A stretch of 64,000 nt of DNA from Thioalkalivibrio sp. ALE31. GTDB taxonomy: Bacteria; Pseudomonadota; Gammaproteobacteria; Ectothiorhodospirales; Ectothiorhodospiraceae. This document shows positions 1 to 64,000 of the stretch, in pieces. The notes beneath the pieces are model-generated. The model worked only from the letters and a program-made list of their open reading frames with translations. It ran no database searches and was not told the DNA's origin. The stretch spans positions 148,038 to 212,037 of the forward strand of contig NZ_KB905021.1 in NCBI RefSeq assembly GCF_000377405.1, given 5' to 3'. Positions within the stretch are counted from its first letter, which is position 1. The number at the start of each line of letters is the position of its first letter. The position numbers and the translations under genes are program-made.

Positions 1-177
1 GAACACCACCGCCATGTGTTCCGGGCCGTAGTCCGCGCGCAGCTTGCGCAGCATGTTGGCCACACCAATCATCGCCCCGGTCGGGGCGCCATCCGGCGCG
101 GTCAGCGGCGGCAGCGCATGGAAGGCGCGGAACAGGTACGACGAGCCGTCGACCAGGACAAGAGGCGCTTGCGACAT
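1..177 (-). CDS. polA: DNA polymerase I, N-terminal fragment (partial)
   Basis: The minus strand from the ATG at 177 to the window edge encodes the first 59 residues of DNA polymerase I, beginning [20 protein letters not shown]. The [17 protein letters not shown] stretch is the metal-binding start of the 5'-3' exonuclease (FEN-like) domain, and the following [17 protein letters not shown] segment fits the same domain. Only this part is visible; the Klenow portion lies outside. It is divergent from the LOG-family gene at 297, and the roughly 120 bp between them must carry both promoters. polA commonly sits next to DUF2782 and thrB genes in gammaproteobacteria, which matches the genes to the right. 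Confidence 0.9.
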
Positions 178-296
178 GAAGGTGGAATCCGGACAGGGAA
201 CGCGCGCCATTCTACAGGCCCGGCCCGGGCCGCGACCATTTGTGCGCGCCCGGGGGCGCCGGTACGCTGAAGCCTTCACCCTTGGGAACCCGCTGC

Positions 297-1022
297 ATGA
301 ACAACCGCGAACGTGCCGAACACCCGGGCCTGCGCCCGATCGATGACTCCGCCCTGACCCGCGAGAGCTGGAAGATCTTCCAGATCATGGCGGAGTTCGT
401 GGAGGGCTTCGAACGCCTGGCGCATATCAAGCCCTCGGTGAGCATCTTCGGCTCCGCCCGCTTCCCGCCGGAGCATCGCTACTACCAGCTGGGCGAGGCA
501 ACCGCGCGGCAGCTCTCGGACGCCGGTTTCGCGGTGGTCAGCGGCGGCGGTCCGGGCATCATGGAGGCGGCCAACAAGGGGGCGTTCGCCGGGCGCTCGC
601 CGAGCATCGGCCTGAATATCCAGTTGCCGCACGAGCAGAGTGCGAACGATTACCAGGACGTGGGCCTGGGGTTTCGTCACTTCTTTTCGCGCAAGGTGAT
701 GTTCGTCAAGTACGCCTCGGCCTACGTGGTGCTGCCCGGGGGCTTCGGGACGCTGGACGAACTGGCGGAGATCCTGACCCTGGTGCAGACCGGCAAAACC
801 CGGCGCATCCCGGTCGTGCTGGTGGGCAGCGAATTCTGGAAGGGCCTGCTCGACTGGTTCCGGGATACGCTCGTGGAGCAGGGCACCATTGACGAGGAAG
901 ACCTCCAGCTATACTCGCTGGTAGATTCACCGGAAGACGTGGTGGACGTGATCTTCGAGTACTACGAGGCGCGCAGCTTCGAGCCGTCCGCGGAAGAAAA
1001 GAAACGACTGATGGAACTGTGA
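297..1022 (+). CDS. LOG-family (TIGR00730) Rossmann-fold protein
   Basis: A 241-residue protein of the LOG / lysine-decarboxylase-like family, whose members hydrolyse nucleoside monophosphates such as cytokinin ribotides. The family motifs are present: [15 protein letters not shown] near residue 80 and [12 protein letters not shown] near residue 150. It is longer than short LOG proteins because of an N-terminal extension of about 40 residues before the VSIFGSAR strand. I chose the ATG at 297 because the in-frame upstream GTG at 240 lies in low-complexity sequence. The stop codon overlaps the start of the next gene (ATGATGA), so the two are probably co-translated. The substrate cannot be read from sequence. 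Confidence 0.85.
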
Positions 1023-1417
1023 TGATGACCTCGATGCGTGCGAGCCTGCCCCTGTCGCTGCTGGCGGCCCTGCTGCTGGTTTCCGGCACGGCGCTGGCGC
1101 AGGAAGACCGCGAGTGGGGGGATGCCCCGCCGCCGCCGGAGCTTGAAGAGGGCGCGGATCCGCCGCCCCCGGTGCTGGATGAACGCGCCCGCGAACAGCG
1201 CTCGCTCGAGGACGCCGACATCATCATCATCGAGCGCGACGGCGAGACCCGGCGCGAATACCGCATGGGTGGCGAGCTGGTGATGGTCGAGGTCACGCCC
1301 GCCGTGGGCCCGACCTACTACCTGATCGACACCACGGGCGACGGCACGCTGGACGGCCGTCGCAACGAGCTCGACCCCAACTTCGTACCCCCGTCCTGGG
1401 TGATTTTCCGATGGTAG
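1022..1417 (+). CDS. DUF2782 family secreted protein
   Basis: A 131-residue protein with an N-terminal signal peptide (ASLPLSLLAALLLVSGTALA, cleavage near residue 27), a Pro/Glu-rich spacer of about 35 residues, then the compact DUF2782 domain. The domain is marked by GETRREYRMGGELVMVEVTP and the ending GRRNELDPNFVPPSWVIFRW. Function is unknown, but the family is a regular neighbour of polA and thrB in gammaproteobacteria, as here. The start is the ATG at 1022, overlapping the previous stop; another ATG follows at 1025. The stop overlaps the start of the next gene, so LOG, DUF2782 and the kinase-like gene form a tight operon. Confidence 0.8.
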   Translation: MMTSMRASLPLSLLAALLLVSGTALAQEDREWGDAPPPPELEEGADPPPPVLDERAREQRSLEDADIIIIERDGETRREYRMGGELVMVEVTPAVGPTYYLIDTTGDGTLDGRRNELDPNFVPPSWVIFRW

Positions 1418-2271
1418 AGAACGAATCCGAGACCCGGGCCTGCGCCGATGCGACCGGCCTGGCCCTGACCCATGGCCCGAGCGGCCTCGAACTGGATGGC
1501 CGGCCGGTGCAGTGTCTGCGCCTGGCATCCGCCGTGGCGCCGGCGCTCGAATCCGCGCTCGGCGAGGTACCTGGCGGCTGCGGTCGCGTGATCGGCCGGG
1601 GTGCGGATCCCGATCCTGGTGAGGTCCTGCTGGTGCTGGAGCGCGGTCAGGCGTTGCAGGGCGCGGTTGCGGCCGAGGGGCCCGGCAGTCTGGAGGCCCT
1701 GGGCGAGCGCGCCGCCGACTGGCAGGGGCGTCACACGGCCGGGGCCTTGCCCGTCGGCGAGGGCTACCGGCGCGGGGTGCTGCAGCAGCAGATGCGCGAG
1801 CGCGCCGATGCGATGGCGTCCACGCTGGATGCCGAGTCCCGGGCGATCCTGGACGCCGAGCTGCACCACCAGGGGCTCTACCGTTTCGAGGACCTGCCGC
1901 TGGCGGGAAGCTACTGGCAGTCCGTGCGCATCTACCCGGAAGGTGCCGGTCTTGCCGATCTGGTGATCCCGCCCGCGCCGGTACCGGCCTTCTGGCAGCT
2001 CGCGCGCATCGCCCTGGCGCTCGCCGTGGACGCCTCCGGACAGCCGGATGCCGATCGGTACCGGGCCGTGCTGGCCGGGTTCAATGCCCGGCGGCCACTG
2101 ACTGCAATCGAACGCGGGGCGGCGCCCACGATGCTCCGCCTGGCTGCGCTGGATGACTGGCTGTCCGCGCTGGAGTCGGGAACGGCCGCGGCGGTCGAGC
2201 GGGATCGCCTCGCGACCCTGCAGGCCGATGCGGCTCGGCTGCAGGGCGTCTGGGTTCGCGCGGCCGCCTGA
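1411..2271 (+). CDS. Degenerate homoserine kinase-like (APH-fold) protein
   Basis: A 286-residue protein in the position usually held by type II homoserine kinase (ThrB, APH fold) beside DUF2782 and polA. Its C-terminal third matches what I recall of that family: YRAVLAGFNARRPLTAIE followed by PTMLRLAALDDWLSALESG. An LVLERGQ segment resembles the ThrB LTLVERG strand. The catalytic loop, normally H-x-D-x4-N, is replaced at about residues 160-172 by GSYWQSVRIY, and the downstream metal-binding DF motif is absent. It should therefore not phosphorylate homoserine by the normal mechanism. The reading frame is intact and translationally coupled to the preceding gene (ATGGTAG overlap), so it looks like a retained pseudo-enzyme. 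Assignment rests on context and C-terminal similarity. Confidence 0.6.
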   Translation: MVENESETRACADATGLALTHGPSGLELDGRPVQCLRLASAVAPALESALGEVPGGCGRVIGRGADPDPGEVLLVLERGQALQGAVAAEGPGSLEALGERAADWQGRHTAGALPVGEGYRRGVLQQQMRERADAMASTLDAESRAILDAELHHQGLYRFEDLPLAGSYWQSVRIYPEGAGLADLVIPPAPVPAFWQLARIALALAVDASGQPDADRYRAVLAGFNARRPLTAIERGAAPTMLRLAALDDWLSALESGTAAAVERDRLATLQADAARLQGVWVRAAA

Positions 2272-2382
2272 TCCCGGCTGGCCCGTGCCGGTGGCGCGGG
2301 AGCTTCCGGGCTTGTGGTGGTCCGAACGTACACGGGAGGCAGGGTGGTGGTGCCGCGCCATCCCGCCCAAGGAGGAAGACCC

Positions 2383-3015
2383 ATGTTCCGAACCACGCTC
2401 TGGCTGGCCTTGTCGCTGGCTGTCCTTCTCGCCCCGGCGCTTGCGAGTGCCGACGTCTACCGCTGGACCGACGATCAGGGCAATGTCCATTTTGGTGACC
2501 GTCCGCCCGAGGGGCGCGCCAGCGAGCCCGTGGACGTGCGCGAGCCCATGCGCGCGGTCCCGCTGGAAGGCGCGCGGGAGATTCTCGAACGGCCCGTGCG
2601 GCCCCGCGGTCAGCCGGAGGCGGAGGGTGTGTACACGCGGGTCGCAATTGCCCGTCCGGAGGACGGTTCGGGGGTGCGCGCGAACGACGGCAATGTGAGC
2701 GCCGAGCTGGATCTCGAGCCAGCGCTGGATGCCGACGCGGGCCATCGCGTGATCTGGGTGCTGAACGGCGCGGAGGCGGGCGAGGGTCAGTCGCCCACGG
2801 CGACCTTCGAGGGGCTCAACCGCGGCGAGCATACGCTGCAGGCCCGGATCGTGGACGCATCCGGCGAGGAGCTGGGGGCGAGCGCGACCATCGAGTTCAA
2901 CGTGCTGCGGATGGCCATTCCGCGCGAGCAGCAACAGCAGCAGCGGCCGCAGCAATTCCCGCCCGGGGGTGCGCCGCAGGCGCCCAGGGCCCCGCAGGCA
3001 CCCAGGGCGCCCTAG
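2383..3015 (+). CDS. DUF4124 domain secreted protein
   Basis: A 210-residue exported protein. The signal peptide (about residues 1-22, ending ALASA) is followed at once by DVYRWTDDQGNVHFGDRPPEG, the hallmark of the DUF4124 domain. Residues 100-190 look like a beta-sandwich (RVIWVLNGAEAG... GEHTLQARIVDASGEELG... ATIEFNVLR), probably Fn3/Ig-like. The C-terminus is low complexity, with a run of glutamines and PQAPRAP repeats. The start at 2383 has a strong ribosome binding site (aaggagga) eight bases upstream, so the ORF extension upstream is rejected. The TAG stop touches the terminal repeat of the element beginning at 3015. Function is unknown; probably envelope-located. Confidence 0.75.
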   Translation: MFRTTLWLALSLAVLLAPALASADVYRWTDDQGNVHFGDRPPEGRASEPVDVREPMRAVPLEGAREILERPVRPRGQPEAEGVYTRVAIARPEDGSGVRANDGNVSAELDLEPALDADAGHRVIWVLNGAEAGEGQSPTATFEGLNRGEHTLQARIVDASGEELGASATIEFNVLRMAIPREQQQQQRPQQFPPGGAPQAPRAPQAPRAP

Positions 3016-3296
3016 GGAGACGCTGATTGAATCGCACGTCCGCGTTGGTGCCCCCTGTTTTCCGAGACAAGGCGCGTCGTGCAGCGGGTAGTGGTTCTAC
3101 CCGCAAGCGGCGCAACGCAGGATCGGGGAACAGGGGGCACCAACCCCGCAAGCTATTGAAAGAAGGGGCTCGGCCGCTTTTGCGGGGGAGCGGCGTTGCG
3201 GTTCCCTTGTGCAGAGTGACTGCACGGCAGTCACCGCGCCTTGTTCGCACGCAAAAGCGACTCGAGCGCGAACGCGCGATTCAATCAGCGTCTCCC
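3015..3296 (+). repeat. MITE-like element with terminal and nested inverted repeats
   Basis: A 282-bp non-coding element. Its outermost 21 bp (3015-3035) recur exactly as the reverse complement at 3276-3296, and similarity continues to about 30 bp with two mismatches. A second perfect 15-bp inverted repeat (TTGGTGCCCCCTGTT at 3045-3059, complement at 3129-3143) and a third hairpin (GTGACTGC at 3216-3223, complement at 3227-3234) are nested inside. There is no ORF of note. The last base of the DUF4124 stop codon is the first base of the element, so insertion may have fixed that gene's end. No clear target-site duplication is visible. Family unknown to me. Confidence 0.75.
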
Positions 3297-3336
3297 TGGC
3301 CGGTGACGCCGGCTCCGAATTGACAACTTCGATCTC

Positions 3337-3353
3337 TGCACTTCAATAGTGCA
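3337..3353 (+). promoter_or_regulatory. NtrC-type binding box 1 (upstream of ntrB)
   Basis: TGCACTTCAATAGTGCA is a perfect TGCAC-N7-GTGCA dyad, the NtrC (GlnG) enhancer consensus. It is centred 163 bp before the ntrB start and is the strongest of three boxes whose centres are exactly 22 bp apart (3345, 3367, 3389). It suggests autoregulation of ntrBC. Confidence 0.75.
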
Positions 3354-3358
3354 CACAA

Positions 3359-3375
3359 CGCCCCATGATGGTGCT
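3359..3375 (+). promoter_or_regulatory. NtrC-type binding box 2
   Basis: CGCCCCATGATGGTGCT has a good right half (GGTGC) and a degraded left half. It is centred 22 bp, two helical turns, downstream of box 1. It is also the mirror image of box 3, so boxes 2 and 3 together form an inverted repeat across 3357-3399. Confidence 0.55.
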
Positions 3376-3380
3376 ATGAT

Positions 3381-3397
3381 TGCACCATAATGGGGCG
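3381..3397 (+). promoter_or_regulatory. NtrC-type binding box 3
   Basis: TGCACCATAATGGGGCG has a perfect left half (TGCACCA) and a weaker right half. It is centred 22 bp after box 2 and 119 bp before the ntrB start at 3508. The same-face phasing of all three supports cooperative binding of NtrC. Confidence 0.55.
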
Positions 3398-3507
3398 TTT
3401 TGGGTTCTGGGGGTTGGCGATTCGGCTGCGTTTTGTGACCGTGCCCCCGGCTTCGGCGCCCCGCCTGGCGATTCCTGCTTGGCGCGATTCCTGCTTGAGG
3501 CCTCTTG

Positions 3508-4605
3508 ATGACCACGCCCGCTTCCAATTCCGGCCCGGCCACCCCGCCCTGGTGGGACGACCTCTCCACGGCCGTGCTGGTGACCGATGCCGAGCTTTGC
3601 CTGCTGAGCATGAACAGCGCCGCCGAGGTGCTGCTCGGTCTCAGTCGCGAACGCATCGTCGGGCATGGTCTGGGCCAGTGGCTCAAGCTGGACCGGAATC
3701 TGTCCAGCCGCCTGCGCTCGGCGCTGACGCTGGATCAGCCGATCACCCTGCGCGCGCGCCAGATGGAGCCGCTGCGGGCCGAAAGTTTCCTCGCCGACGT
3801 GGTCATCACCCCGCTCCGTGGCGAGGGCGACAAGCCGGGGCAGTTGCTGTTCGAGCTGAATGCGATCGATCGCCACGAGCGCATCAGCCGCGAGGAGCAG
3901 TTACAGAAGCAGCAGGCGATCACCCGCGCGGTGACCCGGGGGCTGGCCCACGAGATCAAGAACCCGCTAGGGGGGCTGCGGGGGGCGGCGCAGTTGCTTG
4001 CCAGCGAACTGGACGACTCGGGCCTGAAGGAATACACCCAGATCATCATTCGCGAGGCCGACCGGCTGCGCAGCCTGGTCGATCGAATGCTGGGGCCGAA
4101 CAACCTGCCGCGGCGCGAGCCCGTCAACCTGCACGAGGTGCTGGAGCACGTGCGGGGCCTGGTCAGTGTGCAGCTGCCGCTGGGGCTGAAGATCCGCGGC
4201 GACTATGACCCCAGCATCCCGGACGTGCAGGCCGATCGCGACATGCTGGTGCAGGCGATCCTGAATCTGGTGCAGAACGCGGTGCATGCGCTGGAGGACG
4301 GGGGCGAGATCACCCTGAGCTCGCGCATCCTGCGCCAGTACACCATCTCCGGCCATCGCCACCGCCTGGTCGCCAAGCTGAGCGTGCGCGACAACGGGCC
4401 CGGTATCCCGGAGGAGATCCGCGAACGCATCTTCTTCCCCATGGTGACCGGCCGCGCCGCCGGGACCGGGCTCGGGTTGCCCATTGCCCAGAGCCTGATC
4501 CAGCTGCACGACGGTCTGATCGAATGCCATTCGCGCCCGGGGGCGACCACGTTCGACATCCTGCTGCCCCTTGAACCCCCGAAGGCCCGGGAGGCCAGGA
4601 AGTGA
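3508..4605 (+). CDS. glnL: Nitrogen regulation sensor histidine kinase NtrB
   Basis: NtrB (GlnL), the cytoplasmic bifunctional kinase/phosphatase that sets NtrC phosphorylation in response to PII. The 365 residues hold an N-terminal PAS domain (about 15-120), the H-box RGLAHEIKNPLGGLRGAAQLL (His near residue 148), the N box LNLVQNAVHAL, the G1 box DNGPGIPEEI and the G2 box GTGLGLPIAQSL. There are no membrane segments, as expected. The ATG at 3508 is preferred over the TTG one codon earlier. The stop overlaps the ntrC start (TGATG). Three phased NtrC boxes lie 110-170 bp upstream, so the pair is probably autoregulated. Confidence 0.95.
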   Translation: MTTPASNSGPATPPWWDDLSTAVLVTDAELCLLSMNSAAEVLLGLSRERIVGHGLGQWLKLDRNLSSRLRSALTLDQPITLRARQMEPLRAESFLADVVITPLRGEGDKPGQLLFELNAIDRHERISREEQLQKQQAITRAVTRGLAHEIKNPLGGLRGAAQLLASELDDSGLKEYTQIIIREADRLRSLVDRMLGPNNLPRREPVNLHEVLEHVRGLVSVQLPLGLKIRGDYDPSIPDVQADRDMLVQAILNLVQNAVHALEDGGEITLSSRILRQYTISGHRHRLVAKLSVRDNGPGIPEEIRERIFFPMVTGRAAGTGLGLPIAQSLIQLHDGLIECHSRPGATTFDILLPLEPPKAREARK

Positions 4606-6041
4606 TGGAGCCCACTGTCTGGATCATTGACGACGACGACTCGATTCGCTGGGTGCTGGAGCGCGCCCTCCAGCGTCACGCGATCGCGGTGCGCGGCTTC
4701 GAGACCGCGGACGCCGCCTGGGCGGCGCTCGACCGGGACCCGGTGCCGGACACCATCGTCGCCGATATCCGCATGCCGGGACTGAATGGCCTGGACTTCC
4801 TCGCGCGCATGCAGACGCGCCCGGATCCGCCGCCGGTGATCATCATGACGGCCTTCTCCGATCTGGAGAGCGCCGTGGGCGCCTACCAGACCGGGGCCTT
4901 CGAATACCTGCCCAAGCCGTTCGATGTGGACGAGGCCGTGGCGCTGGTGCAGCGGGCACTGGAGGCGCGGCGCGCCGGGCAGGACAATGGCACCGCTGGC
5001 CCCGAGATCGAGGAAACCCCGATCATCGGCGAGGCCCCGGCGATGCAGGAGATGTTCCGCGCCATCGGCCGCCTGTCGCGCAGCAACATCACCGTGCTGA
5101 TCAACGGGGAGTCTGGCACCGGCAAGGAACTGGTCGCCCGTGCCCTGCACCAGCACAGCCCGCGCGCCGATCAGCCGCTGATTGCCCTGAATACCGCGGC
5201 CATCCCCAAGGATTTGCTGGAGAGTGAACTGTTCGGCCACGAACGTGGTGCGTTTACCGGCGCCAACCAGAGCCGCAAGGGCCGTTTCGAACAGGCCGAT
5301 GGTGGCACGTTGTTTCTCGACGAGATCGGCGACATGCCGTTCGACCTGCAGACCCGGCTGCTGCGCGTGCTGTCCGATGGCACCTTCTACCGCGTGGGTG
5401 GCCATACGCCGATCCGGGTGGACGTGCGCATCATCGCCGCGACCCACCAGGATCTGGAGGAACGCGTGCGCGCGGGGCTGTTCCGCGAGGATCTGTTCCA
5501 CCGTCTGAACGTGATCCGGATCCATGTGCCGTCCCTGCGCGAGCGCCCGGAGGACATCCCGCTGCTGGTGCAGCATTTCATGGCCGAGGTGGCGCAGGAA
5601 CTGGGGGTCGAAGCCAAGACTATGCGCCCCGAGGTGGTGGCGGAGCTGCAGCGCCTGCCCTGGCCGGGCAACGTGCGTCAGCTGGAGAACACCTGCCGCT
5701 GGCTGACCGTGATGGCGTCGGGCCGCGAGGTCCACCTGGACGACCTCCCGGCCGAGCTGCACCAGCCCGCCGAGCCCCGGACCGAGCCGGACGGCGGCCC
5801 GGCCGGCGTGGTTGCCGGCCCGCGGGACTGGACGGCCGAACTGGCCCAGGTGGCCCGCCAGCACTGGCAGCGTGGAGACCAGGACCTGCTGGGTTCGGTG
5901 CTGCCGCAACTGGAGCGCACGGTCATCCGCGAGGCCCTGAACGCCACCGGCGGCCACCGCCAGCAGGCGGCCGCCCTGCTCGGCTGGGGGCGCAACACCC
6001 TCACCCGCAAGATCCACGAACTCGGCCTCGACGACGACTAG
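4605..6041 (+). CDS. glnG: Nitrogen regulation response regulator NtrC
   Basis: A sigma-54-dependent activator of 478 residues. The receiver domain (residues 1-120) has the acidic pocket IDDDDS and phosphoacceptor Asp in VADIRMPG near residue 53. The AAA+ domain follows, with Walker A GESGTGKE, the sigma-54 contact loop GAFTGA and Walker [12 protein letters not shown]. The C-terminal Fis-type helix-turn-helix reads [20 protein letters not shown]. It is translationally coupled to ntrB, whose stop overlaps its ATG at 4605. The linker between the AAA+ and Fis domains is rich in Pro, Gly and acidic residues. It should activate nitrogen-assimilation promoters and its own operon. Confidence 0.96.
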
Positions 6042-6046
6042 GCTGA

Positions 6047-6288
6047 TTTCACCACGAAGCCCACGAAGGCACGAAGAACGGCCAGGTCAAAAGCGATAGA
6101 GCATTAACAGGAAGATGGGAAGGACGGAAGAATGCGGGAATGGTGCCCCGGGACTGATCAACCCGCCGGGCAGGCCCCAGGACACGGGCCAGCGGCCTTT
6201 ACCCAAAAACCCTTCCCATCTTCCCTTCTTCCTGTGAACCGCTTTTGACCTGGCCGTTCTTCGTGCCTTCGTGTGCTTCGTGGTGAAA
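6047..6288 (+). repeat. Palindromic MITE-like element (CACGAAG type)
   Basis: A 242-bp intergenic palindrome between the convergent ntrC and pyrD genes. The outer 48 bp (6047-6094) recur as the reverse complement at 6241-6288 with one mismatch in 48. The arm begins TTTCACCACGAAG and contains three CACGAAG units. An inner imperfect repeat, acaggaagatgggaag near 6099 against cttcccatcttccc near 6214, makes a second stem. It holds no gene. The near-perfect arms suggest recent arrival or strong selection for pairing. It could also act as a bidirectional terminator, since it fills almost the whole gap. Confidence 0.8.
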
Positions 6289-6295
6289 CAGGCCT

Positions 6296-7288
6296 TCAGG
6301 TGGTGGGGTCCTGCGGGGCGGGCGGGGCGCAGGCGGAGACGGCGCCGTTGAGTTGCAGGGTGCCGGTCAGGTCCCGTACGTGGGTGTAGCCGTGGCGATC
6401 CATGTAGTCGCTGATGCCGTGGAGGATCCTGGGCAGGCACAGCGGGTCGTAGAACAGCCCGGTGCCCACGCCGACGGTGCTGGCCCCGGCGATCAGGAAT
6501 TCCAGCGCGTCGGTCGCGTTCATCACGCCGCCCTGTCCGATGATCGGCACGTTGTGGGGCGCGGCCACCTGATAGACCTGCTGGACCTTCAGCAGCGCGA
6601 TCGGCTTGATCGCGGGCCCCGAGAGTCCGCCCTGGTTGTTGCCGATCACCGCGCGCCGGTTCTCGACGTCCACCGCCATGCCCATCAGCGTGTTGATCAC
6701 CGCAAAAGCATCGGTGCCGGCCTCGATGCAGCGGCGGGCGTTTTCGGCGATGTCGGTCTGGTTGGGTGAGAGCTTGGTGATCAGCGGCTTGGAGGTGACC
6801 TTGCGGCAGGCCTCGACCACGCGCGCGGACATGTCCGGGTCGTTGCCGAAGGCGACCCCGCCTTCCTTTACATTGGGGCAGGAGATGTTGATCTCGATGG
6901 CGTCGATGGGCGAGTCGTCGAAGCGGCGGGTGACCTCGATGTACTCCTCGATGGTGGAGCCGGAGACATTGGCAAAGAAGCGGGTCTCCTCGAAGTCCAG
7001 CTGCGGCAGGGTGTGGTCCACCACGTGGTCCACGCCCGGGTTCTGCAGGCCGATGGCGTTGAGCATGCCGTCCGGGGTCTCGTAGACCCGGTGCGGCGCG
7101 TTGCCAAGCCGGGCCGCGCCCGTGGTCCCCTTCAGGCAGATCGCACCGGCGTCGCGATTGGAGAAGCCGGCCACGCGGGTGTACTCCTCGCCGAAGCCGA
7201 CGCAGCCGGACAGCAGCACCAGCGGCGTGTTCAAATGCAGCCCGCAGAACTCCAGGGCCAGCCGCGGATCGGTGCGCGAATCACTCAT
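6296..7288 (-). CDS. pyrD: Dihydroorotate dehydrogenase, class 1B catalytic subunit
   Basis: Oxidises dihydroorotate to orotate in pyrimidine synthesis. The 330-residue sequence matches the soluble class 1B type: [10 protein letters not shown] near the N-terminus, [33 protein letters not shown] carrying the catalytic Cys, then [11 protein letters not shown] and the FMN-phosphate loop SGPAIKP...IIGQGG. Class 1B enzymes normally partner with PyrK and use NAD; no pyrK lies nearby. Most gammaproteobacteria use the membrane class 2 enzyme, so this type is notable. Its ATG overlaps the divergent trmL ATG in a shared CATG (7286-7289), so its promoter must lie inside trmL. Confidence 0.9.
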
Positions 7289-7751
7289 GCTTCACATCGT
7301 CCTCTTTCAACCGGAGATCCCGCCGAACACCGGCAATATCATTCGTCTGGCGGCCAATACCGGCGCCGCGCTGCACCTGATCCATCCCCTCGGTTTCGAG
7401 CTGGACAGTGCGCGGGCGCGCCGCGCCGGGCTCGATTATCACGAGCTGGCCCGGGTGCAAGAGTATGACAGCCTCGAACAGTGGCGGGAATCGGTGCGGC
7501 CCGACCGGGTCTTCGCCATCACCACGCGCGGCCACGCCCGCTATGATGCGCCGGCCTTCCGCGCTGGCGATGCCCTGTTGTTTGGCCCCGAGACCCGCGG
7601 TCTTCCCCACTCGGTGCTCGAAGCCCTGCCTCCCGGGCAGCGCTTGCGCCTGCCCATGCAGCCCGGCAGCCGCAGCCTGAATCTCTCCAACGCAGTCGCC
7701 GTGGTCGTCTACGAGGCTTGGCGCCAGCTCGGGTTTTCCGGCGGAGACTAG
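7287..7751 (+). CDS. trmL: tRNA (cytidine/uridine-34-2'-O)-methyltransferase TrmL
   Basis: A small SPOUT methyltransferase of 154 residues that methylates the 2'-O of the wobble base in tRNA-Leu isoacceptors. The start [21 protein letters not shown] is the family signature. The knot motifs [31 protein letters not shown] and the tail YEAWRQLGF are all present. The length is normal. The ATG at 7287 overlaps the pyrD start on the other strand, leaving no intergenic space; the promoter must be inside pyrD. No clear ribosome binding site is visible, which fits a leaderless or weakly initiated message. Confidence 0.93.
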
Positions 7752-7886
7752 GAGTCTGTCGGATCTGGGCGATCTGCTGCGCCCCCCGGCAGGGCCTCGC
7801 CATTTGCACTACCCTCGGAAGAAAGCCCGCGAGCGGCCCGTCTCCCTGTGACGGCCCTGTCCACATTGATCCGCACGAGGTTCCCG

Positions 7887-8759
7887 ATGGTTTCTGTACT
7901 GCGTCCTCTCCTGTTCCTGGCGGCTGCCAGCCTGTTCGTAGCGCCGCTGGCGGCCGATGAACCCACCGGTTCCGACAACTGGTGGTGGGATGACGACTGG
8001 TGGGAAGACGGCGTGATGTATTCCGATCTGGAGAACCACGAGGTCACCATTGAACGCATCGAATACCAGCGCGACGGCATCGACATCCCGGCGATGGTGG
8101 CAAGACCGGCCGATGGCGAGGCCTATCCGGCGATCCTCTGGACCCACGGCCGGCGCGGCCTGGACGACCTGGCCGAACTGCACGTGAAGCGCCTGGCCGC
8201 CCGCGGCTTCGTGGTGCTGGCGCCGGACCTGTACACCGGCCGCTTCATGGAGAGCCACCCGCTGGATCATGACTACGAGCTGGAAGGCGATCTGAACAGC
8301 GGGCTGGATGTCCTGCTGGCGCGTGACGACATCGCGGGCGACCGTGCCTGCCTGGTCTCCATCACTCGTGGCGGCTACAAGACCCTGAAGGTCGCCGTCA
8401 CCTTCGAGCGCCAGGTCGAGGATGTCGCCTGCTGGGCCGGCTACTACCCGCACCTGCAGGACCCGAATCTGGGCGAGCCGCACCAGGTGTACCGCTACGC
8501 CAACGAGGTCAATCAGCTCGAGATCCCGATGATGATCCTGATCGGCGACGAGGAGCAGTACCAGCGCCACCGTACCGCGCGCATGGCCGCGGATGGACTG
8601 GAGAGCCGCGGCGGTGATGTCACCTGGATCGAATATCCCGGTGTGGGTCGCGGCTTCGACTTCCGCAACGGCAATAACCGCACCTTCGCCGATGACCTCG
8701 CCTCGCGCGACGCGATGATTCGGGTCACGCACTTCGTCAATCAGCACCTGCGCGACTGA
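7887..8759 (+). CDS. Dienelactone hydrolase-like secreted protein with altered triad
   Basis: A 290-residue alpha/beta-hydrolase of the dienelactone hydrolase type with a signal peptide (residues 1-24, ending APLAA) and a Trp/Asp-rich segment NWWWDDDWWEDG. Fold markers include ILWTHGRRGLDDL and GFVVLAPDLYTGRF. The nucleophile elbow, usually G-x-C-x-G-G, reads SITRGG, placing Thr at the nucleophile. The usual histidine motif G-x-GHGF reads GVGRGFDF, with Arg replacing His. The acid position (IGDEEQY) is also unusual. It may be non-catalytic or use other chemistry. The ATG at 7887 gives a clean signal peptide; an in-frame start at 7848 does not. It is exported, presumably periplasmic. Confidence 0.7.
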   Translation: MVSVLRPLLFLAAASLFVAPLAADEPTGSDNWWWDDDWWEDGVMYSDLENHEVTIERIEYQRDGIDIPAMVARPADGEAYPAILWTHGRRGLDDLAELHVKRLAARGFVVLAPDLYTGRFMESHPLDHDYELEGDLNSGLDVLLARDDIAGDRACLVSITRGGYKTLKVAVTFERQVEDVACWAGYYPHLQDPNLGEPHQVYRYANEVNQLEIPMMILIGDEEQYQRHRTARMAADGLESRGGDVTWIEYPGVGRGFDFRNGNNRTFADDLASRDAMIRVTHFVNQHLRD

Positions 8760-8977
8760 GTTCTGCCTTGCCCCCTGCCGGGGGCACAACTGACGCTTAT
8801 GCAGGTAGGCCCGCCGGGCTGTGCGCCATTAAATAAGTTTCTGATAATACAATTAAACAATTCCGTACACAGGGTGCGGAATTTGCTATCTTCGGGCTTT
8901 GTTGCATCGAGATGCCCCGGTCGCTATGCGGCCGGTTCACCGATGGTTCGCACGCAAGTCGCAAAAGGAGGACGAAG

Positions 8978-10186
8978 ATGGCCAAGGTTCTGATCGCCCA
9001 GGGTGGAGGCCCGACGGCGGTAATCAATCAATCCATGGTGGGTGCGGTCCTCGAGGCCCGGAAATTCACCGACGTCGAACTGGTCTACGGGGCCTTCCAC
9101 GGGGTCCGCGGGATCATCGACGAGGAATTCCTGGACCTGACCCAGGAGACCACCCACAACCTGGAGATGGTCGCGCAGACGCCCTCGTCCGCCCTGGGGT
9201 CCACGCGCGACAAGCCGGACCTTGACTACTGCAAGGAGATCTTCAAGGTCCTGAAGGCCCACGAGATCACCTACTTCTTCTATATCGGCGGCAACGACTC
9301 CTCCGACACGGTGCGCATCGTCAGCGAGGAGGCGCGCAAGGCCAACTACCCGATGCGCTGCGTGCACATCCCGAAGACGATCGACAACGACCTGGTGGAG
9401 AACGACCACACGCCGGGTTTCCCGTCGGCGGCACGGTTCGTGGCGCAGGCCTTTATTGGTGCCAACCTCGACAACTACGCCCTGCCGGGGATCTATCTGG
9501 CGGTGGTCATGGGGCGTCATGCCGGTTTTCTCACCGCGGCCTCCGCGCTCGGCAAGAAATTCCCGGATGACGGGCCGCACCTGATCTACGTGCCGGAGCG
9601 GGTGTTCGAGGTCGACCAGTTCCTGAAGGACGTGAAGGCCACCATGGATCGCCACGGCCGCTGCGTGATCGCGGTCAGCGAAGGCATCCACGATGCCAAC
9701 GATGAACCCATCGCGACCAAGCTGGCGAAGGATGTCGAGAAGGATGCCCACGGTAACGTCCAGCTCTCCGGTACCGGGGCGCTGGCGGACATGCTGTGTG
9801 GCGAGATCCGCGACAAGCTGGGGGTGAAGCGGGTGCGTGGCGACACCTTCGGCTATCTGCAGCGGGCCTTTATTGGCTGTGTTTCGGATGTCGACCAGCG
9901 CGAAGCCCGCGAGGTGGGCGAGAAGGCTGTGCAGTTCGCGATGTGGGAAGGTCGCGACGGTTCGGTGGCGATCAAGCGCACCGGCTTTTACTCGGTGGAC
10001 TACGAGTATGTGCCGCTGGAGGCGGTCGCCGGCAAGACCAAGGTGATGCCGGACGAGTTCATCGATGCCTCGGGCACCGATGTGACCGATGCCTTCCGCA
10101 TGTACCTGCGGCCCCTGCTGGGTTCCGGTATGCCGGATGCCTACCGGCTGCGGCAGAACAAGGTGACCAAGGTGCTCGGTCGCTAG
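8978..10186 (+). CDS. pfp: Pyrophosphate-dependent 6-phosphofructokinase
   Basis: Interconverts fructose 6-phosphate and fructose 1,6-bisphosphate with pyrophosphate as phosphoryl donor, so it can run reversibly. It has 402 residues. Diagnostic motifs are QGGGPTAVINQS at the start, YIGGNDSSDT (Asp after Gly-Gly-Asn where ATP enzymes have Gly), PKTIDNDL, VVMGRHAGF and the fructose-phosphate segment RGDTFGYLQRAF. The ATG at 8978 follows a strong aaaaggagga site. Upstream (about 8825-8900) the sequence turns AT-rich and probably holds the promoter. PPi-PFK is common in autotrophic sulfur oxidisers, where it is proposed to serve the Calvin cycle; that role is inferred. Confidence 0.92.
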   Translation: MAKVLIAQGGGPTAVINQSMVGAVLEARKFTDVELVYGAFHGVRGIIDEEFLDLTQETTHNLEMVAQTPSSALGSTRDKPDLDYCKEIFKVLKAHEITYFFYIGGNDSSDTVRIVSEEARKANYPMRCVHIPKTIDNDLVENDHTPGFPSAARFVAQAFIGANLDNYALPGIYLAVVMGRHAGFLTAASALGKKFPDDGPHLIYVPERVFEVDQFLKDVKATMDRHGRCVIAVSEGIHDANDEPIATKLAKDVEKDAHGNVQLSGTGALADMLCGEIRDKLGVKRVRGDTFGYLQRAFIGCVSDVDQREAREVGEKAVQFAMWEGRDGSVAIKRTGFYSVDYEYVPLEAVAGKTKVMPDEFIDASGTDVTDAFRMYLRPLLGSGMPDAYRLRQNKVTKVLGR

Positions 10187-10256
10187 CAGAAAGCCCCTGG
10201 TCCCGTGTCTGGGGCCAGGGGCCAGGGGCCAGCTGGGGCGTGTGCCCCGCCTTTAC

Positions 10257-10288
10257 AAAGACCCGCCCGGAAGACCGGGCGGGTCTTT
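10257..10288 (+). terminator. Bidirectional rho-independent terminator (pfp/adk)
   Basis: A perfect 14-bp stem (AAAGACCCGCCCGG at 10257-10270, complement at 10275-10288) with loop aaga. It lies between the convergent pfp and adk genes, two bases from the adk stop, with A and T tracts suited to both directions. Confidence 0.85.
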
Positions 10289-10289
10289 G

Positions 10290-12264
<1,975 letters not shown>

Positions 12265-12333
12265 GCGGTCTGTTTGAAACAGGGCCCGTAGTGGGGGTGA
12301 ACGAGGGGCGGCCAGGCCGCCCCCCAACCGGGG

Positions 12334-13317
12334 TCAGGCGACCGACTGGTAGTAGATATTCTGCGGGTGGTTGGCCTGGGCGAAGAAGAACCAGCGCTCG
12401 GCCACCAGGCCCAGGTACTGGATGACAAACGCGGCGATCAGCACATTGACCGGGTCGACCCGGGTGACCAGGGCGATCAGGAGCAGGAGCGCCGGGATCG
12501 CGAACGCCCCCAGCAGGAAGATCCACTTCATCCCGCGCAGGAACGTCGCGGACATGTGGTGAAAGAACTCCCGGGTGTTGAACGAACCGCCCATGAAGCC
12601 CTGGGACTTCTGCTGGATCTTCGGGTGTTTCACGCCGATCGCGGTCTGCACCGTGGATTTCGACTTGATACGGGCGTTGCGCACCAGCGATGCGATGCGG
12701 GTGGCCAGGCCCAGCAGCGTCAGCACGATCGCCACCGTCGCCAGGAAGGCGACCAGCGGGACACCGGCCCAGGCCGCATAGGCAGCCGCCAGCGTGAAGC
12801 CGTTGGCAGCGCCCAGCACGGTGTAGTTCACCACGGTCAGCGGGGAGTGCCATTCCTGCAGGAACTTGATGCAGGCGTAGATCATCGCGGTCGTGACATA
12901 CAGAACGATCGCCAGCAGCGCGCCGATGGCACCGAGCACGACGGTTGGCAGGATGGGGACGTCCCCGGCCAGCGTGCCCAGAGGCGGGTTGAACCCGAAC
13001 GCGTGGGCCGCGCCGTACAGGAAGACCACGCCCATGAACGCCGGGAGCACGATCACCTCGCGCGACAGCCACGAGGTGCGCCACTTGGTGGCGGTGCGCC
13101 AGGCGCGTTCCGGGCGCCCCAGGTGGAAGAACGAGGCGACCAGCCCGAGGACCAGGAAGACCAGGGCGAGTGCGGAGCCCAGCGCCAGGAAGTCCGAACC
13201 GGGCGGCGGCAGCACGCCCAGAAGACTGAGAGACTCGGCACCGAACAGACCGAGAAACAGGCCCTGGCCGGCGCCGATCAGGGTGGTGAGAAAGATAACC
13301 GAGAAGGCTGGATGCAT
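12334..13317 (-). CDS. soeC: Sulfite dehydrogenase membrane subunit SoeC, copy 1
   Basis: A 327-residue integral membrane protein of the DmsC/NrfD-like class, with about eight hydrophobic segments (for example FSVIFLTTLIGAGQGLFLGLF, LALVFLVLGLVASFF, LLLLIALVTRV). It anchors SoeAB and passes electrons from sulfite oxidation to quinone. The conserved start MHPAFSVI is shared with copy 2 at 38730. The ATG at 13317 is chosen over longer readings, which run into the soeB stop. It is the last gene of the soeA-soeB-soeC operon, 17 bp after soeB. Identity as Soe rather than Dms or Psr rests on the paired SoeA and SoeB and on the sulfur-oxidation context. Confidence 0.85.
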   Translation of the reverse strand: MHPAFSVIFLTTLIGAGQGLFLGLFGAESLSLLGVLPPPGSDFLALGSALALVFLVLGLVASFFHLGRPERAWRTATKWRTSWLSREVIVLPAFMGVVFLYGAAHAFGFNPPLGTLAGDVPILPTVVLGAIGALLAIVLYVTTAMIYACIKFLQEWHSPLTVVNYTVLGAANGFTLAAAYAAWAGVPLVAFLATVAIVLTLLGLATRIASLVRNARIKSKSTVQTAIGVKHPKIQQKSQGFMGGSFNTREFFHHMSATFLRGMKWIFLLGAFAIPALLLLIALVTRVDPVNVLIAAFVIQYLGLVAERWFFFAQANHPQNIYYQSVA

Positions 13318-13334
13318 AGTGTCTTCGTCCCTGT

Positions 13335-14066
13335 TTACCAGCTGGTGACGTCGTCGAGCGAGGGTTCTTCCTGCCCGGGCTTCGGCAGCTGACTGTCGAT
13401 CTTCAGCGGGTTGTCGGCGCGCTCCACCTCGTCCTCGCGGATGGTCAGCTGAGTCTTGCGTCGTGGCAGGTAGTGATTGGCCGGTTTGGTGCCCCATTCC
13501 GGCATCAGCTGGTAGCCGCCCGCTTCACGGATCGCCTTCGAGACGACCGATTCGGGGTCATGAATGTCCCCGTAGAGTCGTGCGTTGGTCGGACAGGCCC
13601 GTACGCAGGCGGGTTTGCGATCCCACTCCGGCAGCTCCTCGTTGTAGATGCGGTCCACGCACAGGGTGCACTTGGTCATCACCTTGCTTTCGGTGTCCAC
13701 CTCGCGCACCCCGTAGGGGCAGGCCCAGGAGCAGTACTTGCAGCCGATGCACTTGTCGTAATCGACCAGCACGATGCCGTCCGACTCGCGCTTGTAGGAG
13801 GCCCCGGTCGGGCAGACCGGCACGCAGGGAGGCTCTTCGCAGTGCAGGCAGGACTTGGGAAAGTGGACCGTCTCGGTATTCGGGTATTCACCGACCTCGA
13901 AACTCTGCACGCGGTTGAAGAAGGTACCGGTGGGATCCGCGTCGTAGGGGTTCTGGTCGACCAGCGGGCCGGCATCGCCCGAGGTGTTCCATTCCTTGCA
14001 GCTGGTGACGCAGGCGTGGCAGCCCACGCAGACGTTGAGATCGATGACAAGGGCGAGTTGGGTCAT
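13335..14066 (-). CDS. soeB: Sulfite dehydrogenase iron-sulfur subunit SoeB, copy 1
   Basis: A 243-residue ferredoxin-like electron-transfer subunit. Four cysteine clusters are visible: CVGCHACVTSC (Cys13, 16, 19, 23), CLHCEEPPCVPVCP, CIGCKYCSWACP and CTLCVDRI...CVRACP, fitting four [4Fe-4S] clusters. It carries electrons from SoeA to SoeC on the cytoplasmic side. There is no export signal. The four-base overlap with soeA and the 17-bp gap to soeC show one transcription unit. It is slightly longer than copy 2 (231 aa) because of an acidic C-terminal tail ending PSLDDVTSW. Confidence 0.92.
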   Translation of the reverse strand: MTQLALVIDLNVCVGCHACVTSCKEWNTSGDAGPLVDQNPYDADPTGTFFNRVQSFEVGEYPNTETVHFPKSCLHCEEPPCVPVCPTGASYKRESDGIVLVDYDKCIGCKYCSWACPYGVREVDTESKVMTKCTLCVDRIYNEELPEWDRKPACVRACPTNARLYGDIHDPESVVSKAIREAGGYQLMPEWGTKPANHYLPRRKTQLTIREDEVERADNPLKIDSQLPKPGQEEPSLDDVTSW

Positions 14067-16927
14067 TTCTTACCTCCTATTCCCGCAAAGAAGTTCACCA
14101 CACGGGCCCGCTTGGACTGGCCGGGGTAGGGGTGCAGGGCCTTGAACTGGGGAGATGTCTCCTGCGGCGCCCCTTCTTCGGCCTTGTAGATGCGCACGCG
14201 CACGTCGTACCAGGCGGCTTGCCCGGTGACGGGGTCGGAGTTGGAGATCGGGCCATCCTGGCCGGGGAGCTCCTCGGAGATCAGGTGGTTCAGCAGGAAA
14301 CCCTTGCGCGACTCGTTGGCCTCGGGTGTCAGGTTCCAGGCCCCCGCGGCCTTGCCGATCGCGTTCCAGGTCCAGACCGTTCCGGGTTCGACCGCCTCGG
14401 AGTACTTGGCCATGCAGCGTACCCGGCCCCACTGGCTTTCCACCCAGATCCAGTCCTCGTCGTTGATCCCGGCGGCGCGCGCGGTGCGCGAATTCACGTA
14501 GAGCAGGTTGTGCGCGTGGATCTGTCGCAGCCAGGCGTTCTGGGAGTCCCAGGAGTGGTACATCGCCATGGGACGCTGGGTGATCGCGGCCAACGGATAG
14601 GTGTGCTTGTTGGTGGTCTGGTATTCCAGTGGGTCGTAGTAGAACGGCAGCGGGTCGAAGAAGGTCTCCACGCGTTTGGCCAGATGCGCCGGGGCCTTGC
14701 GCGATGGGCCCTTGCCCTGGGCGGCGGCGCGGAACTTCATCAGCACCTCGGAATAGAGGTGGATCAGGATCGGCTCGCCAAAGCGCGTGATGCGGTTGCG
14801 CTGCGACCACTCGAGATAACCCTTGTTCCAGTTGCGCATGTACTGGTAGCTGCGCGGCAGCTCGTACTGGAATACGCAGTTGTTCTGGGCGTACATCTCC
14901 CACTGGTTGGGGTTGGGTTCGCCGCGCAGGGATTTCTCCCCGCCCTTGCCGCGCCAGCCGGCCAGGAAGCCGATACCGGAGCCCGGTTCGGTCTCGTAGT
15001 TGACGACGAAGTCGGGGTAGTCGCGGAATTTGCGCTCCCCGTTCTCGTTCACGAACGCCGGCAGTTTCAGGCGCGAGCCGAGCTCGATCAGGACTTCCTG
15101 GAACGGCTTGCACTCGCCCTTGGGCGGCACCACCGGGATGCGCACCGAGTCCACCGGGCCGTCGAACTCGGAGATCGGGCGGTCCAGCATGGACATCACG
15201 TCGTGGCGTTCCAGATAGGTGGTATCCGGAAGGATCAGATCCGCGAACGCGGTCATCTCGGACTGGAACGCGTCCGCGACGACCAGGAACGGGATCTTGT
15301 AGTCCCCGTTGTCATCCTTGTCGTTCAGCATCTTGCGGACCTCTTCCGTGTTCATGGTCGAGTTCCACGCCATGTTGGCCATGAAGATCAGCAAGGTGTC
15401 GATCGGGTAGGGGTCCCCGCGCCAGGCGTTGGTGATGGCGTTGTGCATCATGCCGTGCACGGCCAGCGGGTATTCCCAGGAGAAGGCCTTGTCGAGGCGT
15501 ACCGGCTCGCCCTTGTCGTCCACGAACAGGTCGTCCGGGTCCGCGGGCCAGCCGAGCACCATGCCGTCCAGCGGCTTGCCCGGCTGCACGCCCTCCGGCC
15601 CCTTGGGCGTGCGGGCGCAGGGTGGAATCGGACGCGGGAACGGCGCCTTGTGGCGGAAGCCGCCGGGGCGGTCGATGGTGCCCAGCAGCGACATCAGAAT
15701 CGACAGCGAACGGATGGTGTGGAAGCCGTTGGAGTGCGCGGCCAGTCCGCGCATCGCATGGAACGACACCGGGTTCCCGGTGACGGATTCGTGTTCCACG
15801 CCCCAGGAGTCGGTCCAGGCAATGGGGAGTTCGATGCGCTGGTCGCGCGCGGTAACGCCCATTTCGTGGGCCAGCCGGCGAATGTCCTCGGCATCGATCC
15901 CGGTGATCCGGGCGGCCCATTCCGGCGTGTATTCGGCGACCCGGTCCTGCAGCAGCTGGAAGGCGGGCTTGGCCGGGGTGCCGTCATCCAGGGTGAACTC
16001 GCCGAGCAGGAAGGGATCGGCATCCGGCGTGTGGGTCGGCACCGCGCGTCCGGTCTTGCGGTCCCACCACAGTTGGTTCTGCGCGTCGTAGCAGCCCTCC
16101 TCGGGCGGATCCTCGGTGCGCAGGAACATGCCGAAGTCGTCTTGCTCCTCGTTCATGTTCACCAGCTGGCCGGCATTGCTGTAGCGGACCAGGAAGTCGC
16201 GGTCGTACAGGCCCTTGTTGATGATCTCGTGGATCAGTGCCAGCAGCAGGGCACCGTCGGTCCCGGGGCGGATCGGCACCCATTCGTCGGCGATGGCCGA
16301 GTAGCCGGTGCGCACCGGGTTGATGGAGATGAAGCGCCCGCCCTGGCGCTTGAACTTGGAGATCGCCACCTTCAGCGGGTTGGAGTGGTGGTCCTCCGCG
16401 GTGCCGATCATCACGAACAGCTTCGAGCGTTCCAGGTCGGGGCCGCCAAACTCCCAGAACGAGCCGCCGATGGTGTAGATCATGCCGGCGGCCATGTTCA
16501 CCGAGCAGAAGCCGCCGTGGGCCGCGTAGTTGGGGGTGCCGAACTGCTTGGCGAACAGCCCGGTCAGGGCCTGCATCTGGTCGCGCCCGGTAAACAGGGC
16601 AAAGCGTTTCGGGTCGGTCTCGCGGATGTGCCCGAGGCGTTCGGCGAGGATCTCGAAGGTCTCTTCCCAGGAGATCGGCTCGAACTCGCCATCCCCGCGC
16701 TCGGCGCCGGCCTTGCGCCGCAGGGGCTGGGTCAGCCGCGCGGGCGAGTGCTGTTTCATGATCCCGGAGGCGCCCTTGGCGCAGATCACGCCTTCGTTGA
16801 TCGGGTGCTCCGGGTTGCCATCAATGTAGCGCACCTCCCCGTCGCGCAGGTGCACCCGGATGCCGCAGCGGCAGGCGCACATGTAACAGGTGGTGTTCTT
16901 GATTTCCTGCGACGGGGTCTGTGCCAT
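14063..16927 (-). CDS. soeA: Sulfite dehydrogenase molybdopterin subunit SoeA, copy 1
   Basis: A 954-residue Mo-bis-MGD oxidoreductase of the DMSO reductase superfamily, oxidising sulfite to sulfate in the cytoplasm. The N-terminal [4Fe-4S] motif is C14-x2-C17-x3-C21-x27-C49. The probable Mo ligand is Cys141 in AHGGFCSVNMA. Later family segments include INPVRTGYSAIADEW, LLGTIDRPGGF and ITQRPMAMYHSWDSQNAWLR. There is no Tat signal, which separates it from periplasmic PsrA/PhsA and supports SoeA. A second full paralogue lies at 35034. The alternative is another cytoplasmic sulfur-compound molybdoenzyme, but the Sat/Apr neighbourhood favours Soe. The start MAQTPSQEIKNTTC fits copy 2's start. Confidence 0.88.
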   Translation of the reverse strand: MAQTPSQEIKNTTCYMCACRCGIRVHLRDGEVRYIDGNPEHPINEGVICAKGASGIMKQHSPARLTQPLRRKAGAERGDGEFEPISWEETFEILAERLGHIRETDPKRFALFTGRDQMQALTGLFAKQFGTPNYAAHGGFCSVNMAAGMIYTIGGSFWEFGGPDLERSKLFVMIGTAEDHHSNPLKVAISKFKRQGGRFISINPVRTGYSAIADEWVPIRPGTDGALLLALIHEIINKGLYDRDFLVRYSNAGQLVNMNEEQDDFGMFLRTEDPPEEGCYDAQNQLWWDRKTGRAVPTHTPDADPFLLGEFTLDDGTPAKPAFQLLQDRVAEYTPEWAARITGIDAEDIRRLAHEMGVTARDQRIELPIAWTDSWGVEHESVTGNPVSFHAMRGLAAHSNGFHTIRSLSILMSLLGTIDRPGGFRHKAPFPRPIPPCARTPKGPEGVQPGKPLDGMVLGWPADPDDLFVDDKGEPVRLDKAFSWEYPLAVHGMMHNAITNAWRGDPYPIDTLLIFMANMAWNSTMNTEEVRKMLNDKDDNGDYKIPFLVVADAFQSEMTAFADLILPDTTYLERHDVMSMLDRPISEFDGPVDSVRIPVVPPKGECKPFQEVLIELGSRLKLPAFVNENGERKFRDYPDFVVNYETEPGSGIGFLAGWRGKGGEKSLRGEPNPNQWEMYAQNNCVFQYELPRSYQYMRNWNKGYLEWSQRNRITRFGEPILIHLYSEVLMKFRAAAQGKGPSRKAPAHLAKRVETFFDPLPFYYDPLEYQTTNKHTYPLAAITQRPMAMYHSWDSQNAWLRQIHAHNLLYVNSRTARAAGINDEDWIWVESQWGRVRCMAKYSEAVEPGTVWTWNAIGKAAGAWNLTPEANESRKGFLLNHLISEELPGQDGPISNSDPVTGQAAWYDVRVRIYKAEEGAPQETSPQFKALHPYPGQSKRARVVNFFAGIGGKK

Positions 16928-17152
16928 AAATCGTCAACGCCTTGTAAGTTAGACAATCGCGATATACTGCAATACCCCTTACTTCGATCGGGGTTACCCC
17001 CACTATGCAGTTCCGGAGTATCCACCACAAGGGAGTCAAAGATGGATTCTTCGCGCCCGTTCGGATGCCCCGAATCGGGCCCGGACGCAGGGCGGGGCGC
17101 GGCAGTGTTATCGTTCCGGCACCGGAATTTCACAACAGAGGCCTGCCAACCC

Positions 17153-17680
17153 ATGAAGGTATGCATTGTTTCCGACAGTCACGACCGTGGCCCGATGTTG
17201 GCCCGCGCGATCGAGGCCGGCATTGCCGAGGGCGCCGAGGCGGTCATCCACTGTGGTGACGTGATCGGCGGCAACACGCTGCGGGCGTCACTGAAGCTGG
17301 GTGTGCCGATCCACGCGGTGCACGGCAACAACCTGGGGGACCCGGTCGCGATCTCGCGCATCGCGCACCAGTCCGATGGCCTCCTGCACTACTACGGGCT
17401 GGACGCCACCATCACCCTCGGTGGCCGGCGCATCTTCGTCACGCACTACCCCCATTACGCCCATGCGATGGCCTGCACCGGGGACTATGACCTCGTCTGC
17501 TGCGGCCACAGCCACGAGACCGAGATCCGCCAGCAGCCGCACGTGAAGGATGGCGCCACCTGGCTCGTGAATCCGGGCACCGTGGCCGGGCTTGGGGCGC
17601 CGCGGGCGACCTGGGCGCTGGGCGATCTCGAAACCATGGACTTTGCGATCCGGGCGACACCCGAGGAGAGCGCGGCCTGA
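17153..17680 (+). CDS. YfcE/MJ0936-type metallophosphoesterase
   Basis: A 175-residue calcineurin-like phosphodiesterase. The dimetal-site motifs appear in order: VSDSHDRG (D-x-H), HCGDVIGG (GD), VHGNNLGD (GN, usually GNCD), THYPHYAHA (H) and CCGHSHE (GHxH). The last motif, LVNPGTVAG, is the NPGS-like turn of this family. It probably hydrolyses phosphodiesters; the natural substrate is unknown. The ATG at 17153 is preferred because the extended ORF upstream runs through the soeA promoter region. The gene is divergent from soeA, with 225 bp between them. Confidence 0.85.
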   Translation: MKVCIVSDSHDRGPMLARAIEAGIAEGAEAVIHCGDVIGGNTLRASLKLGVPIHAVHGNNLGDPVAISRIAHQSDGLLHYYGLDATITLGGRRIFVTHYPHYAHAMACTGDYDLVCCGHSHETEIRQQPHVKDGATWLVNPGTVAGLGAPRATWALGDLETMDFAIRATPEESAA

Positions 17681-17834
17681 TCCGACTCGGTCATACGGCC
17701 CGCATTCGGCAGCGGGGTGGCGTTTCGGCGCGGGATGATCGACCCGCTTGTCAGCGCCTTCGTCTCAGGGCATCGTCTAGGAGAGGGCGCGTCATTCGTG
17801 TCCCTCTGGATTCCACCGTGGATGGAGAAACGCG

Positions 17835-18437
17835 ATGACCGCAGAATTCCCGCACAAGCCCCTTCCGTCGCAAAAGGCGGCCCCCGGAATCGGGCTCCAG
17901 CAGGTGTCGGAGGAAGACCCCCAGGTCACCCTGGCTTCCTCGGCGCTGTGCGTAATGACCGATTTCCGCCGGGTGCCGGTTGCGACGATCGGTCCCGAGG
18001 CGACGCTCAACCAGGCGACCGAGCAGATGATCGCCCGGGGTGTCCGGCTGCTGATCGTAGTGGACTCGGAGCGCGTGCTGGGTCTGATCACGGCCCGCGA
18101 CACTCAGGGGGAGCGCCCGGTCCAGATGGTGAACGAGCGCGGCATGCGGTACGACGACCTTCGGGTGCGTGACCTGATGGTGCCGCTGGATGACGTGGAC
18201 CTGCTGGACATGCAGCGCGTGATGCAGGCGGACGTGGCGGATATCGTCGCCACGCTGAAGGACTGGGGGCGCCAGCATGCGCTGGTCGGTCAGCGGGATC
18301 CCCAGACGGGTGAGACTCGCATAAGGGGGATATTCTCGGCGACCCAGATCGGGCGTCAGCTGGGGATTCAGGTGCAGACCTTCGACGTCGCCCGCACCTT
18401 CGCGCAGATCCAGGCGACCTTGTCCAAGACCTATTAG
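17835..18437 (+). CDS. Tandem CBS-domain protein
   Basis: A 200-residue protein with two CBS domains: residues about 40-95 (TDFRRVPVATIGPEATLNQATEQMIARGVR...VLGLITARD) and about 105-185 (LRVRDLMVPLDDVDLLDMQRVMQADVADIVATLK...IRGIFSATQIGRQLG). CBS pairs typically bind adenine nucleotides. There is no membrane segment and no catalytic domain. It is convergent with sat, so a role sensing AMP, ADP or ATP near APS metabolism is attractive but purely inferred. A terminator separates it from sat. The ATG at 17835 gives an N-terminal tail of about 35 residues before the first domain. Confidence 0.8.
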   Translation: MTAEFPHKPLPSQKAAPGIGLQQVSEEDPQVTLASSALCVMTDFRRVPVATIGPEATLNQATEQMIARGVRLLIVVDSERVLGLITARDTQGERPVQMVNERGMRYDDLRVRDLMVPLDDVDLLDMQRVMQADVADIVATLKDWGRQHALVGQRDPQTGETRIRGIFSATQIGRQLGIQVQTFDVARTFAQIQATLSKTY

Positions 18438-18447
18438 CCGGAGCCGA

Positions 18448-18485
18448 CATCCGGCCACCCGCGCGAGTGTGCGGGTGGTCGGATG
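18448..18485 (+). terminator. Stem-loop between the convergent CBS-protein and sat genes
   Basis: CATCCGGCCACCCGC (18448-18462) pairs with the segment at 18471-18485 with one mismatch, leaving a short loop. It sits between two convergent stops. There is no long T tract, so it may be a partial terminator. Confidence 0.6.
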
Positions 18486-18502
18486 CCTGAACCGCGTTTC
18501 TG

Positions 18503-19693
18503 CTACCGGTTCAGCCCCTGGTAGTACTCCATCAGGATCTTGGCCACTTCCGGGCGGGAGAACTCGACCGGCGGTGCCTCGCCTCGGCTCAGCATCTCGC
18601 GAACCTTGGTGCCGGACAGGAGCACGAAATCCTCCTTCGTGTGGTCGGGTGCATCGCACATCATCACCACCCGGTCGAGCTTCTTCGAGTAGGCCGTGTG
18701 GTCGGCCCGGAAGATCTCGATCTCCAGCGCGCCCGCGGGTACCTCGGTGTCGAAGATCGTCTGGGCATCGAACGGCCCGTAGTAGTCCCCCACCCCGGCG
18801 TGATCACGCCCGATGATGAAGTGGGTCGCGCCCATGTTCTGGCGGAATAGCGCATGGAGCACGGCCTCGCGCGGACCGGCATAGAGCATGTCGAAGCCGT
18901 ATCCGGTAATCATCACCGTGTTCGGCGGGAAGTAGAGCTCGGCCATCTTGCGAATGGCGGCGTCGCGCACCGGGGCCGGGATGTCGCCGGGCTTGAGCTT
19001 GCCCAGCAGCATGTGGATCACCACGCCGTCCGCATCGAGTTGCTCCATGGCCATGCGGCACAGCTCTTCGTGGGCGCGGTGCATCGGGTTGCGGGTCTGA
19101 AACGCGACCACCCGGTTCCAGCCGCGTTCCGAGATCTCGTTGCGGATCTCGACGGCAGTGCGGAAGGTGTCAGGGAAATCATCCTGGAAGTACGAGAAGT
19201 GGAGCACCTGGATGGGCCCCGATACGCAGACGCGGCCCACGCTGTTGAAGGCGGCGACCCCGGGGTGTTCCATGTCGGTCGTGCCGTAGACCTTTTCGGT
19301 CATGGTCGCCATCTGCTCGGGCGTGAATTCCTCGATCGCCTCGACCTCCTGGATGGCGAGGACCGGGTTCCCCTCCATGTTCGGGTCGCGCAGGGCAATC
19401 CGCTTGGCCCCGCGAATGGCGTCCGCATCCTCCAGCAGGTTGACCACGGGCACCGGGAAAAACAGGCCGCTGGTGGTTCGCATGTTCTCCGCGCAGCTCA
19501 TGGCGTCGGCGACATTCATGAACCCGGTCAGCGGCGTGAAATAGCCGCCGCCCATCATGACGGCGTTGCCGGCGGCGCCGGAGCTGATGACCACGGAGGG
19601 CAGGGTCTCGGCCTCCTGCAGCAGGGCGTGGTGTTGATCGGGGTCGTAGACGAACAGGGGCTTCAGGGTGTCTGCACCGTGCGGTTTGATCAT
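18503..19693 (-). CDS. sat: ATP sulfurylase (dissimilatory type)
   Basis: Converts APS and pyrophosphate to ATP and sulfate, the last step of the reverse-APS route. The 396 residues carry the catalytic motifs QTRNPMHRAHEE (Q-x-R-N-P-x-H-R-x-H) and GRDHAGVGDYYG, so this is the homo-oligomeric Sat and not the assimilatory CysDN. The ATG at 19693 follows AGGAGAG; upstream in-frame codons lack a site. The gene is divergent from aprMBA across 528 bp, so direct and regulatory links between the two are likely. There is no APS-kinase domain at either end. Confidence 0.95.
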   Translation of the reverse strand: MIKPHGADTLKPLFVYDPDQHHALLQEAETLPSVVISSGAAGNAVMMGGGYFTPLTGFMNVADAMSCAENMRTTSGLFFPVPVVNLLEDADAIRGAKRIALRDPNMEGNPVLAIQEVEAIEEFTPEQMATMTEKVYGTTDMEHPGVAAFNSVGRVCVSGPIQVLHFSYFQDDFPDTFRTAVEIRNEISERGWNRVVAFQTRNPMHRAHEELCRMAMEQLDADGVVIHMLLGKLKPGDIPAPVRDAAIRKMAELYFPPNTVMITGYGFDMLYAGPREAVLHALFRQNMGATHFIIGRDHAGVGDYYGPFDAQTIFDTEVPAGALEIEIFRADHTAYSKKLDRVVMMCDAPDHTKEDFVLLSGTKVREMLSRGEAPPVEFSRPEVAKILMEYYQGLNR

Positions 19694-20221
19694 GGGGCTT
19701 TCTCTCCTGCCGACGCTGGATGTGAACTGCATGGATGGGGTGGTCTGTGCCACACGTAAGTCGTGTTCGGGGCGCATGCGCCCACCCGGTTGACGGGTCG
19801 GGCGCGCTGCTGGTCGACCCCGAACGTAGCACAAGATAGTCCATAAAGGTTCGGGTTTCTTGACCGTCCCCGCAGCCGTACATCCGGATCTGCCCGCCCG
19901 TCATGGCCGTCAGCCCTGCCCCGGGAGCGCCTCGATCTGCGACCGTTCTCCCTTTGTCTCACCCGGCCCGGGCGTTCGCTCCGGTGCCATCGCTGGCGCC
20001 CCGGACCCGCGTGCTGCGGGCAGCGGGCGGTGCGCGGCCCCTGGCCAGCCTGGCGGCTTGCGATGGCGTCTGCCCGGGCCGCTAGATAAGCGTTTCCATA
20101 AATAAGCATATGACCTCATTCATCAGGCTTATGCGCGGGGAAGCAAGTTTGATTTGAAGCAAAAGATCGAGTTGGCACAGACTCGGTGTGCCCATTGGAC
20201 ACTCTGAGGAGGCCTGACGCC
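19694..20221. other. sat/aprM divergent intergenic region
   Basis: A 528-bp gap between the divergent sat and aprM starts with no supported gene. Short ORFs inside are shadows with poor codon use. The part from about 20085 to 20175 is AT-rich (taagcgtttccataaataagcatatg region) against a GC-rich background and is the likely promoter region for aprMBA. I see no clear consensus pair or known operator. The TTGGCAC at 20174-20180 begins like a sigma-54 site but its -12 element is wrong. Confidence 0.5.
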
Positions 20222-21052
20222 GTGATCACTAGCAATCCCTTTGCCGAACTGGCTGCGTTTATTCCACCAGCCGCAATGCAGGCGTATGTCGTGCTCATGG
20301 TCATTCTGGTGGCCGCCGGCACGATCCTCGACATGATGCACAAGAGGAGTGCCCAGTACTTCTTCGAGAACGCCAAGAAAGCCGAGAAGAACGCGACCCG
20401 CAGCGTGAGCGGCGGCGAGAAATTCTCCCAGGCCATGCAGACCCTGGGAAAAGAGGTTCTGACCTCCGGTGAATTCAAGAACCCGAAGCGACGCGCGTCC
20501 CATCTGTTCACCATGTGGGGCTTTGTCCTGTTCGTGGTCTCCTCCGCGGTCCTGATCTTTGGCTACGCCAGCGAGCCCGCCGCGGGCGTGTGGCCGGTCC
20601 TGTGGCATCTGGGCGCCCTGTCGCTGGCCTTCGGCGGCTACTGGTTCTGGTTCTTCATTCGCGTCGACGTCTACTCCGAGGGCCGTCGCTGGTACCAGCT
20701 GGTCCGGGCCGATCTGTTCATCGTGTCGCTGCTGGCGATGTCGACCTTCGCCATCCTGTGGTCGCTGACCCAAGGCACCGGCGCCCTCGGGTGGCTGTTC
20801 TTCGCGCTCTTCCTCGCGGCGACCACGACCCTGTTCGCGACCGTCTACTGGTCCAAGTTCGCGCACATGTTCTTCAAGCCTGCCGCGGCCTACCAGAAGC
20901 GCATTACCCGTGCCGATGGCTCCGCCGAGAACCTCCCGACCCTCACGCGCGACGATCCCGAGCAGCAGCAGCGCCATTCCATGGAACTGCTGCGCGATGC
21001 GCCGATGGAGATGGGGAAGGGTATCCAGCGTGAAGCGCCGCACCACTACTAG
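20222..21052 (+). CDS. aprM: APS reductase membrane anchor AprM
   Basis: A 276-residue membrane protein placed directly before aprBA, the arrangement known from sulfur oxidisers that use AprM in place of QmoABC as the quinone-side partner. Hydrophobic segments lie at about residues 20-40 (YVVLMVILVAAGTILDMM), 98-118 (FTMWGFVLFVVSSAVLIFGY), 124-150, 165-185 and 197-220. The start is a GTG at 20222 with a gaggagg site about 10 bases upstream; no good ATG fits. The C-terminus is soluble and charged. Assignment is by position, length and topology. Confidence 0.85.
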   Translation: MITSNPFAELAAFIPPAAMQAYVVLMVILVAAGTILDMMHKRSAQYFFENAKKAEKNATRSVSGGEKFSQAMQTLGKEVLTSGEFKNPKRRASHLFTMWGFVLFVVSSAVLIFGYASEPAAGVWPVLWHLGALSLAFGGYWFWFFIRVDVYSEGRRWYQLVRADLFIVSLLAMSTFAILWSLTQGTGALGWLFFALFLAATTTLFATVYWSKFAHMFFKPAAAYQKRITRADGSAENLPTLTRDDPEQQQRHSMELLRDAPMEMGKGIQREAPHHY

Positions 21053-21089
21053 CCATTAACCCGAACACCAGCATCGATCGAGGACAACC

Positions 21090-21569
21090 ATGCCAACTTT
21101 CGTATACATGACCCGTTGCGATGGCTGTGGGTACTGCGTGGACATCTGCCCGTCAGACATCATGCATATCGACGAAACCACCCGTCGCGCCTACAACATC
21201 GAGCCCAACATGTGCTGGGAATGCTTTTCCTGCGTGAAGGCCTGCCCGCACCATGCGATTGACGTGCGCGGCTACGCGGACTTCGCGCCACTGGGGCACA
21301 GCGTGCGCGTCGATCGCGACGAAGAGCGCGGCACCATTGCCTGGAAGATCAAGTTCCGCGACGGTCGGGAGAAGGACTTCCTGTCGCCGATTACCACCAA
21401 GCCCTGGGGCAAGCACATCCCGCAGCTGGCAGACGTCCCCGCACCCGACAAGTCCATGCGCGACAGCCAGCTGTTGTTCAACGAGCCCAAGTACATCCGG
21501 ATGGATGAGGGGGATCTGCACACGCTTGAGGCCGCCGGTCTCAAACTGAAAGAAGGGGTGTACTACTGA
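21090..21569 (+). CDS. aprB: Adenylylsulfate reductase beta subunit AprB
   Basis: The ferredoxin-type subunit of APS reductase, which oxidises sulfite plus AMP to APS in sulfur oxidisers. It has 159 residues. The eight cluster ligands are Cys10, 13, 16, 20 and Cys42, 45, 48, 52, arranged as CDGCGYCVDICP and CWECFSCVKACP for two [4Fe-4S] clusters. The C-terminal tail (about residues 100-159) wraps AprA in the known complex. Its TGA overlaps the aprA ATG (TGATG), so the two are coupled. Confidence 0.97.
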   Translation: MPTFVYMTRCDGCGYCVDICPSDIMHIDETTRRAYNIEPNMCWECFSCVKACPHHAIDVRGYADFAPLGHSVRVDRDEERGTIAWKIKFRDGREKDFLSPITTKPWGKHIPQLADVPAPDKSMRDSQLLFNEPKYIRMDEGDLHTLEAAGLKLKEGVYY

Positions 21570-23470
21570 TGGCCTACAAGACAATCGTCGAAGACAACAT
21601 CGACATCCTGGTCTGTGGCGCCGGGCTCGGCGGCACGGGTGCCGCCTGGGAGGCTCGCTTCTGGGGTCAGGACAAGAAGGTCGTGATTGCCGAAAAGGCC
21701 AACATCGACCGTTCCGGCGCGGTGGCCCAGGGCCTGTACGCGATCAACTGCTACATGGGCACCCGCTGGGGCGAGAACAACCCCGAGGACCATGTGCGCT
21801 ACGCCCGTATCGACCTGATGGGCATGGTGCGCGAGGACCTGCTGTTCGACATGGCGCGCCACGTGGACTCCACCGTGCACCAGTTCGAGGAGTGGGGCCT
21901 GCCCCTGATGCGCGACCCGAAGACGGGCGCCTATCAGCGAGAAGGTCGCTGGCAGATCATGATCCACGGCGAGTCCTACAAGCCGATCGTGGCCGAGGCC
22001 GCCAAGAAGTCCGCGGACACGATCTACAACCGGATCTGCGTGACCCATCTGCTGATGGACGAGTCCAAGGAGAACCGGGTCGCCGGCGCCGTGGGCTTCA
22101 ATGTGCGCACCGGCAACTACCACGTCTTCAAGTCGAAGTCGGTGATCGTGGCCGCCGGTGGCGCCTCGATGATCTTCAAGCCGCGTTCGGTCGGTGAAGG
22201 TGCGGGTCGCGTCTGGTATGCCCCGTGGTCTTCCGGCTCGGCCTATGGCCTGCTGATCAACGCCGGTGCCAAGATGACCCAGATGGAGAACCGCATCGTG
22301 CTGGCCCGCTTCAAGGATGGCTACGGTCCGGTGGGTGCGTACTTCCTGCATCTGAAGACCCGTACGCAGAACTGCAACGGGGAAGAGTACGAATCCAAGT
22401 GGTGGCCGCAGCTGCAGGAGATGGTCGGCAAGGAATACCTGGATCCGGAGGTCTCTCACCGTACGCATCGCCCGATCCCGACCTGCCTGCGCAACCATGC
22501 GTTCCTGAACGAGGTGAACGCGGGCCGTGGCCCGATCCACATGGTCACCATGGAGGCCTTCCAGGACCCGCACCTTGAAGAGGTGGGCTGGGAAAACTTC
22601 CTGGGCATGACCGTCGGCCAGGCCGTCCTGTGGGCCGCCACCGACGTGGACCCCAAGAACGAGAACCCCGAGCTGACCACCTCGGAGCCCTACGTGATGG
22701 GCTCGCACGCCACGGGTTGTGGCGCCTGGTGCTCTGGTCCGGAGGATGTTTCCCCGCCCGAGTACTTCTGGGGCTACAACCGCATGACCAGTGTCGAGGG
22801 CCTGTTCGGTGCCGGCGATGCCGTGGGCGGTACGCCGCACGCGTTCTCCTCCGGTTCCTTCACCGAGGGCCGTCTGGCCGCGAAGGCCGCCTGCAAGTAC
22901 ATCGACGATGGCAAGGCCGACGGCATCCGTGTCTCCGATTCGCAGATCAACAAGCTGAAAGAGGAGATCTATAAGCCGCTGGAGCACTACAAGGTCTACA
23001 GCAACGAGGTCGTGGCCGGTTCGGTCAATCCGAACTTCATCAACCCGCGCCAGGGTCTTGACCGCCTGCAGAAGCTGATGGATGAATACTGTGGCGGCGT
23101 AACGGTCAGCTACATGACCAACGAGAAGCTGCTCAATATCGGCCTGAAGAAGATGCACATCCTCGAAGAGGACCTCGAGAAGCTGGCGGCGGAGGACATC
23201 CATGAGCTGCTGCGTGCCTGGGAACTGAAGCACCGCGTGCGCACCGCCGAGAGCGTCTTCCACCACACCCTGTTCCGCAAGGAAACCCGCTGGCCGGGCT
23301 ACTACTACCGCGGCGACTACATGAAGCTCGACGACAAGAACTGGCACCACCTGACGGTTTCGCGTCGTGACCCGAAGACGGGCGAGTACACCATGGAGAA
23401 GGCGCCCTGCTACCACCTGGTCGACAAGGACGAGGCGCCGGCCAAGGAGGCCGAGAAGGAGGAAGCCTAG
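21569..23470 (+). CDS. aprA: Adenylylsulfate reductase alpha subunit AprA
   Basis: The FAD-containing catalytic subunit, 633 residues, in the succinate-dehydrogenase/fumarate-reductase flavoprotein family. The FAD motif is DILVCGAGLGGTGAAWEARF near the start, followed by RSGAVAQGLYAINCYMG. Other family segments are MVREDLLFDMARHVDS, SHATGCGAWCSGPED and LFGAGDAVGGTPHAFSSGSFTEGR. It works in the cytoplasm with AprB, in the sulfite-oxidising direction, given AprM and the absence of sulfite-reductase genes here. A Lys/Glu-rich tail ends the protein. A hairpin but no T tract follows, so transcription may continue into the next three genes. Confidence 0.97.
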   Translation: MAYKTIVEDNIDILVCGAGLGGTGAAWEARFWGQDKKVVIAEKANIDRSGAVAQGLYAINCYMGTRWGENNPEDHVRYARIDLMGMVREDLLFDMARHVDSTVHQFEEWGLPLMRDPKTGAYQREGRWQIMIHGESYKPIVAEAAKKSADTIYNRICVTHLLMDESKENRVAGAVGFNVRTGNYHVFKSKSVIVAAGGASMIFKPRSVGEGAGRVWYAPWSSGSAYGLLINAGAKMTQMENRIVLARFKDGYGPVGAYFLHLKTRTQNCNGEEYESKWWPQLQEMVGKEYLDPEVSHRTHRPIPTCLRNHAFLNEVNAGRGPIHMVTMEAFQDPHLEEVGWENFLGMTVGQAVLWAATDVDPKNENPELTTSEPYVMGSHATGCGAWCSGPEDVSPPEYFWGYNRMTSVEGLFGAGDAVGGTPHAFSSGSFTEGRLAAKAACKYIDDGKADGIRVSDSQINKLKEEIYKPLEHYKVYSNEVVAGSVNPNFINPRQGLDRLQKLMDEYCGGVTVSYMTNEKLLNIGLKKMHILEEDLEKLAAEDIHELLRAWELKHRVRTAESVFHHTLFRKETRWPGYYYRGDYMKLDDKNWHHLTVSRRDPKTGEYTMEKAPCYHLVDKDEAPAKEAEKEEA

Positions 23471-23591
23471 GGTGCTGCGGTGGCGGTGGCGGGGCCGCAG
23501 CCGGCCTCGCCACCATGCTCGGCAGCCGCGATGACCCACGCGTTCGCGCGTAGATCATCCCTTTCAACCGCCACACCTGAGGGTTTTCAAT

Positions 23592-23984
23592 ATGACCAGT
23601 GCAGCTGAAGCACAGACGTTGCCGGAGACCTCGATGAACATCATCGACCACTCCGACCAGGAGATCCTCGAGATTGCCCACCCCATCTGGAGCGACCTGA
23701 TCAAGCACTCCAACAAGGGGCAGTACGGCAAGTTCGTCCGCCGGTTCTCCTACCACCTGCTGTTTGGCCTCAACGAGGTCGAGGTGGGCAAGCAGTTCGC
23801 CCAGAGCGAGTTGACCCGCAATCTCAGCGAGGACTGGGATTTCCTGGGCATTATTCGCCGTGGCGAGCATGTCACCGTCCTGTATCGCGTGCGCAGCACG
23901 AAGAAGGAGGGCGAGTGGCTGGGCCGGATGGTCCTCGGCTACGAGGAAGGCGAGGTACGCATCTTCGGTGCGTCCATTTTCTGA
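23592..23984 (+). CDS. Conserved-looking small protein downstream of aprA
   Basis: A 130-residue soluble protein I cannot place in a family. There is no signal peptide or membrane segment. The central part, HPIWSDLIKHSNKGQYGKF then VRRFSYHLLFGLNEVEVGKQF, resembles the helical start of small cystatin/NTF2-like folds, and the second half alternates strands (FLGIIRRGEHVTVLYRVRS...WLGRMVLGYEEGEVRIF). That fold is a guess. It lies 121 bp after aprA, and the next gene starts 16 bp after its stop, so a shared operon with aprMBA is plausible. The ATG at 23592 is the first in frame; M15 (TSMNIIDH) is an alternative. Confidence 0.75.
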   Translation: MTSAAEAQTLPETSMNIIDHSDQEILEIAHPIWSDLIKHSNKGQYGKFVRRFSYHLLFGLNEVEVGKQFAQSELTRNLSEDWDFLGIIRRGEHVTVLYRVRSTKKEGEWLGRMVLGYEEGEVRIFGASIF

Positions 23985-24000
23985 CAATGCGGGACTGTTC

Positions 24001-24513
24001 ATGACCGAAGTAATCAAGGACAACAAGTACGTCGAGCTGAACTACCAGGTGATCGACCAGAAAACCGGCCAGGTGCTGACCGAGGTCGAGTTCCCGCTGG
24101 GCTATGTCCACGGCGTCAACGAGGTCCTGTCGCCCCAGGTCATGGGCGAGCTGGAAGGCCGTGCCCAGGGCGAAACCATCGAAGTGCCGATCGACTGCAA
24201 CGCCCTCTATGGCCCGCGCGACGAGTCGCTCGTGATCACGGACGCGATCGAAAACGTGCCGGAGGAGTACCGCGAGGTGGGGACCGCCATCCTGATGGAG
24301 AACGATCGCGGCCAGACCAAGAGCTTTTTGGTGACACGGCTCGACGACAAGACCATCACCATCGACGGCAACAATCCACTGTGCGGCCGTCAGGTGATCT
24401 TCAAGCTGAACATCCTGCTGGTACGCGATGCCACCGACGAGGAAATCGCACACGGTGGCAAGGTGGAGTCGGGCCCGGAGATCGACAGCGGGCGCGCGGT
24501 CCCTATCGAGTGA
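24001..24513 (+). CDS. SlyD-like FKBP-type peptidyl-prolyl isomerase
   Basis: A 170-residue cytoplasmic prolyl isomerase/chaperone of the SlyD/FkpB class. It begins with KYVELNYQVIDQKTGQVL, followed by the active-site strand FPLGYVHGVNEVLSPQVMGELEG, and has an insert-in-flap (IF) chaperone domain around residues 70-125. The end of the FKBP fold is NNPLCGRQVIFKLNILLVRDAT. The His-rich metal-binding tail of E. coli SlyD is missing. The ATG at 24001 lies 16 bp after the previous stop; the long in-frame extension upstream overlaps that gene and is rejected. Its place behind aprMBA suggests a role in folding or cofactor assembly there, which is inference. Confidence 0.88.
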   Translation: MTEVIKDNKYVELNYQVIDQKTGQVLTEVEFPLGYVHGVNEVLSPQVMGELEGRAQGETIEVPIDCNALYGPRDESLVITDAIENVPEEYREVGTAILMENDRGQTKSFLVTRLDDKTITIDGNNPLCGRQVIFKLNILLVRDATDEEIAHGGKVESGPEIDSGRAVPIE

Positions 24514-24603
24514 TGGAGCAGGCGTTCGGCGCGTGAGTATGTCGGGGCAGGGCGACGCCAGTTCTCCGCCCCTCTTTTTTCATCGAAGCGAGGTGAATGC
24601 ACC

Positions 24604-24768
24604 ATGAGTCAGCAATCCGACAAGAAGCACCCGGAAGTGCCGGACGGCAAGTCACGCTTTCTGGTAACCCGGCAGATGAAGCCCAACGAAAAGGGCTTCG
24701 TCGGCTACGAGACCATCTGGGAACCCTTCCAGAAGGAAGCCGAGTACCAGACCCCCAAACGTCCGTGA
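24604..24768 (+). CDS. 54-aa small protein, end of the apr-linked cluster
   Basis: A complete 54-residue reading frame beginning MSQQSDKKHPEVPDGKSRF and ending EYQTPKRP. It has an agcgaggtg site just upstream and a rho-independent terminator just after its stop, both supporting a real gene. It is hydrophilic with several aromatics (FVGYETIWEPF) and no membrane segment. I recognise no family. It is the last gene before the terminator of the stretch that starts at aprM, which makes co-transcription possible. It was missed by the ORF minimum length. Confidence 0.65.
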   Translation: MSQQSDKKHPEVPDGKSRFLVTRQMKPNEKGFVGYETIWEPFQKEAEYQTPKRP

Positions 24769-24775
24769 CGCGGCC

Positions 24776-24810
24776 AGCCGCCGAACCCCCCGGATTTGGC
24801 GGCTGTTTTT
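24776..24810 (+). terminator. Rho-independent terminator
   Basis: AGCCGCC (24776-24782) pairs with GGCGGCT (24798-24804) and is followed by gttttt. It sits eight bases after the stop of the 54-aa gene and closes the apr-linked cluster. Confidence 0.8.
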
Positions 24811-24977
24811 ATCCAGCCGGTCCACAGGGCGGCACCTCGCCGATGGTGATGGGGCGATGGTGATCGGCCGGTCAACGGGCGTTCGCCGGATCACGAAAGT
24901 TGATTGACCGGGCTCGCGGCTAGCCTTCTATCAATCCTGCGGCACGGAAGCCGAGGTCTCAGCAAAGGAATGCGTTC

Positions 24978-26390
24978 ATGAAGCGTGCATCTCTCGCGGG
25001 CGTCCTGCCTGCCTTCGCCCTGGCGCTTGCCACGGGCTGCAGTTCTTCCTATCCCGATCAGGCCGAGTTCGACTTTGGCGAGCTGCCCATCGCCGATCAG
25101 GCCCAGGCGCGCGGGCTTCTCGAGGAGGTCGAGGCCGGCTGGTCGCTGACCGTATCCGTCGAGGCCGCCGTAGCCGACCTGGAGCCGGCCGCGGTCCACC
25201 TTGAGGCGCTCTCCGAACAGCTGGCCGCAGAGACGGTCTCCGATCTGACCCTGATGGTGGAAGGCGAGCCGGCCGACCAGTTGCAGGCGGCCTATGCCAC
25301 CTTCACCGACAAGCGCCGCGCCGTCCATGACAACTTCGAGCGCGAGCAGGCAGAAGCGCGCGCGGAACTGGAACAGGCGCGCGAGGAGCTGGCGGCCGAA
25401 CGCAGCGAGCTGGAGGAGAACCTCGCGGCCATCGACGCCTTCGTCGAAGAGGAGCGCGAGGCGGTGGAAGCGGTCGAGGCCGAGATCGAGGCCCTGGAAG
25501 CGAAGCAGGCCGAGATTGCCGACTCCGTCCTCGCCGCACTGAACGAGGCCATCATGGAGCACGAGCTGCCGGTGCGCCCGGTGGCGCGGTTCGACGGCTA
25601 TTCGTGGCGCTCCTGGGAGGTGGACGCCAGTCGCTCCTGCCCCAGTGCCGACAGCCCTTTACAGATCGATGCGCGTGCTACCCACGGGGTGTGCGTGATG
25701 GTGTCCGGCCGCCCGTATCGCGGCGGCGAAGCCGTGAACGCGCAACTGGACCCGATCCTGGCCTCCGGTCTGCTCGACTACTACGAACTGGACGAAACGA
25801 TTGGCGTGACGGGCGGGTTCCGGCGGCGCGCACCCGAGGGCACCCTGCGGGCCGACCTGGCCGATGCCCGCAAGGTCCTGGACGATCGTTTGATCGTGGC
25901 GGAAAACCGCTTTGGTACCCGGCGCGACCTCGGCCGCGAGGAGACCCTCCTGAACCGCCGCGCCACGTCGCTGGATCGTCAGCAGCAGCAACTGGAAAAC
26001 CAGAGCGTGCGCAGCTTCGAGTATTCGGACGAGCGCTCGGCGCTGCGGTCCGCCGAACAGGCCTACGGTCAGGCGTTGCTGGCGCAGACGGTGGCGGCGC
26101 ATGTGCAGCCGGTGGGCGACATGACCGCCGATCACGTATTCCCGCTCGGGTCGCGCGATAGTACCGCCATCCTCGTCATCCAGACCCGCGAGCGCGGCCT
26201 GCGCAGGGGCATGGATACGGTCCTCACGCTGTTCCGGCTGGAGCTCGACGATACCTATGCCGACTATGACCGTGTGCCGATACACGGCGAGCGCGACAAC
26301 ATGGCCTTTGCCCGCTTCCGCGGCGAGGCGACCCGGGACGAGGCAAACCGGCGCGTCTATCTGGCCCTGGCGCGCGAGCTGACCCGCTAG
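24978..26390 (+). CDS. Coiled-coil lipoprotein
   Basis: A 470-residue lipoprotein of no family I recognise. The signal sequence ends in the lipobox LATGC, with lipidated Cys21. Residues about 105-190 form a long acidic coiled coil (EREQAEARAELEQAREELAAE onward). A globular middle part (about 200-270) has two cysteines, in DASRSCPSAD and THGVCVMVSG, which may form a disulfide. A second helical stretch (about 315-365) holds LDRQQQQLENQSVRS. The ATG at 24978 has an agcaaagga site. It is followed by a second small lipoprotein; together they may form an envelope complex. Confidence 0.7.
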   Translation: MKRASLAGVLPAFALALATGCSSSYPDQAEFDFGELPIADQAQARGLLEEVEAGWSLTVSVEAAVADLEPAAVHLEALSEQLAAETVSDLTLMVEGEPADQLQAAYATFTDKRRAVHDNFEREQAEARAELEQAREELAAERSELEENLAAIDAFVEEEREAVEAVEAEIEALEAKQAEIADSVLAALNEAIMEHELPVRPVARFDGYSWRSWEVDASRSCPSADSPLQIDARATHGVCVMVSGRPYRGGEAVNAQLDPILASGLLDYYELDETIGVTGGFRRRAPEGTLRADLADARKVLDDRLIVAENRFGTRRDLGREETLLNRRATSLDRQQQQLENQSVRSFEYSDERSALRSAEQAYGQALLAQTVAAHVQPVGDMTADHVFPLGSRDSTAILVIQTRERGLRRGMDTVLTLFRLELDDTYADYDRVPIHGERDNMAFARFRGEATRDEANRRVYLALARELTR

Positions 26391-26470
26391 CTTCGTGTCG
26401 GTGAATCCGCGTTTCCCCGGGTCCAGACTCGGGCACGACCTGTTACCTGCAATAACTCAGGAGGAGTGCA

Positions 26471-26767
26471 ATGATGATCAAGAAAGGACTGGCTGCGGCG
26501 GGCGTCGCGTTTGTACTGGCGGGGTGTTCTGGTGGTGGCCCGTCGACCGCCGACATCGAGGCGGTGATGGCCCAGATGGTCGCGGCCAGCGGCCTCGGCG
26601 CACAGGGCGTCTCGGTCGATATCCACAGCAGCGACTGCAGCGAGGTGGACGGGGGCGTCTTTGACTGTCAGGTGGATGCCACGGTGTCCGCTGGCGGGTA
26701 CTCGGAGGATCTCACCGATCGCCTTCGGCTGGTCGAGGGTTCCAGTGGCTGGGAACCCGCCTTCTAA
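26471..26767 (+). CDS. Small lipoprotein
   Basis: A 98-residue protein with a clear lipoprotein signal (LAAAGVAFVLAGC, Cys19) and a domain of about 75 residues with two cysteines (HSSDCSEVDGGVFDCQVDATV) that could form a disulfide. The ATG at 26471 follows aggagtg. The pattern 'DCSEVDGGVFDCQVDATVS' followed by 'LRLVEGSSGWEP' resembles small periplasmic lipoproteins measured only by context. It lies 80 bp after the coiled-coil lipoprotein and before a terminator. Confidence 0.7.
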   Translation: MMIKKGLAAAGVAFVLAGCSGGGPSTADIEAVMAQMVAASGLGAQGVSVDIHSSDCSEVDGGVFDCQVDATVSAGGYSEDLTDRLRLVEGSSGWEPAF

Positions 26768-26801
26768 GCGCGCCCGACGAAAGGCCTCCCACAAAACTAA
26801 A

Positions 26802-26831
26802 AGCCCCGCCGGGGCGTAGTCCGGCGGGGCT
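26802..26831 (-). terminator. Bidirectional terminator (porin / lipoprotein)
   Basis: A perfect 11-bp stem, AGCCCCGCCGG (26802-26812) with its complement at 26821-26831, loop ggcgtagt. The T-rich tail (TTTTAGTTTT) is on the minus strand, so it best serves the porin gene, while also closing the lipoprotein gene. Confidence 0.8.
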
Positions 26832-26879
26832 CGTAAAACGGGGACGGCGGTCCTGGCCGCCGGCCCCGGTGTTGCCCGG

Positions 26880-27899
26880 TCAGAAGTCGTAACGCATCCC
26901 GATCGAGAGGGCGGTAGCGGTCTCGCCACCCACACCCGGCTGGCTGACGCTCTTGGCGGCATTCCACGGCGCCAGGGCCGAGTTGTCGTCGTTGTCGACC
27001 ATTGCGATGTTGCCGTAGAAGCGCAGGTCGCTGTCGAGGCGGTATTCCAGGCCCAGGGCGTACATCGTTGCGTCAGCATCCGCCAGATCGGAATCCAGCT
27101 GGAAGACGTGACCGTTCAGGTACATGCTCGGGGTCAGGCGGAACTGGCCGCCGAGGCCGTAGATATCCGCATCGTCACCACTGGTGGTTTCCGAGTTCTG
27201 GTAGAAGGCGCCCATGCGAAAGGCCGGGGTGATGCGATAGCCGACGGCCAGGCGCCAGGCATCCGGGTTCACATCGCCATCTTCCTGCTTCTCGTAGGCC
27301 AGAGCGCCGGTCAGGTCGCCCATACTCAGGTTCAGAGATGTGGAGTAGGCCTTGTTCGGGGCCCCGTCGGCGGTGGTGGCGCCGTCCGTCTCGTTCGAGT
27401 ACTGGATGTTCCAGGTTAGGCCGCCGAAGCTCGGGGTCTGGTAGTGGATGCTGTTGTTGAAACGCTCGTCGAAGCGGCCGGTCTGCGCGGCGGAACGGGT
27501 CAGGTTGCGCATGTCGCCGATCTGGTCGCCAAAGAAGTTGGCCGGGCCACGGGCGCGCTTGAACGGGGTGTCGAACTTGCCGATGCGGAGCATGCCCCAC
27601 TCGGAGCCCTTCAGGCCCACAAAGGTGTCGCGGGTCGCGAAGTTTGTGCCGTTGGTGTCGAAGTCGATCTGTTGTTCGATCTGGAACATCCCGACCAGCT
27701 GTTCGCGGAACTCGCGCTCGCCCTTGAAGCCCAGGCGGCTGGAATTGCTCGAGACATTGAACTCGTTGTAGTCGGCGCCGTCGTCGAGGACATCGGCGGA
27801 CAGGTGGGCGCGGCCGTACAGCGTCCAGTCGGCGGTAGCCAGGGCCGGTACGACGAGTCCGGCGGCGATGAGGCTGGTCAGCAGGTGCTTGCGATTCAT
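26880..27899 (-). CDS. Outer-membrane porin (Porin_4 type)
   Basis: A 339-residue trimeric-type general porin. The signal peptide ends ALATA, then the first beta-strand DWTLYGRAHLSADVL. Other typical strands are SRLGFKGEREFREQLVGMFQIEQQI, TFVGLKGSEWGMLRIGKFDTPF and the eyelet region after it (NFFGDQIGDMRNL). The protein ends in Phe (GMRYDF), the outer-membrane insertion signal. Aspartates are abundant in the loops, fitting a high-salt organism. It is transcribed alone and toward a terminator. Substrate preference cannot be read. Confidence 0.9.
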   Translation of the reverse strand: MNRKHLLTSLIAAGLVVPALATADWTLYGRAHLSADVLDDGADYNEFNVSSNSSRLGFKGEREFREQLVGMFQIEQQIDFDTNGTNFATRDTFVGLKGSEWGMLRIGKFDTPFKRARGPANFFGDQIGDMRNLTRSAAQTGRFDERFNNSIHYQTPSFGGLTWNIQYSNETDGATTADGAPNKAYSTSLNLSMGDLTGALAYEKQEDGDVNPDAWRLAVGYRITPAFRMGAFYQNSETTSGDDADIYGLGGQFRLTPSMYLNGHVFQLDSDLADADATMYALGLEYRLDSDLRFYGNIAMVDNDDNSALAPWNAAKSVSQPGVGGETATALSIGMRYDF

Positions 27900-28112
27900 G
27901 GGATTCTCCCCTTCATTAGGTGTGCAAGTTGGCGGGCCGCGAGGGCGTCCCGACAGGGCGCAAGCATGGGGAGGGCGAGTGACGTGTCCGTTACGGGGCG
28001 GTGAAGATCGCGTTAAAACGCGACACTGTTGCGCAAATGAAACACCTGGGCCGGGAACCTGCTAGCGAGCGGCGAGTCCTCTAAAGGGTGAGCGGGTTCG
28101 AGGCCCGTCACG

Positions 28113-30236
28113 ATGCAGTACCGAATGGGAGGGACCGTGGTGGCGCGACGGCCGGATCCGACGTTCTCTGGGCGAGTGCGCTGGCCCCTGTTCGCCAGCC
28201 TGTTGGTGGCGGTCACCGCACAGGCCGACGACGGGCCCACGGTCCTGCATCCAGTCGAAGTGACTGTCACTGCTCCGCGCCTGGCCACGCCGCTGGCGGA
28301 CCTGCCGGCCGCGGTATCGCGCGTGGACGAGCGCCAGGCGACCGAGGGGCGGCAGGGCCTGCAGCTGGACGAGGCGCTCAATCGCGTGCCGGGCCTGTTC
28401 GCCCAGAACCGCTACAACTTTGCCCAGGATGTCCGGATCTCGATCCGCGGTTTCGGATCGCGCGCTCCCTTTGGCGTGCGCGGGCTGCGCATCCTGCAGG
28501 ACGGCATCCCGGAGACCACCCCCGACGGCCAGTCACAGGTGGACGCGATCGACCTGCTTAACCTGCGCGACATCGAGGTGCTGCGCGGACCCAGCGCCGC
28601 GCTGTACGGCAATGCCTCCGGAGGCGTGATCTCGGCGCGCACCCGCGACGGCCGCGACCCGCGTGGCTTTGGTGGCGGGGTGCTGCTGGGCAGCTACGGT
28701 TATCGCCGCGCCGAGGCCATCGCCGAACAGGACCACGGCACCCATCGCTATTCCCTGACCGCCCACGACTTCGCGATCGACGGCTACCGCGACCAGTCCA
28801 CCGCCGAGAAGCGCTACCTGCGCCTGCACACCGCCTCGGAGCTGGAGGCCGGCACGCTGAACTTCCACCTGCGCTACCTCGATGCTCCCCGCACCGACGA
28901 CCCCGGCGGGCTCACCCGCGAGGAGATGCGTCAGAACCGGCGCGCGGCCGCCCCGCTGGCCACGGCCCTTGACAGTACCCAGGCGGCCGAGCAGCTCACG
29001 ACGGGGTTGCAGTGGGAACAGTCCCTCGGACCCGGCGAGCTGCGCCTCGGGGGGTTCTGGACCCAGCGCGACTACGCGCAGCAACTGCCATTCCCCGGTG
29101 ACTCGCGGGTGGCCTTTGATCGCGACTTCTACGGCCTCAACGCCCAGTACGAACAGGACATCGGGCCGACCCGGGTGCTGACCGGGATCGACCTGGAAGA
29201 GCAGCGTGACGACCGCACCCGGCGCTGTACGTCGGGGACTTTCGCACCGGGGCTGGACTGTGACGAAGACGAGGTCGTTGGAGATCTGGCCCTGGACCAG
29301 CTAGAGCGCGCCCGCTCGCGAGGAGTGTTTATACAAACCGACACCGCGCTGGGGTCGGACTGGAACATGGTGCTCGGCGCGCGCCACGACCGCATCCGCA
29401 TGTCCATCGACGACCACTTCTCTGACCGGGTCGGCGAACCGGATCGGTCGGATGCGAGGACCTTCCGCGAGACCAGCGCGATGGCGGGGCTGATCTGGCA
29501 CTTCCAGCCGGACTACCGGGCCTACGTGAACGTGGCCACCAACTTCGAGACCCCGACCTTCACCGAGTTCGCGAACCCCGAGGGCGGGGGTGGCTTCAAC
29601 GACGCCCTCGACCCTCAGCGGGCACGCAGCATCGAGGTCGGGATCCGCCGCGAGACCGGTCGCCTGGCCTGGGATGCCTCGGTCTACGCGACCCGCGTAC
29701 GCGACGAGATCGCCCCGTTCGAAGAGCCCAACGTGGACGGTCGCACGTTCTACACCAACGCCGGCCGGACCGCGCGTAACGGCTTCGAGCTGGCGGTCGA
29801 CTGGTCCGCGACGGAGCAGTGGACGCTGTCCAGCGCGCTCAGCCTGAACGATTTCCGCTATCGGGATTTCGTGGACCAGCAGGGCGAACGGCGCGACGGC
29901 AATCGCCTGCCCGGGCTGCCGCGCGAGCAGCTGTTCGTGGAGGCCGACTGGCGTCAGGGACCTTACTTTTTCACCATCGATGCGCTGTACACAGGCGGGC
30001 GCTACGTGAACGACGCCAACGACGAACGGGTGGGCGGACAGACCACGCTGAACCTGCGCGCGGGCCGCCACTGGCAGGATGGCAACGCCCATGTCGAGGC
30101 CTTCGTGGCCGCAAACAACCTGCTGGACGCAGACAACGTCGACAACATCCGCATCAACGACGGCAACCGCCGCTATTACGAGCCGGCCCCCGGCCTGACC
30201 CTGATGGCCGGCATGCGCATGACCTTCGGGCGCTAG
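28113..30236 (+). CDS. TonB-dependent outer-membrane receptor
   Basis: A 707-residue receptor. After a signal peptide (about residues 20-38, ending VTAQA) comes the TonB box-like PVEVTVTAP, then the plug domain with RQGLQLDEALNRVPGLFAQN, RISIRGFGSRAPFGVRGLR and VLRGPSAALYGNASGGVI. The barrel ends with LMAGMRMTFGR. An extracellular loop holds two Cys (RRCTSGTFAPGLDCDEDE). The ligand is unknown; similarity is to siderophore receptors of the FecA type. The start is uncertain: GTG at 28137 or 28140 is better placed behind gggaggga than the ATG at 28113. Confidence 0.88.
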   Translation: MQYRMGGTVVARRPDPTFSGRVRWPLFASLLVAVTAQADDGPTVLHPVEVTVTAPRLATPLADLPAAVSRVDERQATEGRQGLQLDEALNRVPGLFAQNRYNFAQDVRISIRGFGSRAPFGVRGLRILQDGIPETTPDGQSQVDAIDLLNLRDIEVLRGPSAALYGNASGGVISARTRDGRDPRGFGGGVLLGSYGYRRAEAIAEQDHGTHRYSLTAHDFAIDGYRDQSTAEKRYLRLHTASELEAGTLNFHLRYLDAPRTDDPGGLTREEMRQNRRAAAPLATALDSTQAAEQLTTGLQWEQSLGPGELRLGGFWTQRDYAQQLPFPGDSRVAFDRDFYGLNAQYEQDIGPTRVLTGIDLEEQRDDRTRRCTSGTFAPGLDCDEDEVVGDLALDQLERARSRGVFIQTDTALGSDWNMVLGARHDRIRMSIDDHFSDRVGEPDRSDARTFRETSAMAGLIWHFQPDYRAYVNVATNFETPTFTEFANPEGGGGFNDALDPQRARSIEVGIRRETGRLAWDASVYATRVRDEIAPFEEPNVDGRTFYTNAGRTARNGFELAVDWSATEQWTLSSALSLNDFRYRDFVDQQGERRDGNRLPGLPREQLFVEADWRQGPYFFTIDALYTGGRYVNDANDERVGGQTTLNLRAGRHWQDGNAHVEAFVAANNLLDADNVDNIRINDGNRRYYEPAPGLTLMAGMRMTFGR

Positions 30237-30264
30237 AGCGCCCCACCACGCCGGACCCTGCCCC

Positions 30265-30368
30265 CGTCATTGCGAGGGGGCAAAGCCGACGAAGCAATCT
30301 CGCTCCGGAAGCACCGCGTTGCCAGAGTTCGGAGGTTGCCACGTCGGCTTCGCCTCCTCGCAATGACG
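30265..30368 (+). repeat. CGTCATTGCGAGG-type palindromic repeat, copy 1
   Basis: A 104-bp element bounded by CGTCATTGCGAGG (30265-30277) and its exact reverse complement (30356-30368). Inner arms AAGCCGAC and GTCGGCTT pair as well. It lies just after the TonB-receptor stop and before the rhomboid stop. Elements with this edge are widespread in proteobacteria. A related copy is at 31238. Confidence 0.8.
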
Positions 30369-30444
30369 GTGCGACGAAGCGCCGTCGCCGCTACGTCGCG
30401 GGATGCACCGAGCGCGACGAACGGCATCCAGAAAGGGTGCCCGG

Positions 30445-31173
30445 CTAGTCGCGGCGCCCGGGCCCCTCCGGTGGTTCTTTCGGCTCGATCTCGTCGAGCC
30501 GCCCCTGTTCGATTTTGCGCAGGGTCTCGGGGTCGGTGGGGTCCTCGTCCTCCCAGTCATGCCGCCGATATACCGGGAACGGGTCGCGGCGATAGAGGAA
30601 CCAGCCGCAGACCGCACCGACAACCGCACCGAACAGGTGCGCCTCGAACGAGACTCTGGGGCCGCTGGGGAAGACGCCCCAGATCATGCTGCCGTAGAGA
30701 AACAGGATGATGATGGCCACCGCGATGGACAGCGCATCGCGGCGGCGAATCCCGATCACCACGGCGAAGAACATCAGCCCGTGGGTCAGGCCCGAGGCGC
30801 CAATGTGCAGCCCCTCGCGCGCGAACAGCCAGACGCCCAGTCCGCCCATCAGCCAGATCAGCGGGACCGCAACGCGGGTGGCGCGCGGGAAGCCGTAGAG
30901 CGTGAGCATGCCGAGCACCCACAGGGTCGGCACATTGGCGAGCAGGTGGCCCCAGGAGCCGTGGATCAGCGGCGAGGTGATGATGCCCAGCGCCCCGACC
31001 GCGTCGCGCGGCAGGATGCCCAGCCGCGACCAGTCCCCGCCCAGCAGGTCGTGCAGGGCGTGGATCACGATCAGGATGGCGGCCCCCAGCATGGGCCAGA
31101 GCAGCGCACGCCGAATCCGCTCCTGCTCGGCCCGGGGGTCGGCCGGGGGTGCCGGCCGGCGAAGATTCATCAT
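30445..31173 (-). CDS. Rhomboid-family intramembrane serine protease
   Basis: A 242-residue membrane protein with about six transmembrane segments. The catalytic serine is in GASGLTHG (G-x-S-G, near residue 128) and the partner histidine is in EAHLFGAVVGAVCGW (near residue 182). The oxyanion/WR-type loop is represented by HGSWGHLLANVPTLWVLG. It should cleave membrane proteins within the bilayer; the substrate is unknown. A charged cytoplasmic tail of about 45 residues follows the last segment. The gene is bracketed by two repeats of the same family, one on each side. Confidence 0.88.
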   Translation of the reverse strand: MMNLRRPAPPADPRAEQERIRRALLWPMLGAAILIVIHALHDLLGGDWSRLGILPRDAVGALGIITSPLIHGSWGHLLANVPTLWVLGMLTLYGFPRATRVAVPLIWLMGGLGVWLFAREGLHIGASGLTHGLMFFAVVIGIRRRDALSIAVAIIILFLYGSMIWGVFPSGPRVSFEAHLFGAVVGAVCGWFLYRRDPFPVYRRHDWEDEDPTDPETLRKIEQGRLDEIEPKEPPEGPGRRD

Positions 31174-31237
31174 CCGCCTAGCCTGCCACGCCTGGACAAG
31201 AGGTCCAATCTCTCCAATCCCCCGGCGCCGCCACGGG

Positions 31238-31415
31238 CACCGTCATTGCGAGGCCCCGCAGGGGCCGCGGCAACCTCCTGAAGCTTGCGCAGTGTCGGGG
31301 TCCGAGGGTTTCGGAGGGAGATTACTCGCTGCGCTCGCCCTTCGGGCCGGCCTGCGGCCGTTCAACGCGCTTCGCGCCTTTGTGCTTCGTCGCTGCACTC
31401 CTCGCAATGACGGTG
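31238..31415 (+). repeat. CGTCATTGCGAGG-type palindromic repeat, copy 2
   Basis: A 178-bp element bounded by CACCGTCATTGCGAGG at 31238-31253 and its complement ending at 31415. It shares the edges and the GGCAACCTCC segment (reverse complement of the ggaggttgcc in copy 1), but has a longer centre. It lies between the rhomboid start and the SulP stop, ending seven bases before the latter. Confidence 0.75.
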
Positions 31416-31421
31416 GCGGTG

Positions 31422-32966
31422 CTAGTGCCCGCCCGGCCCCAGGTCGGCGCCCTTGTCGTGCTGCGCGAGCTTGTCGTGCAGTTCACCACTTTCACCTCGC
31501 GGGGCCTTCACCTCGACCTCCATGCCGTTGCGGCGGAACTTGCCGACGACCTTGTCGATGGCGGCCACCGCCGAGCTGTCCCACAGCGAGGCGCGGGTCA
31601 GGTCGATCTCGATGTGATGGATGCCCTCGCGGTAGTCGAAGCTGTCGATGAACTTGTCCACGGCGACGAAGAACAGCTGGCCGCGCACGGTGTAGATCCG
31701 GGTCCGGCCGTCCTCGGAGAGCGCACTAGTGACTTCGACCGCCTTGACCATCTTGCGCGCGAAGAAGATCGCCGAGAGCAGCACGCCGGCGAATACGCCC
31801 AGCGACAGGTCGTGGGTGATCACGGTGGTGCCGACGGTCACGATCAGCACGGTGGCGTCGGTGCGCGGCAGCTTGTGCAGGGTGGTCAGCGAGCCCCAGT
31901 CGAAGGTGGCGATGGAGACCATGATCATCACCGCGACCAGCGCGGCCATTGGGATGATCGAGACCAGATCCCCCAGGAACACGATGAACAGCAGCAGGAA
32001 GATGCCCGCCGACAGCGTGGACAACCGCCCCAGCCCCCCGGACTTGATGTTGATCACCGACTGCCCAATCATCGCGCAGCCCGCCATGCCACCGAAAAAG
32101 CCGGTGACGACATTGGCGATGCCCTGGCCCTGGGCCTCGCGGTTCTTGCCGGAGGGCGTGTCGGTCAGATCGTCGAGGATGGAGGCGGTCAGCAGCGACT
32201 CCAGCAGGCCGACGATCGCCAGCGCGAAGGCGGTCGGGAAGATGATCTGCAGCGTCTCCCAGTTCAGCGGGATGTCGGGGAACAGGAACACCGGCAGGCC
32301 GTCCGGCAGGTCGCCCATGTCGCCGACCTCCAGCGTCGGCAGCCCCATGAAATAGACCACGACGCTGAGCACCACGATCGCGACGAGCGGCGGCGGCAGC
32401 AGCTTCGGATAGCCAGGGATCATCGGCAGGCCATAGAGGATGATCAGGCCGGCCGTGACCAGCGCCCACATGGTGGTGTCGCCATCCACCAGGTAGGGCA
32501 CCTGGGACAGGAAGATCAGGATCGCCAGCGCATTCACGAAGCCGACCAGCACCGTGCGCGGGATGAACATCATGTAGCGCGCGAGCTTGGCCCAGGCGAA
32601 CAGGATCTGGATGATGCCGGTCAGGATGGTCGCGGCCAGCAGGTACTGCAGTCCGTGCTCGGCGATGAGTGTCACCATCAGCAGGGCCATGGCCCCGGTC
32701 GCGGCCGAGATCATGCCGGGGCGCCCTCCGGCGAAGGCGATCACCACCGCCATGGTGAAGGACGCGTACAAGCCCACGCTCGGGTCCACCCCGGCGATAA
32801 TGGAAAACGCGATCGCCTCCGGGATCAGGGCCAGCGCGACCACGATCCCGGCAATCAGGTCTCCGCGCACATTGAACAACCAGATCTTGCGCTGGCGGGA
32901 CAGGAAGTCTTGTAGGGTCTGCTGCACGATATGGTCCCCAATACCGATGCGCGCCGAAGCCGACAT
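31422..32966 (-). CDS. SulP-family anion transporter with STAS domain
   Basis: A 514-residue inner-membrane transporter. The SulP signature appears as [23 protein letters not shown] near residue 45, and about 10-12 hydrophobic segments run to residue 400. The C-terminal STAS domain (about 405-500) contains the motif [22 protein letters not shown]. Relatives move sulfate, bicarbonate or other anions. In this setting sulfate or bicarbonate would both make sense, and the sequence does not decide. The ATG at 32966 gives a short cytoplasmic N-terminus. It is divergent from the UspA gene with about 225 bp between them. Confidence 0.85.
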
Positions 32967-33191
32967 GCGTCGGGATCAACGGGTGAACGAACAGGTACCA
33001 GAGACTTGTGCGAAGTAGCCGGGCCCGGTTGCCACCAGTGGATGGCGCGGTTGCAAGCGGTTCAATGCCGGTACAGACTGAAACCGCCAGGAAAGGCGAC
33101 AAAGTCTAGCACTTCATAAGCCCGTCCTGAAGTTTGCCGCCCCGCTCAAGCCTTTGCCGGGGCTCTTCCATGCGTTCAATTGGGGATCTTC

Positions 33192-33680
33192 ATGCTGCAG
33201 CGCGTCATCATCGCCGTCGACTTCTCGCCCGCCTCTGCCGCGGCCCTGGCTGTTGCACGCCAGCACTGCCCTGGGGCGAAGAAGCGGCTGCTCTATGTGA
33301 TGAAGCCGTCGGACGTGGCAGGGCCCAGTTCCGCTGGTGCGTTCAGTGGTGCGGGGTCGTCGCCCCTGAATGCAAAGGAAATGCGCCATTCGGCGGAAGA
33401 AAAAATCCGGTCGCAGTTGCAGGAGTGGGCGGAGGCAGATGACGAGGTCGCCATCGCCGTGGGCAGTGCGCCGGAGGAGATCTCCCGTCATGCCGAGGAG
33501 TGGGGCGCGGATATGATCGTGATGGGGACCCGCGGGCGCAGTCAGATCGCCAACATGCTCTCCGGTTCCGCGACCGAGTGGCTGGTGCGCAACGCCCGCC
33601 TGCCGGTGCTGGTCGTGCACGATGTGCCGCTGTCCGACTCCATGAAGGAAAAGCTGCCGCCGGAAGGCGCCGTCGACTGA
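33192..33680 (+). CDS. Universal stress protein, UspA family
   Basis: A 162-residue single-domain Usp. The start is MLQRVIIAVDFSPASAAALAVA, and the ATP-binding loop is GTRGRSQIANMLSGSATEWLVRNARLPVLVV, matching G-x2-G-x9-G(S/T), so it probably binds ATP. The region between (about 45-65) is Gly/Ser/Ala-rich. The ATG at 33192 is preferred over the TTG at 33180. It stands alone and ends at a strong terminator, between a SulP transporter and moaA. Confidence 0.88.
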   Translation: MLQRVIIAVDFSPASAAALAVARQHCPGAKKRLLYVMKPSDVAGPSSAGAFSGAGSSPLNAKEMRHSAEEKIRSQLQEWAEADDEVAIAVGSAPEEISRHAEEWGADMIVMGTRGRSQIANMLSGSATEWLVRNARLPVLVVHDVPLSDSMKEKLPPEGAVD

Positions 33681-33707
33681 GCCCGATCGCCGTTCGCCGA
33701 CACGTAG

Positions 33708-33731
33708 AAGGCCCGCTTTCCAGCGGGCCTT
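33708..33731 (+). terminator. Rho-independent terminator after uspA
   Basis: A perfect 10-bp stem, AAGGCCCGCT (33708-33717) with its complement at 33722-33731 and loop ttcc, followed by a modest T-rich stretch. It lies between the convergent uspA and moaA genes. Confidence 0.75.
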
Positions 33732-33801
33732 CCTCGTTCCTGTGGAATGCTCGCGCGGTGTCGAGGCCCCAGGCATGTAGGAGGCCAGCCCCGCCGTGAC
33801 G

Positions 33802-34806
33802 CTAGCCGCCGGTCATGGACATGAAGCGCATGACCTTTTCCGGGCGCTCGGAGAATTCGTGGCGTTCCGGTTTCAGGTTGATGGCCTGGACCACCAGATC
33901 CTCCAGTTCGGAATCGGTGCAGCCCTCGCGCAGGTAGGGGCGCAGGTTCAGGCTGTGGTCGTTGCCCAGGCAGGTGTAGATGGTGCCGTCCACCGACAGG
34001 CGCACGCGGTTGCAGGTATCGCAGAAGTGCTGCGAAATCGGCGTAATGAAGCCGATGCGCACGGGGGTGTCCGGGATCTGCATGTAGCGCGCCGGGCCGC
34101 CGCCGGGCATCACGCCGGGTACCAGGTTGTAGCGCGGCTCCAGACGGGCGCGCACGTCCTGCAGGTTCACGTAGTGGCCCTCTTTCGCCTCGCGGCCGGT
34201 GTCGCCCATCGGCATGGTCTCGATGAAGCGCAGGGTGAAGCCGTGCTCGATGCAGAAGTCCACCATGTCCTCGACTTCCGGCTCGTTGATCCCGCCCATT
34301 ACCACCATGTTGATCTTGATCGGGTCGAGCCCGGCGGCCTTGGAGGCCATCAGCCCGTCCAGGACCTTCTCCAGCTTGCCGCCGGTGATCTCCTTGAAGA
34401 CTTCCGGCTTGAGCGAGTCGAGACTGACGTTGATGCGCGCCACGCCGGCATCCTTCAGTTCCTGGGCATGGCGCGCCATGCGCGTGGCATTGGTGGACAG
34501 CGAGATGTCGTCGATGCCAGGCAGGGCGTTCAGGCGTGCGGCCAGGTCCGGGAGGTTCTTGCGTACCAGCGGCTCGCCGCCGGTCAGGCGCACGCGGCGG
34601 GTGCCCAGACGTCCGAAGGCTCCCATGACGCGCTCGATCTCCTCGAAGCTGAGCCAGTGATCCGGCTCCTCGAAGTCGCGAAAGCCCTTGGGCATGCAGT
34701 AGAAGCAGCGCAGGTCGCAGCGGTCGGTGACCGAGAGGCGGACATATTCGATGCGGCGGCCGAAGGCATCCACCAGTGCGTTCTCGTCCTTGAGGGGCTG
34801 TTCCAT
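33802..34806 (-). CDS. moaA: GTP 3',8-cyclase MoaA
   Basis: The radical-SAM enzyme that, with MoaC, starts molybdenum-cofactor synthesis from GTP. It has 334 residues. The radical-SAM cluster is Cys30-x3-Cys34-x2-Cys37 (DRCDLRCFYCMPKGF). The second cluster is CDTCNRVR followed by Cys in YTCLGN. The C-terminus ends in Gly-Gly (MSMTGG), needed for activity. The ATG at 34806 follows a ggag site, so the longer reading from 34854 is less likely. It is divergent from soeA copy 2, a molybdoenzyme gene, linking cofactor and enzyme supply. Confidence 0.95.
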   Translation of the reverse strand: MEQPLKDENALVDAFGRRIEYVRLSVTDRCDLRCFYCMPKGFRDFEEPDHWLSFEEIERVMGAFGRLGTRRVRLTGGEPLVRKNLPDLAARLNALPGIDDISLSTNATRMARHAQELKDAGVARINVSLDSLKPEVFKEITGGKLEKVLDGLMASKAAGLDPIKINMVVMGGINEPEVEDMVDFCIEHGFTLRFIETMPMGDTGREAKEGHYVNLQDVRARLEPRYNLVPGVMPGGGPARYMQIPDTPVRIGFITPISQHFCDTCNRVRLSVDGTIYTCLGNDHSLNLRPYLREGCTDSELEDLVVQAINLKPERHEFSERPEKVMRFMSMTGG

Positions 34807-35033
34807 GGGGTGCTCCGTCCTGCCGATGGGGGCGATATGTTTCATCACACACATCGTAGACCACTTCTCCGGGAACGCAACAACAATGCCTCAGAATCGT
34901 TGCGGCAATAAACAAAATCTCTCACAGATAATTTTGTCTTATTCCAAGATAAGAACTTTTCGTTGGCCAAAAGCCCGGCTTATGGCCAATATGGCCCATG
35001 AATAAGCAAACCGTAATCTATGGGGTCGTCTGA
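34807..35033. other. moaA/soeA copy 2 divergent intergenic region
   Basis: A 227-bp gap with a marked AT-rich stretch (about 34880-35015). It holds two small dyads, TCTTAT-N6-ATAAGA near 34937 and TTGGCCA with TGGCCAA near 34966-34992, either of which could be an operator. No Moco riboswitch pattern is evident to me. The promoters of moaA and of soeABC copy 2 must both lie here. Confidence 0.45.
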
Positions 35034-37940
35034 ATGAGCGCGTTGCCCGAGTTCGAGAACCACAGCGAGCAGGAGATCAAGTACACCACCTGCTACATGT
35101 GTGCCTGCCGCTGCGGCATCAAGGTTACCGTCCAGAACAACAAGGTCCGCTATATCCAGGGCAATCGGCATCACCCGATCAACAAGGGGGTGCTGTGTGC
35201 CAAGGGTAACGCGGGGATCATGAAGCAGCAGTCCCCGGCGCGCCTGCACCAGCCGATGCGCCGCAAGCCCGGCACCGAGCGCGGCGCCGGCGAGTTCGAG
35301 CCGATCTCCTGGGACGAGGCCCTGGACATGCTGTCCACGCGGCTGCAGAAGATCCGCGAGACCGACCCGCGCAAGCTGGCGTTCTTCACCGGCCGCGACC
35401 AGATGCAGGCTCTGACCGGTCTGTGGGCGACCCAGTTCGGCACCTACAACTGGGCGGCCCACGGCGGCTTCTGCTCGGTGAACATGGCCACCGGCGGTCT
35501 GTATACCACCGGCTTCGCCTTCTGGGAATTCGGCGACCCCGACTGGGACCGCACCAAGTACCACATGCTGTGGGGCGTGGCGGAAGACCATGCCTCCAAC
35601 CCGATCAAGATCGGTCTGGAGAAGCTCAAGCGCCGCGGCGGCAAGTTTGTCGCGATCAACCCGGTGCGCACCGGCTACCAGGCGATCGCCGACGAGTGGG
35701 TGGGCATCAAGCCCGGTACCGACGGCCTGTTCGCGCTGTCGATGCTGCACGTGCTGCTGAAGAACGACCAGTTCGACTGGGACTTCCTGGTGCGCTACAC
35801 CAACGCCACCCAGCTGGTGGTGCAGACCCCGGGGCAGAAGGGCGATGGCCTGATCCTGCGTGACGAGGCCGGCAACCCGCTGGTCTGGGAGCTGGAACAG
35901 GAGGCGTTCGTCGACGGCACCCAGGTCGACATCAAGCCGGCGTTGTTCGGCGAGTACACCGCGCCCGACGGCCGCCCGGTCAAGACCGTGATGACGCTGC
36001 TGGCCGAGCGCTACCTGAGCGACGAGTATTCCCCGGAGAACACCGCCGAGGTCACCGGCGTCCCGGCCGACCAGACCGAGCGCCTGGCGCTGGAGATGGC
36101 GCACGTCGCGTTCAAGGAGACGATCGAGCTCGACATCGAGTGGACCGACTCCTGGGGCCGCAAGCACGACAAGGTGTTCGGGCGCCCGGTGTCCATGCAC
36201 GCGATGCGCGGCATCTCCGCGCACTCCAACGGCTTCCAGACCTGCCGCGCGATCCATCTGCTGCAGATCATGCTGGGCTCGGTGGACTGCCCCGGCGGTC
36301 ACCTGGCCAAGCCGCCGTATCCCAAGCATGTCCCGCCGGGCATCAAGCCGGCCAAGGAATGCGCGCCGAACACCCCGCTGAAGAGCCCGCCGCTCGGTTT
36401 CCCGACCGCGCCGGAGGACCTGGTCATCGATGACGAAGGCAACCCGCTGCGCATCGACAAGGCGTTCTCCTGGGATGCCCCGATCTCCAACCATGGCCTG
36501 ATGCACATGGTGGTGACCAATGCGGTCAACGGCGATCCCTATCCGATCGACACGCTGATCTTCTTCATGGCGAACATGTCCTGGAACTCCTCGATGAATA
36601 CCGCCGAGGTAATGGACATGCTGCGGGCGAAGGACGACAGCGGCGAGTACAAGATCCCGTTTCTGGTGGTCGCGGATGCGTTCCACTCGGAGACGGTCAA
36701 CTTTGCCGATCTGGTGCTGCCGGATACCACCTATCTGGAGCGCTACGACACCATCTCCATGCTGGACCGCCCGATCTCCGAGCCGGCCGCGGCGGCGGAC
36801 TCCATCCGCCACCCGATCCTCGAGGTCGACCGCAACGTGCGTCCGTGGCAGGAGGTGATGGTCGAGCTGGCGGGTCGCCTGAAGTTCCCGGCGTTCACCA
36901 AGGACGACGGTAGCCGCAAGTTCGCGGACTACAAGGACTTCATCGTCAACTTCGAGAAGGAGCCGGGCATCGGCTTCCTGTCCGGCTATCGCGGCAAGGA
37001 CGGCAAGACCCACCTGCGCGGCGAGCCGAACCCGAAGCAGTGGGAGGCGTACATCGAGAACCAGGGGTTCTTCGTGCACCACCTGGCGCCGAACCAGCAG
37101 TTCTACCGCTTCGCCAACAAGGACTACCTGGAACTGGCCAAGCACGCCGGCTGGGTGGGCAAGACCGATCCGATCACGATCGAGCTCTACTCCGAGACCC
37201 AGCAGCGCTTCAAGCTCGCCGGCCAGGGCCTGTATGACGGCCCGCAGCCGACCAAGCAGGAGCACAAGGACCGCCTGACCCAGTTCTTCGATCCGCTGCC
37301 GATCTGGCACAAGCCGCTGGAGCAGACCCGCATCGACGAGGACGAGTACCCGTTCTACGCGGTCAACCAGCGTCCGATGTTCATGTACCACTCCTGGGAT
37401 TCCCAGAACGCCTGGCTGCGCCAGATCTGCGCCCAGAACTACCTGTACATGAACCGCGGCAAGGCGGAGTCCATGGGCATCGCGGATATGTCCTGGGTCT
37501 GGCTGGAGTCGCACAACGGCAAGATCCGCGTGCAGGTGAAACTGATCGAGGGCTGCGAGCCGAACACCGTCTGGACCTGGAACGCCATCGGCAAGCAGAA
37601 GGGCGCCTGGGGCCTGAAGCCGGACGCGAACGAGTCCAACAAGGGCTTCCTGATGAACCACCTGATCAGTGAGCTGCTGCCGAAGAAGGGCGACCCGGTG
37701 GACAACATCACCAACTCCGACCCGGTCACCGGCCAGGCCGCGTGGTACGACCTGAAGGTCAAGATCACCCCGGCCGACCCGGAAGAGGCCAGCACCTGGC
37801 CCGACTTCGACACGATCAAGCCGGCGCCCGGCATGTCCGAGGCCCCGGACCAGCTCCGCTACGCGGCGCACAAGCCGGTGCACCTGAACCGTTCCATCCG
37901 CGACGTGCTGACGCGCGGCTCGCTGGACGACGAACAGTAG
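35034..37940 (+). CDS. soeA: Sulfite dehydrogenase molybdopterin subunit SoeA, copy 2
   Basis: A 968-residue paralogue of the soeA at 14063, in the same superfamily with the same gene order behind it. The [4Fe-4S] motif is C20-x2-C23-x3-C27-x27-C55 and the probable Mo ligand is Cys147 in AHGGFCSVNMA. It shares long blocks with copy 1 (for example FFTGRDQMQALTGL, INPVRTGYQAIADEW, NQRPMFMYHSWDSQNAWLRQI) but differs throughout, so the duplication is not recent. There is no Tat signal, so the protein is cytoplasmic. It is divergent from moaA. Either copy could be the main sulfite oxidase; a different sulfur substrate for one copy is possible. Confidence 0.88.
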   Translation: MSALPEFENHSEQEIKYTTCYMCACRCGIKVTVQNNKVRYIQGNRHHPINKGVLCAKGNAGIMKQQSPARLHQPMRRKPGTERGAGEFEPISWDEALDMLSTRLQKIRETDPRKLAFFTGRDQMQALTGLWATQFGTYNWAAHGGFCSVNMATGGLYTTGFAFWEFGDPDWDRTKYHMLWGVAEDHASNPIKIGLEKLKRRGGKFVAINPVRTGYQAIADEWVGIKPGTDGLFALSMLHVLLKNDQFDWDFLVRYTNATQLVVQTPGQKGDGLILRDEAGNPLVWELEQEAFVDGTQVDIKPALFGEYTAPDGRPVKTVMTLLAERYLSDEYSPENTAEVTGVPADQTERLALEMAHVAFKETIELDIEWTDSWGRKHDKVFGRPVSMHAMRGISAHSNGFQTCRAIHLLQIMLGSVDCPGGHLAKPPYPKHVPPGIKPAKECAPNTPLKSPPLGFPTAPEDLVIDDEGNPLRIDKAFSWDAPISNHGLMHMVVTNAVNGDPYPIDTLIFFMANMSWNSSMNTAEVMDMLRAKDDSGEYKIPFLVVADAFHSETVNFADLVLPDTTYLERYDTISMLDRPISEPAAAADSIRHPILEVDRNVRPWQEVMVELAGRLKFPAFTKDDGSRKFADYKDFIVNFEKEPGIGFLSGYRGKDGKTHLRGEPNPKQWEAYIENQGFFVHHLAPNQQFYRFANKDYLELAKHAGWVGKTDPITIELYSETQQRFKLAGQGLYDGPQPTKQEHKDRLTQFFDPLPIWHKPLEQTRIDEDEYPFYAVNQRPMFMYHSWDSQNAWLRQICAQNYLYMNRGKAESMGIADMSWVWLESHNGKIRVQVKLIEGCEPNTVWTWNAIGKQKGAWGLKPDANESNKGFLMNHLISELLPKKGDPVDNITNSDPVTGQAAWYDLKVKITPADPEEASTWPDFDTIKPAPGMSEAPDQLRYAAHKPVHLNRSIRDVLTRGSLDDEQ

Positions 37941-38008
37941 GCATCACGGATCCGGGCCATGCCGCCGGCCGAAGCCGGCGGCCCGAGAGAATTTGAGGAG
38001 TACCTGAA

Positions 38009-38704
38009 ATGCGACTTGGACTCGTAATCGACATGGATACCTGCGTGGGCTGTCACGCCTGCGCGGTGGCCTGCAAGCAGTGGAACACCAGCGGTACCAC
38101 CGGCGCGCTGACCGACTATCGCCCCTATGGCGAGGACCCCAGCGGCGTGTGGTTCAACCGTATTCGCCACTACGAAGTCGGCGATTATCCCAACAACAAG
38201 ACCGTGAACATCCCGATGTCCTGCATGCACTGCCAGCATGCCGACTGCGTGAACGTCTGCCCGACCGGCGCCTCCTACAAGCGCCCGGAAGACGGCATCG
38301 TGCTGGTCGACCAGGACAAGTGCATGGGCTGCAACTACTGCGCCTGGGCCTGCCCCTACGGTGCGCGCGAGCTGGACCGCGAAGACGGCGTGATGAAGAA
38401 GTGCACGCTGTGCGTGGACCGTATCTACGACGAGCAGCTGCCGCCGGAAGAGCGCCAGCCGGCCTGCGTGATCACCTGCCCGGCGCACGCCCGGTTCTTC
38501 GGTGACTTCGACGACCAGGACTCCGAGGTCAGCCGCCTGGTGCGCGAGCGCGGCGGCGTGAAGCAGATGCCGGAGCTGGGCTACAAGCCGGTCAACACCT
38601 ATCTGCCCCCGCGTATCACCCGCCCGATCCCCACCGACGACGTGCGCGCCAACAAGCTCGTCACCTCGGTGAAGGACTGGGTCAACAAGATGGTCGCGCG
38701 CTAG
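38009..38704 (+). CDS. soeB: Sulfite dehydrogenase iron-sulfur subunit SoeB, copy 2
   Basis: A 231-residue ferredoxin-like subunit paralogous to that at 13335. The clusters are CVGCHACAVAC at residues 12-22, CMHCQHADCVNVCP, CMGCNYCAWACP and CTLCVDRI...CVITCP, fitting four [4Fe-4S] centres. There is no export signal. The ATG at 38009 is preceded by gaggag. It is 68 bp after soeA and 25 bp before soeC. It lacks the acidic tail of copy 1. Confidence 0.92.
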   Translation: MRLGLVIDMDTCVGCHACAVACKQWNTSGTTGALTDYRPYGEDPSGVWFNRIRHYEVGDYPNNKTVNIPMSCMHCQHADCVNVCPTGASYKRPEDGIVLVDQDKCMGCNYCAWACPYGARELDREDGVMKKCTLCVDRIYDEQLPPEERQPACVITCPAHARFFGDFDDQDSEVSRLVRERGGVKQMPELGYKPVNTYLPPRITRPIPTDDVRANKLVTSVKDWVNKMVAR

Positions 38705-38729
38705 GCGCGGCCCGAACGGGAGAATTCAT

Positions 38730-39779
38730 ATGCATCCGGCATTTTCCGTCATCCTGTTTACCGTCATCTCGGGTGCGGGCTACGGCCTGTTCATCCTGCT
38801 GGCGGCCTTCCATCTCGCGGGTATCGGCCCGGCCATGAGCCACGGCGAGCTGCTGGCGCACGGCCTGGTGTCGCTGGGGATGATCACCCTGGGGCTGATG
38901 CTCTCCACCGGTCACCTGGCGAACAAGAAGAACGCCTGGCGTTCCTTCATGCGCTTCAAGACCTCCTGGCTGTCGCGCGAGGCCGTGTTCGCGGTGCTGT
39001 TCTACCCCTTCGCCGGTATCTACGGTCTGGGTGTGCTGCTGCAGGGTTCGGCCATCGGGCCGCTGCCCGCCATGGCCGGCGCGATCGCTGCCGTGCTGGC
39101 CGTGATCACCCTGTTCTCCACCGGCATGATCTACGGCTGCCTGAAGACCATCCGCCAGTGGAACACGGCGCTGACCCCGGCGAATTACATCATGCTGGGC
39201 ATCGCGACCGGCACCACGCTGTTCGCCGCCATCGCCGCGGTGTTCGGCAATGCCACCACGCTGCACGCGGGCGTGGCCATCGTCGCGCTGCTGGCCGCCG
39301 CGTTGCTCAAGGGGATCTACTACTTCTGGATCTCGCGCGTGAACGGTCCGACCATCAACACCGCGACCACCTTCAACCGGGCGACCGTGCGTCTGCTGGA
39401 TACCGGCCACACCGCCGGGACCTTCCTGACTGACGAGTTCGGCTACGACCCGCGCAAGGACACCATCGACAACATCAAGATGGGCGTCTTCCTGCTCGGC
39501 TTCATCGCCCCGGTACTGGTCTTCGGTTCGATCCTCTCCGGTGCGCCGGCCGGTATCGCCTGGCTGGCGGCGGTGTCGAGCCTGGTCGGGATCGGCATGG
39601 AGCGCTGGCTGTTCTTCGCCGAGGCCAAGCACGTCGTGCGCCTGTACCACGGTGCCCAGACCTGCACCGACTCCCTGGCCGAGCCGAGCCGCGTCGGCCC
39701 GGAAGTGGCCGCGGATGCTCGCCGTGGCGACGCACCGCGCGCCGAACTGGGCGATACGCCCGGGGGCTCCGGCTCCTGA
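38730..39779 (+). CDS. soeC: Sulfite dehydrogenase membrane subunit SoeC, copy 2
   Basis: A 349-residue membrane anchor and quinone-side subunit of the DmsC-like type, with about eight hydrophobic segments. It starts MHPAFSVILFTVISGAGYGL, matching the MHPAFSVIFLTTLIGAGQGL of copy 1, and has the shared WRTATK/FMRFKTSWLSRE loop. The C-terminal 40 residues are hydrophilic and absent from copy 1. A gaga site precedes the ATG at 38730. It ends the second soe operon, followed by two strong stem-loops. Confidence 0.85.
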   Translation: MHPAFSVILFTVISGAGYGLFILLAAFHLAGIGPAMSHGELLAHGLVSLGMITLGLMLSTGHLANKKNAWRSFMRFKTSWLSREAVFAVLFYPFAGIYGLGVLLQGSAIGPLPAMAGAIAAVLAVITLFSTGMIYGCLKTIRQWNTALTPANYIMLGIATGTTLFAAIAAVFGNATTLHAGVAIVALLAAALLKGIYYFWISRVNGPTINTATTFNRATVRLLDTGHTAGTFLTDEFGYDPRKDTIDNIKMGVFLLGFIAPVLVFGSILSGAPAGIAWLAAVSSLVGIGMERWLFFAEAKHVVRLYHGAQTCTDSLAEPSRVGPEVAADARRGDAPRAELGDTPGGSGS

Positions 39780-39794
39780 GTCGGACGCAACCAT

Positions 39795-39825
39795 ACGGGT
39801 TACCCGGGCGCCCCGGGTAATCCGT
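39795..39825 (+). terminator. First stem-loop after soeC copy 2
   Basis: ACGGGTTACCCGGG (39795-39808) pairs with CCCGGGTAATCCGT (39812-39825) with one mismatch. It has no T tract and may act with the next hairpin. Confidence 0.6.
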
Positions 39826-39828
39826 ACC

Positions 39829-39867
39829 AAAGGCCAGGGCGTTGGATGACCGACGCCCCGGCCTTTT
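39829..39867 (+). terminator. Rho-independent terminator of soeABC copy 2
   Basis: AAAGGCCAGGGCGT (39829-39842) pairs with ACGCCCCGGCCTTT (39853-39866) with one mismatch and is followed by T residues (cctttt). It closes the second soe operon. Confidence 0.8.
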
Positions 39868-39906
39868 CTGTTTGGAGGGGCTGCCCCGGGCAGGATCCGT
39901 CCGGGC

Positions 39907-40041
39907 CTATTGCCCCTTGTCGTTCTCGTGCATCCCGTGAACGATGAAGTAAATCACGTACGCGAAGAAGGCCGCGATGCCCGCCAGCGTCACGATCGTC
40001 AGGATCCCGATGGGCGACTGAAACATGATTTCCATCAGCAT
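39907..40041 (-). CDS. DUF3149 small membrane protein
   Basis: A 44-residue single-span membrane protein, MLMEIMFQSPIGILTIVTLA then GIAAFFAYVIYFIVHGMHEN and DKGQ. The N-terminal M-E-I-M-F-x-S-P-I-G pattern and the length match the DUF3149 family as I recall it. A strong agaggaaag site lies just before the ATG at 40041; ATG 40035 is a possible internal start. Function is unknown. It is too short for a usual ORF cut-off. It lies opposite the soeC copy 2 terminator. Confidence 0.7.
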   Translation of the reverse strand: MLMEIMFQSPIGILTIVTLAGIAAFFAYVIYFIVHGMHENDKGQ

Positions 40042-40233
40042 GATCTTTCCTCTAGTTGGGTCCATGCACCTTCGACGCTAGCCCCCGGAATCGGCCTTCG
40101 ATTTGATCCAGATCATGCCGGGCGACGATTCGGGCTGCACGGGGCGTCGCTGTGGCGGGTGTGGGGCGAGCGGAGGCCGGTGGCGCTTCGGTGCGTATCC
40201 CGCAAGCAGGCGGGAATGCCAGCGCTGCTGCGC

Positions 40234-40620
40234 GGGTCTCGGCTCGAACTGGAGGTTCGCCGGGTTGGATTCGGGGGTGTTCGTGCTTCGCGCCCGAGAG
40301 GGTGGGGGCGCGAGGCTGGCTTCGTGTCGGCGAACGTCCCGAGGCTGCCGCCGAGGGGCTGGGCTCGTTGCGCCGCCGGTCCTTCGAGCCGGCACGGGCC
40401 GTGGCTGTGGCGCGCTCAGCCCGCGCTGCGGGTCTCGGCTTGAATGGAGCTTGGGGCTACGCCCGGGGTGTTCGGGCGTCGCGCCCGAGAGGATGGCTGC
40501 GCGACCTGCGGTCGCTTGGCCCTTCGGGCCGGCACCGCCTGCGGCGGTACCGCGCGTCGGCCCGCGTTGCGGGCCTCGGCTCGAACGGAGGTTCGAATCG
40601 GGCCCTCAGACACCCCATTA
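40234..40620 (-). repeat. Decayed tandem repeats behind tRNA-Arg
   Basis: The 600 bp between the DUF3149 gene and the tRNA hold no gene I can support. They carry repeats of the tRNA's own 3' end and flank. CGCGCCCGAGAGG recurs at 40289-40301 and, extended by AT, at 40480-40494, matching the tRNA 3' end at 40660. Each is preceded by a flank beginning TCTCGGCTYGAA (40234, 40430) like the gcctcggctcgaa at 40570. The offset from flank to tRNA end is 50-55 bp in the two old units and 90 bp in the live one, the difference being the 41-bp terminator hairpin. The rest of 40042-40233 is GC-rich with nothing recognisable. Confidence 0.6.
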
Positions 40621-40656
40621 CGCAAAAAGGGACCACGAGGGTCCCTTTTTGCGTAA

Positions 40657-40657
<1 letters not shown>
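40617..40657 (-). terminator. Terminator of tRNA-Arg
   Basis: A perfect long hairpin, with arms of 17-18 bp (ATTACGCAAAAAGGGAC at 40617-40633, complement at 40641-40657) and a short loop. Read on the minus strand it follows the tRNA 3' end at once and has a TTTTT run in its 3' arm. Confidence 0.85.
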
Positions 40658-40733
<76 letters not shown>

Positions 40734-40917
40734 AAGGGCTGCAATGATACGGGCGGGGCCGCGGGTGCGTCCAGCCATATTTGACCGCGCCGCTGGGTTT
40801 GTGGTCGCGCCTGGCATGATGCCCTATACTCTGCGCCCGATTTGCGCGTACCGCGCGAGCGCTTTCGAAAGAGCACACCACAAGGCCATGCATGGCCAGG
40901 ATCTCGGAGGGAGAGAA

Positions 40918-41793
40918 GTGGGAAATCAACCGATCAAGATGGACACCGGGAACAAGGTGTTGCTGTTTATCTCGTCCCTGGCCCTGCTGGCGACAGTCCT
41001 GTTTCTGGTGTCGCAGCTTGCGAGCTGGATTGGGGACATGATGGGCTCGCAGGCGGAGGCCGTGAGCGAGGAGCGTATTGCCGAACGCATCGCGCCGATC
41101 GGCCGGGTGGTCTCCGGTGAGGTGGATACCGCCGAGGAAGCCGCGGACCTGAGCCCGGGCGACATCTACGCTAACGTCTGCGCCGCCTGCCATGACTCGG
41201 GCGCCTCCGGTGCCCCGCTCAAGGATGACACGGACGAGTGGACTAACCGTCTGAACGACAAAGGTCTGGAGACCCTGTTCGAGAACTCGATCAACGGCAT
41301 CGGCGCCATGCCGGCGCGCGGTGGAGACTCCAGCCTGAGCGACGAGCAGCTGCACGAGGCTGTGGCCTACATGCTCGATCAGGCAGGCGTCGATCACGGC
41401 TACGAGGGCAGCGCCAACGGAAACGGCGACACTGCCGCTGACGACGCGGCCGCCGAAGGCGAGGAGCCGGTTGCCACCACCGACGCGGGCGAAGCAGCTG
41501 CCGAGGAAGAGGCCGAAGCCGTGGCCGCCATTGCGGTCGGCGAGGGTGATGCCGAACGCGGTCAGTCGCGTTACAACACCTGCGTGGCCTGCCACGGTGC
41601 GCAGGGTCAGGGCACCCCGGTGTTCCCGAAGCTGGCCGGCCGTGATGCCGAGTACATCGCCGACAAGCTGGTGCGCTACCGCGCCGGCGAGACCGTCGGT
41701 GACCAGACGGCCCTGATGGCGCCGAATGCCGCGAACCTGTCGGATCAGGACATCGCCGATCTGGCCGTCTACGTGGCGACCTTCGAAGACTGA
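40918..41793 (+). CDS. Membrane-anchored dihaem cytochrome c
   Basis: A 291-residue cytochrome c with two class I haem domains: CAACH near residue 93 and CVACH near residue 220, each with a downstream Met (GAMPARGG; ALMAPNAANL). An uncleaved N-terminal segment (VLLFISSLALLATVLFLVSQL) anchors it, facing the periplasm. Between the domains is an acidic Ala/Glu/Asp-rich linker of about 45 residues. Relatives are of the cytochrome c5/c4 type and pass electrons to terminal oxidases. The start is the GTG at 40918, with a ggaggga site upstream; there is no ATG in a good place. It may feed the cbb3 oxidase encoded about 8 kb away. Confidence 0.85.
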   Translation: MGNQPIKMDTGNKVLLFISSLALLATVLFLVSQLASWIGDMMGSQAEAVSEERIAERIAPIGRVVSGEVDTAEEAADLSPGDIYANVCAACHDSGASGAPLKDDTDEWTNRLNDKGLETLFENSINGIGAMPARGGDSSLSDEQLHEAVAYMLDQAGVDHGYEGSANGNGDTAADDAAAEGEEPVATTDAGEAAAEEEAEAVAAIAVGEGDAERGQSRYNTCVACHGAQGQGTPVFPKLAGRDAEYIADKLVRYRAGETVGDQTALMAPNAANLSDQDIADLAVYVATFED

Positions 41794-41815
41794 TCGTCGC
41801 GCCGTTGCCGCGTAC

Positions 41816-41850
41816 AAAGGCCCCGCCCGGTAGACCGGGCGGGGCCTTTT
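41816..41850 (+). terminator. Bidirectional terminator (cytochrome c / comM)
   Basis: AAAGGCCCCGCCCGG (41816-41830), loop taga, complement at 41835-41849, then T residues. It lies between convergent genes and closely resembles the pfp/adk terminator at 10257. Confidence 0.85.
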
Positions 41851-41874
41851 CTTTGCGGGCCGACGCTTCCCCGT

Positions 41875-43380
41875 TTATTGGGTACGCCAGTGGTCCAGGG
41901 CGCGGTAGCTCAGCGCCTCGGTGAGATGTCGGGTGGCAATCGCTTCCGCGCCCTCCAGATCGGCGATGCTGCGCGCCACGCGCAGGATGCGGTGATAGGC
42001 CCGTGCCGAGAGACGGAAGCGCTCGGCCGCCTTGTCCAGTAGCTCGCGGTCGACGGCCGCAAGGGCGGCGTGTCGATCGAGTCCCGCGCCATCCAGGGTG
42101 CTGTTGAGCCCCTCCTGGCGCGCCTGCTGGCGGTTGCGCGCCCGGGTCACGCGCGTCGCGACCGCGGCGGACGTCTCGGTGGGCTCGGTCGCGCCGGCCA
42201 GGTCGGCCGGCGGGATCCGGGGCACCTCGATGGCGAGGTCGATCCGGTCCAGCAGGGGTGCGGACAGGCGCTTGCGGTGCCGGGCCCGTTGTTCCGGGGT
42301 GCATTCGCAGCGTTCGGCCAGGTCGCAGTCGAAGCCCTGCGGGCAGGGGTTCATCGCACCCACGAGCTGGAAGCGGGCCGGGAACTCGGCCTGGCGGGCG
42401 GCACGCGAGATGTGGATCACGCCGGTCTCCAGCGGTTCGCGCAACACGTCCAGCACCGCGCGGTCGAACTCCGTCAGTTCGTCCAGAAACAGCACGCCCT
42501 GGTGCGCAAGCGAGATCTCCCCGGGGCGCGGGGTACTGCCGCCGCCCACCAGGGCCACGCCCGACGCGGTGTGATGGGGGGAGCGGAACGGCCGGGCCCG
42601 CCAGTCACCCCGCAGGTGGGTGCTGCCGCGCAGGCTGTGGATGGCGGCCGTCTCCAGCGCCTCGGCCTCGTCCATCGGCGGCAGGATGCCGGGGATGCGC
42701 GCCGCGAGCATCGACTTGCCGCTGCCGGGCGGGCCGACCATCAGCAGGTGGTGCCCGCCAGCCGCGGCGATCTCCAGGGCGCGCCGCGCCTGGTGCTGGC
42801 CGCGTACGTCCGCGAGGTCCGGGTGGCTCGGCGGGTTCGGGTCGGGCGGCCGGGCGGGTGCCAGGGCGTCGCGTCCGGCCAGCGCCGCGCATACCGCGGT
42901 CAGGTGTGACCCGGTGAGAACTCGCGCGCGCCTCGCCAGTGCCGCCTCGGCGCCGTCCTCCGGGTTGACCACCAGGGCGCGGTCGGCATCCGCGGCGGCG
43001 AGTCCGGCCGCCAGTGTGCCGCCCACCGGCCGCAACTGGCCGTCCAGCCCCAGTTCGCCGAGGAATTCGTGTGCCGCCAGGGCTTCGGCCGGGATCTGCT
43101 GGCTGGCGGCGAGGATGCCCAGGGCGATGCCGAGGTCGAAGCGGCCACCGTCCTTGGGGAGGTCCGCCGGGGCCAGGTTGACGGTGATGCGCCGCCGCGG
43201 AAATTCGAAGCCGCTGGTCTGGATCGCCGCGCGCACGCGATCACGGCTCTCGCGCACCGCGGCCTCCGGCAGGCCGACGATCTGGAAGGCCGGGAGGCCA
43301 TTGGCCAGGTGGGTCTCGATGGTCACCAGCGGGGCATGGATGCCGTCGATGGCGCGGGCGTAGGCAATGGTGACGGGCAT
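41875..43380 (-). CDS. comM: YifB/ComM-family AAA+ ATPase
   Basis: A 501-residue Mg-chelatase-like AAA+ protein. The N-terminal Lon-like ChlI domain starts MPVTIAYARAIDGIHAPLVTIETH and has GLPEAAVRESRDRVRAA. The AAA+ core has Walker A MVGPPGSGKSML and Walker B GVLFLDELTEF. The sensor region RFRLSARAYHRILRVARSIADLEG ends the protein. ComM is a helicase that extends branch migration during integration of transformed DNA. The four Cys in NPCPQGFDCDLAERCECTPEQ are typical of the family. It is followed downstream only by the shared terminator. Confidence 0.93.
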   Translation of the reverse strand: MPVTIAYARAIDGIHAPLVTIETHLANGLPAFQIVGLPEAAVRESRDRVRAAIQTSGFEFPRRRITVNLAPADLPKDGGRFDLGIALGILAASQQIPAEALAAHEFLGELGLDGQLRPVGGTLAAGLAAADADRALVVNPEDGAEAALARRARVLTGSHLTAVCAALAGRDALAPARPPDPNPPSHPDLADVRGQHQARRALEIAAAGGHHLLMVGPPGSGKSMLAARIPGILPPMDEAEALETAAIHSLRGSTHLRGDWRARPFRSPHHTASGVALVGGGSTPRPGEISLAHQGVLFLDELTEFDRAVLDVLREPLETGVIHISRAARQAEFPARFQLVGAMNPCPQGFDCDLAERCECTPEQRARHRKRLSAPLLDRIDLAIEVPRIPPADLAGATEPTETSAAVATRVTRARNRQQARQEGLNSTLDGAGLDRHAALAAVDRELLDKAAERFRLSARAYHRILRVARSIADLEGAEAIATRHLTEALSYRALDHWRTQ

Positions 43381-43438
43381 CCGTGCCCCTCCGTTCGGCC
43401 GCCGGGGGTCCGTCCCCGGCGGGTGGTTTCAGTGGTGG

Positions 43439-43699
43439 CTACTGCCCCGGGGTGTCGTCCGGCCGCCCCTCCAGCGCGGCTACGCGAGCCTCCAGTTCGG
43501 CGAGGCGTTCGCGGGTGCGCTCCAGCAGGGCGACCTGGATGTCGAAGTCCTCGCGGGTGACCAGGTCCATGCGCTCGAAGCCGCTTTGCAGCGATGAGCG
43601 GACCTGCCGCTGCACGTCTTCCTGCATATGGCGCACGGACTCCGGGAGGCTCTCGGTGATCCGGCGAGCCAGATCGTCGAAGCGTTTGGAATCGATCAT
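43439..43699 (-). CDS. ubiK: Ubiquinone biosynthesis accessory factor UbiK
   Basis: An 86-residue protein of the YqiC/BMFP family that assists the aerobic ubiquinone-synthesis complex. The signature is MIDSKRFDDLARRITESLPES, and the rest is a coiled coil (DIQVALLERTRERLAELEARVAALE). The length is usual. The ATG at 43699 has an aggag site; the longer ORF upstream is not needed. It lies 58 bp before comM on the same strand and is probably co-transcribed with it. Confidence 0.9.
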   Translation of the reverse strand: MIDSKRFDDLARRITESLPESVRHMQEDVQRQVRSSLQSGFERMDLVTREDFDIQVALLERTRERLAELEARVAALEGRPDDTPGQ

Positions 43700-43763
43700 C
43701 GGGTGGTCTCCTGACGCGTGTTCTTGGTTCTGGCCAGTGTAGCGCGGCTGACCCCGGGTACGG

Positions 43764-44570
43764 CTACTGCGATGCGGAGCGCCCGCCATCCACCGGGATG
43801 ACCTGGCCGGTAATGTACGGCGCATCCAGCAGCAGGAACCGCACGGTGCGGGCGATATCCTCCGGGCTGCCCTCGCGCTTGAGGGCAGTGCGCTCGATCA
43901 TGGCCTCGTGGGTGCCGGTATTCTGCGCATCCTCCGGCGCCAGGATCGCGCCGGGCGCAACCCCATTGACCCGCACGCCGGGCCCCAGTTCGCGGGCAAA
44001 GGCCTGGGTCAGGGCCCAGAGCCCGGCCTTGGCCGCCGAATACACCGGGTAGCCCTTCAGCGGGCGCAGCGCGTGGATATCCACGATATTGACGACCGCG
44101 CCCCGCGCCCGCTGCAGCGCCGGGTTGCAGGCCTGGGTGAGGAAGGTCGGCGCCTTCAGGTTGGAGCCGATTAGGTCGTTCCAGGCGGATTCGCGGATCT
44201 CGCCAACGGGGGTTGGATAGAACGTCGAGGCGTTGTTGACGAGAAAGTCCAGCCGCCCCCAAGCCGCCTCGGCGTCGCGGGCGAGGACTTCGATGGCCTG
44301 GGGGTCGAGCAGGTCGGCCTGCAGGGTGCGGGCGCTGTCGGGGCGCGCCGTGTTCAGATCGGCGGCCAGCGCGTCGGCCTCGTCACGCGAGCCGCGGTAA
44401 TGGATCAGCACCCGCAACCCGGCCGCGTGCAGGTGCCGGGCAATGGTGGCGCCGACGCGCCGTGCGGCCCCGGTGATCAGCACCACGCCCGCCGGGTCGG
44501 GTGTCCTGCTCAAATTGTCGGTGGGTGCCTGCGCCACGTCCATCCCCGGGTTGGTACCATGCGTCGCCAT
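43764..44570 (-). CDS. Pteridine reductase / FolM-like short-chain dehydrogenase
   Basis: A 268-residue NADPH-dependent SDR. The nucleotide motif is TGAARRVG, the T-G-x3-R-x-G form typical of pteridine reductases (PTR1/FolM), not the usual TGxxxGxG. The catalytic set is NNAS, then YSAAKAG (Tyr-x3-Lys). It should reduce dihydropterins to tetrahydropterins for folate metabolism. The start is uncertain: ATG 44570 shares CATG with the divergent midA start, and ATG 44543 (MDVAQAP) is an alternative. The length and motifs are otherwise normal. Confidence 0.82.
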   Translation of the reverse strand: MATHGTNPGMDVAQAPTDNLSRTPDPAGVVLITGAARRVGATIARHLHAAGLRVLIHYRGSRDEADALAADLNTARPDSARTLQADLLDPQAIEVLARDAEAAWGRLDFLVNNASTFYPTPVGEIRESAWNDLIGSNLKAPTFLTQACNPALQRARGAVVNIVDIHALRPLKGYPVYSAAKAGLWALTQAFARELGPGVRVNGVAPGAILAPEDAQNTGTHEAMIERTALKREGSPEDIARTVRFLLLDAPYITGQVIPVDGGRSASQ

Positions 44571-45768
44571 GTTGCCGCCGAAACCTAGCACAAACACCGC
44601 CGACGATCCGGTCGCCCGGGAGATCGCCGCGCGTCTGCGCACTCACCTGCAACAGAGTATTGCGGCGGGCCAGGGGTTCCTTCCGTTCGTCGATTACATG
44701 CAGGCGGCCCTGTATGCGCCGGGCCTGGGCTATTACGTGAACGGGGCCCACAAGCTGGGCGAGGGCGGGGACTTCGTCACCGCGCCGGAGCTCTCGCCGC
44801 TGTTCGGCGAGACCCTGGCGACCTGGCTGGCCCCGGTGCTGCGCGATGACCTCGACGGCGCCGGCACGCTGCTGGAATTCGGTGCCGGCAGTGGCCGCCT
44901 GGCGGGGGACGTGATCACCACCCTGCGCGAGCTTGGGGTGGCCTGGGGGCGGTACTGGATCATCGAGGTGAGCCCGGACCTGCGCGCCCGGCAGCAGGCC
45001 CACCTGCAGGCCCAGCTGGAGCCGGCGGAATACGCGCGTGTGGCCTGGCTCGATGCCCTCCCCGAGGCCCCCTTGCGTGGGGTGGTGCTGGCCAACGAGG
45101 TGCTGGATGCCCTGCCGGTGGAGCTGTTCCGCTGGCGCGAGGGGCGCGTGTGGCAGGTCGGCGTCACTACCGAGGCGGACGGGGCGCTGACCCTGGCCGA
45201 ACGCGAGGCCCCGCCAGCCCTGGCCGAACCCGTGACGCGGCTGGCGGCCGACTATGGCCCCTGGCCCGAGGGCTACCTGTCCGAGTGGCGGCCGGCGCAG
45301 GCGGCGTGGGTGCGCGCGCTCGCCGAGGGGCTGGAGCAGGGGGTGGCCGTGATCGTGGATTACGGCTTTCCGCAGGCGGCCTACTACGCCCCGGAACGGC
45401 ACCAGGGGACCCTGGTCGGCTACTACCGCCAGCAGATGATCCAGGATCCTCTGGCCTATCCGGGGCTGATGGACCTGACCGCCAGTGTCGACTTCACCGC
45501 TGTGGCCGAGGCGGCGGATGCCGCGGGCCTCGATGTGCTGGCCTACGCCGGGCAGGGCGAGTTCCTCCTGGGGGCGGGGCTGCCGCAGCGTTTCGAGGCC
45601 CGCGTCGGTAGCGGCGAGGATGCCCGCCTGACCATGCAGGCGGCGCAGGCCGTGCGCATGCTGACCCTGCCGGGCGAGATGGGCGAGCGCTTCCAGGTCA
45701 TGGCTCTCGGTCGCGGCTGCGCGCATCTGCCGCTGGGGGGTATCCCCGATCGCCGGGGGCGCCTGTGA
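44569..45768 (+). CDS. MidA/NDUFAF7-family SAM-dependent methyltransferase
   Basis: A 399-residue methyltransferase of the class that includes mitochondrial MidA/NDUFAF7. The SAM-binding motif is [14 protein letters not shown] near residue 105, followed by [15 protein letters not shown]-terminal family features are [21 protein letters not shown] and [20 protein letters not shown]. In mitochondria the family methylates an Arg of complex I; the bacterial target is unknown. The ATG at 44569 overlaps the divergent pteridine reductase start. The gene is followed by tsaD after 76 bp. Confidence 0.88.
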
Positions 45769-45844
45769 ACCCCGGTCCTGGCGCAATGGCGCGGTCGTTC
45801 CGGGGATGCTTGGTGGCATCGACGAAACCCGGCATGCTGGCGCC

Positions 45845-46876
45845 ATGAAGGTACTGGGTATCGAAACCTCCTGTGACGAGACGGGCGTGGCGCTGATCGA
45901 CAGCGACCGTGGCCTGCTCGCGCACCGGCTGTACAGCCAGACGGATCTGCACGCAATCTACGGCGGCGTGGTGCCGGAACTGGCCTCGCGCGACCACATC
46001 CGGCGGCTCCTGCCGCTGGTGCGCGCGGTGCTGGAGGAGGCGGGCGTGGACGGGCCGGACCTGGATGCGGTGGCCTACACCGGCGGGCCGGGACTGCTGG
46101 GGGCGCTGCTGACCGGTGCCTCGGTGGCCCGCTCCCTGGCCTGGGGCTGGGGTATCCCGGCGCTGGCGGTGCATCACCTGGAGGGCCACCTGCTGGCGCC
46201 GTTTCTGGAGGATACCGGGCTCGACTTCCCGTTCCTGGTGCTGCAGGTCTCCGGGGGGCATACCCAGCTGATCCATGCCCGGGCCCTGGGCGACTACGAC
46301 CTGATCGGCGAGAGCATCGACGATGCCGCCGGCGAGGCCTTCGACAAGACCGCCAAGCTGCTGGGGCTGGGGTATCCGGGTGGCCCGGCGCTGGCGCGCC
46401 TGGCGGAACAGGGCGAGCCGGATGCCCTGCGGCTGCCGCGCCCCATGCTGGATCGCCCGGGGCTGGACATGAGCTTCTCCGGCCTGAAGACCGCCGTCCT
46501 GACCGCGCTGAAGAAGCAAAGTTACCGCCCGGAGGATGTGGCCCGCGCCTTCGAGGAGGCCGTGACCGACACCCTGGTGGAAAAGACCCGGCGCGGTCTG
46601 GAGCAGACCGGGGCCCCGGCGCTGGTGGTGGCCGGTGGCGTGGCCGCCAACACCACGCTGCGCGCGGGGCTGCAGGCCATGGCGCAACGCCAGGGGGTGC
46701 CGGTGTATTTTCCGCGCCCGGAGTTCTGCACCGACAATGGGGCGATGATCGCGCTGGCCGGGCTGCGGCGGCTGCAGGCCGGTGGCGTAGGGGATGCCGG
46801 GGCCCCGGTTGTCGCCGCGCGGGCCCGCTGGCCCCTGGCCGAACTGGAGGCGCCGGTTCCGGCCGGACCGGGCTGA
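45845..46876 (+). CDS. tsaD: tRNA N6-threonylcarbamoyltransferase TsaD
   Basis: The catalytic subunit of the t6A37 tRNA modification enzyme. It has 343 residues. Family marks are [13 protein letters not shown] at the start, the metal-binding [17 protein letters not shown], and [19 protein letters not shown]. The ATG at 45845 begins [12 protein letters not shown] exactly as in the family. The C-terminal end is rich in Ala and Pro. It is convergent with plsY across 30 bp. Confidence 0.97.
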
Positions 46877-46906
46877 AGCCCTGCCCGGCCCGTGCTCGGC
46901 GGGCCG

Positions 46907-47521
46907 TCAGTCTCCGGGGGCCGGGGCCTTGTTCTTCTGGCCGATCCGCGATTCCTCGCCGCGCATCAGACGGCGGATATTGCTGTCGTGGCGGATGAAC
47001 AGGATTACGCTCATCAGCGCGACCGCGGCGCTGATCCAGTGATCCATGCCCAGCAGGATCGTGTACACCGGGGCCATGCCGGCCGCGACCAGGGCCGCCA
47101 GCGACGAATATCGCCAGATCGCGGCGACCACGAGCCAGGTGAGCAGCACCAGTCCGCCGGCCGCCGGGCTGATTGCGAGGATCACGCCAAGTGCGGTGGC
47201 CACACCCTTTCCGCCCTGAAGGCGGTAGTACACGGGGAACACGTGACCGAGGAAGGCGGCCAGGCCGATCAGGCCGATCGCCCAGCCGGGGAAGAGCTCC
47301 AGCTGGAGCGCGACGAACACCGGCAGCCAGCCCTTGCCGACATCCCCGATGAGCGTGATGATGGCCGCCTTCTTGCCGCCCGAGCGCAGGACATTCGTGG
47401 CGCCGGGGTTCTTCGACCCGGTGGTGCGCGGGTCCGGCAGGCGCAGCAGCTTGCTGACCAGTATGGCCGTGGAAAGCGATCCCAGCAGATACGCGATGAT
47501 GATGCCGATTGTAATAGCCAT
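46907..47521 (-). CDS. plsY: Glycerol-3-phosphate acyltransferase PlsY
   Basis: A 204-residue, roughly five-span inner-membrane enzyme that acylates glycerol 3-phosphate with acyl phosphate in phospholipid synthesis. Motif 1 is GSKNPGATNVLR, motif 2 GKGWLP and the GGKGVATALG motif; HVFPVYYRLQGGKGVAT is typical. The C-terminus is charged. The gene is divergent from bioH and convergent with tsaD, a neighbourhood that is common for plsY in gammaproteobacteria. Confidence 0.94.
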   Translation of the reverse strand: MAITIGIIIAYLLGSLSTAILVSKLLRLPDPRTTGSKNPGATNVLRSGGKKAAIITLIGDVGKGWLPVFVALQLELFPGWAIGLIGLAAFLGHVFPVYYRLQGGKGVATALGVILAISPAAGGLVLLTWLVVAAIWRYSSLAALVAAGMAPVYTILLGMDHWISAAVALMSVILFIRHDSNIRRLMRGEESRIGQKNKAPAPGD

Positions 47522-47607
47522 GAGCGGTGAGCCTGTCTGCGCGGATGGGCAAGAGATTGCGAGCGCACATGATACGCAAGCCGGTGGCCGGCGTTCAGCG
47601 CGCTGAG

Positions 47608-48393
47608 ATGGAGGCTGCGACCCGCCCGGTCCATGACCCGACGCTGGTGCTGTTGCACGGCTGGGGCTTTTCCGGCGCGGTCTGGGCGCCCCTGCGGGCC
47701 AAGCTGCCGGCCGGCACGCGGGTACTGGCGCCGGATCTGCCCGGTCATGGGGCCGCGGGCGACGGCTGGCGGCTGGCGGATGCGGAGGGCGCCGCCGCGG
47801 CCCTGATCGCCGCGCTGCCCGCGGACGTCGAGTACCCGGTCTGGGCTGGCTGGTCCCTGGGCGGCCTGGTGGCGCTCGCGGCGGCGCGTCAGTGGACGGG
47901 CCCGCAGGGGCTTGTACTGATTGGGGCAACGCCACGCTTCATCCGTAATGATGACTGGCCGGCCGCCCTGCCGCTGGACGAGCTGGAGGACTTCCGCGCC
48001 GCCCTCGGAGGCGACCGCCGCCGACTCAATCGGCGTCTGGCGATGCTCTGTGCTCGTGGCAGTCCCGATGCGGCCTCGCTCGCGCGCGCACTGGCAGACC
48101 GGATGCAGGCGGCCCCCGCCTCCCCGGAAGGGCTGGCGGCGGGGCTGGACTTGCTGCAGGGCGCCGACCTGCGCGCCGCCTGGGCCGGGGTGCAGGCGCC
48201 GGTGGCGTGCTGGCTGGAGCCGGAGGACGCGCTGGTGCCGGCCGCGGTGGAGGTGGGACTGACGAGCTTGCGCCCCGATGGCCGGACCGGTCGCGGGGCG
48301 GGCGGTCATGCGGACTGGTGGGCGCGGCCGCAGCGGCTGGCCGGATTTGTTTCCGAGTTTCTGGATCACTGCAGTGCAGGGGAGTCCGCATGA
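47608..48393 (+). CDS. bioH: Pimeloyl-ACP methyl ester esterase BioH
   Basis: An alpha/beta-hydrolase of 261 residues that releases pimeloyl-ACP from its methyl ester in biotin synthesis. The start TLVLLHGWGFSGAVW is typical, the nucleophile is Ser in GWSLGG near residue 85, with Asp in EPEDALVP and His in GGHADWW near the end. The ATG at 47608 matches the E. coli N-terminus length; an ATG at 47569 in frame is possible. Its stop overlaps the bioC ATG (ATGA), and BioC makes the methyl ester that BioH removes. Confidence 0.87.
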   Translation: MEAATRPVHDPTLVLLHGWGFSGAVWAPLRAKLPAGTRVLAPDLPGHGAAGDGWRLADAEGAAAALIAALPADVEYPVWAGWSLGGLVALAAARQWTGPQGLVLIGATPRFIRNDDWPAALPLDELEDFRAALGGDRRRLNRRLAMLCARGSPDAASLARALADRMQAAPASPEGLAAGLDLLQGADLRAAWAGVQAPVACWLEPEDALVPAAVEVGLTSLRPDGRTGRGAGGHADWWARPQRLAGFVSEFLDHCSAGESA

Positions 48394-49262
48394 CCCGACC
48401 CGACAGCTTCGATCTCGACAAGGCGCGGGTGCGCGAGGCCTTTGCACGGGCCGCTGCCACCTACGAGGAGCATGCGGTCCTGCAGCGCGAGGTGCAGGAG
48501 CGGATGCTGGAGCGTCTGGACTGGATCCGGATGGAGCCGGAACGCATCGTCGATCTGGGTTGCGGCATCGGCGAGGCCCTGGATCACCTGAGCCGCCGCT
48601 ACCGCGGGGCGCGCCTGGCCGGCGTGGACTTCGCCCCGGAGATGGTTGCGCGGGCGCGGCGGCGCGGGCGCTGGCTGCGGCGGCCGCAGGTGGTCTGCGG
48701 TGACCTTGAGGCCCTGCCGCTGGCCGAGCGGTCCTTTGATCTGGCGGTTTCCAGCTCGGCCCTGCAGTGGTGCAGCGACCTCGACCAGGCCTTCGCCGAG
48801 GTGCGGCGTATCCTGCGCCCGGGCGGGCTGTGGCTGTTTACCACCTTCGGCCCGGACACCCTGCGCGAGCTGCGCGCCGCCTTCGCGACCGTGGATGGCG
48901 GCGCCGGGGCACATGTCAACGCCTTCATGGACATGCACGACATCGGCGATGCCCTGGTGCGATCCGGCTTTGCCGATCCGGTGATGGACCAGGAGGCCCT
49001 GACCCTGACCTACCCGGATCTGACCGGCCTGATCCGCGACCTGCGCGGGGTCGGGGTGCGCAACGCCCTGGCGGGGCGTTCGTCGGGTCTGTTTGGCCCC
49101 CGGCGTCTGGTGGCCGTCGCCGAGGCCTATGCCCGCGACTTCGGCGTGGAGGGTCGTCTGCCCGCGACCTGGGAGGTGGTCTATGGTCATGCCTGGGTGC
49201 CGGATGCGCCGCCCCCGTCGCGGCCAGACGGGCGCGTGATCCCGGTTCAGCCGGTTCGTTGA
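48390..49262 (+). CDS. bioC: Malonyl-ACP O-methyltransferase BioC
   Basis: A 290-residue SAM-dependent methyltransferase that caps malonyl-ACP to prime pimelate synthesis. The start [26 protein letters not shown] is the BioC signature. The SAM motif is [14 protein letters not shown], and the later [26 protein letters not shown] is typical. It is coupled to bioH by an ATGA overlap. Its stop codon (49260-49262) lies inside the FNR/Anr box that serves the next operon, a tight packing. Confidence 0.92.
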
Positions 49263-49272
49263 TCTGGATCAA
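49259..49272 (+). promoter_or_regulatory. FNR/Anr box upstream of ccoNOQP
   Basis: TTGATCTGGATCAA is an exact match to TTGAT-N4-ATCAA. It lies 196 bp before the ccoN start and overlaps the bioC stop. The cbb3 operon is a well-known FNR/Anr target in low oxygen. A possible -10 (TATTCT at 49318-49323) would place the box centre near -64. Confidence 0.85.
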
Positions 49273-49467
49273 CGAAAATGCCGCCCGCGTCCCTCGCGGG
49301 CGATCCACCGGAAGATGTATTCTCTTGGACAGGAAAAGTTCCGCCCGTCCCGCTCAATATCCGAGTTACACAGGCGGTATTGGTTTTTTGTGGGCCCGGA
49401 ATGGGGTAGAGTTCACGCCCCCGAACCATCGGGACATCCGTGTTCCCCGCAGCAAGGTGGAAAAGTC

Positions 49468-50952
49468 ATGTCACAAGCAGCCACTACGGCGGGTGCCGCA
49501 CCCGCAGCGTCAGTCGCGACTTCCGAGCAGTACAACTACGCGATTATCAAGCGGTTTGCCATTGCCGCCGTCCTCTGGGGCGTGTTCGGGATGGCCGCCG
49601 GTGTCTGGATCGCCTCGCAGCTGGCGTTCCCGTTCCTGAACTTCGATATCGCGCAGATCACCTTCGGGCGCTTCCGTCCGGTCCACACCACGGCCGTGAT
49701 CTTCGGTTTCGGGGGTAACGCGCTGTTCGCCACGTCCTACTACGTGGTGCAGCGGACCTGTCAGACCCGGCTGTGGAGTGACTCCATGGCGAGCTTCACC
49801 TTCTACGGGTGGAACCTGGCGCTGGTCCTCGGCGTGATCACCTACATGATGGGGATCACCCAGGGCCGCGAATACGCCGAGTTCAACTGGCAGATCGACA
49901 TCATCATCCTGGTGGTCTGGGTCGCCTACTTCATGATCTACCTGATGACCCTGCTGCGTCGGAACCAGCCGCATATCTACGTGGCGAACTGGTTCTTCAT
50001 GGCCTTTATCCTGGCCACCGCGCTGCTGCACATCTTCAACAACATCCAGGTCCCGGTCGGCCTGTTCCACCCGCATTCCTACTCCATCTTCTCCGGGGTG
50101 CAGGATGCGATGACCCAGTGGTGGTACGGCCATAACGCGGTGGGCTTTTTCCTGACGGCCGCGTTCCTCGGGATGATGTACTACTTCGTGCCGAAGCAGG
50201 CTGGCCGCCCGATCTACTCGTACAAGCTGTCCATCATCCATTTCTGGGCGCTGGTCTTCCTGTACATGTGGGTGGGTGCGCACCACCTGCACTGGACCGC
50301 GCTGCCGGACTGGGTCTCCACCCTGGCGGCGACCTTCTCTATCCTGCTGCTGCTGCCCTCCTGGGGCGGCATGATCAACGGCATCATGACCCTGTCGGGC
50401 GCCTGGGATAAGCTGCGCACCGACCCGATCATGCTGTTCCTGATCACCGCGCTGGCGTTCTACGGCATGTCGACCTTCGAGGGTCCGATGATGTCCCTGA
50501 AGAGCGTGAACGCGCTGTCGCACTACACCGACTGGACCGTGGGCCACGTGCACTCCGGCGCCCTCGGCTGGGTGGCGATGATCTCCTTCGGCTCGCTGTA
50601 TCACCTGATCCCGCGGCTGTGGAACGTCAACCTGTACAGCCTGAAGCTGGTGTATGTGCACTTCTTCCTGGCGACCATTGGGATCGTGCTGTACATCACC
50701 GCGATGTGGGTGGCCGGTATCGGTCAGGGCCTGATGCTGCGCGCCTTTGACCAGTACGGGAACCTGGCCTACACCTTCACCGAGTCGGTGGTGTTCCTGC
50801 ACAAGCCGTACGTGGTGCGTGCCATTGGTGGCGGGTTCTTCCTGGCCGGCATGCTGATCATGGCGTTCAACATCGCGATGACCGTTCGCTCGGGCATCAA
50901 GGCCGAGGCCCGCGAGGCCCAGGCCGCGTCCGCCGAAGCCCGCACGGCCTGA
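49468..50952 (+). CDS. ccoN: Cytochrome cbb3 oxidase subunit I CcoN
   Basis: The catalytic haem-copper subunit, 494 residues with about 12 membrane segments. Early segments include [20 protein letters not shown] with the low-spin haem histidine. The active-site region has [18 protein letters not shown] (Cu/Tyr-His region), [15 protein letters not shown], and [20 protein letters not shown]. The long N-terminal ORF extension from 49315 is untranslated leader; the ATG at 49468 begins [12 protein letters not shown]. It reduces O2 at high affinity and heads ccoNOQP behind an FNR box. Confidence 0.97.
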
Positions 50953-50971
50953 TTAGGGAGAGACTAGATCC

Positions 50972-51706
50972 ATGAAGCATGAAAGCGTTGAAACCAATGC
51001 CGGCCTGCTGATCATCCTCACCCTGGCGGTGATCAGCGTCGGCGGCCTGGTCGAGATCGTGCCGCTGTTCTACATCGACGACACGATCGAGGAAGTGGAC
51101 GGCGTGCGCCCGTACACCCCGCTGGAACAGCGCGGGCGTGACATCTACGTCCGCGAGGGCTGCTACACCTGCCACTCGCAGATGGTGCGTCCGTTCCGTG
51201 ACGAGATGCTGCGCTACGGTCACTACTCGCTGGCGGCCGAATCGCAGTACGACCATCCGTTCCAGTGGGGCTCGAAGCGCACCGGTCCGGACCTGGCGCG
51301 CGTGGGGGGCAAGTACTCCAACGAGTGGCAGGTCCAGCACCTGATCGACCCGCAGTCGCTGGTGCCGGAGTCGATCATGCCGGGCTACCCCTGGCTGGCG
51401 ACCACGCCGCTCGATTACTCCGATATCGATCGTCGCATGATCGCGCTGAAGCGCGTGGGCGTGCCGTACTCGCTCACCGACGAGGAATACCAGGCCAACG
51501 TCGAGAAGTTCGGGGAGCAACACGCCCGGATGTTCGACATCCGCGACGCCGAGGAAAATCTGGTGGCGCAGGCGCAGGCCGAGAACTTCGACGGCAACCC
51601 CGGGACGATCACCGAGATGGATGCCCTCGTGGCCTATCTCCAGGTCCTCGGGACCATGGTCGACTTCAGCGAATACGACGACGGGCACTTTGCCGAATTC
51701 CGGTAA
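50972..51706 (+). CDS. ccoO: Cytochrome cbb3 oxidase monohaem subunit CcoO
   Basis: A 244-residue cytochrome c with one N-terminal membrane span ([23 protein letters not shown]) and a periplasmic haem domain with [15 protein letters not shown] near residue 65. The axial Met is in IMPGYPWL. It passes electrons from CcoP to CcoN. The start follows a gggagag site, 20 bp after ccoN. Confidence 0.97.
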
Positions 51707-51724
51707 GGGAGGACGGGCGCCACG

Positions 51725-51943
51725 ATGACGGGACTTTGGGAATGGATCACGGATATGGGCAACAGCAAGATCGTTGCCCTCATTCTCTTCATGAGCACCT
51801 TTATCGGGGTCGTGATCTTCCTGTTTTCCAATCGTCGGCGTGCCCGGAAGTTCGAGACGTATCGCTACATTCCTCTGGACGACGATGATTCACATCGGGA
51901 GCCCGTGGCCCGGCGTGACAAAACCAAGAGTGACGAGCAATGA
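51725..51943 (+). CDS. ccoQ: Cytochrome cbb3 oxidase subunit CcoQ
   Basis: A 72-residue small subunit with one membrane span (KIVALILFMSTFIGVVIFLF) then a basic and acidic cytoplasmic tail. CcoQ stabilises the complex. The gene lies between ccoO and ccoP and overlaps the latter by four bases (ATGA), as expected. The tail of DDDDSHREP is longer than the minimal form. Confidence 0.92.
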   Translation: MTGLWEWITDMGNSKIVALILFMSTFIGVVIFLFSNRRRARKFETYRYIPLDDDDSHREPVARRDKTKSDEQ

Positions 51944-52869
51944 GCACACAGGACAACCGTGATAAGGACCCGAACCAGGTCGAGACCACTGGGCACGTCT
52001 GGGACGGCAACCTTCAGGAATACAACAATCCGCTCCCGCGCTGGTGGCTGTGGGGCTTCTACGCCACGATCGTGTTCGCGCTGGTGTACTGGCTGATCTA
52101 CCCGGCCTGGCCGATTGGCGACAGCTTCACCAAGGGCTTCAACACCATCACCTTCGAGCAGGGCGGCGAAGAGCGCACCATGCACTGGAACACCCGTGCA
52201 TTGCTCGCGAAGGACATGCAGACCGGCACCTACGCGGTGCGCCAGCGCGAGATGCTGGAACAGGTGGCCGCCCAGGATTACGAAACGATCCTGCAGGACG
52301 CTGAAAGCATGAGCTTCGTCAACGCGTACGCCCAGGGCTCCTTCGGTACCTGGTGTGCGGCGTGTCACCAGGTCGGTGGCGCGGGCGTGGTCGGGCAGTA
52401 CCCGAACCTGCGCAATGACCACTGGAAGTGGGGCGGAACGGTCGAACAGATCGAGGAAACCCTGCACCAGGGCCGCCTGGGCTACATGCCCGGGTACCGC
52501 GACACCCTGAGCAGCGACCAGCTGAATCAGGTCGCCGCCTACGTGCTGTCGCTGAACGACTACAGCGTGGATCAGGACGACGCCGATGCCGGCGCCCGGA
52601 TCTTTACCGGGACCGACGGTGGCTGCTTCCAGTGCCACGGCATGGACGCCCAGGGGCTGACCTCGCAGGGCGCGCCCAACCTGACCAACGATCTGTGGGG
52701 TCTGGTCGACGTGCGCGGCGCGGAAAGCGATAGCGAGCGTCAGCGTCTGGTCGCCAATTTCATTCGCGATGGTATCCAGCGTGAGATGCCGGCATTCGGT
52801 GATCGACTGTCGGATGCGGAGATCAAGATGCTGACCGCCTACGTGCATTCCCTGGGCGGGGGGCAGTAG
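51940..52869 (+). CDS. ccoP: Cytochrome cbb3 oxidase dihaem subunit CcoP
   Basis: A 309-residue dihaem cytochrome c. The cytoplasmic start has TTGHVWDGNLQEYNNPLPRWW, a CcoP signature, followed by one membrane span. The haem sites are CAACHQ near residue 138 and CFQCHG near residue 230, each with a Met (YMPGYRDTL; EMPAFGDRL) as sixth ligand. It takes electrons from soluble or membrane cytochromes. A terminator follows. Confidence 0.96.
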   Translation: MSTQDNRDKDPNQVETTGHVWDGNLQEYNNPLPRWWLWGFYATIVFALVYWLIYPAWPIGDSFTKGFNTITFEQGGEERTMHWNTRALLAKDMQTGTYAVRQREMLEQVAAQDYETILQDAESMSFVNAYAQGSFGTWCAACHQVGGAGVVGQYPNLRNDHWKWGGTVEQIEETLHQGRLGYMPGYRDTLSSDQLNQVAAYVLSLNDYSVDQDDADAGARIFTGTDGGCFQCHGMDAQGLTSQGAPNLTNDLWGLVDVRGAESDSERQRLVANFIRDGIQREMPAFGDRLSDAEIKMLTAYVHSLGGGQ

Positions 52870-52932
52870 GCCGGCTCCGTCGACCTGGCGAGCCCCGGGG
52901 GTGCGGAGGCCTGCCAGGATGCACGCGTTGAC

Positions 52933-52982
52933 AGGGGTGCCCGCCGGGTGGATTGACGCCCGAGGGTGCCCCTTTTTGTTTT
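52933..52982 (+). terminator. Terminator after ccoP
   Basis: AGGGGTGCCC (52933-52942) pairs with GGGTGCCCCT via two G-U pairs, with an inner CGGG/CCCG stem, then TTTTTGTTTT. It separates ccoNOQP from ccoG. Confidence 0.75.
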
Positions 52983-53048
52983 GAACTGTTGCCGCGGCCC
53001 GCGTATTGCCGCCGGGCCGCACTGCCGGATACGCTCCGGGAGGATCCG

Positions 53049-54449
53049 ATGTCCCAGTCCCAGCCGCTGTACGAGGCGCGAATCCCGATCCACCCGCGGT
53101 CGGTCAAGGGGCGGTTTCGCAACCTGAAGACCGGAATTCTCCTCCTGGCCTACGGGGTATTCTTCGGTCTGCCGTGGATCCGCTGGGAACGTGAATACGG
53201 GCCGGATCAGGCGGTGCTGTTCGACATCCCCGGGCGCCAGTTCCATATCTTCGACCTGGTTGTCTATCCGCAGGATATCTTCTGGCTGGCAGGCTTTCTG
53301 GTCCTCGCCGCATTGCTGCTGTTTTTTGTGACCGGTGTGGCCGGGCGCGTGTTCTGCGGCTACTTCTGCTTCCAGACCCTGTGGACCGATGTCTTCATGT
53401 GGCTGGAGCGCAAGATTCAGGGGGAGCGGCCCGCGCGCCTCCGGCTCGCCAAACAGCCCTGGAACGCCGAAAAGCTGGCGAAATATGGTCTCACCCATGC
53501 GTCCTGGCTGCTGGTGGCGTTCGCCACCGGGCTCGGGTTCGTCCTGTACTGGGGCGATGCGCCTTCCATCGTGGCGGACTTCTTTACCGGCCAGGCAGTG
53601 TACGCCGCCTATGTGACCGCGGGGATCCTGACCGCCACCACCTACACGTTTGCCGGGCTGGCCCGCGAGCAGGTCTGCACGTTCATGTGCCCCTACGCGC
53701 GTTTCCAGAGCGTGATGTTCGACCGCGACACCATGATCGTGTCGTACGACGAATCACGCGGCGAGGGCACCGCCGGCCGCGCCAAGGTCCAGGCCGGTCT
53801 GAAGACCCGCGAGCAGCGCCAGGCCGCCGGCGTCGGGGACTGCATTGACTGCGGCTACTGCGTGCAGGTGTGCCCGACCGGCATCGATATCCGCGACGGG
53901 CTGCAGTACCAGTGCATTCACTGTGCGCTGTGCATCGATGCCTGCGACACGATCATGGACAAGCAGGGCTGGCCACGCGGGCTGATCGCCTATACCTCGG
54001 AGCGCGAGCAGGAGGGCGGCAAGACTCGGTTCCTGAGGGGCAAGACGCTGGGTTATGGGGCGGCCGTGCTGGTCGTTATCGTTGCACTGGTTGCCAGCAT
54101 CGTGGGTCGCCCGCCCGTGGACGCCAACGTGAACCAGGTGCGCCAGCCGCTGTATGTGCAGATGTCCGACGGGCGCATCCAGAACGGCTACGAGATTCGC
54201 CTGAACAATACCGCGGACCGGGAGCTGGACTTCCAGATCGGACTCGCCGGGCTCGACGGCGCGGAGCTCGACCTCGGGCAGGTGGAGCGGATCCGCCTGG
54301 AGCCCGGGGAGCGACTCACCGTGGTCGCGCGCGTGCGCCACGACGTGCCCGAGGGCGCTCCCTCGCCGCAGCCGTTCCGTTTTGTGATTACGGATCGCGA
54401 GGGTCATATTGAACCGCTCGAAGTGACGTCCCAGTTCAGTCATCGCTAA
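53049..54449 (+). CDS. ccoG: Copper reductase / cbb3 assembly protein CcoG
   Basis: A 466-residue polyferredoxin membrane protein (RdxA/FixG family) that reduces Cu for cbb3 assembly. It has about five membrane spans, the conserved GRVFCGYFCFQTLWTD and REQVCTFMCPYARFQS segments, and two ferredoxin motifs, CIDCGYCVQVCP and CIHCALCIDACD. The C-terminal Ig-like periplasmic domain (about 375-466) is the usual FixG tail. The ATG at 53049 follows a gggagga site. Confidence 0.94.
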   Translation: MSQSQPLYEARIPIHPRSVKGRFRNLKTGILLLAYGVFFGLPWIRWEREYGPDQAVLFDIPGRQFHIFDLVVYPQDIFWLAGFLVLAALLLFFVTGVAGRVFCGYFCFQTLWTDVFMWLERKIQGERPARLRLAKQPWNAEKLAKYGLTHASWLLVAFATGLGFVLYWGDAPSIVADFFTGQAVYAAYVTAGILTATTYTFAGLAREQVCTFMCPYARFQSVMFDRDTMIVSYDESRGEGTAGRAKVQAGLKTREQRQAAGVGDCIDCGYCVQVCPTGIDIRDGLQYQCIHCALCIDACDTIMDKQGWPRGLIAYTSEREQEGGKTRFLRGKTLGYGAAVLVVIVALVASIVGRPPVDANVNQVRQPLYVQMSDGRIQNGYEIRLNNTADRELDFQIGLAGLDGAELDLGQVERIRLEPGERLTVVARVRHDVPEGAPSPQPFRFVITDREGHIEPLEVTSQFSHR

Positions 54450-54563
54450 CGGTGTTCCGTTGCGCACTGCGCCCGGGCGAGAAACAGTAATCGTGCTGCC
54501 GGAAATCGCGCGGCACCCCGCGAGCCCCTAGCTTGCGATCACGCAGGAAACGAAGAAGACATC

Positions 54564-55397
54564 ATGAGCAATCTCGTCATTACCCTCGGCGTCGGTACCG
54601 CGGCCCTGGCCATCCTGTTCGCGCTGATCTACCGCTTCACGCGGCTCAAGGCCTACAGCACATCGGCGGTGGTCGTCGCCCTCATGCTGTTTGTGTTCAT
54701 TCCCTACTCGATCCTGACCTGGCAGGGCGCGGATGTCTTCGCCATCCATCTCGCGCTGTACATCATCGTGCCCTACGGGCTGGGGATCGTCTTCACGCAG
54801 AAAGAGGCGGAGGCCGAGAGTGGCGGCAAGGCCAAGATTGGCCGGCTGCACTGGGCTCCGCTGGTTCTCGTGGGGTTTTTCACGATCGTCGCGTCCGTCC
54901 AGGCCGTCCTGATCACGCTGGCCCATAACGGGATGCCGCAGCAGTTTATCGGTTCCATCCTGCCGGAGCCGGAGAACCGGGCGGAGCAGGTGACCTCGGC
55001 ATTCCCGGGCACCGTGGCCGGCATGGAGAGCCGCAAGCAGGCCCTGGCCGTACACCGCGTGTCGGAGCTCCAGGCCCAGCGCGAGAAGGGCTGGCAGGTT
55101 CGTCAGGGCTGGGTCGAGCGCCCCACCGAGGGCGAGGCCGCCACGCTCCAGGTAGAGGTCCGGGATGCCGATGGCGTCCCGATCAACGACGCCAGCATCC
55201 GCGGCATCTTCATGTGGCTCGCCGACGAGCGCCGCGACCAGGGCTTCGAGATGCAGCACATGGGCGAAGGCCTGTACCAGGTCGAGGTCGCGCTGCCGGC
55301 CCCGGGGCGCTGGGATCTGCGCTTCCAGGTCCAGCGCGATGACCAGCTCCTGGAACAGCAGGCCCGGACCCGCGTGCGCAGCGCCCAGTCCGGCTGA
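54564..55397 (+). CDS. FixH-like cbb3 assembly protein with an enlarged membrane part
   Basis: A 277-residue protein in the fixH/ccoH position between ccoG and ccoI. The C-terminal half (about 180-275) looks like the FixH domain: LQVEVRDADGVPINDASIRG and GLYQVEVALPAPGRWDLRFQV are typical of its Ig-like periplasmic fold. The N-terminal half differs: about four hydrophobic segments (residues 5-23, 33-52, 60-78, 98-120), where ordinary FixH has one. It may be a fusion of a small membrane protein with FixH. The ATG at 54564 has a gaagaag upstream. Role is inferred from position. Confidence 0.75.
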   Translation: MSNLVITLGVGTAALAILFALIYRFTRLKAYSTSAVVVALMLFVFIPYSILTWQGADVFAIHLALYIIVPYGLGIVFTQKEAEAESGGKAKIGRLHWAPLVLVGFFTIVASVQAVLITLAHNGMPQQFIGSILPEPENRAEQVTSAFPGTVAGMESRKQALAVHRVSELQAQREKGWQVRQGWVERPTEGEAATLQVEVRDADGVPINDASIRGIFMWLADERRDQGFEMQHMGEGLYQVEVALPAPGRWDLRFQVQRDDQLLEQQARTRVRSAQSG

Positions 55398-55414
55398 CCC
55401 CCCGCGCTCCCGCC

Positions 55415-57955
55415 GTGGCGCTCGCGCCCGACTCGCAGGCCCCGGCAGCGTCCGCGGCCCCGACCCGGTGTTTCCACTGCGGGCTCGCTGTGCCCGCGGG
55501 CGCGTACTATCCCGTCACCTTCGAGGGGCGGGAAGAGCCTACCTGCTGCCCCGGCTGCCAGGCCGTGGCCGGGGCGATTATCGAGCGCGGCCTGGGGGCC
55601 TATTACCATCACCGCGATGCCCCGCCGGCGGAAAGCGGCAGTCCCCTGATCCCGGACGAGCTGCGCGAGCTGGAACTGTTCGATCATCCCGGCGTGCAGC
55701 AGCAGTTCGTCACGCCGGCGGGTGCGGCCGGCGAGCGCCGCGAAGCGGCCCTGATGCTGGAAGGCATCACCTGCGCGGCCTGTGTCTGGCTCAACGAGCG
55801 CCATGTCCAGGCCCTGCCGGGCGTGGAGAGCTTTCGCGTCAACTATTCCACCCATCGCGCCCAGGTCGTCTGGGACCCCGAACGGATCGCCTTGTCGGAC
55901 ATCCTCAAGGCAATCCGCGATATCGGCTACCACGCCCATCCCTACGACCCTGGTACCCGCGAGCAGGCGATTGCGCGCGAACGGGGGCTGGCCCTGCGCC
56001 GGATCGCCGTGGCCGCACTGGGCATGATGCAGGTGATGATGCTGGCCGTGGCCCTCTGGCTGGGCGCAGAGGACACCGAGCACGAGGACCTGCTGCAGTT
56101 CATGCGCTGGGTCGCCGCCGCGCTCACCACACCGGTGGTCCTCTACTCCGCAATCCCGTTCTACCAGAGCGCCTGGCGCGACCTGCGCCATCGCCAGCTC
56201 GGCATGGACGTACCGGTGAGCCTGGCGATCATCGTCACCTACCTCGCCAGCCTCTACGCGGTGATCCTCGGCACCGGTGAACACGTCTACTTCGAATCCG
56301 TGGTCATGTTCGTGTTCTTCCTGCTGACCAGTCGCTACCTGGAGCTGATCGCGCGCCAGCGCGCCAGCCATGCCATCGACCGCCTCGACCGACTGGTGCC
56401 GGCGATTGCCAACCGCGAGGGCCCCGACGGGCAGATCGAAGCGGTCCCGGTCGGCGAACTGGCCCCCGGCGACCGGGTGCGGGTCCGCCCCGGCGAGACC
56501 ATCCCGACCGACGGTGTCGTGCGCGCGGGCGAATCCACGGTCAACCGCGCCCTGCTGACTGGCGAGCCGGAGCCCCACCCGGCGCGCCCCGGCGATGCCG
56601 TGACCGGGGGCACCGTCAACGTCGACGGCCCTCTGTCCGTCGAGGTCCAGCGCGTCGGCGCGGAGACCACCCTGGCCGCGATCCAGCGCCTGCTCGACCG
56701 CGCGCAGACCGAGAAGCCCCGTATGGCGCGCATCGCCGAGGCCGGTACCGGCTGGTTCGTGGGCGCGGTGCTGGTACTTACGGCGCTGGCTGGCCTGGTC
56801 TGGTACGCCTGGATCGACCCGGCCCGCGCCCTCTGGGTGATGGTCGCGATGCTGGTCGCGACCTGTCCCTGCGCCCTGGCGCTGGCGACCCCGGTCGCGC
56901 TGACGGCCACCACCGGCGCACTCTCGCGCATGGGTCTGCTGGTGACCCGCGGCAGTGCCCTGGAGGCCTTGCCGCGGGTCGACATGGTCTGCCTCGACAA
57001 GACCGGTACCCTGACCGCCGGCATGCCGCGCCTGGTCGCCCGCGAGGACCTGCAGCCCGCCCCCGAGGGCGACGACTGGCTGGCGTGGGCGGCGGCGCTG
57101 GAGTCCCATTCCGAACACCCCCTGGCCCGGGCCCTGGCCGGGTCGGCGGGGGCCTCCCGCATCCACGCCACCGGGGTCCGGAACCTGCCGGGCCGGGGCC
57201 TCGAGGGCAGCATCGAGGGGCGCCGGGTGTCGATTGGCGGGGCCTCCATGCTGCCCTCCGGCGTCGACGCACCGAGTCCGGCCGCACCCGCGGACTATCC
57301 GCTGGCCACGCCGGTCTGGCTGGTCGTCGATGATCAGCCCGTCGCGCTGTTCTGGCTGGCCGACACCCCGCGTCCGGAGGTGCGGGATGTGCTCGGTGAC
57401 CTGCGGGCGCGCGGCCTGCGGGTGGTCCTGCTGACCGGAGACCGCCCCGAGGCCGCCAAGGCGTTTGCCGCGCAGATGGACATCGCCGAGGCCGAGGGGG
57501 GGCTGACGCCGGAGGACAAGCTCGCGTACGTGCGGGCGCGCCAGGCCGAGGGCCGGGTGGTGCTGATGGCCGGCGAGGGCATCAACGATGCCCCGGTGCT
57601 GGCCGGCGCCGACGTGTCGATGGCGATGGGCGGCGGCACCCAGCTGGCCCAGACCCAGGCCGACCTGGTCCTGCTGTCGGATCGCCTGGACCACTTGCCG
57701 CAGGCCCTGGATCAGGCGCGCCACACCCGGCGCGTGATCCGTCAGAACATTGCCTGGGCAATCGGCTACAACGTGGTGGCGCTGCCAGTGGCGGCCGCCG
57801 GCCTGCTGACCCCCTGGCTGGCGGCACTGGGCATGTCCCTCAGTTCGCTGCTGGTGGTGGGCAACGCGCTGCGGCTGCGACCGGCGCGGGAGACCGCGGA
57901 GCGCAGCCCCATTCGCCCTGCCGAGCCCGTGGCGCCGCCGCGGCCGCCGGTGTAG
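55415..57955 (+). CDS. ccoI: cbb3-type copper-exporting P1B-ATPase CcoI
   Basis: An 846-residue P-type ATPase needed to supply Cu to the cbb3 oxidase. The N-terminal zinc-finger-like part has CFHCGLAVP and CCPGCQAV, followed by a heavy-metal domain with ITCAACVWL. The membrane part has the Cu motif ATCPCALALATP, the phosphorylation site DKTGT, and TGDRPEA. The hinge, usually GDGINDAP, reads GEGINDAP (GAG codon near 57575). The start is a GTG at 55415 with no clear ribosome binding site, 17 bp after the fixH-like gene. It exports Cu(I) to the periplasm. Confidence 0.9.
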   Translation: MALAPDSQAPAASAAPTRCFHCGLAVPAGAYYPVTFEGREEPTCCPGCQAVAGAIIERGLGAYYHHRDAPPAESGSPLIPDELRELELFDHPGVQQQFVTPAGAAGERREAALMLEGITCAACVWLNERHVQALPGVESFRVNYSTHRAQVVWDPERIALSDILKAIRDIGYHAHPYDPGTREQAIARERGLALRRIAVAALGMMQVMMLAVALWLGAEDTEHEDLLQFMRWVAAALTTPVVLYSAIPFYQSAWRDLRHRQLGMDVPVSLAIIVTYLASLYAVILGTGEHVYFESVVMFVFFLLTSRYLELIARQRASHAIDRLDRLVPAIANREGPDGQIEAVPVGELAPGDRVRVRPGETIPTDGVVRAGESTVNRALLTGEPEPHPARPGDAVTGGTVNVDGPLSVEVQRVGAETTLAAIQRLLDRAQTEKPRMARIAEAGTGWFVGAVLVLTALAGLVWYAWIDPARALWVMVAMLVATCPCALALATPVALTATTGALSRMGLLVTRGSALEALPRVDMVCLDKTGTLTAGMPRLVAREDLQPAPEGDDWLAWAAALESHSEHPLARALAGSAGASRIHATGVRNLPGRGLEGSIEGRRVSIGGASMLPSGVDAPSPAAPADYPLATPVWLVVDDQPVALFWLADTPRPEVRDVLGDLRARGLRVVLLTGDRPEAAKAFAAQMDIAEAEGGLTPEDKLAYVRARQAEGRVVLMAGEGINDAPVLAGADVSMAMGGGTQLAQTQADLVLLSDRLDHLPQALDQARHTRRVIRQNIAWAIGYNVVALPVAAAGLLTPWLAALGMSLSSLLVVGNALRLRPARETAERSPIRPAEPVAPPRPPV

Positions 57956-57997
57956 GTACTGGTTTAAGCGGCTGGTCTGGCTGGGTACACTGGGGCC

Positions 57998-58219
57998 ATG
58001 ACCATCCTGTACCTCCTGATTCCGCTGGCGATGCTGTTTGCCCTGGTCGTGGGGTTGGTGCTCTTCTGGGCGATCCGTTCCGGCCAGTACGACGATCTCC
58101 AGGGCCCGGCGCACCGCATCCTGATGGATGACGACGACCCGCGGATCCCCACCCGTTCGGGAGACGACCCGCCCGGGCGGGACCGCGAGGGCCGTCCGGG
58201 CCAAAAGTCCGAGCGCTGA
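57998..58219 (+). CDS. ccoS: cbb3 oxidase maturation protein CcoS
   Basis: A 73-residue membrane protein with one span (LLIPLAMLFALVVGLVLFWAI) and the conserved motif SGQYDDLQGPAHRIL that marks CcoS. It is required for cofactor insertion into cbb3. It follows ccoI by 42 bp and starts at the ATG at 57998. The tail is charged and Arg/Asp-rich. Confidence 0.93.
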   Translation: MTILYLLIPLAMLFALVVGLVLFWAIRSGQYDDLQGPAHRILMDDDDPRIPTRSGDDPPGRDREGRPGQKSER

Positions 58220-58297
58220 CGTCGGTCGAACTTGCGCCGCGTCGCGGTGCCGCTTACCCTTCGCCTATTCTGGTTGGAAAATTCCGAGGATTGCGAG

Positions 58298-58399
58298 ATG
58301 CGCGACTGGTTTACCTTTGAGAACTTCCCGCTGACCTTTACGGCAGCCCTGATCATCTGGTCCTGGATCAGCTTCTTCTCGGTGATCCTGTTCGGCTGA
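58298..58399 (+). CDS. 33-aa membrane protein after ccoS
   Basis: A complete reading frame of 33 residues, MRDWFTFENFPLTFTAALII then WSWISFFSVILFG. It has an aggattgcgag site before the ATG and one predicted span. It is in the ccoGHIS line, just before a terminator. I recognise no family; possible roles are as a small oxidase or assembly subunit, by position only. It is too short for usual ORF calls. Confidence 0.5.
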   Translation: MRDWFTFENFPLTFTAALIIWSWISFFSVILFG

Positions 58400-58448
58400 T
58401 CCGGCGCGGAACGGGCCGGCGGGGCCATGTCGCCCGTTCGGCAACCAA

Positions 58449-58476
58449 AAAGGCCCCGGCTTGTGCCGGGGCCTTT
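58449..58476 (-). terminator. Bidirectional terminator (cbb3 locus / rpoH)
   Basis: A perfect 12-bp stem, AAAGGCCCCGGC (58449-58460) with its complement at 58465-58476, loop ttgt, in a convergent gap. The longer T run (TTTTT) lies on the minus strand, serving rpoH. Confidence 0.85.
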
Positions 58477-58515
58477 CTGCGTTCGGGGCCGGGATCGCCG
58501 GGCCGCAGGCCCGGG

Positions 58516-59382
<867 letters not shown>

Positions 59383-59416
59383 GCGTGGTGATTCCTCCCG
59401 ATTCTATGGCTCTAGA

Positions 59417-59443
59417 TTAGCAGTCTGATAGTGAGAGTGCTAA
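59417..59443 (-). promoter_or_regulatory. CIRCE element (HrcA operator) upstream of rpoH
   Basis: TTAGCAGTC-N9-GAGTGCTAA on the plus strand matches the CIRCE consensus TTAGCACTC-N9-GAGTGCTAA at 17 of 18 arm positions with exact 9-9-9 spacing. It is 35-61 bases before the rpoH ATG. A possible extended -10 (TGCTAATCT on the minus strand) overlaps it. Confidence 0.85.
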
Positions 59444-59485
59444 ACCCTGTAAAAGTTCCGGCCACTTTCTGCCAATGGGCGCACC

Positions 59486-60415
59486 CTATGGGGCATCCCG
59501 CAGCGCATGACCGCTGCCCAGTCGGGCCCCCAGCCAGCCCAGGAGCAGCCCGGCCAGCAGCAGGGTGAGCAGATGGCTGCCTCCGGGGAGCGCGAGCTGG
59601 AACGGAAGGTCGAATGCCGCGGCCGCCTGTTCCAGGGGTGCCCGGCTGAGGCCGATCCCGACCAGCAGCAGGAGGCCGGCGAAGACCCCGCCCCCCAGCC
59701 CGGTGATCAGACCACCGTACAGCGACGGCCGCCGCAGGAAGCGGTGGGTGGCCCCGCTGATGCGCGAGATGGCGATCTCCTCGCGGCGTTCGCGCAGTTC
59801 GGAGGCGGTGGCCAGGGCCAGGATCAGCAGGGCCCCCAGACCCAGCAGTGCCCCGACGACCGCCAGGATGCGCAGCCCCAGCTGATGCAGGCTGTTGAGT
59901 TGCCGGACCCACTCGTCGTCGCTGACCACGGTGGCGCCCGGTGCCGTGTCGGCGAGCGCCTGGCGCAGGGCCGCGACGGTTTCCGGCTCGGCGGTGGCCG
60001 GGAGCACGTCCACGACATCCGGCAGGGGGTTGTCATCCAGCCAGTCCAGCAGGCCCGGGTCGCTCAGGCCCTCGCGGTAGCGTGCCAGGGCCTCGTCGGC
60101 GTCGATCCAGGTCCAGCGCTCGATCCGCGCATCCGTCTCCAGGTGGCGCTCGAGCGCCGCCACCGTGTCCGGCTCCACGGCATCGAGATAGAGGGCGATG
60201 CGCGGCTCGTGGTTGACGTGGGCGGACAATGCGCGCGCATTGTCCAGCAGGACCCAGAGGTAGGCGGGCAGGGCGAGGATGAACCCCAGCACGGCGATAC
60301 TGATCAGGCTCAGGACGGGTGCCTGCAGGCGGCGCTGGAGGCTGCGCCGGGCGGCATCCCGGTGCGCCTCCAGCCAGGCCGGGACGGTGTCCAGGAGGCG
60401 GCGTCCGGGTTTCAC
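59486..60415 (-). CDS. ftsX: Cell division protein FtsX
   Basis: A 309-residue permease-like partner of FtsE that activates peptidoglycan hydrolases at the septum. It has an N-terminal span (VLSLISIAVLGFILALPAYLWVLL), a periplasmic loop (about 55-165), then three spans; RISGATHRFLRRPSLYGGLITGLGGG is the conserved FtsX end. It overlaps ftsE by four bases. The length is usual. It is followed by rpoH with a 103-bp gap holding the CIRCE element. Confidence 0.93.
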   Translation of the reverse strand: MKPGRRLLDTVPAWLEAHRDAARRSLQRRLQAPVLSLISIAVLGFILALPAYLWVLLDNARALSAHVNHEPRIALYLDAVEPDTVAALERHLETDARIERWTWIDADEALARYREGLSDPGLLDWLDDNPLPDVVDVLPATAEPETVAALRQALADTAPGATVVSDDEWVRQLNSLHQLGLRILAVVGALLGLGALLILALATASELRERREEIAISRISGATHRFLRRPSLYGGLITGLGGGVFAGLLLLVGIGLSRAPLEQAAAAFDLPFQLALPGGSHLLTLLLAGLLLGWLGARLGSGHALRDAP

Positions 60416-61089
60416 GTCGCGGACTCCGCGGCGCCGCGCGCCTCGATGCGGCCGTCCTCCAGGTGCAGGACCGGCTTGCCCATGCGTTCCACCAGCCCCA
60501 GGTCGTGGCTGGCGATCAACGCGGTCATGCCGACCCGGTTGAAGTCGTCGAACAGCTGCAGGATCTCGCGCGACAGCGCCGGGTCCAGGTTCCCGGTGGG
60601 CTCGTCCGCCAGCAGCAGGACCGGGCGGTGGACGATGGCCCGGGCAATCCCGACCCGCTGCTGTTCCCCCGCGGACAGGGTGCGCGGGTTCACCGCCTCC
60701 TTGTGCAGCAGACCGACCTTGTCGAGGGCCGCGCGTACGCGCTTGCGCATCTCCGGGCGGCGATAGGCGAGGATCTCCAGCGGCAGGGCGACGTTGTCGA
60801 ACACCGGACGGTCGAACAGCAGGCGGTGATCCTGGAACACCAGTCCGATACTGCGGCGAAAGCCGGGGATGGCGCGGCTGGAGAGGCGGTCGAGGTCGTG
60901 GCCGTTGACGCGGATGCGGCCGCGAGTGGGCCGCTCGAGCCCGGCGATCAGTCGCAGCAGCGTGCTCTTGCCGGCACCGGAGGGCCCGGTGATGAAGGCC
61001 ATCGCGCCCGCATCCACGCGCAGGCTGACATTGCTGAGCGCCTCCGCCGCGCTGCCGAACCGCTTGGTGACGCGTTGCAGCTGGATCAT
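60412..61089 (-). CDS. ftsE: Cell division ATP-binding protein FtsE
   Basis: A 225-residue ABC ATPase. Walker A is ITGPSGAGKSTLLRL, the Q-loop FQDHRLLFDRPVFDNVALPL, the signature LSAGEQQRVGIARAIVHRP and Walker B LLLADEPTGNLDP, then the switch His in ASHDLGLV. The start MIQLQRVTKRFGS at 61089 matches the family; a longer ORF upstream is not needed. It pairs with ftsX (4-base overlap) and follows ftsY by 10 bp, the usual ftsYEX-rpoH order. Confidence 0.96.
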   Translation of the reverse strand: MIQLQRVTKRFGSAAEALSNVSLRVDAGAMAFITGPSGAGKSTLLRLIAGLERPTRGRIRVNGHDLDRLSSRAIPGFRRSIGLVFQDHRLLFDRPVFDNVALPLEILAYRRPEMRKRVRAALDKVGLLHKEAVNPRTLSAGEQQRVGIARAIVHRPVLLLADEPTGNLDPALSREILQLFDDFNRVGMTALIASHDLGLVERMGKPVLHLEDGRIEARGAAESAT

Positions 61090-61099
61090 CCGGAGCGGG

Positions 61100-62107
61100 T
61101 CAGTCGCTGTCGCGGCCGAGCAGGGCGCGGACGAAGGCGCGTGCATCGAAGACCTGAAGGTCCTCGGCCTTCTCTCCGACCCCGATGAAGCGCACCGGCA
61201 CCCCCAGCTGTTCGGCCAGCGCGAACAGCACGCCGCCCTTGGCGGTCCCGTCCAGCTTGGTCACCACGATCCCGGTCAGGCCCAGCGCCTCGTGGAACTG
61301 GCGCGCCTGATTCAGGGCGTTCTGCCCGGTTCCGCCATCCACCACCAGCAGGACCTCGTCCGGGGCGTGTTCGTCCAGCCGCCCCATCACGCGCTTTACC
61401 TTGCGCACCTCGTCCATCAGGTTGGTCTGGGTATGCAGGCGCCCGGCGGTGTCCGCGATCATCACATCGATGCCGCGCGCCTGCGCCGCCTGCAGCCCGT
61501 CGTAGACCACCGATGCGGAATCGGCCCCGGTGCCCTGGGCGATCACCGGGGCGTTGTTGCGCTCGCCCCAGGTCTGCAGCTGTTCCACCGCCGCGGCGCG
61601 GAAGGTGTCGCCGGCCGCCAGCAGCACCGAGCGGCCGTTGGCCTGGAGGTGGTGCGCCAGCTTGCCGATGGTGGTGGTCTTGCCGGCGCCGTTGATGCCG
61701 ACCACGAGGATCGAGAACGGGCGTTCGGCCTCCGGGATCTCCAGCGGCTGCGAGACCGGCTCGAGGATCTCGATCATGGCCGCCTCGAGGGCGTCCATCA
61801 GCGCCTCGGCATCATCCAGCTGGCCGCGTTTTACCTCGCGGGTGATACGATCCATGATCCGCTGGGTCGCATCCAGGCCCACGTCCGCGAGGAGCAGGCG
61901 TTCTTCCAGCTCCTCGAACAGTTCGTCGTCGATCTTGCGCCGGAACAGCGACCCCAGATCGCCGCCCAGGGCCTGCCCGGTCTTGGCCAGGCCCTGGCGC
62001 AGGCGCTGGAACCAGCCCCCGCGGGCAGGCTTTTCCGGCTCGGCGTTCGCCGTCTCCGGCGGGGCGGCCGTGGAGTCTTCGGACTTCTTCTTGCGGAAAC
62101 CGAACAT
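61100..62107 (-). CDS. ftsY: Signal recognition particle receptor FtsY
   Basis: A 335-residue SRP-receptor GTPase that docks ribosome-nascent chains to the membrane. The N-terminal acidic region is short (about 30 residues), then the N domain and the G domain with [31 protein letters not shown] and [10 protein letters not shown]. The ATG at 62107 ([11 protein letters not shown]) is chosen over the TTG at 62122. It heads the ftsY-ftsE-ftsX cluster and is divergent from the M16 peptidase at 62163. Confidence 0.96.
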
Positions 62108-62162
62108 GCTCGATGTGGTCAAGTAGAGAGTTCGCCAATGCTAGCACGAGGATTCATGAATC

Positions 62163-63575
62163 ATGCGCGGTAAAAAACTGGTCACAGTGCTCATTACAGC
62201 GCTGGTGTGCGCCTGGCCGGCGGTCGGGTCGGCCGCGCCGCCGGAGATCGAATCGGACGTGGTCGAGGCCACGCTGGACAACGGGCTGACGGTGCTGGTG
62301 CTGGAGGACCGGCGGGCCCCGGTCGTGGCCAATATGGTCTGGTACCGGGTCGGCTCGGCCGACGAGCACAGCGGTGTGACGGGGATCTCGCACATGCTGG
62401 AGCACATGATGTTCCGCGGCTCCGAACGCTACGAGCCGGGCGAATTCTCGCGCATCATCTCGCGCCTGGGCGGACGCGAGAACGCCTTTACCGGTCGTGA
62501 CTACACCGGCTACTTCCAGGTGATCGGGCGCGATCACTGGGAGACGGTGATGGCGATGGAGGCGGAACGCATGCAGAACCTCAAGCTGCAGGAAGACGAG
62601 TTCCGCCCGGAACTGAGCGTGGTCCAGGAGGAGCGCCGCCTGCGGGTGGAGGATCAGCCGAACGCCCTGCTGCGCGAGCAGCTGATGGCCACCGCCTTCT
62701 TCAACCACCCCTACGGCAACCCGGTGATCGGCTGGATGAGCGACATCGAGGCCTACACCCTGGAGGATAACCAGGCGTGGTACGACCGCTACTACCACCC
62801 CAACAACGCGGTCGTCGTAGTGGTGGGCGATGTCGACGCTGAGCGGGTGATCGACGCCGCCCGCGAGCACTTCGGCGACATCCCCGCCGGGGAGCTGCCG
62901 GAGGCGAAGCCGCGCAGCGAGACCCCGCAGAAGGGCGAGCGCCGTATCACGGTGGAGGCCCCGGCCGAACTCCCCTATCTGATGATGGGCTGGAAGACTC
63001 CGGTGCTGAACACCGTCGAGGATCCGGTGGATGCCTATGCCCTGATGGTGGCGGCCGGGATCCTCGATTCCGGCGAGGCCTCGCGCTTTGCCCGCGAGAT
63101 CGTGCGCGGCGAGGAGCTGGCCGGCGCGACGTCGGCCCGCTACAGCCCCTTCAGCCGGCTGGATGACCTGTTCCTGATCGCGGCCGTGCCCACGGCGGAT
63201 ACCGACGTCGACACGCTGGAGGCCGCCCTGCTGGAACAGGTGGAGCGCCTGAAGGACGAGCCGGTCAGCGACAGCGAGCTCGAGCGGGTGCAGGCGCGGG
63301 TGATCGCCTCCGAGGTGTACCAGCGCGATTCGGTGCGCTCGCAGGCCTTCCAGCTGGGCATGCTGCAGACCATCGGGGTCGGCTGGCAGGAAGGCGATCG
63401 CTTCGTCGAGCGCGTGCGGGCGGTCACCGCCGAGGACGTGCAGCGCGTGGCCCGCGAGTATCTGGTGCCGCAGCGCCGCACGGTCGGGATCCTCGACCCG
63501 CAGCCCCTGGATGGCGAAGACCCGCCCGATCCGGGGGCGGCGCAACCCTATGGCGAAACCGCGGGGGGCATGTGA
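62163..63575 (+). CDS. M16 zinc metallopeptidase, catalytic subunit
   Basis: A 470-residue secreted or periplasmic M16B peptidase. A signal peptide (residues 1-25, ending GSAA) precedes the inverted zinc motif H-x2-E-H at residues 77-81 (HMLEH), with the more distant glutamate in the ENAFTGRDYTGYFQV / PELSVVQEERRL stretch. It is the active half of a pair with the next gene. Proteases of this kind are processing peptidases of short peptides. The gene starts 56 bp from the divergent ftsY. Confidence 0.9.
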   Translation: MRGKKLVTVLITALVCAWPAVGSAAPPEIESDVVEATLDNGLTVLVLEDRRAPVVANMVWYRVGSADEHSGVTGISHMLEHMMFRGSERYEPGEFSRIISRLGGRENAFTGRDYTGYFQVIGRDHWETVMAMEAERMQNLKLQEDEFRPELSVVQEERRLRVEDQPNALLREQLMATAFFNHPYGNPVIGWMSDIEAYTLEDNQAWYDRYYHPNNAVVVVVGDVDAERVIDAAREHFGDIPAGELPEAKPRSETPQKGERRITVEAPAELPYLMMGWKTPVLNTVEDPVDAYALMVAAGILDSGEASRFAREIVRGEELAGATSARYSPFSRLDDLFLIAAVPTADTDVDTLEAALLEQVERLKDEPVSDSELERVQARVIASEVYQRDSVRSQAFQLGMLQTIGVGWQEGDRFVERVRAVTAEDVQRVAREYLVPQRRTVGILDPQPLDGEDPPDPGAAQPYGETAGGM

Positions 63576-63592
63576 TGACGGGAGGCAAGATG

Positions 63593-64000
63593 ATGCGTGC
63601 AGGATGGCTGACGGCCTTCGTGTGGCTGCTGGCGCTGGCGCTGCCGGCCCAGGCGGTGGAGATCGAGCAGTGGGAGACCGACGAGGGCCTGCGCGTGCTC
63701 TATGTGGCCGCGCCGGACCTGCCGATGGTCGACTTGCGTCTTACGTTCGACGGCGGCGCCTCGCGCGACGGTGACCAGCACGGCCTGGCCTCGCTGACCA
63801 GCAGCGCCCTGCGCCACGGCACGGAGGAGATGGATTCGGACGAACTGGCCGAGCGCTTCGAGTCGGTGGGCGCGCAATTCAGCACCGATTCGCTGCGCGA
63901 CATGGCCATCGTCAGCCTGCGCAGCCTGACCGAGCCGGACTGGATGAATACCGCGGTGGAGACCCTGACCGCCGTGCTGGCCGCGCCGGCCTTCCCCGAG
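63593..64000 (+). CDS. M16 peptidase-like subunit lacking the zinc motif (partial)
   Basis: The first 136 residues of a second M16 family protein, cut by the window end. A signal peptide (MRAGWLTAFVWLLALALPAQA) is followed by EQWETDEGLRVLYVAAPDLPMVDL and DGGASRDGDQHGLASLTSSAL. In that last stretch the zinc motif HxxEH is replaced by HGLAS, so this is the non-catalytic partner. The ATG at 63593 has a GGAGG site seven bases upstream; ATGs at 63575 and 63590 are in frame. It is translationally close to the catalytic subunit. Confidence 0.85.
   Translation, partial: MRAGWLTAFVWLLALALPAQAVEIEQWETDEGLRVLYVAAPDLPMVDLRLTFDGGASRDGDQHGLASLTSSALRHGTEEMDSDELAERFESVGAQFSTDSLRDMAIVSLRSLTEPDWMNTAVETLTAVLAAPAFPE

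Follow-up and report, generated by a model that had tools for sequence, protein, structure and literature searches.

The window that we analysed, 64,000 nucleotides of the genome of Thioalkalivibrio sp. ALE31, contains the genes ntrB and ntrC. The former (glnL; positions 3508 to 4605, plus strand) encodes the sensor kinase NR(II) and matches NF008293 with 336 bits against a cut-off of 240. The latter (glnG; 4605 to 6041, plus strand), whose start overlaps the ntrB stop by one base, encodes NR(I) and matches TIGR01818 with 718 bits against a cut-off of 558.6. The start of ntrB is secure to within the adjacent upstream TTG, since the reading frame is closed by a TGA 9 nt ahead of the ATG and the first 60 nt contain no alternative ATG or GTG; third codon positions vary most over ntrB codons 1 to 20 (16, versus 9 and 9). 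The encoded NtrC has the sigma-54 interaction domain and the GAFTGA motif, and its recognition helix can be aligned to the one in the solved DNA-binding domain of enterobacterial NtrC. The genome has one copy of rpoN, and its single glnA is on another contig, in agreement with the initial annotation, which had described ntrBC as lying without glnA beside it. The closest named relatives are Thioalkalivibrio, the nearest being AKL19 (96% in NtrB).

A gene encoding a DUF4124 protein lies upstream of the NtrC-box array described below. At its 3' end sits a MITE-like element of 284 bp (3014 to 3297) with 31-bp terminal inverted repeats, which provides the stop codon of that gene and has about 40 copies in the genome at 77–100% identity; relatives are without the element at this place.

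NtrC boxes upstream of ntrB

Three putative NtrC boxes, none of them assigned to a strand, lie upstream of ntrB. Box 1 (3337 to 3353, TGCACTTCAATAGTGCA) is a perfect TGCAC-N7-GTGCA dyad, and boxes 2 (3359 to 3375, GCCCC-N5-GGTGC, with the core GCCCCATGATGGTGC at 3360 to 3374) and 3 (3381 to 3397, GCACC-N5-GGGGC, with the core GCACCATAATGGGGC at 3382 to 3396) each have one canonical half and match 9 of the 10 core positions. The box centres at 3345, 3367 and 3389 follow each other in steps of 22 bp. The letters and positions of the three dyads had been read correctly in the initial annotation, including the perfection of box 1.

The genome-wide search for boxes consisted of pattern searches; in the window and at the ntrB loci compared, boxes were scored by simple consensus against GCACC-N5-GGTGC and accepted if at least 8 of the 10 positions agree. 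A single loose box is uninformative, since the genome has 92 copies of the dyad GCAC-N7-GTGC and 39 of its control. The exact pattern TGCAC-N7-GTGCA is found once in the window (box 1) and twice in the genome, versus once for a reversed-pattern control. A triple of boxes (at least 8/10 each) spaced by 22 bp occurs exactly once in the window and in none of 200 dinucleotide shuffles, which bears out the earlier judgement that the even spacing is unlikely by chance; equally spaced triples with any step from 18 to 39 occurred once in the 200 shuffles. The paired motif GCNCC-N5-GGTGC-N7-GCACC-N5-GGNGC, with at most one mismatch, has two occurrences in all 2.77 Mb of the genome, one at ntrB and one at glnA, and its reversed control has none. 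Dyads of the form TGCACY-N5-RGTGCA are present above chance ahead of this nitrogen gene, and by its sequence the array at 3337 to 3397 would be an NtrC enhancer, for which occupancy by NtrC is predicted.

Conservation of the boxes and their spacing in close relatives, on which the initial annotation had staked its reading, was found: in 10 Thioalkalivibrio relatives the boxes again number three, with the same 22-bp step, and their distances to the ntrB ATG (about -170, -148 and -126) match those of all three boxes in the window, with a box at the aligned position of box 1. Locus L005 has two fully canonical boxes, likewise 22 bp apart and placed farther upstream, in a deeper group (L013, L015 and L016) two canonical boxes are spaced by 32 bp, the box spacing in L017 and L018 is 30 bp, and Ectothiorhodospira species mostly have a single strong box. 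Distant relatives usually have 1 or 2 canonical boxes, often 30–32 bp apart, and the strict 22-bp triple is restricted to close Thioalkalivibrio. Because distant relatives keep boxes in other numbers and at other spacings, NtrC boxes before ntrB are old and the 22-bp triple is local. A box scoring at least 8 of 10 is found upstream of ntrB in 73 of the 81 loci compared, versus 21 expected, where related ntrB loci are counted singly, here and below, so that the counts are not independent events.

An inverted repeat and a candidate sigma-70 promoter within the array

Boxes 2 and 3 together constitute a 37-bp inverted repeat in which the spacer bases pair as well. The full repeat, not assigned to a strand, extends from 3354 to 3402, with arms at 3354 to 3377 and 3379 to 3402 that are 88% complementary, and would form a strong hairpin if present as RNA (fold z of -6.0 for 3354 to 3402). 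The boxes had been described as having one good half each and as mirroring each other; both points hold, and the mirroring arises because the two boxes are arms of one inverted repeat. The outer half-sites are now GCCCC and GGGGC, that is, weaker NtrC half-sites and a stronger stem. The palindrome of boxes 2 and 3, spacer included, is perfect or near-perfect in the window and in L001, L003, L006, L008, L010 and L023, with sequences that differ by genome. Pairing between the arms is 8.75 of 10 within genomes versus 6.77 between genomes (reached in 0 of 20000 permutations), a contrast that is inflated by relatedness. Either selection for a hairpin or correction of the palindrome during replication could give such a kept palindrome. 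An Rfam search for structured RNA gave no match even at E 1.

Two candidate -10 elements of a sigma-70 promoter, here called P1, can be read from the sequence on the plus strand between 3375 and 3391, namely TATGAT in the linker between boxes (3375 to 3380) and CATAAT inside box 3 (3386 to 3391). No convincing -35 element was found for P1 and a strict sigma-70 scan gave no full promoter, so that P1 is suggested rather than shown. Across the loci compared, 24 of 56 have a -10-like hexamer no more than 30 nt from the box start, versus 4.8 expected when the box halves are held fixed, and CTATAATG is found at the centre of many NtrC boxes; putative NtrC boxes tend to overlap sigma-70-like -10 elements.

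A predicted sigma-54 promoter at the ntrB start codon

A sigma-54 promoter, P2, is predicted on the plus strand at 3480 to 3495 (TGGCGCGATTCCTGCT), with the -24 GG at 3481–3482, the -12 GC at 3493–3494 and a transcription start at about 3506. Its GG-N10-GC lies within TGGCACG-N4-TTGCW, which is kept in relatives, and rpoN is present in the genome. The -12 C (3494) is 13 nt before the ntrB ATG (3508), and since +1 counted from this C falls on 3506, the predicted leader of the ntrBC message would be about 2 nt long, leaving it practically leaderless. Sigma-54 start sites can shift by a few nucleotides, so leaders of 0–4 nt are all possible.

P2 is the most conserved intergenic stretch, with 3 of 15 columns variable among eleven Thioalkalivibrio, compared to 13–15 of 15 in the stretches upstream. 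A sigma-54 -12 C located 11–15 nt ahead of an in-frame start is found in 54 of the 81 ntrB loci (mode 13) versus 0.41 expected from shuffles, and also in 14 of 30 further genera of the class, drawn separately, versus 0.075 expected; this short spacing is absent from 27 of the 81 loci and from 16 of the further genera. The start codon is ATG in all 54 short-spacing loci, and the -24 element of ntrB is often weak outside Thioalkalivibrio (TGGTTT, not TGGCAC). The predicted position of P2 near the start codon recurs across many Gammaproteobacteria and is a wide-ranging feature, in contrast to the local 22-bp triple.

Several further sites were noted in the course of these comparisons. In the ntrB loci of Halomonas/Modicisalibacter (L065, L067, L071), a stronger sigma-54 site, TGGCGCGCTTCTTGCA, lies 25–26 nt before the ATG and corresponds to a short leader. 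The window contains a direct repeat, GCGATTCCTGCTTG, at 3468–3481 and 3484–3497, of which the second copy forms the -12 half of P2 and the first, upstream, is without a correctly spaced GG. Another sigma-54 match, TGGTGCTATGATTGCA at 3369–3384 (score 13), was rejected as a by-product of the boxes, because it coincides with box halves and their linker and because several relatives (L007, L008 and L023) do not keep it as a sigma-54 site.

The Shine-Dalgarno sequences of short-spacing ntrB loci have a median strength of -3.4 kcal/mol and reach -6 or lower in 6% of loci, versus 45% of control long ORFs; this weakness has a confounder in the -12 element, which takes up the same place. In the window, GAGG is found 8 nt before the ntrB ATG; in Ectothiorhodospira, AGAAGG-type sites overlap the -12 element, and the short-spacing loci L032, L036, L052 and L058 have no usable Shine-Dalgarno. 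As a control, full-length glnA was analysed in 17 genomes that are mostly the same as in the ntrB set. The nearest sigma-54 site lies 60–130 nt before the ATG in 16 of them and 200 nt or more before it in the remaining one, and the glnA Shine-Dalgarno is strong (median -9.3 kcal/mol). The glnA control region of the genome under study (L126, 964 to 1112) has three NtrC boxes, two of which are 22 bp apart, and a sigma-54 site, TGGCATGATGCCTGCA, separated from the ATG by 82 nt with AAGGAG.

Proposed control of ntrBC and alternative readings

NtrC autoregulation of ntrBC, as proposed in the initial annotation, is well supported by the curated ntrB and ntrC assignments, the conserved boxes, the matching recognition helix and the paired motif at glnA. 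That first reading was incomplete in that it missed P2 about 90 bp downstream, the -10-like elements in and between the boxes, and the inverted repeat. Phosphorylated NtrC (NtrC~P) binds dyads of this kind, forms oligomers and, by looping, activates the sigma-54 polymerase, and sigma-70 promoters that are covered by NtrC (glnAp1, glnL) are repressed. We consider it likely that ntrBC has a dual promoter similar to glnAp1/glnAp2, in which the boxes lie over a weak sigma-70 promoter P1 and serve as enhancer for the near-leaderless sigma-54 promoter P2. P1, located inside the array, would be the basal source of ntrBC mRNA, whose leader would then measure about 120 nt. During nitrogen shortage, NtrC~P would occupy the array and block P1, and from box centres at about -117, -139 and -161 relative to the predicted start, which are in the usual enhancer range, it would act as enhancer and make P2 active. 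Transcription beginning some 2 nt ahead of the ntrB ATG would then produce ntrBC mRNA with practically no leader. Sequence statistics establish the boxes and their conservation, the sigma-54 site and the constancy of its distance to the ATG. NtrC occupancy, P1 activity and its repression, P2 activation and leaderless translation at ntrBC are what we infer from the sequence, with the leaderless step predicted solely from the position of the promoter.

The proposed arrangement resembles E. coli glnAp1/glnAp2 in that NtrC boxes precede a sigma-54 promoter, a sigma-70 promoter (here a candidate) is associated with them, and the distances from boxes to start are similar. In E. coli glnA, the NtrC boxes are at -108 and -140 and overlap with glnAp1. 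In contrast, the array described here would drive ntrBC rather than glnA, its boxes are 22 bp apart, and its sigma-54 site abuts the start codon; that of E. coli glnA lies 84 nt before the start, with a good Shine-Dalgarno. According to the available part of PMC9150766, NtrBC is needed for full activity of the ntrBC promoter in P. aeruginosa, which is a precedent for positive autoregulation; promoter architecture and leader length are not described in that part. Leaderless mRNAs that start at or next to the start codon are known from dRNA-seq in Sinorhizobium and Leptospira (PMC3616915, PMC5243855), and the available parts of these papers report neither ntrBC nor a conserved sigma-54 cause of leaderlessness.

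The boxes could alternatively function in repression only, as an operator of the E. coli glnL type over a sigma-70 promoter, in which case NtrC would reduce expression of ntrBC, with no use made of the sigma-54-like site. E. coli ntrBC also receives transcripts from glnA, and its glnL operator-promoter is similar to the present locus in having one NtrC box (TGCACTAAAATGGTGCA, 9/10) just before ntrB with an adjoining -10-like TATAAT; unlike Thioalkalivibrio it has a good Shine-Dalgarno and neither a sigma-54 site nor the short spacing. Loci L059, L060, L072 and L077, which are without P2, have one canonical box within about 60–70 nt of the gene, and in Caulobacter NtrC acts negatively on its own operon (PMC10274813). 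Against such a reading, no other intergenic stretch is as conserved as the sigma-54 site, and the distance from that site to the ATG is held far above chance; we regard the reading as improbable. Slightly less improbable, if still unlikely, is that P2 works but leadered RNA dominates, either because sigma-54 transcription really begins farther upstream or because the P1 transcript with its GAGG gives nearly all NtrB. The Thioalkalivibrio GAGG, 8 nt ahead of the start codon, and the Ectothiorhodospira sites overlapping the -12 element are consistent with this, while the many short-spacing loci with no usable Shine-Dalgarno, L032, L036, L052 and L058 among them, and the maintenance of 11–15 nt between the -12 element and the ATG in unrelated genera argue against it.

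A third reading takes boxes 2 and 3 mainly as the intrinsic terminator of the DUF4124 gene directly upstream, with the likeness to NtrC boxes being secondary. The hairpin is strong, its arms co-vary between genomes, and the window, L001, L006 and L010 have a short T-tract just after it. We nevertheless hold this to be very unlikely: a terminator scan found none (the G+C-rich stem is present but the T-run too short), the tails of L002, L005, L007, L008, L012 and L023 have no T-run, canonical boxes occupy that place in L005, L013, L015 and L016, and the paired motif also occurs at glnA. The repeat may have a double role as NtrC sites and terminator; termination is possible in the genomes with a T-tract but would not be a general property.

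NtrC autoregulation is textbook knowledge, with glnA as its route in E. coli. In the genome studied here glnA is located on a different contig, and ntrBC has an NtrC-box array and a predicted sigma-54 promoter to itself. We found no description of a sigma-54 promoter with leaderless ntrB in the open-access literature, and because the search covered that literature only, the arrangement is one not found described rather than one proved new. For annotation, it is a caution that the sigma-54 site reaches to the ntrB start codon. More generally, we tentatively suggest, as a possibility that falls short of probable, that across many Gammaproteobacteria the fixed distance between P2 and the ATG lets nitrogen change both the amount and the type of ntrBC mRNA, from a leadered sigma-70 transcript with a Shine-Dalgarno when nitrogen is plentiful to a leaderless sigma-54 transcript when it is scarce. 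If the leaderless arrangement is true, a central regulator would be made from a leaderless message exactly under starvation, which would link sigma-54 control to the mode of translation.
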